The notes under the pieces were generated by a model. That model was not told where the DNA came from and made no database searches. It saw only the letters and a program-made list of their open reading frames with translations. A stretch of DNA of 27,692 bases, from IMG/VR virus record IMGVR_UViG_3300038696_000114, positions 1-27,692 of that record; one strand, 5' to 3'. The translations under genes were made by a program, and so were the position numbers. This DNA comes from a virus. Position 1 is the stretch's first letter. Every line of letters begins with the position of its first letter. Positions 1-27,692 of the stretch are shown here, one piece after another.

Positions 1-2
1 CC

Positions 3-572
3 GTTGGACGGACAGATAGTCTCGTTGCCGGGACGCTCGACATTCCAGACTTAACGATCAACAGTCGTGGAACTGGACTTGCCGCCGACCTCACGGCGTT
101 TGACACGACGTCTACAAATATTACAGGTGCGCTTGCCGGGACGACTGAATTTACGGATATTCGACTTGCTGGAGAGGGTTTGTTATTAGCAGGTCTATCG
201 GCTCGTGACACAAATATTCAGACGGCCATAGATACAGCCGCCGCAGCGGGCAGCACACTATCCGCCAGTAAATCACCGAGTAGTCTTGTCGGCTCTGAAA
301 TTGGCGGATCAGGTAATATCACCACAGGGTCGGTTACGATCACACCGTCTGGTGGCGTCACACCTTATACATACTCATGGGCGAAGGAAAGCGGGACGAC
401 ATTTACGATCAATTCTTCGACCACGGCGTCACCGACCTTCACTTACGATCCGGGTTCTAATGGGTATTTCAGTGGTGTGTATGTTTGCACAATCACCGAC
501 AGCACGTCTGGAACGGCGCTGACACTGAATATATCCGTCCCTGTGGCAATCTATCGTGACACGCTCAGTTAG
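3..572 (+). CDS. Tail protein, C-terminal part with Ig-like domain (5' partial)
   Basis: The frame is open from the left edge to a TAG at 570-572, so this is the 3' end of a longer gene. The first ~60 codons are Thr/Gly/Ala-rich with short beta-type repeats, typical of phage fibre or tail-tip proteins. The last ~90 residues look like an Ig/PKD-type domain: GGVTPYTYSW, then SPTFTYD, then GVYVCTITDSTSG. Such domains decorate virion surface proteins and probably help adsorption. Its stop overlaps the stop of the convergent minus-strand gene by 3 bp. A TTG at 180 is a possible internal start, but the frame reads sensibly upstream of it, so I treat the gene as truncated by the window. Tail assignment comes from composition and domain type only. 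Confidence 0.7.
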   Translation, partial: VGRTDSLVAGTLDIPDLTINSRGTGLAADLTAFDTTSTNITGALAGTTEFTDIRLAGEGLLLAGLSARDTNIQTAIDTAAAAGSTLSASKSPSSLVGSEIGGSGNITTGSVTITPSGGVTPYTYSWAKESGTTFTINSSTTASPTFTYDPGSNGYFSGVYVCTITDSTSGTALTLNISVPVAIYRDTLS

Positions 573-940
573 GCTTTACACCCTTTAGCGTGAGGGTTAT
601 CGACAAGGTTCACACCGCAATACTCACACCGCGATACCTCACGAATAGGAATACCCGTCCCTGTGATAATCTTCGGCGTTGGTGTTTTACATTGGTCCTC
701 GACCAGTTTCGCATACCCGGCTATATCATGCCAGTTATCCTTATAATCAGGATCACCGTTCAGAATACGGGCAATCTTACTAGCAATCGTTTGTAGGGCT
801 TCACGTTTATCAGGAGTGAGTTTATTCCATCCGGGGGTTGCTCGCATGGGTCGTTGAATGGTCTGTGAGATCATCGCAATATCTGTGAAGTCACCGTATT
901 TCTTACCACGTTCAGTCAGTGTTTTATCTACATTACTCAT
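569..940 (-). CDS. DUF6378-like phage protein with C-terminal zinc knuckle
   Basis: 123 aa. Near the N-terminus it carries TLTERGKKYGDFTDIA, followed by W-x-x-L and an alpha-helical segment with KIARILNGDP, W and DIAGYAKL. This is the signature of a small phage family annotated DUF6378, whose function is not established. The last 25 residues add a Cys/His cluster (CEYC..H..GC) that could bind zinc. I chose the ATG at 940 because the family normally begins just before TLEERGKxYG; it has GGGAAAG about 10 nt upstream and overlaps the stop of the preceding 63-aa gene by 8 bp. The frame is open further upstream to about 1024. It is the last gene of the minus-strand replication operon. Confidence 0.75.
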   Translation of the reverse strand: MSNVDKTLTERGKKYGDFTDIAMISQTIQRPMRATPGWNKLTPDKREALQTIASKIARILNGDPDYKDNWHDIAGYAKLVEDQCKTPTPKIITGTGIPIREVSRCEYCGVNLVDNPHAKGCKA

Positions 941-1124
941 TGATATTATCTTTCCCTTTTGGGCAACCTGTATAATCACTAACGGCCCATCGCGTTCCGT
1001 GAATGGAACAGAATAATTCATCACATTGTCGTTCTATATGACATGCTGCATGTTCACGGATATGACGGTTCCGTGGTGATTGATGAGTCACTTTCGGAAC
1101 GCGGTGTAACGGTCGTTTTCTCAT
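933..1124 (-). CDS. Small basic Cys/His-rich protein
   Basis: 63 aa. The start ATG overlaps the polymerase stop as ATGA, and the stop overlaps the next start, so translational coupling supports it as real. The sequence is basic at the N-terminus and then has HIREHAACHIERQC, FCSIHGTRW and GCPKGK, with four Cys and several His that could form a zinc site. I do not recognise a named family. Its position directly behind the DNA polymerase suggests a replication or nucleotide-related accessory role; that is inference from context. Confidence 0.55.
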   Translation of the reverse strand: MRKRPLHRVPKVTHQSPRNRHIREHAACHIERQCDELFCSIHGTRWAVSDYTGCPKGKDNINE

Positions 1125-3178
1125 ACGAGTAACTCCTTCGCTTTCTCGATGTAATAAAGCCAATTCACATTATCCCATGTAAAATTATCCATGTCGTTTG
1201 TGATGGTCACAGTCCATCCTACGTCAATTCCGGTGTCGGAATAATCCGATGCGTTTCGTTTCACCATTCGTTTCGTTAACGGTGCGCCAGTTGTCGAGAC
1301 GTAATATCGACTGGTTTTTTGTATCTCGGTTTCACCATGCAGGAGATAGATCGGTTTACGCATACTCGTGCGGTTGACCTTTACTCCTAAGAGGAAATCG
1401 AAAGGCTCGCGGTGGTTCATAATGAAGTCCGCTACGTCCTGCCCTGTCCGGTAATAAGCATCCACGGCTTTTGTGATGACCAATCCTGAATGATCCTGAT
1501 GCCATTGCAACTCGTGGGTATTCGGATTGTCCATTGGTGTCTCGATACGGAACGCGCCGATCCGTTTGACTGAACCGTCTGTCTTAATCGCCATATAACT
1601 ATTCACGTTCTGGATGTGCATGGCGGAATACTCGGCAGACTCTAACACGAGACCTGTATTGTCCTGCCACATTTGGCACACGTCCTGCATCCACGAGACA
1701 TAATCTTTCCGCACCCGGATCGTTAACCCATCGGTGTTGATCTGGACCATTTGGACCACATCGGAAAGCGACACGAGATTACCTCGCCCATCCATATAAT
1801 GCGTGAGTTGTTCCGCTAACATGCACAATAGGAGTTGACCATTAATCGTAATACTCATGGTAAACTGTGGATCGTAAAACGGCGACCACGGCGCGTTAGA
1901 TTGACCATACGGCACGTTCAGCGCCAGTTTCAGCATGGCATTCTCTGGTGTGCCTTTCTTGTGCATCTTACGGCGCTCATAGAGTGATTTATAGATTGTG
2001 CCGAACGACACACCGTCCCGCGCTTGCAGGTGATATGGGGCGTATTCATGCGTGATAGCGAGGTTTGGGTAATAGGACGCTACATCCCAATCCCATATCT
2101 CATATTCGTCGTCCGCATAGACCGATTGCTTATGGAGCGATCCGTGTATTCCACCTGTCCCGAAATCGTATTGAAAGTCGTCCACGACGCAACATAACTT
2201 ATCCACAATTTTATGACCGCTCTCCTTTAGGGATTTTTTCCGGTCCTGTGACGGTTGTTCAATGCTCTGAATATGACCATCTAAAATCACTGTATTAAAT
2301 GAACCGAAGAAACCTTTCGTCTGATCGGGGCGTAACGATTGCTCGGATAACCATTGATACATGTATTGTAACTGCGAGTGACGGAACACGACTTTCGGTG
2401 ACAGTATATCCCGAATATGAATGTAATCCCGCTGTGTGGTAATCGGCTCTTTACGTTGACCCGGTTCGTGATTGAAACATTTGATCCCTATCGTTTCCAG
2501 TTCGTCAATAATCATTTGAGCGCCAATCTTACCGTCATTGAAGTTCAGCACGTCACCGAGTTTACCGTAACCCTGAGCAACCAGTTCATCACGGAACGCG
2601 ATCTGAGGGATGGTGTGCCTATAGAATTTCCACGTCTCGTTAATATCATGGCACATGTAAGCGATGATCTCGGTCTTTTGCTGGTCCGTTGTCGGATCGT
2701 GGGGTGGATAAGGGAGATCAATAACGCGACGTGAACGCATATTGATCTCCAGTTTCTTTAAGCTGGTGGACCGCGCCTGATTGTCGAAGTGATGTATGCG
2801 ATATAAATCACCTTGCGTGACTATCTGTTTCCACGGCGGGATCGTATTATCCCATCGCTTATTAAAATCACCGCCGATCAACTGATTAGCGAATGAATGG
2901 GCGTCTAAGGCCGTGAAGTGACCATTCTCGTGAGTCAGTTTAATTAGATGGTCACACACAGGCCAATCGAAGAAGAAATTATTGAACCCGAATAGTCTCT
3001 GACCTGTCCGACCAAGGTGTTCGAGGAAATAGACGAACTCTTTTGACTGATCTCGGCGGTCACTGACCTCGAAGATGAACCGCTCGCGGGTCGCAGCGTT
3101 GACCACACCGCAAGAGAATATATCAAAATACGTTTCAATGTCGTATATCCAATCATTCGGGTTTGCGGTGTGGTCCAT
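1121..3178 (-). CDS. Family B DNA polymerase with 3'-5' exonuclease
   Basis: 685 aa. Replicative phage polymerase with all exonuclease motifs visible: Exo I D13-x-E15 (YDIETY), Exo II N66..D71 (GFNNFFFDW), Exo III Y174..D178 (YMCHD). A GGIHG linker motif lies near 342. Polymerase motif A is WDWDVASYYPN (D365), motif B is K417..N421..YG (KLALNVPYG), and motif C is QINTDGL at 479-485. Motif C departs from the usual YxDTDS: the first Asp is Asn481 while the second, D483, is kept. It starts 3 bp after the SSB gene and is coupled by ATGA to a 63-aa gene. The layout fits a chromosomal replicative polymerase rather than a clear protein-primed one; no terminal-protein gene is visible nearby. Confidence 0.92.
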   Translation of the reverse strand: MDHTANPNDWIYDIETYFDIFSCGVVNAATRERFIFEVSDRRDQSKEFVYFLEHLGRTGQRLFGFNNFFFDWPVCDHLIKLTHENGHFTALDAHSFANQLIGGDFNKRWDNTIPPWKQIVTQGDLYRIHHFDNQARSTSLKKLEINMRSRRVIDLPYPPHDPTTDQQKTEIIAYMCHDINETWKFYRHTIPQIAFRDELVAQGYGKLGDVLNFNDGKIGAQMIIDELETIGIKCFNHEPGQRKEPITTQRDYIHIRDILSPKVVFRHSQLQYMYQWLSEQSLRPDQTKGFFGSFNTVILDGHIQSIEQPSQDRKKSLKESGHKIVDKLCCVVDDFQYDFGTGGIHGSLHKQSVYADDEYEIWDWDVASYYPNLAITHEYAPYHLQARDGVSFGTIYKSLYERRKMHKKGTPENAMLKLALNVPYGQSNAPWSPFYDPQFTMSITINGQLLLCMLAEQLTHYMDGRGNLVSLSDVVQMVQINTDGLTIRVRKDYVSWMQDVCQMWQDNTGLVLESAEYSAMHIQNVNSYMAIKTDGSVKRIGAFRIETPMDNPNTHELQWHQDHSGLVITKAVDAYYRTGQDVADFIMNHREPFDFLLGVKVNRTSMRKPIYLLHGETEIQKTSRYYVSTTGAPLTKRMVKRNASDYSDTGIDVGWTVTITNDMDNFTWDNVNWLYYIEKAKELLV

Positions 3179-3181
3179 TGG

Positions 3182-4042
3182 TTAACCCATACCCGGCATT
3201 GTGCCGCCTTGGCTTAAGATACCTGTATGGGGCGTGATGTTAGTAGGGGATGGTGTCGAAGGTGGCGCGACACTCATACCCATTGCGGCGGGTGCAACGG
3301 CCTGTTGTGGTTGGCCCATTACAGGTGGTGTCGGCGCACCCGTTCCACTCATACCCATCGCCGGGTCGTTTCCCATTGACATACCGCCGCCGACAGGGGG
3401 TTTATTCGCCATATTCGTGCCAAGCGGACGCGCACCGGGTGGTAATGTCGCTGGCGCACCCGTTCCACCGAACGCATCCTCGAACGATACACCCGTGGAG
3501 ATCGGATCACCTTCGGCAATAAACATCATTTTAACCGGGTTCATGTAAATACCCGCACCCTTACCGTCCGCTTGCCACGCCAGCCCGTTATCCGAGATAG
3601 ACATGGACATATTAACGAATGATCCGAGAGGGATGGATGACGGTTCAATCTGTTGGAACGCAGGGTTGCACGTATCGGTCGGGTATTTCGATGAGAAATA
3701 GAACACGTAACACCCTTTGGTGTTCTCGTTATATTGACTTTTCGAGTTCGGTTGGTCCCCGTCCTTAATCTTCATGGACAGTCCTTTAACGGTCTGTGTC
3801 CATGTGTTCAGCGCGGTAATCTTCTGTTGATCGTTCCGCCATTCCGTCTGACAGAATTGGATGATCTCACTGAGAATACGACCCGTATCTGGATCGTCTT
3901 TACGGAGCGCGATACCATATGAGTAATGGTATTTATCCTCGGTCAAAGGTCGGTTCAGGTGGTCAGTTGTGACCAGTTCGGTGAGTGATCCACTGACAAG
4001 GCGAACCCCTGACTTTGTGAACGTGTTTAGTTTATTCGCCAT
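3182..4042 (-). CDS. ssDNA-binding protein, DUF2815-like, with disordered tail
   Basis: 286 aa. The first ~190 residues resemble the DUF2815 / T7 gp2.5-like OB-fold ssDNA-binding proteins of phages: charged N-terminus, then a central region with GCYVFYFSSKYP and ending near GAGIYMNPVKMMFIAEGD. The last ~95 residues are low-complexity Gly/Pro/Met/Ala with recurring MGMS and no acidic tip; the protein ends TMPGMG. Most phage SSBs end in an acidic segment with an aromatic residue that recruits partners, so this tail is unusual. AAGGAAT sits 7 nt before the ATG. It lies between the GapR-like and polymerase genes and probably coats ssDNA during replication and recombination. Confidence 0.8.
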   Translation of the reverse strand: MANKLNTFTKSGVRLVSGSLTELVTTDHLNRPLTEDKYHYSYGIALRKDDPDTGRILSEIIQFCQTEWRNDQQKITALNTWTQTVKGLSMKIKDGDQPNSKSQYNENTKGCYVFYFSSKYPTDTCNPAFQQIEPSSIPLGSFVNMSMSISDNGLAWQADGKGAGIYMNPVKMMFIAEGDPISTGVSFEDAFGGTGAPATLPPGARPLGTNMANKPPVGGGMSMGNDPAMGMSGTGAPTPPVMGQPQQAVAPAAMGMSVAPPSTPSPTNITPHTGILSQGGTMPGMG

Positions 4043-4068
4043 AATATATTCCTTATGTTGGCGGTGGG

Positions 4069-4350
4069 TTACATTCCCGGCATTGCGTTGACGGGTTCTA
4101 CATACATCCGGGATCGGAGATATTCAGCGGCTTTCGTGTCGAGCATTTCTTTAATCGACAGATCGTTATGATACGTTAACCCTTCGAGTGACGCGATGAT
4201 CTTACGCTCATATCCGATCTTACGGGCGCGGTCGATAATCTCACGAGTTTCGATCACAAATCCTTGTCGCATTGTCTCAATCTCAATGAGACGTTCCATA
4301 TGCGTCTTTAACGCTTCGGACGCTTCGGGTAATAATCGTGTCTCAGTCAT
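4069..4350 (-). CDS. GapR/DUF2312-like DNA-binding protein
   Basis: 93 aa. Residues ~10-50 (HMERLIEIETMRQGF, then REIIDRARKIGYERKIIASL) match the pattern of GapR/DUF2312 proteins of alphaproteobacteria: a helix starting LRxxIERIExLE, an acidic/basic helix, then AxxxGFDxKxLRxII. GapR binds overtwisted DNA ahead of replication forks and helps topoisomerases. The C-terminal ~35 residues are not typical and end in AMPGM. I chose the ATG at 4350 because it overlaps the upstream nuclease stop by 8 bp and places the helix close to the N-terminus; a longer open frame to 4488 lies inside the nuclease gene. Its place between nuclease and SSB points to a role at the phage replication fork. Confidence 0.7.
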   Translation of the reverse strand: MTETRLLPEASEALKTHMERLIEIETMRQGFVIETREIIDRARKIGYERKIIASLEGLTYHNDLSIKEMLDTKAAEYLRSRMYVEPVNAMPGM

Positions 4351-5446
4351 GGGAAAATGCTCTCTTGAAATCCTCGGCGGTCTGGCGGACCAGCTTCGGT
4401 GTGGTGTCGGGTTGTTCTGTAAATTCATTGACGATCTCGGCGTCCGCACCGATCCGTTCCAATGCCGCAGGTGTGACCATCTTACCATCGCGCGGATCGA
4501 ACCCGGTCATCGCGTATATGGTGTTAGCGTCAACAGTCCATCGGCGGTTCCCTTTTTGACGAATACGGGTCCATCCGGGAACGATCTCACCCTTATCCAT
4601 AATCGCTATGGCTTCGGCTTTCAGGGCGTTATGGCGACCGTCGAGCATAGTCTTAGCTCGTTCAAGGAAGTCTAATTCTGACGCGATCTCAGCGGTCGTA
4701 TTCATACGGTTCGCTTTCTCCGACACCATCGTATAAACTTCATATAATTCGGTGGTGACAGACTCACATAAAGTATTCGCGGGACAATATTTACAATGCT
4801 GACCGGGGATGGTCACAGGGTCGTCAGTGAGACACACCCGTCCGCGATGTTCGACAATGTTAATCTCGGCTTCTAATTGACTGAGTGTCAATGTCCGAGT
4901 CCGGTATTTACCAAGATGATGACGGGATCGTGGTTGATAGATACCGAGTGTAATCTGCCCGACAACCAATCCGTTACTTATCATTTCGCGGACCTTGGCC
5001 GCCGCGTAAATCAACACCTGCTTACTGGTTGGCTCGACAATCGAATATCCGTATTTCAGGTCGTCAACGATCAGGTGATAAGCACCATTTTCGACGTGCA
5101 TGATAGCAAAGGCGTCTGGTGTCCCGGCTATGTCTTTATTCAGGACGACACGTTGCTCGGCGGTAATCTCACCGCCACGCTGACGGAGCATATCGACATA
5201 GGATTGGATATGGTTCGCCATTTCATAATCGACCATCCATCCGTTATCTGGACATAGGATACCGACTAAATCCCGACATTTCAGATTAGGATTTACATCG
5301 GTCAATACGATCTCGGCCAGCCAAGCGGCACATGTGCCTTCCATCGCGGCGTCGGTATTGGGTTGATCGGGAACGAGACGGGCAACGGTTTTAGGCTGAC
5401 CGGGACATTCCGTCCATATATCTGAGGATGAGGGTCTAAGTATCAT
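4343..5446 (-). CDS. Cas4/RecB-like PD-(D/E)xK nuclease with Fe-S cluster (DUF2800-like)
   Basis: 367 aa. Nuclease core motifs are visible: E36 in AMEGTCAAWLAE, GTPDAF with D111, and VDDLKYG with D129-x-K131, followed by a helix with the QVLIYAAA motif. Four cysteines fit the Cas4/AddB-type 4Fe-4S arrangement: C14 near the N-terminus and C218, C221, C227 (HCKYCPANTLC). Phage DUF2800 proteins of this type are thought to be recombination exonucleases. A C-terminal helical region (~235-367) with a WTRIRQKGNRRW segment follows. The ATG has the leader GGACTCACCC just before it, one of the recurrent GANTC-containing leaders. It probably works with the downstream SSB in end processing or recombination. 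Confidence 0.85.
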   Translation of the reverse strand: MILRPSSSDIWTECPGQPKTVARLVPDQPNTDAAMEGTCAAWLAEIVLTDVNPNLKCRDLVGILCPDNGWMVDYEMANHIQSYVDMLRQRGGEITAEQRVVLNKDIAGTPDAFAIMHVENGAYHLIVDDLKYGYSIVEPTSKQVLIYAAAKVREMISNGLVVGQITLGIYQPRSRHHLGKYRTRTLTLSQLEAEINIVEHRGRVCLTDDPVTIPGQHCKYCPANTLCESVTTELYEVYTMVSEKANRMNTTAEIASELDFLERAKTMLDGRHNALKAEAIAIMDKGEIVPGWTRIRQKGNRRWTVDANTIYAMTGFDPRDGKMVTPAALERIGADAEIVNEFTEQPDTTPKLVRQTAEDFKRAFSHD

Positions 5447-5470
5447 GGGTGAGTCCGTTGATATGAGGGT

Positions 5471-5504
5471 GGCGGATCGTCTAAATGCACATAAACGATC
5501 CGCC
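5471..5504. promoter_or_regulatory. Perfect 10-bp inverted repeat between operon genes
   Basis: GGCGGATCGT at 5471-5480 and its exact complement ACGATCCGCC at 5495-5504 flank a 14-nt loop. It fills much of the 82-bp gap between the first and second genes of the minus-strand operon. Neither strand has a T-run after the stem, so it is not a standard terminator. It could be an operator, an RNA processing site or an attenuating hairpin for the nuclease gene. Confidence 0.5.
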
Positions 5505-5528
5505 GTCTGTAAGTTCTATGGAGTAAAC

Positions 5529-6164
5529 CTACAGACTTTCGAGGTGGTCCATGAGTTTGCGACATGCAGTCTCATTGACGCCGAAGTGGGCGAATACCGC
5601 CGACCTTTCGGTTTCACCTGTGATCTCAGTGTAAATAGGAGTGATTGATTGAGCGGTGATCTTTCCGGCTTTCATCATTTCAGTCACCTTAACGAACACG
5701 TCGTCGCGTGTAATCGGTTCGCGTGGTTCGATTTCAGCGACCATGACCATACCCGGCATGGCGTCGTCTGATTTCGTTTCGATCTCAGGTTCCGGTTCAA
5801 CGACAGGGGCTTCGACGCTACCGCCGCCAGCCTTAAATGCAGATCGAGCGGCTTTCGCTTCCGTTGCCTTACCGCGTTTGACGGTCCACGTTCCGTCCGA
5901 CTTAAAGACAGGGGGTGACTGATGATATTCAGCGTTAAACGGCATACCGTCAACGTCTGTTGCATCTTCGCTTGCGTGTTGAACATCACCTTTAGTCGTA
6001 GTGTCGGTTTTTTCCGATGGTGTGTCGGACGTAACACTATTGTCGTCCAACATATCCAGTTGGCGCGTATCGGCTGGTTCAGCGGCCCGTCCCGATAGTT
6101 TATCGGCAATCTCACGTAACTCATTTGGGTCATCGGCGGTGATAATGATTTGGTATTTCGACAT
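5529..6164 (-). CDS. Phage hypothetical protein, first gene of the replication operon
   Basis: 211 aa, acidic. The middle carries VDGMPFNAEYHQSPPVF, then SDGTWTVKRGK (residues ~71-100). This matches a motif I know from many phage hypothetical proteins encoded near SSB or recombination genes (DxxGxPWDxRIHxxxK, then DGxWRxRRG). Flanking it are disordered acidic segments with MPGM at 136-139, and a C-terminal helical domain (~150-211) resembling the end of the same family. ATG at 6164 has AGGGAAATAAA before it. As first gene it is transcribed from the 6165-6250 region. Function is unknown; an SSB- or recombination-associated role is inference. Confidence 0.75.
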   Translation of the reverse strand: MSKYQIIITADDPNELREIADKLSGRAAEPADTRQLDMLDDNSVTSDTPSEKTDTTTKGDVQHASEDATDVDGMPFNAEYHQSPPVFKSDGTWTVKRGKATEAKAARSAFKAGGGSVEAPVVEPEPEIETKSDDAMPGMVMVAEIEPREPITRDDVFVKVTEMMKAGKITAQSITPIYTEITGETERSAVFAHFGVNETACRKLMDHLESL

Positions 6165-6250
6165 TTTATTTCCCTGTGAATATCTATATCAGTTGTTGAC
6201 AGTTACGGTCAGTAAAGGTCAGTAAGCGGAACGTCAATAGGAAAAATGAT
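6165..6250. promoter_or_regulatory. Divergent control region with three 10-bp iterons
   Basis: This 86-bp gap separates the divergent replication operon (-) and helicase gene (+), so promoters in both directions are expected. TTGACA at 6196-6201 is a good -35 match for the plus strand, but I see no convincing -10 at the usual spacing. Three direct 10-bp units overlap and follow it: CAGTTACGGT (6200), CAGTAAAGGT (6210), CAGTAAGCGG (6220). They could be operator or initiator binding sites. Related units recur at 7915-7944. Confidence 0.55.
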
Positions 6251-7927
6251 ATGAGTTTTGAGCCGCGATGGTATCAGTCAGATTTAGTATCTAGGGTCCG
6301 TATTGAATGGGACGCTGGAAATAACGCGGTTGTCGTCGTCAGTCCTCCCCGGAGCGGTAAGACGCCAATGATGGTCTGGTTGGCCGAACCCTTCATTAAA
6401 CGGAATGAGGGTGTCGTTATACAAGCCCACCGTGAGGAATTGGTTCGTCAACTGGCGATGACGCTCGCTGAATTTGGATATAGTCATAATATACTCGCAC
6501 CCAAAGATGTTGTGGCGGACATTGTTCGACGCCAGAAACTTAAATACGGTAGGATATTTTTCGATCAACGGTCAATGGTTCTGATTGGATCAGTCCAAAC
6601 GATCAACAGTCGATCCGCTCAGATACGAACATTCTCACCGCGTGTCCGTCTGGTGATGACAGATGAAGCCCATCACCTCTTACCAGAAAATCAATGGGGT
6701 AAGGCTGTGGCTTTATTTCCTCACGCTAAGATCGTCGGTTTTACGGCGACACCCGCTCGGACAGATCGTAAATCATTATGGTCACAACAAGGTGGTATAT
6801 TTGACGCGATGGTGAAGGGCGTCACGGCTCGCCAGTTGATCGAGGAAGGGTATATCTGTGATTACGAGATTATCGCGCCACCATCTTCAATCGACCGCGA
6901 CAGTATCAGGACCGGGGGGAAGGGTGAGTTCACACGTAAGGGATTGAGTGAGGCGGAAAGTAAATCGACCATCACAGGCGACTGTGTGAAATCCTACCAG
7001 ACATATACACCGGGGAAACAAGCGGTCGTGTTCGCTGTGGATATTGCTCATGCGGAACATCTAGCAACCGCCTATCGAGACGCAGGTATATCGGCGGAAA
7101 TGGTGTCCGGTAAAACCCCGAAAACGATCCGTAAACTGATTATGGATAAGTTCGATAGGGGTGTGTTTAACATCCTCGTGAATGTCGATCTATTCGGTGA
7201 GGGATTGGACGTTCAGGGGATCGAGGTCGTCATTATGGCCCGTCCGACGAAATCATTCGTCCTATACGTCCAACAGTTTTTCCGGGCGCTGACACGCGGT
7301 GACGGAAAATATCTCGGCACGATTATCGACCATGCGGGAAACGTCGGATATTTCGGTCAGTTCTACGGTCTACCTGATTCCTATAACGGGTGGGAGTTAT
7401 TCTCTGAGCAACGCGGGAAACGCGGACCAATGGACCCGGATGATGAACTGGTGGCTATCACGACATGTGAGCAATGTTATAAACCCTATGAGTCCGTGAA
7501 GCCGTCATGTCCCTATTGCGGGTTTTTTCCGGTCCCGTCTGAGCGCGCGAAGCCGGAGCATGTGGATGGTGATCTCGTGTTACTTGATGCGGAGACCTTA
7601 CGTCTCCTACGCGGTGAGATCGAGCGCGTCACCGCACCGCCTGTGATCCCACCCCAACACCGCAATTCACCCGTTGAAGGCGCGATCACACGGCGTCACC
7701 GTGAGCGTAAAGAGAGTATCAACACGCTCAGGGACAGTATCGCTCTATGGGCCGGGTATTGGAAGTCGAAGGGCGCTGAGGACCGAGAGATTAACAGACG
7801 GTTCTACGCGCGGTGGAATATCGACATTATGACGGCTCAGACGTTACCCACTAAAGAGGCGGTGGAATTGAAAGTAGCGGTTGACGCTCGATTACAGGTC
7901 TGTATATCAAAAGACAGTAACGGTTAG
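6251..7927 (+). CDS. SF2 DEAH-type helicase with zinc ribbon
   Basis: 558 aa. Superfamily 2 helicase: Q-motif-like FEPRWYQSDL at the N-terminus, Walker A SPPRSGKT (31-38), DEAH-type box TDEAHH (137-142), motif III GFTATPAR (163-170), and C-terminal RecA-like domain motifs NVDLFGEGLD (311-320) and QQFFRALTRG (341-350). A four-Cys zinc ribbon follows (CEQC 406-409, CPYC 420-423), then a ~130-residue C-terminal extension. Phage relatives unwind DNA or D-loops/R-loops in replication and recombination. ATG at 6251 follows AGGA by about 10 nt; an ATG at 6246 runs into a stop at once. Its stop codon lies inside the second set of 10-bp iterons. Confidence 0.92.
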   Translation: MSFEPRWYQSDLVSRVRIEWDAGNNAVVVVSPPRSGKTPMMVWLAEPFIKRNEGVVIQAHREELVRQLAMTLAEFGYSHNILAPKDVVADIVRRQKLKYGRIFFDQRSMVLIGSVQTINSRSAQIRTFSPRVRLVMTDEAHHLLPENQWGKAVALFPHAKIVGFTATPARTDRKSLWSQQGGIFDAMVKGVTARQLIEEGYICDYEIIAPPSSIDRDSIRTGGKGEFTRKGLSEAESKSTITGDCVKSYQTYTPGKQAVVFAVDIAHAEHLATAYRDAGISAEMVSGKTPKTIRKLIMDKFDRGVFNILVNVDLFGEGLDVQGIEVVIMARPTKSFVLYVQQFFRALTRGDGKYLGTIIDHAGNVGYFGQFYGLPDSYNGWELFSEQRGKRGPMDPDDELVAITTCEQCYKPYESVKPSCPYCGFFPVPSERAKPEHVDGDLVLLDAETLRLLRGEIERVTAPPVIPPQHRNSPVEGAITRRHRERKESINTLRDSIALWAGYWKSKGAEDREINRRFYARWNIDIMTAQTLPTKEAVELKVAVDARLQVCISKDSNG

Positions 7928-7944
7928 TAACGGTTAGTAGGGAA
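7915..7944. repeat. Second set of 10-bp iterons at the helicase 3' end
   Basis: Three tandem units CAGTAACGGT (7915), TAGTAACGGT (7925) and TAGTAGGGAA (7935) match those at 6200-6229 (CAGTTACGGT, CAGTAAAGGT, CAGTAAGCGG). The array spans the helicase stop codon and ends in the Shine-Dalgarno of the next gene. The two sets thus bracket the helicase gene almost exactly. Confidence 0.65.
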
Positions 7945-7947
7945 ACC

Positions 7948-8328
7948 ATGTCAAGCGAAGCAGCCAATCAACAAATTATACGGCTCGAAGCGGCTCGGCG
8001 CGGTATCTGCTTATGGCGGAATAACGTCGGCGCTTGCATGACTGACGAAGGTCGTCAGATACGGTTCGGTCTCGGAAACGATAGTGCTAAACTGAACCGG
8101 GTGTTCAAGTCTAGTGACCTGATTGGTATCACCCCTGTGACTATCACACAGGAAATGGTCGGATCGGTTATCGGACAATTCGTTGCAATCGAAGTGAAAG
8201 CGGATCGGTGGAAACCGAGTGAGAATGATAAAAGATACGTCGCGCAACGGAATTTTGGACGCGAAGTTATCAAACAAGGCGGATATTTCACGTTCGCTCA
8301 GAAACCTGAACATGTGTGGACCCTATGA
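7948..8328 (+). CDS. VRR-NUC domain nuclease
   Basis: 126 aa, essentially one VRR-NUC domain (PD-(D/E)xK superfamily). Visible motifs: E14 in the first helix, WRNNVGA (23-29), SSDLIGITP with D57, IEVKAD with E82-x-K84, and Q100 followed by the GREVIKQGGYF helix. Standalone phage VRR-NUC proteins are structure-specific nucleases, often placed beside helicases; the Holliday-junction activity of the family makes a recombination-intermediate resolvase plausible. AGGGAAACC precedes the ATG. The stop overlaps the next start as ATGA. Confidence 0.9.
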   Translation: MSSEAANQQIIRLEAARRGICLWRNNVGACMTDEGRQIRFGLGNDSAKLNRVFKSSDLIGITPVTITQEMVGSVIGQFVAIEVKADRWKPSENDKRYVAQRNFGREVIKQGGYFTFAQKPEHVWTL

Positions 8329-8579
8329 TACACCGACAAGTTAGACTGACTGCCGAACAACGCCGTGAACAAATTATCCGCACAGGTATAATCATTGCGA
8401 ATTTACTCGGCGTTACAAAAGTAACTCACCGAGCAATCCGGGACCAGATTAACGATCTCACGCTAAGTGGTGTGAAGCATCATTTCGCGTCTAAGAAAAT
8501 CCTCATTCAAGCGATTGTCGATCACGATAATTGCCCGGAAGATGTGAAAACCGAAGCGAAACAACTCGGTTTAATTTAA
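8325..8579 (+). CDS. Small TetR-type HTH protein lacking a ligand domain
   Basis: 84 aa. Residues ~13-62 read as a TetR N-terminal DNA-binding domain: REQIIRTGIIIANLLGV, THRAIRDQI, then SGVKHHFASKKILIQAI, where the family has xxxYYHFxSKxxLxxA. Only the HTH plus a short helix is present, against about 200 aa for normal TetR repressors. I chose ATG 8325 (ATGA overlap with the nuclease) over an in-frame GTG at 8316. It is probably a phage regulator or DNA-binding accessory of the neighbouring nuclease/methylase genes. Confidence 0.75.
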   Translation: MIHRQVRLTAEQRREQIIRTGIIIANLLGVTKVTHRAIRDQINDLTLSGVKHHFASKKILIQAIVDHDNCPEDVKTEAKQLGLI

Positions 8580-8580
8580 G

Positions 8581-9255
8581 ATGTTGCGACTCTGCGACGT
8601 GCGCGACGGCTTGCTCGAATTAAGGGATGGATCGGTAAACCTGATTGTTTGCGATCCACCGTATAAGAATATCAGCGGCGGGAAAGGTAAACCCGGCGAT
8701 GGATCACCACAGGGGAATATAGGTCCGAACGACGGTAACGCTGGATTGTTATACAATAACATCGAGCCGTATGAATACGCGCATGACCTATACCGGGTCT
8801 TAGCGGATCGGTCGCATTGTTACATGATGAGTAATTTCATGTCGGTTGATCTGATCCGGTCTGATTTTGAACGGGTCGGTTTTAAGACGCACCGTTATCT
8901 GATCTGGCGCAAAGGGAATAAAACCCCGTCGCAGTATTACATGAATGATTTCGAGTATATCATTTTCATGCGTAAGGGTCGAGCGCGTCCCGTCAACGAT
9001 CCGTCCATTGCGTCTATCATTGATATTCCCGGCGACAGTCCGTCCGATAAACAACACCCGAACCAGAAACCTATCGCGCTGATGCGACTGTTAATCGAGC
9101 AATCGTCCGAGCCGGGTGATCTAATCCTTGACCCTTTTATGGGTGGGGGTTCAACAGGGATTGCGGCTCACGCCACGGGTCGGAATTTCATCGGCTTCGA
9201 GATTGACCCTAAGCATTACATAACGGCCTGTAATCGTATCGGTGTCATGCCGTGA
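8581..9255 (+). CDS. Beta-class DNA methyltransferase (N6-adenine or N4-cytosine)
   Basis: 224 aa. Motif order is that of beta-class amino-methyltransferases: catalytic motif IV DPPYKN (25-30) first, and the AdoMet-binding motif I DPFMGGGSTG (184-193) near the C-terminus, preceded by HPNQKP (159-164) and followed by FIGFEID. It lacks the extra C-terminal domain of the alphaproteobacterial CcrM (~350 aa), so the CcrM target GANTC cannot be assumed. No restriction endonuclease partner is seen, which points to an orphan methylase for protection from restriction or for regulation. It starts one base after the TetR-like gene and overlaps the primase start by 4 bp. Confidence 0.9.
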   Translation: MLRLCDVRDGLLELRDGSVNLIVCDPPYKNISGGKGKPGDGSPQGNIGPNDGNAGLLYNNIEPYEYAHDLYRVLADRSHCYMMSNFMSVDLIRSDFERVGFKTHRYLIWRKGNKTPSQYYMNDFEYIIFMRKGRARPVNDPSIASIIDIPGDSPSDKQHPNQKPIALMRLLIEQSSEPGDLILDPFMGGGSTGIAAHATGRNFIGFEIDPKHYITACNRIGVMP

Positions 9256-11474
9256 TACCAGCCGGACTCCCACCACAATTTGTAAACTGGCGTATTGAGA
9301 ACAATACGAAAGTTCCCTGCGCGCCTGACGGTCGTAAGATCAATCCGCATGAGCCGGGTTACTGGATGACCTATGAGCAAGCGGCTCAATACGGACAGGT
9401 CGGTTTCGTGCTGACCGCGAACGATCCATGGTGGTTCATTGATCTCGATAAATGCGGTGACGGAACCGCCGAAGGATGGTCTGCCGAAGCCCTCGCTGTG
9501 TGGCAATCATTCCCCGGCGCGTATGGTGAGGTTAGTCAGTCGAACAAAGGTCTGCATATTATCGGACAGGCTGATATATCGAAACTGGTGGACCGCCATA
9601 ATCGGTGGGACGGGTGGAAAGAATTTTACGTCAAGGATCGGTTCATTGCGCTCGGTCACGGGTTTGAACAGATCGGCACACCACAACCGATCCCGGATCA
9701 TACCAATCTGTTGCTCAAATGGGTTCCTGAGCGCGAATATCTCGGTGATCTACCGGATGGTGTCGATCCGTCTTATACAGGCCCACAGGACGACGACAGA
9801 CTGATCCAGATGATGTTAAGATCGGTCAATGCGAAAGCCGCGTTCGGTCAAGGGATCACCATCGCGCAGTTATGGAACGCGGACGTGACGGCTCTGTGTC
9901 AGAATTTCCCGGATGAGGACGGCGGATATGATGCGTCTCGTGCGGATCAAGCCCTCGCCTGTCACCTCGCGTTCTGGACAGGTAAAGACATGCCACGGAT
10001 AGATCGTCTGTTTCGACGGTCCTCATTATTCCGGGAGAAATGGGAGCGGGACGATTACCGTCGCAATACGGTCCAAAACGCAGCCCGTCTGACCACATCG
10101 GTTTTCAATTCACCACCGCCAGATAAAACAAAGGCTCAGTCAGTGGCGGTCGGTAACGGCGCTGTGAGTGAGGTTCTACTATTCATCCCGGAAATGATCG
10201 AGCATTTCAAAGGCTGTGTTTACGTGCGGGATTATCACAAGGTTCTGATCCCTGATGGATCACTCTTAAAACCGGAACAGTTCAACGCGACGTATGGGGG
10301 TCATGTTTTTACAATGACGCCTGACGGAACGAAACCGACGAAGAAAGCGTTCGAGGCGTTCACTGAAAATATGGTCCATAAATTTCCGTCAGCGATCAGC
10401 GCGCGGCTTGCACCGATGGAACTGTTCGGCGCAATTAAGGATGGTCGTGTGAATATCTACGTCGCGCCAGATTACGAGGACATTCAGGGTGATGTGTCTA
10501 TGTTCACAGTGCTGGTCGAGAAATTATACCCGGACGCACGAGATAGGGCTATAATCCTATCGTATATGGCCGCTATCGTTCAATACCCCGGCGTTAAATT
10601 CCGGTGGTGTCCGGTCACGCAAGGTATTCCCGGTAACGGTAAGACGACACTCGCGGAATGTCTCAAATTCGCAATCGGTCGGCGGTATGGGTATTCACCC
10701 CGGTCATCACAATTAGGTGGTCAGTTCAACGGATATATCGAACATCGATTACTCATTGCGCTCGATGAGTTTCACATGAACGGTCGGCGTATGGTTCTCG
10801 ATGAGTTGAAACCGTTCATTACGGATCGGGAAGTCGAGCGTGAAAGTAAGGGTGTGGACGGCTCGATGATCGAGAACTTAGCGAATTGGTTCGCCACAAC
10901 GAACTATTTCGATGCGGTGCTAACCTCGATTGGAGATAGGCGTTACGCTGTATTCTTCACACCGCATGAATCGCCAGATGATCTTATCGCGGACGGTCTT
11001 ACGTCTGTATTTTTCAATGACCTGTATAAGTGGTTAGAGGACGGTAAGGGATTTGAAATGGTGGCTCATTACCTAAAGACATATATGATTCCGCCTGAGT
11101 TCGACCCGTCTGGTCTCTGTAACCGCGCACCGAAAACAACCGCAACTGATCGAGCCGTCGAACTATCACGCGGCGTGATCGAGCAAGAAATACTCGACAT
11201 GGTGGATAGTAAAATGATGGGGTTCAAAGGGGGGTGGATCAATGACATTATGTTACGTGAGGAATTGAAACACCGTAACCAACGTCATTTACCGCCTGTT
11301 AAGATGGGACTTATCCTATCCGAACTCGGTTATAGTAATCAACATTGGGATAAAGGCCGATCACCGCGTGTCGTCATTCACAATGGAGACCGCACATATC
11401 CCGTTCTCTGGTATAAAGGTGACGCCAGCGATCTGACACCGGAAGATTACCTCGCCGCACAGGGTCTCGGCTAA
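9252..11474 (+). CDS. Primase-polymerase/helicase (NrS-1-like PrimPol plus SF3-type ATPase)
   Basis: 740 aa. The N-terminal PrimPol domain has WWFIDLDKC with D64-x-D66 and the SQSNKGLHI motif with H102. A helical domain at ~225-280 (ADQALACHLAFWTG, LFRRSSLFREKW) matches that seen in NrS-1 phage polymerase-type proteins. The C-terminal half is a helicase ATPase: Walker A GIPGNGKTT (458-466), Walker B LLIALDEFH (500-508), and an Asn-type sensor segment NWFATTNY near 551. It would synthesise primers and unwind the fork, complementing the PolB on the other strand. GTG at 9252 overlaps the methylase stop (GTGA). A GGACTC sits at codons 4-6. Confidence 0.9.
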   Translation: MIPAGLPPQFVNWRIENNTKVPCAPDGRKINPHEPGYWMTYEQAAQYGQVGFVLTANDPWWFIDLDKCGDGTAEGWSAEALAVWQSFPGAYGEVSQSNKGLHIIGQADISKLVDRHNRWDGWKEFYVKDRFIALGHGFEQIGTPQPIPDHTNLLLKWVPEREYLGDLPDGVDPSYTGPQDDDRLIQMMLRSVNAKAAFGQGITIAQLWNADVTALCQNFPDEDGGYDASRADQALACHLAFWTGKDMPRIDRLFRRSSLFREKWERDDYRRNTVQNAARLTTSVFNSPPPDKTKAQSVAVGNGAVSEVLLFIPEMIEHFKGCVYVRDYHKVLIPDGSLLKPEQFNATYGGHVFTMTPDGTKPTKKAFEAFTENMVHKFPSAISARLAPMELFGAIKDGRVNIYVAPDYEDIQGDVSMFTVLVEKLYPDARDRAIILSYMAAIVQYPGVKFRWCPVTQGIPGNGKTTLAECLKFAIGRRYGYSPRSSQLGGQFNGYIEHRLLIALDEFHMNGRRMVLDELKPFITDREVERESKGVDGSMIENLANWFATTNYFDAVLTSIGDRRYAVFFTPHESPDDLIADGLTSVFFNDLYKWLEDGKGFEMVAHYLKTYMIPPEFDPSGLCNRAPKTTATDRAVELSRGVIEQEILDMVDSKMMGFKGGWINDIMLREELKHRNQRHLPPVKMGLILSELGYSNQHWDKGRSPRVVIHNGDRTYPVLWYKGDASDLTPEDYLAAQGLG

Positions 11475-11546
11475 CCCTTGCCTGTCACTGTGATTATCTG
11501 TAAGGACGTTACTGAATAACATCTTTATTCTGGATAGGAGCGAGTC
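11475..11546 (+). promoter_or_regulatory. Gap before the tail-fibre block, probable late promoter/leader
   Basis: 72 bp between the primase gene and the first tail gene, where transcription class probably changes. No clean sigma70 promoter is visible. AGGAG lies about 8 nt before the ATG, and GAGTC (11542-11546) abuts the ATG at 11547. Confidence 0.3.
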
Positions 11547-11912
11547 ATGAATCGAATTGATGGTTCAGGTAGGCATCATTTCGGCGCGACACGCGGACGG
11601 GATTGGCTCGGAACTTTAGAAATTGAAGCGGATATGTCCGCCGATATTTTTGAAGGACAGGTGCGGTTATATCCAGATGCGACGGGTGCGGCGATACTGA
11701 CAATGACGGTTGATACTCCGGTTTTTTCCGGGGGGATAACCATAGTGAAGTTTTCGATCACAGATGCTGATCTTGAAAGCGGTGATGTGCCAGCGACGAC
11801 TCTCGGTAAGGATTTAACACTTTACTATGACATTCAGCGAACGTCTGGTGGTCTGAAAACCAATTTCCTATACGGTAAGTTCATCATCTACGGACAGGTC
11901 ACAGTATCATGA
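11547..11912 (+). CDS. Small beta-rich tail/baseplate protein
   Basis: 121 aa. It opens with HFGATRGRDWLGTLEIEADMS and continues in alternating hydrophobic strands to LYGKFIIYGQVTVS. This is the shape of the short beta-sandwich proteins or domains (BppU N-terminal type) that sit just upstream of fibre genes in many phages and attach fibres to the baseplate. The start is well supported by AGGAG; the stop overlaps the fibre gene start (ATGA). The specific role is inference from fold pattern and position. Confidence 0.65.
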   Translation: MNRIDGSGRHHFGATRGRDWLGTLEIEADMSADIFEGQVRLYPDATGAAILTMTVDTPVFSGGITIVKFSITDADLESGDVPATTLGKDLTLYYDIQRTSGGLKTNFLYGKFIIYGQVTVS

Positions 11913-14206
11913 CGATTTCAGTTACAGTTTCAACGAATGTTGTCCGGGTTGGTGTCAATGAAAACAGGGTGACGATCCGTCCGCAAGTTGCCTATGATTT
12001 CAATGTGTTCACGGCGGCGCTGACGACAGAAGTCGCGGCGGCGGCAGTATCAGCGGCTAATTCTGAGGCGTCTAATGTTGACGCGGCGGCGGAAGCGGCG
12101 GCTGCTGTAGCGAGCGCGATCACGGCGAGCGGTCATGCAACAACGGCGGCGACGGAAGCGGCCAGCGCAGCGGCCAATTCGTCCGGTCAGAACATGGCGG
12201 GGATTGCAGAGACGTTCACTTACACAATAGTCGATCAAGCGATCCTTGATGCAAGCGAGAGCGATAATCCAAACTGGATTTACCAAACTTTTACAGCGCA
12301 ACCGCCTAAACTCATGGCTCTAATGGCGGAAAGTGACGCGGTTTATATTCACGATCTAACCCATTTTGAAGCCGCGCTATTTCGGACATATGATTTCACG
12401 GGCTTCACAATCACGTCAATAGACGCGAAAAACGGGCAGATAATTGTCGGCACAACGACGGGCGCAGTTGTTCTAAATCTTGCCACGGGTCAAGATGATG
12501 TCGCGCTGACTTACACGACGGCCACAACGCCTGCGATTGTTAATAATTCCGTCAACTCCGTTGCCATGCACCTCGACCCGCAAGCACCATTCGATCCGAT
12601 TACGAAGATGAGGACGCCTACCGTGTGGGTATCGACTGACGGCGGCTTGTCTCGGATCAATTATGACGGGACGGTTGATAGCGAGACAATCAGCAATCCG
12701 TTGGGAAAAGTAATTGTTGATGAAAAATGTAACACGGTTTTTGTCATGGATTATTTCAATCTATTTTCCGGCATTGATTTAGACGACAGCTTGGGTCGCT
12801 CTGCCGCGAGTTTACGGCAAACGGGTGCGAGTGGATGGTCTACGATTGGTGCTATATCATCCGGTGCGGAAATACAGACGTTGTATAGTTCGGGCGATGA
12901 TCCTGAGATGTGCCTCGGCGCTTTCGAGATTGACGACGTGGAGCATGGCGTTTCCTTTATAAAATATAATCCCGCTGATCCAGCGGGAAGCCCAGTCGCG
13001 GACGCGACCGCTACTTACTCATCTGGATGGTATAACGGCGGGATCAAAGGCGCTTGGCTTTCGGACACGGTTGCTGAGACGATTTCGGATGCTACGTCTG
13101 ATACCGACGCTGACCGATCCTACAATGACAATCCGCTCCCAGTCGTCGGATCACTGACGAAAGCGCCTGTCGCAACGGGTAGCGAGCTGATGGCTTATTC
13201 GGGTTTCTCAGCGACAGATTACCTAGAGCAAGCCTACAATTCGGATTTGGACTTCGGGACGGGGGATTTTGATATTAGTGGTTGGTTTAAGGCGCTCTCA
13301 ACGTCGAGCGGGTATCTGTTTTCACGGCAGGATAAAAACACGGGATCAGGTTACGGGACAGGCACAGCCCAATTTGCGTATTGGGATAAAACATCAAAAT
13401 ATCTAGCGTATTGGGATAACGGCGCGTGGTTATTTAGCAACACCACAGCCATATTGGACGGGTGGAACAGTTATCGTTATGTTAGGATTGGGACGACGCT
13501 TAATTGTTACATTAATGGAAAAATCGCGGGAACAAAGTCATCTAGTGTTGACTATAGTAATGCGAGCGCAGTTTTAATGGTCGGTGGATATTATCATAAC
13601 AGCACGCAGAAGGTTCTAGGCACAGGCGTCCCACTGTCACAACTGCATTTCTCAGATAAACCGTTCACCGATGAGCAAATCGCCCACGCATATAACACCG
13701 AAAAACGGATGTTCGAACCCGGCGCTAAGGTCACGACGCAGGATGCGACTGTTCAAGTCACGGGCCTTGATTATGACGCTCACACGGTCTTGCATTACGT
13801 CGGACAGACGAACGGTTACAACGTCTTTAAAGACCTTGTGAATATCTCTTATGTCGAGACAGACAGCCCGAACGGTATCGCCGCGCACAAAGGCTATATC
13901 GCGGCGGCTGACACGACCACAATCGACATAACATCACCCGCGATCAATCTGCGAGCGGAGCAGATCATTTCGCCTCCGAACCTAACAAGACTTCCTAATG
14001 TAGACTGGACAGGGGACGGCGCGCAAACTATTTTCGCCCTCCCTCCGGGCTTGAAGGCTATCGAAGTGTTCGATGAAACTGCTCGGCGCATCCCCGGCGA
14101 GGGCGAAGATTATGAGCAAAAGAAGGACTCTTTTATCTGGTCACTGATCTTCGCCGTCGCACCCGCAGACGGTAATGTAGTTTCCGCTCAGGTCGAAAGG
14201 ACATAA
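11909..14206 (+). CDS. Tail fibre protein with coiled coil and LamG-like domain
   Basis: 765 aa. A short beta N-terminus is followed by an Ala/Ser-rich heptad-like stretch (residues ~38-95), typical of trimeric fibre shafts. Residues ~110-300 contain repeated GGLSRINYDG- and IVVGTTTGAVVLNL-type strands that look like beta-propeller blades. Residues ~435-600 form a concanavalin/LamG-like module (DFGTGDFDISGWFKAL, WNSYRYVRIGTTLNCYING, LSQLHFSDKPFTDEQIAHAY), a carbohydrate-binding fold. A further beta region follows. The LamG module probably binds a host surface glycan. Start coupled to the previous gene by ATGA. Confidence 0.85.
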   Translation: MTISVTVSTNVVRVGVNENRVTIRPQVAYDFNVFTAALTTEVAAAAVSAANSEASNVDAAAEAAAAVASAITASGHATTAATEAASAAANSSGQNMAGIAETFTYTIVDQAILDASESDNPNWIYQTFTAQPPKLMALMAESDAVYIHDLTHFEAALFRTYDFTGFTITSIDAKNGQIIVGTTTGAVVLNLATGQDDVALTYTTATTPAIVNNSVNSVAMHLDPQAPFDPITKMRTPTVWVSTDGGLSRINYDGTVDSETISNPLGKVIVDEKCNTVFVMDYFNLFSGIDLDDSLGRSAASLRQTGASGWSTIGAISSGAEIQTLYSSGDDPEMCLGAFEIDDVEHGVSFIKYNPADPAGSPVADATATYSSGWYNGGIKGAWLSDTVAETISDATSDTDADRSYNDNPLPVVGSLTKAPVATGSELMAYSGFSATDYLEQAYNSDLDFGTGDFDISGWFKALSTSSGYLFSRQDKNTGSGYGTGTAQFAYWDKTSKYLAYWDNGAWLFSNTTAILDGWNSYRYVRIGTTLNCYINGKIAGTKSSSVDYSNASAVLMVGGYYHNSTQKVLGTGVPLSQLHFSDKPFTDEQIAHAYNTEKRMFEPGAKVTTQDATVQVTGLDYDAHTVLHYVGQTNGYNVFKDLVNISYVETDSPNGIAAHKGYIAAADTTTIDITSPAINLRAEQIISPPNLTRLPNVDWTGDGAQTIFALPPGLKAIEVFDETARRIPGEGEDYEQKKDSFIWSLIFAVAPADGNVVSAQVERT

Positions 14207-14208
14207 TT

Positions 14209-14736
14209 ATGCACGACGATCAAATTCTAACAGACCTTGGATTGAATAAGGGTCAGCTTCTTAAAGACGGTAGCGCGCTGAGCGTTCGCCAAGTCCGGCA
14301 GCGAATCCAACGCTACACGGAAAGCAAATGGCCTTGGCTTGACCAACAAAATACACCTGATGAGTTCAACGCATGGAAATTAGCAAACCAAACCAACGTC
14401 GGCGCGGCTTTGCAGTTCATGGTGTTTAACCAGCAACTTGCTGATTATCGCGCAGCGGTCACACGCCTTGAACGGTGTAAAATCGCGGACGGTCAAGCGG
14501 AGATAACTGAGGAACAAGAGACGGGTAAAATTGATCCTGAGACTGTGGTTATCCAACAGTTTGTTGAAGCCTTGGACGCCACGATTGAAGTCGATACTTA
14601 TGATCCTGAAACGGGCGAAAGCACCGGAACGGAGACTGTGACTAACCCGCTTATTGTCACGGATGAAGTCGAGCGCGGCGCGGCGTCAGCGGTTATTTTC
14701 AACACGCCGGATGCGGTTAAGACGTTCGGTGACTAA
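14209..14736 (+). CDS. Hypothetical tail-region protein
   Basis: 175 aa, mostly helical N-terminal half (QVRQRIQRYTESKWPWL, ALQFMVFNQQLADYRAAVTRLE) and acidic C-terminal half with DTYDPETGESTGTETVTNP. I do not recognise a named family. Two bases separate its ATG from the fibre gene stop. Proteins in this slot are often fibre-assembly chaperones or small fibre accessory proteins; that is positional inference only. Confidence 0.6.
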   Translation: MHDDQILTDLGLNKGQLLKDGSALSVRQVRQRIQRYTESKWPWLDQQNTPDEFNAWKLANQTNVGAALQFMVFNQQLADYRAAVTRLERCKIADGQAEITEEQETGKIDPETVVIQQFVEALDATIEVDTYDPETGESTGTETVTNPLIVTDEVERGAASAVIFNTPDAVKTFGD

Positions 14737-14738
14737 CC

Positions 14739-15104
14739 GTGGACCGTCTCGTTACATGGACGGGTTTTGATCCTATTGCGTCAACACGTAAGCGTTACGT
14801 GGTGACACGTCCGGCTGTGTGGGAGATTGGCCGCAAAGGGTCGGGCAAGCCTGAAATAATCCCCGTGGGCTTCGAGTTCGACTTCTCTGTCCCGCGATTG
14901 CTGGAATGGCTCGTTGACCCGCATGATGCGGACAATCTAGCAGCGGCGGCGCTCCACGATTGGCTCTTGGACGACGGATATGACCGTCCTTTTTCTGCGA
15001 GTGAGTTCCGGCGCGTTCTGGTCGCGCGTGGCGTGAAATCCGCGAAAGCGTGGGTTAAGTATTTTGCGGTGCTATTCTGGACGATCACAGTGGGGAGTAA
15101 ATGA
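14739..15104 (+). CDS. DUF1353 family phage protein
   Basis: 121 aa. It carries the family pattern: IIPVGFEFDFSVPR (residues ~40-53), then a proline/histidine segment DPHDADNLAAAALHDWLLDDG, ending in a hydrophobic helix WVKYFAVLFWTITVG. DUF1353 proteins are common beside phage tail and lysis genes and have no settled function; the conserved HDWL suggests a metal or catalytic site. GTG start at 14739, two bases after the previous stop. The stop overlaps the next gene (ATGA). Confidence 0.85.
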   Translation: MDRLVTWTGFDPIASTRKRYVVTRPAVWEIGRKGSGKPEIIPVGFEFDFSVPRLLEWLVDPHDADNLAAAALHDWLLDDGYDRPFSASEFRRVLVARGVKSAKAWVKYFAVLFWTITVGSK

Positions 15105-15340
15105 TGGAAATGGGCGTCACAATACCTCTCGCTTGGTTCCTATCCGGGATCGGTTCGCTTTGTGTCGTCATTGGCGTCATGGCGAAAGCGATTTTATCTA
15201 TCCAAGAGGCGCGCATTGCGGAAGCCAACAAACGGACGCAGTATGCCCGCGAGGACGCCAAGACGGTCTCCGACGCGCTGAACCAAAACACGACGGCCTT
15301 GAATAACATTGTCACGGCCATTCAAATTAGGAGCAACTAA
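15101..15340 (+). CDS. Small one-TM protein with cytoplasmic helix, holin-like candidate
   Basis: 79 aa. One N-terminal membrane span (residues ~8-30, IPLAWFLSGIGSLCVVIGVMA), then a charged coiled-coil-like helix (EARIAEANKRTQYAREDAK to the end). This layout resembles XhlA-type holin-associated or membrane-anchored lysis proteins. Start may be ATG 15101 or ATG 15104; GGGGAG is just upstream. It opens the run of membrane genes that leads to the endolysin. Confidence 0.65.
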   Translation: MMEMGVTIPLAWFLSGIGSLCVVIGVMAKAILSIQEARIAEANKRTQYAREDAKTVSDALNQNTTALNNIVTAIQIRSN

Positions 15341-15523
15341 ATGTTCCGCAGGAAACCAAAAGCGGTTCATCTTACAGAAGCCGAATTGGACGCTATGGCT
15401 TTCTTGAAAGACGAAGCTGTGAAGCGGAATAAAAAGGCGTCGGATCGTGCTTTAAAAGAACTAAGCGCTTTTACTGATCTCGGTGAATATCTCCATATCC
15501 CAAAGAAAAAAAGTGGAACGTAA
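15341..15523 (+). CDS. Small charged hypothetical protein
   Basis: 60 aa, Lys-rich and soluble, with LTEAELDAMAFLKDEAVKRNKKASDRALKE split by no membrane segment. Well-placed AGGAG seven nt before the ATG, and TAATG overlap with the following membrane gene. No family recognised; membership of the lysis-region operon is the main support. Confidence 0.6.
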   Translation: MFRRKPKAVHLTEAELDAMAFLKDEAVKRNKKASDRALKELSAFTDLGEYLHIPKKKSGT

Positions 15524-15954
15524 TGGCTAGTTTCTTGGACCCGCAATCTCTTGTCAGTGGAGCGTATCTAGCTGAGGCGTCGGGGTGGATCACAGGCTTT
15601 ACTATGGTGGCCGTCCGTATGTATTTTTCTGCGAAAAAGGGTAAAAGTATCAGAAAGATACTTGATATTCGCGTTGGACGGTTTGCGGGCGGGCTTGGTC
15701 TTTTATTGCTTCTTGGATTTATCAATCGCACCCGATGGTGGGGCGTCCATAGTTTTTCAGACAAGACTTACTTTTTGACGGATTACATAGTGGCCGCGAT
15801 CAGTTTACTCCATTGTGTTGCGCTCTACATTATCGTCAAGAATATGAACGGAAAAGAGGATGAATGGTTCGGCGTTCCTAATTCACATATCCTTTTGGTA
15901 GTCTGTGTCGTCGCGTTCTTTGTTTCTACGTCGTATTACGCATGGGCGTGGTAA
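15523..15954 (+). CDS. Membrane protein with three predicted TM segments
   Basis: 143 aa. Hydrophobic segments at ~56-67 (FAGGLGLLLLLGF), ~84-104 (TDYIVAAISLLHCVALYIIV) and ~119-138 (SHILLVVCVVAFFVSTSYY); an amphipathic stretch lies at ~18-34. TAATG overlap on both sides places it in the same transcript. It could be a holin or a holin-like membrane protein; the length and topology fit but no family motif is seen. Confidence 0.65.
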   Translation: MASFLDPQSLVSGAYLAEASGWITGFTMVAVRMYFSAKKGKSIRKILDIRVGRFAGGLGLLLLLGFINRTRWWGVHSFSDKTYFLTDYIVAAISLLHCVALYIIVKNMNGKEDEWFGVPNSHILLVVCVVAFFVSTSYYAWAW

Positions 15955-16193
15955 TGCGGGCGCTCGTCGTCCTATTCGCGGCGCTGACAGCTTGCGCGTC
16001 CACAGATTACACACTGCCTCCCTGTGACCCGCTCCCAGACCTTGCCTGTATGGAATGGGGTTTGGTTGACGCGGGCAAGAATGGCGGAATGTGGTTGATC
16101 CCGGTCTGTCTTTTATGGGAAAGTGAACGGGGCGGGACGATCTTACCAAGCCGATCTATGCTTCTCGGCTTGAGATATTGTATAACGGTATAA
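15954..16193 (+). CDS. Small lipoprotein
   Basis: 79 aa from the ATG that overlaps the previous stop (TAATG). The N-terminus MRALVVLFAALTACAST is a clean lipoprotein signal with lipobox LTAC, giving a mature lipidated Cys. The following residues (TDYTLPPCDPLPDLACMEW) are proline- and cysteine-containing. Such short lipoproteins in lysis cassettes are usually o-spanins, but a better o-spanin is present at 17164-17538, so this one may be an outer-membrane or periplasmic exclusion factor. The last ~25 residues are atypical. Confidence 0.6.
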   Translation: MRALVVLFAALTACASTDYTLPPCDPLPDLACMEWGLVDAGKNGGMWLIPVCLLWESERGGTILPSRSMLLGLRYCITV

Positions 16194-16211
16194 TCTCTGA
16201 TAGTCACAGGT

Positions 16212-16403
16212 ATGGCTCTACAGATTATTACATCGCTATTTCTAGTATTCTTTATGTTAGCGGGCGCTGGTTTAAGTGTGTTCTTCTTTAAACTAGGAAA
16301 CTCAGATTGGTGGGATGAGTGGACAATTGCCGTATTTGCTCTTGGCTCTTATTGTGCAATAACCAGTTTACTTTGCGTCTTTGCACTATTTAACATTTGG
16401 TGA
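16212..16403 (+). CDS. Two-TM membrane protein, holin candidate
   Basis: 63 aa with two membrane spans (~5-27 and ~38-60) separated by the short charged loop KLGNSDWWDEW. Size and topology are those of class II holins or antiholins, and the gene directly precedes the endolysin (4-nt gap). The Shine-Dalgarno before the ATG is weak (ACAGG). Best holin candidate of the membrane proteins in this cassette, by position. Confidence 0.65.
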   Translation: MALQIITSLFLVFFMLAGAGLSVFFFKLGNSDWWDEWTIAVFALGSYCAITSLLCVFALFNIW

Positions 16404-16407
16404 TCTT

Positions 16408-16824
16408 ATGACTATTCTTCATATCCCCGATATTCGTCATATTTCAGAAGATGTATGGCGCGAATGGCAAGCCCGGTGGCCGAACTTTCATCCTAATGAG
16501 ATGGACAGCCGCGATTGGTCTCTCAAAGTGGAAACAGACGCACTGGATCAGTTGCAGGCCGTAAGAACCGAATGGGGGCGTTCTATGCGTGTCCTCAGTG
16601 GTTATCGAAACCCGGCTCATAATAAGGCCGTAGGCGGCGCTAAGAAGTCCTCCCACCTCATTACCTGCGCGTGGGACATAGCGATCCGAAACCCTTCTGA
16701 GGGACGTAAACTCGAAGCCTTAGCGCGTAAGCATGGAGCTAGAGGGATTGGACGATACCCTGTCAGTCACTTTATTCACATGGATTGGCGTAAAACTAAA
16801 CCAGCTACTTGGGGAAGATGGTAA
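16408..16824 (+). CDS. Endolysin, zinc peptidase M15 family
   Basis: 138 aa. Peptidase M15-type (Peptidase_M15_3-like) domain: RVLSGYRNPAHNKAVGGAKKS followed by SHLITCAWDIAI, giving zinc ligands H83 and D90, and HFIHMDW with H124. Proteins of this family cleave peptide bonds of peptidoglycan stem peptides and serve as phage endolysins. No signal peptide is visible, so release depends on a holin. ATG 16408 chosen because it follows the previous stop by 4 nt and the domain begins soon after. Stop overlaps the i-spanin start (TAATG). Confidence 0.9.
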   Translation: MTILHIPDIRHISEDVWREWQARWPNFHPNEMDSRDWSLKVETDALDQLQAVRTEWGRSMRVLSGYRNPAHNKAVGGAKKSSHLITCAWDIAIRNPSEGRKLEALARKHGARGIGRYPVSHFIHMDWRKTKPATWGRW

Positions 16825-17294
16825 TGATTGGCCTTGGGCAAATCAAAACAGCAGCAATCGCCTCGGCGTTGACCGCTGCAATCGCTTTCAGCATGGGTTG
16901 GGCGGTGCAAGGCTGGCGGTTGAACGGCAAGGCCGCAAAGCAGAAAGTTGAACGGCTTGAAACGTCGCTTATGAGCGCCACAGAGAGCGCCCGCATTGCC
17001 CGTGAGGGTCAAACGGTCACGAATGGGATTAACGCCACCCTACGGGCCAGTTTGGACACGCTGAATGGCAATGTCGGCACGATGGCGCAAGCCAACGCCG
17101 CGCTTGCCCAATCACGCGCACCAAGAGTGGAAACCATTTATCGCCAAGCGGAGACTTTTGCTAATGACACGTTCGATCCTAATTCCTGTCCTCGCCAGTC
17201 TGTTGATTACAGGTTGCTCGACTATATCTGGCCAACCGACGCGCCAAGCGCCGCCCGACTGCGACTGGCCGGAGGCTCTGGTTCTACCGGATAG
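16824..17294 (+). CDS. i-spanin (Rz-like)
   Basis: 156 aa. N-terminal membrane anchor (residues ~7-29, TAAIASALTAAIAFSMGWAVQ) followed by a long periplasmic coiled coil (KAAKQKVERLETSLMSA, continuing to ~100) and a flexible end. This is the Rz architecture: an inner-membrane spanin subunit. The o-spanin gene starts inside its 3' end in another frame, the classical Rz/Rz1 arrangement. ATG 16824 overlaps the endolysin stop. Confidence 0.85.
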   Translation: MIGLGQIKTAAIASALTAAIAFSMGWAVQGWRLNGKAAKQKVERLETSLMSATESARIAREGQTVTNGINATLRASLDTLNGNVGTMAQANAALAQSRAPRVETIYRQAETFANDTFDPNSCPRQSVDYRLLDYIWPTDAPSAARLRLAGGSGSTG

Positions 17295-17538
17295 GGACGA
17301 AAGTTTCTACACGCCCGCGCCGATGATCGAGCGCCCGTTAGGCGGGGTCAATTACACGCAACTCGGCGCGCTGATTAAAGCGGGGAACGCGGAAACGCGG
17401 CTTTATAACGAAACAGTTCCGGTCAATGCCCGCTCGGCACGGGAAGCCGACGAAGCAGCAGTCGCGGATCACAACGATGCGACGGAAGCGCTGGAAGCCG
17501 AATGCGCGCGGCGTCTGACTGAATGGATCGCGGGTTAA
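17164..17538 (+). CDS. o-spanin (Rz1-like lipoprotein)
   Basis: 124 aa. ATG 17164 gives MTRSILIPVLASLLITGC with lipobox LITGC, then a proline-containing mature region (PTRQAPPDCDWP). The first 131 nt overlap the i-spanin gene in the +1 frame. It is longer than typical Rz1 (about 40-60 mature aa) and its C-terminal half is helical (ARSAREADEAAVADHNDATEA), so it may form an extended coiled coil with Rz to fuse inner and outer membranes at lysis. A longer open frame upstream to 17065 is ignored because the lipoprotein signal fixes the start. Confidence 0.85.
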   Translation: MTRSILIPVLASLLITGCSTISGQPTRQAPPDCDWPEALVLPDRDESFYTPAPMIERPLGGVNYTQLGALIKAGNAETRLYNETVPVNARSAREADEAAVADHNDATEALEAECARRLTEWIAG

Positions 17539-17646
17539 ACCTCAGCCATCCCCATCAAGAACATTAAAAACGCAAATGGTGAGGTTAAAAGAAAACATGT
17601 TACCGACCCAGATAGACTATATTTATGCAACCCACTATCTGAGGGA

Positions 17647-17997
17647 GTGAGCGGTGAGGGAGTCGACTATGTGTGGTTCTATTCAAGAAAAGAACTTAAC
17701 GACACACTACTTCGCCTGAACAGACTTGCTTCAGCATACCAAGAATTATGGTTCGCAGCCAATATATTTAAGATTCACAGTGGTCCTAGTGACGTCATTA
17801 CACGCTTTCCAACACCAACGCAGTCAATGCTTCAGCTAATTCAAAAACTCGAGATACTAGACCTGAAGTTTCAAACTGACTTTCGCGCTCTTCTTCGAAA
17901 ACTTGAAGCAGATAAGACCGAACTAGACTATGAACTTCTTCGAGATCACCTGAAGAAACGAAACCCGAGGCCAAGTCAGGACTCAAATGTGACTTAG
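17647..17997 (+). CDS. Orphan helical protein fragment (start uncertain)
   Basis: 116 aa from GTG 17647. Helical and charged (LNDTLLRLNRLASAYQELW, FRALLRKLEADKTELDYELL). The same frame stays open and protein-like back to the o-spanin stop at 17538 (IKNIKNANGEVKRKHVTDPD, then RLYLCNPL), with no ATG, GTG or TTG before 17647 and only a 2-nt spacing from GAGG to the GTG. Codon choice (AGA, TTA, CTA, AAA) is more AT-rich than the genes before it. It looks like a gene that lost its 5' end, or an inserted accessory gene. No family recognised. Confidence 0.4.
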   Translation: MSGEGVDYVWFYSRKELNDTLLRLNRLASAYQELWFAANIFKIHSGPSDVITRFPTPTQSMLQLIQKLEILDLKFQTDFRALLRKLEADKTELDYELLRDHLKKRNPRPSQDSNVT

Positions 17998-18009
17998 AAG
18001 ATTCGTCCA

Positions 18010-18072
18010 TCAGATTGCTTTCTTAAGTATATAATAGCCGTCCAAGTCCAAGTCTGTGGTGTTATCGGTCAT
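18010..18072 (-). CDS. Tiny ORF, possibly truncated
   Basis: 20 aa, acidic N-terminus (MTDNTTDLDLDGYYILKKAI). Its ATG overlaps the stop of the preceding gene as ATGA, like its neighbours, so it continues the coupled series. The gene ends 13 nt from the convergent orphan frame. It may be the stump of a longer gene cut by the rearrangement that brought in that frame. Confidence 0.3.
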   Translation of the reverse strand: MTDNTTDLDLDGYYILKKAI

Positions 18073-18302
18073 TTCGTCTCCGTCTCTGGTTTAGGGGTGG
18101 GGCGGTGTTCGGCGCAGGCGCGACTCGTGTCGGGAGCGGCGGGATAGCGGCATGTCACGCGAGGTGTCCGTCCATCCAAATATGAAATCCATTGAGGCGG
18201 GCTTTTTAGGCACGCATTATAACTGGATTGGTTCATGAAATTGTCCGCTTTCTTGCCTTGGAAATCACACGTTCCGCACGTCTCTGTTTTCCAGTCGCTC
18301 AC
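18069..18302 (-). CDS. Small Cys-containing protein (copy 1 of duplicated CxxC motif)
   Basis: 77 aa from GTG 18302, which overlaps the upstream stop as GTGA; a GTG at 18308 is an alternative. It opens with [19 protein letters not shown], a CxxC motif shared exactly with the 59-aa protein at 18621-18800, then has C at ~31 and ~51 that may complete a zinc site. The C-terminal part is Pro/Arg/Thr-rich. Function unknown; the paired motif suggests a small zinc-binding phage protein. Confidence 0.55.
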   Translation of the reverse strand: MSDWKTETCGTCDFQGKKADNFMNQSSYNACLKSPPQWISYLDGRTPRVTCRYPAAPDTSRACAEHRPTPKPETETK

Positions 18303-18765
18303 CCGCACTCAAAACACCCACCGCCAAGAACACACCGAAATATATCTGAATAAGGGTAGCCGTTCACATTGTAACCGTCTGATGTTTCATAACATCCGCT
18401 GCAAGAGCGCCAGAACCCCGCTTCACCATCATCAAGCTGCTCACCTACGCAGGTTTTCAACACCCTAAGCTCTGTCACACGCTCCCGAAGGCGGGTTATT
18501 TCGGCGGCGACGTTGTTCATATGTTTTACAGTCTCCGGAGTTGTCATATGTGCCCAAGCGGTTTTAGCGACACGCCTATCAATAGCGCGGTGTCCGCATC
18601 CTTCTCTAAACGGTTTATCATCACTCATAGTCGTCTCCTGTGGTAAGGGCTTTTCGGGCTTTAATGCAAGCGGCGACAATCATATCGTAGTGATCGGTCC
18701 CGACCGCTTTCTTGCCTTGGAAATCACACGTTCCGCACGTCTCTGTTTTCCAGTCGCTCACCCGC
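18245..18765. repeat. 62-bp perfect direct repeat pair (18245-18306 and 18704-18765)
   Basis: The two copies are identical over 62 bp, start-to-start distance 459 bp. On the minus strand both are read in the same frame as [19 protein letters not shown], at the N-terminus of the 18069-18302 gene and inside the 18621-18800 gene. The segment between them holds the 109-aa gene. Confidence 0.95.
18299..18628 (-). CDS. Cys-rich protein with coiled-coil N-terminal half
   Basis: 109 aa. A helical segment at ~30-60 (MNNVAAEITRLRERVTEL) is followed by a Cys-rich C-terminus: WRSCSGCYETSDGY, then FRCVLGGGCFECG. The spacing CxxC ... C-x5-C-x2-C is familiar from small phage zinc-ribbon proteins. ATG 18628 overlaps the upstream stop by 8 bp; an open extension upstream has no coupling. 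Lies between the two copies of the 62-bp repeat. Function unknown. Confidence 0.65.
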   Translation of the reverse strand: MSDDKPFREGCGHRAIDRRVAKTAWAHMTTPETVKHMNNVAAEITRLRERVTELRVLKTCVGEQLDDGEAGFWRSCSGCYETSDGYNVNGYPYSDIFRCVLGGGCFECG

Positions 18766-18800
18766 GCTTGGAGCTCCGTCGCTTTGAGTTGTGCGGTCAT
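18621..18800 (-). CDS. 59-aa CxxC protein (copy 2 of duplicated motif)
   Basis: The ATG at 18800 overlaps the pentapeptide gene stop (ATGA) and the stop overlaps the next start by 8 bp, so coupling supports it. Sequence: [19 protein letters not shown], then [11 protein letters not shown], then [20 protein letters not shown]. Residues ~14-32 are identical to the start of the 18069-18302 product. CxxC plus a later Cys could bind metal. Function unknown. Confidence 0.6.
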
Positions 18801-19546
18801 TGGATGGACTCAATGCTTTTAGGCTGGTGAATAGCAAGCCATTCCTCAACCCATTCAAGAGCCATTTTAGACGCAAATCCTCCACCAGTTTCATCGGTCG
18901 GTTTATCACCCTCACGTATCATCGTAAACCACCGCTCGGACGCATCGAACGCATTATGAGGAAGGCTTTCGCCCGCAACCCCCTTAATGTTTCCGATAGT
19001 GCCAATCAGACAAGCGCAGTCGCCGGAATATGTTGATCCATCGACACGCCCCTCACGAAGCGCGGTTGCAACTCCGTGAGCCTCATCGGGATTTAGGGAA
19101 AGAGTCATCCATAGGCAGGATTTGAAGGGTCTTAGGTTCGCGCCGGATAGGTTCGCGTAGAATAGGTTCGCGCCGGATAAGTTCGCGCCGCATAGGTACG
19201 CGCCGGATAAGTTCGCGCCGCATAGGTACGCGCCGCATAGGTACGCGCCGGATAAGTTCGCGCGGAATAGGTACGCGCCGGATAAGTTCGCGCCGGATAA
19301 GTCCGCGCCGGATAAGTTCGCGCCGGATAAGTCCGCGCGGGATAGGTCCGCGCCGCATAGGTCCGTGTCGCATAAGTTCGCGCGGGATAGGTTCGTGCCA
19401 GATAGGTCCGCGTGGTTTTTAATTGCCCACTTGACCGCCAAGCCCAACTTTATCGACTGGTTCGTTTTTTGTCCGCAGTCTATTTCTGCCGTAAATTGAA
19501 CTTCACCAGACCATCGGTTCATTACATCAAACTTAATCATCATCAT
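18797..19546 (-). CDS. Pentapeptide-repeat protein
   Basis: 249 aa. Nineteen consecutive A(N/D/Y)L(S/C)G-type pentapeptides at residues ~46-140 predict a right-handed quadrilateral beta-helix. The N-terminal ~45 residues ([24 protein letters not shown]) and the C-terminal ~105 residues ([41 protein letters not shown]) match flanks I know from phage pentapeptide proteins. Family members such as MfpA/Qnr mimic DNA and bind gyrase, but that activity cannot be assumed here. Three ATGs in a row (19546, 19543, 19540) are possible starts; GGAG spacing favours the last. The 15-bp DNA repeat invites slippage in copy number. Confidence 0.85.
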
Positions 19547-19659
19547 TCTCCATCACACGCGGGGCAATTCCCGCTTTCGCATTTGTTACAGGGTTCACTA
19601 TTCGTCAGGCAGTGGCGGCAAAGTCTGTCAATGCACGAGAGGCAGGGCGGACGGGTCAT
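19543..19659 (-). CDS. 38-aa miniprotein with four CxxC motifs
   Basis: The ATG at 19659 overlaps the upstream stop (ATGA) and the TGA overlaps the pentapeptide start (ATGA). Eight of 38 residues are Cys, arranged as CLSC, CRHC, CNKC and CPAC, with spacing CxxC-x4-CxxC-x6-CxxC-x4-CxxC. Two zinc sites or an iron-sulfur site are possible. The Cys pattern and coupling make it very likely real although it is short. Function unknown. Confidence 0.65.
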
Positions 19660-19889
19660 GCGGATGCCTCCGAGCCGGAGCCGTCGCCGGAGCCGTCGCC
19701 GTAGCAGTAGCCGTAGCCGGAGCCGTCGCCGTAGCCGTAGCCGGAGCCGTCGCAGTAGCAGTAGCCGTCGCCGTCGCCGGAGCCGGAGCCGTCGCCGTAG
19801 CAGTAGCCGTAGCCGTCGCCGTCGCCGGAGCCGTAGCCGTCGCCGTCGCCCTCAATCCAAGTCGATGATTTTCCTGCAATAATTGGCAT
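19656..19889 (-). CDS. Gly-X dipeptide repeat protein
   Basis: 77 aa. The N-terminus PIIAGKSSTWIEG is followed by ~60 residues of almost perfect G(D/Y/S/C) dipeptides (GDGDGYGSGDGDGYGYCYGD and so on), ending SGSEASA. The ATG at 19889 lies one base after the upstream stop, and the stop overlaps the CxxC miniprotein start. Acidic Gly-rich repeats may bind metal or act as a flexible tail. Two alternative minus-strand frames are also open because of the repeat, but only this one has coupled ends. Confidence 0.6.
   Translation of the reverse strand: MPIIAGKSSTWIEGDGDGYGSGDGDGYGYCYGDGSGSGDGDGYCYCDGSGYGYGDGSGYGYCYGDGSGDGSGSEASA
19670..19852. repeat. Hexanucleotide-like repeat array (GCCGGA/GCCGTC/GCCGTA/GCAGTA)
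   Basis: About 180 bp of six-base units starting GCC or GCA, each ending in GGA, GTC or GTA, in irregular order. It encodes the Gly-X tract on the minus strand. It has no stop in several frames on both strands, which creates spurious long ORFs. Likely hypervariable by slippage. Confidence 0.9.
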
Positions 19890-19890
19890 T

Positions 19891-20268
19891 TCACCGCCCC
19901 TGAACAGGCGCAGATACCCAAGCACTGACAGCCGTTTCAGTCACATCAAAAACCGCTATGATTCCAGTTAAGGAAACGCGATCAGATTTTGCGCTGATCT
20001 TACATCCACTTGTCGGGCCATTTTCGGAAAGCCCAAAAACGCCACCCGTCGCCTTATCCCAGTAAAGACACATACGCGCATTAGTTAACGAGATAGGGTC
20101 TGCTTTAGGGTTATCTGTATACCCAAAAACGACGGCGCGTTTGTCAGTGCAAACAACAACAGGAATTGGATATGTATTGCTGTCGTTAGGTTGATCGTCG
20201 GCATCACCGACTTCTAGCCCTAGAGCCCTTTCAACGGCGCGCTCGATAATTTTGTCTAGCTTATTCAT
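19891..20268 (-). CDS. DUF6948-like phage protein
   Basis: 125 aa. The pattern VVVCTDKRAVVFGYT, NARMCLYWDKATGGVFGL, ENGPTSGCKIS, LTGIIAVFDVTETAVSAW is one I know from small phage proteins annotated DUF6948, of unknown function. ATG 20268 is preceded by GGAGACAAAG, a good site; a TTG at 20280 is less likely. The stop is one base from the next gene's ATG. Family assignment is from memory. Confidence 0.75.
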   Translation of the reverse strand: MNKLDKIIERAVERALGLEVGDADDQPNDSNTYPIPVVVCTDKRAVVFGYTDNPKADPISLTNARMCLYWDKATGGVFGLSENGPTSGCKISAKSDRVSLTGIIAVFDVTETAVSAWVSAPVQGR

Positions 20269-20304
20269 CTTTGTCTCCAAATGGTCTTGCTTTTTTCACG
20301 CATG

Positions 20305-20472
20305 TCACGATAACCACAATCCGATTATGGCGACTACACTCGTTAGGACACCAAGACACAAAAGACCGAGAGCGCCGTCAAAGTGACCACGAGCGTCTTC
20401 GATGCCTGCGTTTAAAGCGACATAGAATAACGCTAGCGCTGAAAATAAGGCTATGAGAATTGCATAAATCAT
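20305..20472 (-). CDS. 55-aa small membrane protein
   Basis: The ATG at 20472 overlaps the upstream stop (ATGA). Two hydrophobic segments, ~2-20 (IYAILIALFSALALFYVAL) and ~35-54 (ALGLLCLGVLTSVVAIIGLW), flank a charged loop NAGIEDARGHFD, so a two-TM hairpin is predicted. Function unknown; possibly a superinfection-exclusion type protein, which is only a guess. Confidence 0.65.
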   Translation of the reverse strand: MIYAILIALFSALALFYVALNAGIEDARGHFDGALGLLCLGVLTSVVAIIGLWLS

Positions 20473-20801
20473 GGTGTTTCCGCTCTCGATATAAGGTTAG
20501 GGATGTTTTCAGGTAAAACCCTTGGTAGCGTGTTCATTTCAGGTGGGTTCGGTGGAAGCATTGCGTGAGTCACGTAAACGCCATATTCGTATAAATCGTA
20601 ATCAGGGCCACGAAATTTACCGTCACGGAAATAACAATCAGTAAGCCGGAACCCGCCGCTTTCATCATTATACTTTACAGTCAGATCAACAGTTCTCCCA
20701 TCCTTCCAATCTTCTGGTATTTCGGAGATGTGGACCCAAACACCGCACTCAGGAAGCGCGCGCATCTGGTCCACGTAGGAGCCTTGCGGGGTCGTGGTCA
20801 T
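20469..20801 (-). CDS. DUF551-like phage protein
   Basis: 110 aa. GVWVHISEIPEDWKDGRTVD, GGFRLTDCYFRDGKF, and the end GVYVTHAMLPPNPPE fit the outline of small phage DUF551 proteins (W-dG-v..., then VTHWMPLPxPP). ATG 20801 overlaps the previous stop (TAATG). An upstream open extension is Arg-rich because it reads an Ala-rich repeat of the previous gene in another frame, so I exclude it. Function unknown. Confidence 0.7.
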   Translation of the reverse strand: MTTTPQGSYVDQMRALPECGVWVHISEIPEDWKDGRTVDLTVKYNDESGGFRLTDCYFRDGKFRGPDYDLYEYGVYVTHAMLPPNPPEMNTLPRVLPENIPNLISRAETP

Positions 20802-21454
20802 TAGGTGGACTCCGACAATATACGAATAAGAGCGTTTGATTGAGCGGCCCCTGCGACGTTCCGCGCGGCGGCCCATGCGGCGTTCCCTGTGACGTCTCGC
20901 GCGGCGGCCCATGCGGCGGCCCGCGCGGCGGCCCCTGCGACGTTCCGCGCGGCGGCCCACTCTTTATCGACTGGCATATCCCCTGAAATTAAGCGCTTGT
21001 GAAGCGAGACAACTGCGTCGGTCGCGGACTTTCCATCATCATCGCAATACTGGCGCGAGCCGTGAATGTCGTCAGTCAACAACCATATCATAAACTTATG
21101 ATAAGCGGTTGTTAGGTCGACCCCGACTGGAATCGCAATCAATAAATCCTCTGCGAATTGCTGGTTGTCAGGATGTGGTAAAACCTCGAAAAAATGATCG
21201 TGCAGGTGAGCGATCCACAAAGGCAGGCCCGCCACGTTTGAGTATTGTTCGTGGGGATTATCTTCGCTATTAGTCGGCCCCAATTCCGCAAGGTCACGAA
21301 GGACACACCCAACTGCGCATCCAGAAAACGCACCATCCACATGAATGTAGTGACCTTTGACCAACTCATCGGCTATGCGGTGCGCGCGCATTCCGTCGAT
21401 TGCGGCTTGTTTCAAATCCGGGTTATTGTACCAGCTTAAAATATTTTCAGTCAT
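20801..21454 (-). CDS. Phage hypothetical protein with Ala-rich repeat tail
   Basis: 217 aa. The globular part (~1-165) contains AFSGCAVGCVLRDL, GLPLWIAHLHDHFFE, PHPDNQQFAEDLL and IPVGVDLTTAYHKFMIWLL. The C-terminal ~50 residues are Ala-rich helix repeats (WAAARNVAGAAARAAAWAAA). I know similar phage proteins whose tails vary in A-A-R repeat number; their function is unknown. ATG 21454 suits the GGAGAG spacing; ATG 21457 is an alternative. The repeat DNA (about 20848-20960) is a GC-rich imperfect tandem. Confidence 0.7.
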   Translation of the reverse strand: MTENILSWYNNPDLKQAAIDGMRAHRIADELVKGHYIHVDGAFSGCAVGCVLRDLAELGPTNSEDNPHEQYSNVAGLPLWIAHLHDHFFEVLPHPDNQQFAEDLLIAIPVGVDLTTAYHKFMIWLLTDDIHGSRQYCDDDGKSATDAVVSLHKRLISGDMPVDKEWAAARNVAGAAARAAAWAAARDVTGNAAWAAARNVAGAAQSNALIRILSEST

Positions 21455-21620
21455 CATTTCTCTCCATCACTTTAATTGCGTCCTCAATCGTCTGGATGTG
21501 GCGTTTCACGCGGGCGGTGCATTTACAATTCACGCCAATGTGACCATCGCTACACGCGATCCGGGACGCCATTTTATACTCGGCCCGCAACGCTTCGAGG
21601 CGGTCAATGAGGTCAATCAT
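21447..21620 (-). CDS. 57-aa hypothetical protein
   Basis: Begins MIDLIDRLEALRAEY at the TGATG junction with the upstream 24-aa ORF; a longer start at 21635 lies inside that ORF. A middle segment CSDGHIGVNCKC gives three Cys and a His, possibly a metal site, followed by a helix RHIQTIEDAIKVMER. The stop overlaps the next gene by 8 to 11 bp. No family recognised. Confidence 0.6.
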   Translation of the reverse strand: MIDLIDRLEALRAEYKMASRIACSDGHIGVNCKCTARVKRHIQTIEDAIKVMERNDD

Positions 21621-21694
21621 CAGATAACACTCCATAGATGTTCACATGGTCGCTGCGTCTGTTCCGTGTATTCACCTAAATATGTTCTTAACAT
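21620..21694 (-). CDS. 24-aa micro-ORF
   Basis: ATG 21694 has GGGAGACCACC just before it and overlaps the stop of the HTH gene by 7 bp; its own stop shares a base with the next ATG (TGATG). The product LRTYLGEYTEQTQRP ... is short and unfamiliar. Support comes from the ribosome site and the coupling. Confidence 0.4.
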   Translation of the reverse strand: MLRTYLGEYTEQTQRPCEHLWSVI

Positions 21695-21867
21695 GGTGGT
21701 CTCCCGTTTGCTTTATACGTCATGAATTCAATCGTCCCTTTACCAATCGTTAGCGAGCCGTTCTCGTATCGCTGAATGGTCCGCGTCACCTTGTGGAGAT
21801 ACACGGCCATTTCGACCTGTGTTTTACCGAGACGTTTCCGCTCGGCCTTGAATTGCTCAGGGGTCAT
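21688..21867 (-). CDS. Cro/CI-type (XRE) helix-turn-helix protein
   Basis: 59 aa, a single HTH_3 domain: TPEQFKAERKRLGKTQVEMA, YLHKVTRTIQRYENGSLTIG. These are the usual positions of the HTH helices with Q-x-x-x-A and RTIQRYExG. No C-terminal oligomerisation or cleavage domain, so it is Cro-like rather than CI-like. ATG 21867 overlaps the upstream stop (ATGA); a GTG at 21891 is possible. Probably represses phage early promoters, such as that for the minus-strand small-gene block. Confidence 0.85.
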   Translation of the reverse strand: MTPEQFKAERKRLGKTQVEMAVYLHKVTRTIQRYENGSLTIGKGTIEFMTYKANGRPPC

Positions 21868-22043
21868 CGTCGTGCCTTCCATCCTTGCCACACAGCGCGT
21901 GACAGGCCGATCAGGACAGCCGTTATTAGAATACCAAAGAAAGCCGTCAGATAACCGATCAGGCCGTCTGAGGCGAGGTATAGAGCGAATGACGCGGTTA
22001 TTAACGTCACGTCATCGGTGTGAATGTATTGTGGGCGGTTCAT
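21864..22043 (-). CDS. 59-aa two-TM membrane protein
   Basis: Two hydrophobic segments (~11-25, VTLITASFALYLASDG; ~27-48, LIGYLTAFFGILITAVLIGL) and a basic end (WQGWKARR). ATG 22043 preceded by AAAGGACTCACTG, one of the recurrent GANTC leaders. Followed by the Cro-like gene with ATGA coupling. Function unknown. Confidence 0.65.
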   Translation of the reverse strand: MNRPQYIHTDDVTLITASFALYLASDGLIGYLTAFFGILITAVLIGLSRAVWQGWKARR

Positions 22044-22071
22044 CAGTGAGTCCTTTATATGAAACACGACA

Positions 22072-22443
22072 TTATGTCGTCTCGGTGAGCCTGTCAATCG
22101 CTATTTCGATTGCCTGTTTTTTACGCTCGGCGTGAGGATCGTCTGACCACGGTAACATGGTCAACAGCACGTTAATTATTTCGGTCGGTGTGGGGTCCAT
22201 ACCCGGCATAGACGTGACCGGGGGGAGTTCGAGATTACGCATCCAAATAACCCCATTCACTGTGGCTACCTCAACATCACACCCGCTGACTAGTCTGGAT
22301 TGGTAAGCTGCCGTCCTCACTTTCTCCATTGAGTAATGCTTTTGTATATGCGCGAGGGAGACGGTCTGTCCCGGATCGGTTAAATCCTCAATGATCCGCC
22401 GAACACTCCCTGTGAGACTATTACCGTCGATTGAACGTGCCAT
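22072..22443 (-). CDS. Hypothetical protein with MPGM motif
   Basis: 123 aa. N-terminal helices with SLTGSVRRIIEDLTD and SLAHIQKHYSMEKVRTAAYQ could be a winged-helix-like DNA-binding fold, followed by VATVNGVIWMR, a strand-like wing. A proline linker holds MPGM at 79-82, then a helical end. AGAGG lies before the ATG. I do not recognise a family. It shares MPGM with the SSB, the GapR-like protein and the 211-aa protein. Confidence 0.6.
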   Translation of the reverse strand: MARSIDGNSLTGSVRRIIEDLTDPGQTVSLAHIQKHYSMEKVRTAAYQSRLVSGCDVEVATVNGVIWMRNLELPPVTSMPGMDPTPTEIINVLLTMLPWSDDPHAERKKQAIEIAIDRLTETT

Positions 22444-22445
22444 GT

Positions 22446-22733
22446 CTATACCTCTATGAAAAATCGTGTTTGAGCCGTGACAGGACGATCCGTCACGCCA
22501 TGAGCCAGCCAGTAAGATAATGAGCCGTCAGTGCGACGATCCATTCCGTCTACGAGACGCCACGGGTCGAGATTATACTGAACCGCCGTGGTGTCGTAAA
22601 CATATGTCGTGCCTTGTGGATGATCGAACACCCACTGAGCCGTGACCTCTTGGCGTCCAATCCGCTCGGCTAAGGCATGAACCGGGTCGATGCACAGCGA
22701 TGGATTGGACGCATATTTACGGTGAGTTATCAT
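22446..22733 (-). CDS. Hypothetical protein
   Basis: 95 aa from ATG 22733, which overlaps the upstream stop as ATGA; ATG 22748 has AAAGGG upstream and is the alternative. Contains a substituted strand-rich middle (QGTTYVYDTTAVQYNLDPW) and ends TAQTRFFIEV. No family recognised. Second gene of a coupled set of four. Confidence 0.6.
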   Translation of the reverse strand: MITHRKYASNPSLCIDPVHALAERIGRQEVTAQWVFDHPQGTTYVYDTTAVQYNLDPWRLVDGMDRRTDGSLSYWLAHGVTDRPVTAQTRFFIEV

Positions 22734-22921
22734 AATTTCTTGCACCATTTTCTTATTCCCTTTGCGTCCACTCTTTCACATCCGTTAATCATGTAAATCC
22801 TAAACGCTAAAATACCTATATCACCGGACATTACAGTGAAAAAACCATGACGGTTTTCGTCAATCCACCACCCCGGTCTTAAATGAGGTGTTAGGAGTAT
22901 TGCGGCCTCAGAAGGTGTCAT
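22730..22921 (-). CDS. 63-aa hypothetical protein
   Basis: TPSEAAILLTPHLRPGWWID, then FFTVMSGDIGILAFRIYM and a basic end KGIRKWCKKL. ATGA overlap with the upstream gene and GAGG seven nt before the ATG. Compact alpha/beta pattern; unknown family. Confidence 0.6.
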   Translation of the reverse strand: MTPSEAAILLTPHLRPGWWIDENRHGFFTVMSGDIGILAFRIYMINGCERVDAKGIRKWCKKL

Positions 22922-23106
22922 TGTGTCACCTCGGTTATGATAGTCACACTGTCCGGGCCGTCCGTCGTCTCGGAGCGGAATATACGTCCGCGTTCCGATG
23001 TTAACAGGGCGGTATGTGCCGAAGCGTAATCAGGATAGAACCTGATGACACCCACGTCACGGGTCGAGCGGTTAATTCGGATCATATGCATATATTCTGT
23101 GGTCAT
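22918..23106 (-). CDS. 62-aa hypothetical protein
   Basis: TTEYMHMIRINRSTRDVGVI, then YASAHTALLTSERGRIFRSE and a beta-type end DSVTIITEV. ATG 23106 overlaps the upstream stop and follows AAAAGGACTCAGAT, a recurrent GANTC leader that here also encodes the end of the previous protein. Unknown family. Confidence 0.6.
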   Translation of the reverse strand: MTTEYMHMIRINRSTRDVGVIRFYPDYASAHTALLTSERGRIFRSETTDGPDSVTIITEVTQ

Positions 23107-23318
23107 ATCTGAGTCCTTTTCGTAATTTTCATTTGAGTTTCGTTAACGTCATGGGTTTCGAGAAAATGATCCTCGGTCCATGTTCCGGGGTTTATCATGG
23201 ACAACCAATGCCAGACGGGTTTACCGCAATGCGGACAATTCTCTTTAGCAAACATATGGTATGTTTGTGTGTCTAGCGTCAACGGTCCGTCGCAACAGGG
23301 ATATTCACCTATAATCAT
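23103..23318 (-). CDS. 71-aa zinc-ribbon-like protein
   Basis: CC at residues 8-9 and CPHC at ~29-32 (ENCPHCGKPVWHW), with His at 21 and 50, suggest a small zinc-binding domain. ATG 23318 follows AGAGGACTCAGATT, a recurrent GANTC leader. The last codons overlap the next gene's leader and start. Function unknown. Confidence 0.65.
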   Translation of the reverse strand: MIIGEYPCCDGPLTLDTQTYHMFAKENCPHCGKPVWHWLSMINPGTWTEDHFLETHDVNETQMKITKRTQI

Positions 23319-23354
23319 AATCTGAGTCCTCTAAGAGATCGAGCATCTGTTCTT

Positions 23355-23927
23355 TCACACATACTTTCGTTCGATGACGATCCGAAACGGTTCGTCGGCG
23401 GTTGGTGGGGGTGTTCCCCGGAGCAATCCGTGGTCATACAGCACTGTGAGTGTCGGTTCGTCCAACAGTTCGATATGGGCCGTCTGCGGACAGGTGATGA
23501 CCGTGACCAGCTTGCGTAATCTCGGCTCACGACGGACAGTCTCGGTTCGCTGTATCTCTTGATACAGTTCACCAACACTCTCCCACATTTTATTGACCAG
23601 TTCTATGTGGTCATTGTTGAAATTGTAGACCGGGGTGGTCTGTTTCAAGACGGATCGACAATAGACCGGGAACATGGCGAAACCCGTCGCGTTAATTCCG
23701 CTCGGCATTTGGTCTGGATCGTCTAACTTGACGCCGACGAACCCTCGACTGTCAAATACTGAAATCGGTAAATCATACTTGTTACGTGCGTCATTGATTG
23801 TCTTTCTGAGGACACTCGCTGACCCTTCCATAAGGTCTGCCAAACACATAGTATTTGTTATATTATTGAGACATGAGGTGATAATTATCGCCGCTATGTC
23901 CTCTCGATATATATTTCTACGTCCCAT
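23355..23927 (-). CDS. Winged-helix-like protein, first gene of the minus-strand small-gene block
   Basis: 190 aa. N-terminal MGRRNIYREDIAAIIITSCL, then ADLMEGSASVLRKTINDARN followed by the wing-like SVFDSRGFVGVKLDD, which fits a winged HTH (HTH_11 pattern: helix, recognition helix with R-K-x-I, then I..-GxxGY/VxL). The C-terminal ~110 residues are unassigned. ATG 23927 has AAAGA upstream; a TTG at 23948 extends the frame by 7 aa and lacks a ribosome site. As first gene it could regulate the block, together with the Cro-like protein. Confidence 0.65.
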   Translation of the reverse strand: MGRRNIYREDIAAIIITSCLNNITNTMCLADLMEGSASVLRKTINDARNKYDLPISVFDSRGFVGVKLDDPDQMPSGINATGFAMFPVYCRSVLKQTTPVYNFNNDHIELVNKMWESVGELYQEIQRTETVRREPRLRKLVTVITCPQTAHIELLDEPTLTVLYDHGLLRGTPPPTADEPFRIVIERKYV

Positions 23928-24101
23928 AATTTTATCTTTCTGAGTCAAGTTGATATGAGAAAGTGGTTATTCTATCAATTTAAGCATGTCAAACAGTTTT
24001 TAGTATGGTTAATAAATTAAATATCCACTTTTCCCTAATGACTTGGTGAAGAAACTCCGCTACAGCCCCCTTGTGGCTATATATGTAAATAGGATATAAA
24101 T
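23928..24101. promoter_or_regulatory. Divergent AT-rich promoter region
   Basis: 174 bp between the minus-strand block and the plus-strand 24102 gene, clearly more AT-rich than the flanks (for example 24001-24030). It must hold the promoter for the minus-strand block and probably one for 24102. GAGTC at 23942-23946 lies in the minus-strand leader. AGCC..GGCT at about 24064-24078 is a weak 4-bp hairpin. No consensus promoter is clear enough to place. Confidence 0.4.
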
Positions 24102-24776
24102 ATGATTACCGTCGATATATCATCGAACATAGATGAAATCATGGAACAGACGAACCGTTTGTTTGAACGTCAAATACCATATGTTACGGCTGTGGCAATC
24201 AACAACACATTGTTCGATGTGCGTAAATACATAGTAAATATTACATACCCAAAAGCGTTTAAAGTGAACAATCAACGGTTCGCTGCGATCAACTGGCGTG
24301 TCGATAAAATTAAGGTGTCGGGTGATGGGGGTCTGAGTAGTTTTAAGCGGGGAGATGTTAATACCATGTCCGGGATGGTCTATCAGAAAACATTGACGGG
24401 GGGGATACGGGAGTGGACCGAAAATCAGGCTGAGGGTGGGACTAAGACGCCGCGTGGTAGTATGATCGCGATCCCAACGGACCCTGCGGCTCGACGGAAC
24501 AAGGGCGGCTCGGTGAAGAAACGTGATAAGCCACGGAACATTACGAATAAGAGAGGTCATTTCATTATCAAACGAGGGGGTAAACCTCTCCTGATAGCGA
24601 AACGTAAGAAGGGTCAACCAATGGAAGTGATCTATAATTTCGTGCCGTCCGCTCAAATCAAACCGACGTTCCGGTTCTATCCCGATGCCTATAAGGTCGT
24701 GGATCGTGTCATTGGCGGTCATTGGAGTAGCGCGATGACACGGGTGATAAATAAAACCGGGTTCACGACACGCTGA
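24102..24776 (+). CDS. Basic virion-like protein (DUF6441 / minor tail type)
   Basis: 224 aa, strongly basic. The opening VDISSNIDEIMEQ, RQIPYVTAVAINNTLFDVRK resembles phage tail-completion or minor tail proteins (DUF6441-like, with FxRQxPxAxxxALNxTxxxVR). The middle is Lys/Arg/Gly-rich and contains PRGSMIAIPTDPAARRNKGG, and the end has FVPSAQIKPTFRFYPDAYKV. AGGATATAAAT precedes the ATG. It stands alone between regulatory gaps, far from the tail block, which is odd for a tail gene. Assignment is moderate. Confidence 0.6.
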   Translation: MITVDISSNIDEIMEQTNRLFERQIPYVTAVAINNTLFDVRKYIVNITYPKAFKVNNQRFAAINWRVDKIKVSGDGGLSSFKRGDVNTMSGMVYQKTLTGGIREWTENQAEGGTKTPRGSMIAIPTDPAARRNKGGSVKKRDKPRNITNKRGHFIIKRGGKPLLIAKRKKGQPMEVIYNFVPSAQIKPTFRFYPDAYKVVDRVIGGHWSSAMTRVINKTGFTTR

Positions 24777-24786
24777 TCCCCTTGTG

Positions 24787-24881
24787 GTCATCGGTTTTTT
24801 CCGGGGCCATACGGCTTTTTTTTCCGGGGGTCCGTCATCGGTTTTTTCCGGGGCCATACGGCTTTTTTTTCCGGGGGGTCC
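24787..24881 (+). repeat. Two 47/48-bp tandem repeats with T-tracts, terminator-like
   Basis: Units at 24787-24833 and 24834-24881 differ by one G. Each holds a T6 tract, then GGGCCATACGGC followed by T8 and CCGGGGG. GCC-ATAC-GGC directly before T8 is a short terminator-like hairpin, and CGG-T6-CCG is another mini-inverted repeat. They lie 11 bp after the 24102 gene stop, so tandem terminators are plausible, although stems are short. Confidence 0.7.
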
Positions 24882-24927
24882 ATTTTCACTAGGTAAGTCG
24901 AGCAAATGCACTTTTTAGTTGTATGAT

Positions 24928-24962
24928 ATGTTATAACATCACATCACGTTATGTTATAACAT
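24928..24962. promoter_or_regulatory. Twin 12-bp palindromes ATGTTATAACAT, operator candidate
   Basis: Perfect 12-bp palindromes at 24928-24939 and 24951-24962, 23 bp centre to centre, about two helical turns. This is the geometry of a paired operator for a dimeric repressor. Each contains TGTTATAAC, close to an extended -10 element on both strands, so the site could combine promoter and operator. Upstream of the acidic-protein operon at 25141. Confidence 0.65.
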
Positions 24963-25009
24963 TACATTTCCATCCGATTAAATAATTGATTAAATGTCAT
25001 CCCGGATCA

Positions 25010-25066
25010 GGACGCTCATCCCGGTGCTGGACGCTCATCCCGGTGCTGGACGCTCATCCCGGTGCT
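25010..25066. repeat. Three 19-bp tandem repeats GGACGCTCATCCCGGTGCT
   Basis: Exact copies at 25010-25028, 25029-25047 and 25048-25066, preceded by a degenerate match (GTCATCCCGG, 24997-25006). GC-rich island inside an AT-rich gap, between the twin palindromes and the start of the acidic operon. Iteron-like; binding factor unknown. Confidence 0.85.
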
Positions 25067-25140
25067 GGTGCATTTAACACTTGCATATTGTGTAACATGT
25101 GTTATTGAATACTTATTGAAACGAACCAAGGACTCAGATC

Positions 25141-25323
25141 ATGACACTTTACCAGAAACTTATGCTATGCAACGCGACTCTTGCGCTCATTGCCTCATTC
25201 ATGTGTTTTTCAGCACTACTTACGTTTGGTGGCGGTTATCTATGGTTAGCGGGACTCTTCATTATGCCAGTGATAAGCGCTTATTCAATCGTCAACGTCA
25301 TTAACCCAAATCGGAGTCGCTGA
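25141..25323 (+). CDS. 60-aa two-TM membrane protein
   Basis: Two hydrophobic segments (~6-28, LMLCNATLALIASFMCFSAL; ~33-52, YLWLAGLFIMPVISAYSIV), then a basic end NPNRSR. Leader AAGGACTCAGATC directly before the ATG. First gene of the last operon, one base from the next gene. Function unknown; a membrane partner of the acidic proteins is possible but untested. Confidence 0.65.
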   Translation: MTLYQKLMLCNATLALIASFMCFSALLTFGGGYLWLAGLFIMPVISAYSIVNVINPNRSR

Positions 25324-25324
25324 T

Positions 25325-26050
25325 ATGTCTTATACAATAGCGCAAGAGACTCTAGGCGGACTCACCGTCACGGTTGAATATGACGATTCCGGTTGTAGTG
25401 ATAATCCTATAGATGATGAATCGGTTGTTAAATTATGCCTAGCAGGCTCATTATCCCATTTAGGTAATGTCGAGGGGACTCGTGATTTAGAACGGGACAA
25501 ATACAATGCCCTTGAGTCAATCAGTGAATTACCAGATTCCTTATATGACGTTTATGACGACATGACGGACTCCCATGTCGTGACGTTGAATAACGCCTTT
25601 GATCGTCACTTCCTTTCATTGCCTGTTTATTGTTACCAGCATGGGAACATAGCGCTTTCAACAGGCTCGTTTTCATGCCCATGGGATTCTGGCATGGCTG
25701 GACTCGTTTACATGTCGAAAGATGATGCGCGCCAATGGTATAACGTGAAGCGATTAAGTAAACGGACTCAGGATAAAACGGACTCCATTTTATCCGGGAT
25801 TGTTAAGAACGTAGGTCAATGGGCCAATGGAGAAGTCTACGGTTGGGAAGTCGTGGACTCGGATGGTGAGACGCTGGACTCTTGCTGGGGTTATATAGGC
25901 GACTCAGACTATGCGTTAAGTGAGGGGATAGACTCCGCTCGCTATCATATCAGGGCAATTAAAAAACGACGAGCCAACCGTCTTAAGACGCTCATACGCA
26001 ACCGGACTCCCCTATCAACACGCGCGCCAATACTGGCAACGATTAACTAA
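25325..26050 (+). CDS. Acidic phage/plasmid protein, DSCWG family
   Basis: 241 aa, acidic for the first 200 residues with a basic tail (IKKRRANRLKTLIRNR). I know the signature from many phage and plasmid hypothetical proteins: LPVYCYQHGNIALSTGSFSC, PWDSGMAGLVYMSKDDARQ, NGEVYGWEVVDSDGETLDSC followed by WGYIG. Function is not established. Leader CGGAGTCGCTGAT before the ATG combines SD and a GANTC site. Co-located with two other families of the same kind, it may belong to an accessory anti-host set; that is inference. Confidence 0.75.
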   Translation: MSYTIAQETLGGLTVTVEYDDSGCSDNPIDDESVVKLCLAGSLSHLGNVEGTRDLERDKYNALESISELPDSLYDVYDDMTDSHVVTLNNAFDRHFLSLPVYCYQHGNIALSTGSFSCPWDSGMAGLVYMSKDDARQWYNVKRLSKRTQDKTDSILSGIVKNVGQWANGEVYGWEVVDSDGETLDSCWGYIGDSDYALSEGIDSARYHIRAIKKRRANRLKTLIRNRTPLSTRAPILATIN

Positions 26051-26061
26051 GGACTCAGACT

Positions 26062-26640
26062 ATGACTCATTATGAATCTATTAAGACTGAATTGACCTCA
26101 CATGTCACTGACATGATTAACGAAGGTTCTATTAATGCCGATAACTATCAAGAGGCTCATTACCATGCTTTTAACGAAGATTATTATATAATCGGATATT
26201 ACCAAGCTGAGCAATGGTTAAAAAAACACGGACTCGACTCATTCGAGGCGATTGCAATTTGTCAGGATTATGAGCGTGACAATTTTGGGGAAGTGTCTGA
26301 TAAATACGATAACGCGGAGTCCGTTGTTAATATGCTTGCGTATGTGTTCGGGGAAGATATCTTGCCTTGCCCGGATTCCTTTCGTGAACTTGTCGAGTAT
26401 TTTGAGTTAGACGACTCCTTATGGGCAAATTATCGAGTCACTTATTCGGTTGATAGTTTAGACCCGAATCCCGAAATTGAGTATTTTGAGGAGGAATATG
26501 AGGCGATTGAATATGTGGGGGAGGAACTCTCACGCCGGGTTCAACATATTGTTGAACACTCTGTTTATACTGTAACGGACTCCGACCTCGCTGACATAGA
26601 AGCGAACGAGTCCACACTTGTCAGAATAGAAAGGATTTAA
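26062..26640 (+). CDS. Acidic phage/plasmid protein, YIIGYYQAEQWL family
   Basis: 192 aa, very acidic (clusters such as EYFEEEYEAIEYVGEE). Signature AFNEDYYIIGYYQAEQWLKK, IAICQDYERDNFGEV and ESVVNMLAYVFGEDIL matches a family I know from phage and plasmid genomes without assigned function. The net negative charge would suit a DNA-mimic or binding-partner role, not shown. Leader AAGGACTCAGACT before the ATG and a second GACTC inside codons 1-3. Confidence 0.75.
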   Translation: MTHYESIKTELTSHVTDMINEGSINADNYQEAHYHAFNEDYYIIGYYQAEQWLKKHGLDSFEAIAICQDYERDNFGEVSDKYDNAESVVNMLAYVFGEDILPCPDSFRELVEYFELDDSLWANYRVTYSVDSLDPNPEIEYFEEEYEAIEYVGEELSRRVQHIVEHSVYTVTDSDLADIEANESTLVRIERI

Positions 26641-26644
26641 CGAT

Positions 26645-27373
26645 ATGACTCACACTCACATGACGACAATTCCATTTATGGGGTTTTATGACACATTACA
26701 TGACTCCCAATATGAGGACGCTATCAATATTATGTTCTCAGATCATGATACCGGATACAACTTTGACCCGCATGGATTAGACCCGTGGAATTATTCAGAC
26801 TCTAGCTATTTTATGGAAGAATATAGCAAGGCATACGTGGAAGAATTTGCAAGCGAGTTTAACCTAAAATTGACATTCGACGACCTATCGAGTCCGCGTG
26901 AATACAATTTTACGACAGATCGTATATTCGCTGAAATAGCAGACTCCGACATTAAACGAGTCTTAGATGGGTTTAATCGGGATAACTTTGCTAAGTTTGT
27001 GCGGTCTAAGTTTACGTCCTATGACGGTTTTATATCTTACTATAATCCTGATTTAAACGAATGGGGTTCGGACTTAGATGAATGGGACCATAACCAAATA
27101 GGGACTATTCTTGACTTTATGGTGAGTGAAGAATGGGGGAATGATCAACATATGGAAGAATATTCTTTAATGGAAGATTATTCCTGCAATGGTTATATTC
27201 ATGATTGGGTATTACATGAGAATGAAGGACTCACACGATTGGTTAATATTCACGACTATTTAGAAGGTCGTAAACAACGGACTCCTTTTACATGGTCAGA
27301 TCATAGGCGGAATCAACGTGCCAAGAATCTAACATTCTTAGACGCGCCATTAGGGAAAGGAGTCCCGGCATGA
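26645..27373 (+). CDS. Acidic phage/plasmid protein, PFxGFY family
   Basis: 242 aa, acidic. Signature TTIPFMGFYDTLHDSQYEDA, YSKAYVEEFASEF, SSPREYNFTTDRIFAEI and KFTSYDGFISYYNPDLNEWG belongs to another phage/plasmid hypothetical family I know, again without function. AAAGGAT precedes the ATG, and a GACTC spans codons 1-3. A basic C-terminal ~35 residues (HRRNQRAKN) follows. Its stop overlaps the next start (ATGA). Confidence 0.75.
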   Translation: MTHTHMTTIPFMGFYDTLHDSQYEDAINIMFSDHDTGYNFDPHGLDPWNYSDSSYFMEEYSKAYVEEFASEFNLKLTFDDLSSPREYNFTTDRIFAEIADSDIKRVLDGFNRDNFAKFVRSKFTSYDGFISYYNPDLNEWGSDLDEWDHNQIGTILDFMVSEEWGNDQHMEEYSLMEDYSCNGYIHDWVLHENEGLTRLVNIHDYLEGRKQRTPFTWSDHRRNQRAKNLTFLDAPLGKGVPA

Positions 27374-27537
27374 TATGGCCCCTAGCATGGCGAGTCTTTG
27401 TGATATGCGTGTTTTTCGGTGTTATGGTGAAAATACATAGGCGTAAGAAAAACCGGGGTAACGTGCCAGCATGGCTTATGTATGGCAACGCGAACGACAA
27501 TGAACCTAGGCGCGATAGGATAGCGCGCAATAAGTAG
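27370..27537 (+). CDS. 55-aa membrane-anchored protein
   Basis: One N-terminal hydrophobic helix (IWPLAWRVFVICVFFGVMV) followed by a strongly basic tail (KIHRRKKNRG, EPRRDRIARNK). ATG overlaps the upstream stop (ATGA) and AAAGGAGTCCCGGC gives a ribosome site that includes GAGTC. Last gene before the terminator. Function unknown; basic tail could contact the acidic products or nucleic acid. Confidence 0.65.
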   Translation: MIWPLAWRVFVICVFFGVMVKIHRRKKNRGNVPAWLMYGNANDNEPRRDRIARNK

Positions 27538-27545
27538 CAGATTAT

Positions 27546-27574
27546 AAAACCCGGCATGAAAGCCGGGTTTTTTT
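27546..27574 (+). terminator. Rho-independent terminator
   Basis: ACCCGGC (27549-27555), loop ATGAAA, GCCGGGT (27562-27568), with T7 from 27568 and A4 upstream. Strong GC stem plus T-run nine bases after the last gene. The A-run makes it partly bidirectional. Confidence 0.92.
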
Positions 27575-27576
27575 GT

Positions 27577-27692
27577 ATGGCCTCACGTCCACCTGCATGG
27601 CCTCACGTCCACCTGCATGGCCTCACGTCCACCTGCATGGCCTCACGTCCACCTGCATGGCCTCACGTCCACCTGCATGGCCTCACGTCCAC
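27577..27692. repeat. 20-bp tandem repeat running off the window end
   Basis: Five perfect copies of ATGGCCTCACGTCCACCTGC (starting 27577, 27597, 27617, 27637, 27657) and a 16-bp partial copy to 27692. Unit length 20 is not a multiple of three, so it is not coding. Directly after the terminator. True copy number cannot be known from this window. Confidence 0.95.

Follow-up and report, generated by a model that had tools for sequence, protein, structure and literature searches.

An operon-bounded island of GAGTC/GACTC words in a GANTC-avoiding phage, a possible CcrM-type methylation mark

An accessory operon near the end of the window

The window, the whole 27,692-nucleotide stretch of viral DNA analyzed here, carries close to its end an operon with five ORFs, of which three encode acidic proteins. 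The extent of this operon is matched by an island rich in the word GACTC and its complement GAGTC (Table 1). The operon stands out in base composition (41–46% GC), and its codon use differs too. For P0002–P0004 we found no Pfam or NCBIfam families and no notable PADLOC match, and the AlphaFold models of P0002 (pLDDT 84.6) and P0004 (90.5) gave no informative match in the PDB. Relatives of P0002 are found in phages and plasmids, and P0004 has a relative (40%) in Curvibacter phage PCA1 that is likewise located near terS.

Table 1. Features of the window discussed in the text
Feature	Position	Strand	Remarks
P0001, N6/N4 adenine-type DNA methyltransferase	8581..9255	+	PF01555, 1.1e-31
Two perfect palindromes TGTTATAACA, operator-like	24929..24961	+	upstream of operon
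19-bp tandem repeat, 3.8 copies	24997..25068	+	upstream edge of island
GASTC/GANTC island	25062..27540	.	27 GACTC + 9 GAGTC + 9 GAWTC in 2479 bp
ORF, 60 aa, small hydrophobic protein	25141..25323	+	3 GANTC
ORF P0002, 241 aa, pI 4.9	25325..26050	+	PHROG 6186 (no assigned function); 17 GANTC
ORF P0003, 192 aa, pI 4.1	26062..26640	+	PHROG 10208 (no assigned function); 11 GANTC
ORF P0004, 242 aa, pI 4.5	26645..27373	+	PHROG 37559 (no assigned function); 11 GANTC
Last operon ORF, ~55 aa, basic	27370..27537	+	1 GANTC
Terminator-like hairpin	27546..27571	+	closes operon
20-bp tandem repeat, contig end	27577..27692	+	runs on into contig L015

The repeat at the window end recurs at the start of a second contig, L015, whose end in turn matches the window start. 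There, a second repeat (window 1-107, L015 14844-14966) joins the two, so that each of the two contig breaks lies within a short repeat, and we take L015 to be the remainder of the same phage or of a very close one. L015 encodes a protein matching phage terminase large subunits, with a terS-like ORF preceding it, as well as portal and tape-measure ORFs, read from position and sequence. Since these terS and terL genes follow the window end, the island would lie just upstream of the packaging genes, with about 0.6 kb or slightly more between its end and terS. A third TGTTATAACA palindrome occurs at L015:128, upstream of terS, and the presence of the same palindromes before the island operon and before terS suggests a shared phage regulator. 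The terminase, polymerase and methyltransferase of this phage have their relatives mainly in alphaproteobacterial phages. Elsewhere in the window (18797-19546, minus strand) a pentapeptide-repeat protein, a candidate DNA mimic, is encoded over a 15-bp tandem repeat (19133-19412).

GACTC and GAGTC exceed what composition, codons and proteins predict

The first-pass annotation had reported 16 copies of GGACTC on the coding strand and four on the other at 25130-27365. Exact counting agrees, with 16 copies on the plus strand (positions 25130 to 27279) and four as GAGTCC (26317, 26608, 26890 and 27360). A first-order Markov background, of the kind the annotation had proposed as a check, predicts only 0.59 and 0.23 copies, and thus the claimed excess over random is borne out. 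The same holds for the pentamers within, GACTC being found 27 times against 2.3 expected and GAGTC nine times against 1.4, or about one site per 65 bases of the operon. In all, the island holds 45 GANTC in 2479 bp, compared with 56 in the 39,956 bp of the remainder of the phage (window and L015). The earlier estimate of about one GANTC per 600 bp at 19921-24100 also fits, as the 1-kb bins covering 20001-24000 contain seven.

In the coding DNA of the island we counted 43 GANTC where 11.9 are expected (z 9.9). Shuffling the codon order of four ORFs gave expectations of 3.2 GACTC and 2.0 GAGTC, and shuffling synonymous codons with the proteins unchanged gave 9.5±2.2 and 2.0, against 25 and 8 observed. 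None of 3000 shuffles of these two kinds matched the observed count of GACTC, GAGTC or GGACTC, which rules out codon or amino-acid preference as the cause, as had been argued from the sites' occurrence in every codon frame and between genes. Indeed, GACTC is enriched in all three codon phases (12/5/8 against 2.5/0.19/0.44), and three island sites are intergenic. The island ORFs encode 17 Asp-Ser dipeptides where 5.7 are expected, compared with 11 against 21 in 14 other window genes, and the nucleotide word therefore appears to have shaped the proteins. The tandem repeats were rejected as a source of the sites, whose flanks are distinct. Four other words (CAAGG, ACAGG, GGAAGT and ACTGCA) formed islands at first sight but failed a codon-aware scan; CCWGG (in locus L141), CAATTG and AAGCTC passed it, but in unrelated phages.

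The word is an exact double-stranded pentamer

GACTC and GAGTC are a single double-stranded word (GASTC), a subset of GANTC. A G precedes the pentamer at 20 of the 36 GACTC/GAGTC sites in the window phage, and this preference is much smaller in Ruegeria phage DSS3-P1 (34% at 66% GC), for which reason we consider the pentamer to be the general unit. The GGACTC described earlier is thus truly enriched but is not itself the unit. None of the one-mismatch neighbours of GACTC is enriched in the island. The pattern suits exact recognition better than degenerate binding, and a transcription factor site with degenerate neighbours was rejected on these grounds. The spacing of the sites is random, with a 10.5-bp amplitude of 0.057 against a random mean of 0.070 and hence no helical phasing.

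The coding strand accounts for the raw strand bias. The ratio of GACTC to GAGTC is 25:8, compared with 9.5:2.0 under the synonymous null (P=0.25), and that of GGACTC to GAGTCC is 14:4, compared with 2.4:0.7 (P=1), so that fold-enrichment is equal on both strands. The contention that the bias argued for more than symmetric methylation accordingly falls away once coding is allowed for, and a Chi-like or other oriented signal was likewise rejected. The strand result also bears on a signal at the level of RNA, in which GACUC/GAGUC in the operon mRNA would be the target of an RNase or regulator that recognizes the word and cuts or binds it. Such a signal would be in keeping with the position of nearly all sites within the presumed transcription unit and with the terminator-like hairpin, but both strands are enriched to the same degree, also for the word extended by a 5' G, as for double-stranded DNA, and an Rfam search returned no family above the cut-off. 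We regard this as the least probable of the explanations considered here.

The remainder of the phage avoids GANTC and encodes a methyltransferase

Outside the island, the window phage has 15 GAWTC where 135 are expected and 41 GASTC where 76 are expected. GANTC is likewise avoided in host genomes (PMC3973325) and in some pelagiphages (PMC9516812). Over window 1-24990 and L015 we also found GTAC 5 times against 131 expected, CCWGG once against 45, GACATC once against 33, and no GGATCC; CGATCG, ACCGGC and AGATCC are very strongly avoided as well. The avoidance of GTAC, CCWGG, GAWTC and other words points to heavy restriction pressure on this phage. The island, like the remainder of its phage, lacks GTAC and CCWGG.

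The methyltransferase P0001 has the catalytic DPPY motif and belongs to the N6_N4_Mtase family. Its best phage relatives are the methyltransferases of vB_OspM_OC, DSS3-P1 and pCB2051-A (41-43%; 41% over 95% for vB_OspM_OC). The vB_OspM_OC enzyme (PhiOC_p213) makes DNA resistant to HinfI and hence methylates GANTC; the DSS3-P1 and pCB2051-A enzymes have been grouped with it (PMC7139368). P0001 matches the NCBIfam CcrM model only far below the model cut-off, and stands closest to the phage methyltransferases of CcrM (GANTC) specificity.

Islands of the same kind in other phages

The strongest comparison case is DSS3-P1, which was fetched for its methyltransferase and not for its base composition. 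Across its genes 01-12, GACTC occurs 22 times against 4.2 expected, GAGTC 19 times against 1.7 and GGACTC 8 times against 1.4, and the dipeptides Asp-Ser (12 against 5.2) and Glu-Ser (15 against 4.7) are in excess, while site counts in genes 13-25 and in the structural genes are at expectation. Ruegeria phage V16 has the same GASTC island by the same test, and V18 has it by site density.

A second group consists of Erythrobacter phage L02, Ruegeria phage V10, RpAliso and Sphingobium phage Lacusarx, in whose cores the ratio of observed to expected sites is 0.20-0.33 for GASTC and 0.37-0.54 for GAWTC. This avoidance is released in the terminal region, which bears a relative of P0002. In the terminal-region coding DNA of V10 we counted 39 GANTC against 8.0±2.6 expected, with a core of about 2 per kb, and the GANTC island of DSS3P8 resembles that of V10. 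The two share 97.4% of GANTC positions, compared with 92.5% for other symmetric words, which is weak evidence because the genomes are 97.5% identical. We detected no P0001 homolog in V10 and others, within the parts of the genomes fetched.

Sharp, bounded GANTC islands are also present in three uncultured contigs (G010, G011 and G012), and GANTC is enriched in locus L184 and in a Mesorhizobium locus too. In 9/9 loci tested GANTC ranks first of 16 symmetric words, and in nine loci the one-mismatch neighbours are flat (0.81-0.98x). The z-scores of G010-G012, L184 and the Mesorhizobium locus are somewhat inflated, as these were noticed for their GANTC richness; DSS3-P1, V10, RpAliso and L02 were chosen without regard to it. 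In summary, the same kind of island lies over unrelated operons, mostly in phages with known alphaproteobacterial hosts.

Not every such phage has one. Mesorhizobium phage Cp1R7A-A1, the prophage-like loci L182 and L191, and RcDurkin, all GANTC-poor and with homologous genes, have no island, and pCB2051-A shows just a 1-kb GANTC peak. RcDurkin has almost no GANTC anywhere; across 48.6 kb of this Rhodobacter phage (46-94.6 kb) we found 0 GAWTC against 123 expected and 5 GASTC against 87, an extreme purge of CcrM sites. Dense CCWGG, up to 33 per kb, occurs near P0002 relatives in two other loci (L205, with G005 and L141, at 5-12.6 kb, and L228, with G013 and L105, at kb 6-11); the window phage, DSS3P8, G010 and G012 have almost none of this word.

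The island belongs to the DNA context and not to a gene family

The first-pass annotation had proposed comparing homologous operons of related phages for conservation of GGACTC. Neither the closest homologous operon, in PCA1, nor 160 further viral loci with relatives of P0002 or P0004 has a GASTC island of the density seen in the window, which speaks against conservation along with the acidic proteins; the densest homologous locus after the window has 17 GASTC per 2.5 kb, compared with 36. In 18 relatives of gene 12 from DSS3-P1, picked without regard to composition, GANTC is avoided (O/E 0.48). The gene content common to islands is mainly relatives of P0002 and P0004, which were themselves the search bait, and a tie to one gene family was rejected because none of the genes in the DSS3-P1 island is homologous to a window ORF. 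As homologous operons elsewhere are usually without an island, the signal belongs to the DNA context, and the island is a property of particular phages rather than of genes.

These comparisons also bear on the possibility that the island has no function and that the operon is a cassette taken up from a donor whose genome is simply rich in GACTC. The divergent GC content and codon use of the operon and the tandem repeats on both its flanks would agree with such an origin. Nevertheless, we found no donor of such density, the next homologous locus falling well short, the same signature covers unrelated genes at 43% and 66% GC, and the island shares the absence of GTAC and CCWGG with its phage. 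A donor cassette is thus disfavoured, and we consider it very unlikely.

A CcrM-type methylation mark and its rivals

We tentatively favour, with somewhat less than even confidence, a reading in which selection has built up, at the level of DNA, an array of CcrM-type methylation sites that marks an accessory operon. Its support, better than that of any other reading, comes from the site itself, the phage methyltransferase and the recurrence of islands in phages of CcrM-bearing lineages. In a phage that otherwise avoids GANTC, such sites, here nearly all GAGTC/GACTC, are scattered over an accessory operon; they would be methylated by P0001 and/or the host CcrM, and the density of methylation would mark the operon, its state controlling expression or handling. 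As the sites are randomly spaced and unphased, density and not spacing would be read. The mark might distinguish packaged, injected and newly replicated DNA. The first-pass annotation had proposed a DNA- or RNA-level signal independent of codon frame, with a link to CcrM; a DNA-level signal is supported by the shuffles, and the link by the islands of alphaproteobacterial phages and the relatives of P0001, whereas its argument from strand bias is not. A decoy cassette, which it had also suggested, is not supported: nothing speaks for a restriction decoy, and an unmodified 45-site target would be self-destructive.

Some observations count against the CcrM reading. Islands are missing from several GANTC-poor phages that carry homologous genes and from the gene 12 relatives, V10 and others yielded no P0001 homolog in the parts fetched, some comparison loci were picked for their GANTC richness, and GAWTC is not above chance in the window (9 against 6.5 expected, compared with 34 against 5.5 for GASTC), although CcrM is indifferent to the middle base of GANTC. 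Island GAWTC is nevertheless about 10-fold above the phage's own background, and the middle base makes no difference in V10 and G012. The main rival is therefore that the asymmetric GAGTC/GACTC is itself recognized, the island offering an array of targets to a methylase, nickase or binding protein that is specific for GAGTC and comes from phage or host, since a middle-base preference in the window and DSS3-P1 (GASTC 41/5.9, GAWTC 11/6.8 in genes 01-12) is not expected of CcrM. Enzymes of the PleI/MlyI/BstNBI type do recognize this word, GASTC is one double-stranded word, and it alone is clearly enriched in the window and in DSS3-P1/V16. On the other hand, V10, G010, G012, L184 and L02 are enriched for GAWTC as well, the phage has no identified GAGTC enzyme, and the relative of P0001 methylates GANTC (PMC7139368). 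On balance we judge a GAGTC-specific reader to be unlikely.

Alternatively, a host protein could read methylated GANTC, with the sites recruiting GcrA and RNA polymerase or keeping the silencer MucR off the operon. Methylated GANTC is bound by GcrA, whose ChIP peaks are rich in the site (PMC3667746), and MucR and CcrM compete at GANTC (PMC5172544). In L02, 70% of the island sites match the GcrA consensus YGAKTCK, and repeated promoter-like units with GAATC would suit such a reader: about 20 similar units, TTGACGAATCACTTGGAC...AACGAATCATCGG...AAGGAGACA, stand ahead of terminal-region genes of vB_EliS-L02 (135517-150063), and the majority of them contain two GAATC. (GTTAAC, too, is in excess in this stretch, 42 against 1.5.) However, the window sites are mostly inside ORFs and only 4/45 fit YGAKTCK (0.09 against 0.25 for random flanks; consensus from PMC7987155), which disfavours GcrA activation there, and the DSS3-P1 island at 66% GC is unlike an AT-rich silencer target. 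A GcrA or MucR reader is in our view quite unlikely.

Lastly, the island could be a methylation-dependent packaging or terminus mark that tells the terminase which DNA to cut, or when. The short distance to terS, the phage's own methyltransferase and the location of the large phages' islands in the terminal region after terL are consistent with this, but an island comprises 2.3-10 kb of coding DNA, far beyond the size of a pac site, terS of DSS3-P1 lies ~36 kb away in the record, and the P0004-bearing operon of PCA1 near terS has no island. We consider a packaging mark highly improbable.

A broader form of the CcrM-type reading would be that phages of CcrM-bearing bacteria purge GANTC from the remainder of the genome and saturate one accessory operon with it as a methylation-density mark, at a cost in protein sequence, the operon thereby being set apart when host and phage methylate GANTC. 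This generalization is possible, though we hold it to be doubtful. If true, phage coding DNA would contain an epigenetic address on the scale of kilobases. Because islands recur in culturable Ruegeria phages (DSS3-P1, V16, V18, V10 and DSS3P8), the role of methylation in infection is directly testable, the question being what methylation does while phages infect CcrM-bearing bacteria.

Comparison with known systems

In the literature searched we found no description of such recurrent GANTC islands over accessory phage operons, nor of phage genes in which a methylation site is under positive selection strong enough to alter dipeptides. Avoidance of restriction and methylation sites in phages, by contrast, is textbook knowledge. 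Taken together, the sequences show islands of CcrM-type sites that recur over accessory operons of phages, and they point to an undescribed DNA-level signal.

The CcrM/GANTC system and the phage CcrM-like methyltransferases, such as that of vB_OspM_OC, share the site family with the island, and P0001 is related to these enzymes. The known signals of the CcrM system consist in avoidance of the site or in one or a few copies of it, often between genes, whereas the window has a kilobase-scale excess within coding DNA, restricted to the GAGTC/GACTC form. The helically phased spacing of a SeqA-like cluster is absent here. HIP1, uptake sequences and Chi are words over-represented genome-wide; they resemble the island in that an exact short word is enriched across codon frames, but the window word is confined to one operon and belongs to a family that the rest of the genome avoids. 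The pac site of phage P1, ~160 bp with clustered Dam sites in a phage with its own Dam methyltransferase, is similar in that the window phage also combines its own methyltransferase with a local site cluster near terS. It differs in that the window island spans 2.3 kb of ORFs and that of DSS3-P1 is far from terS in the record.
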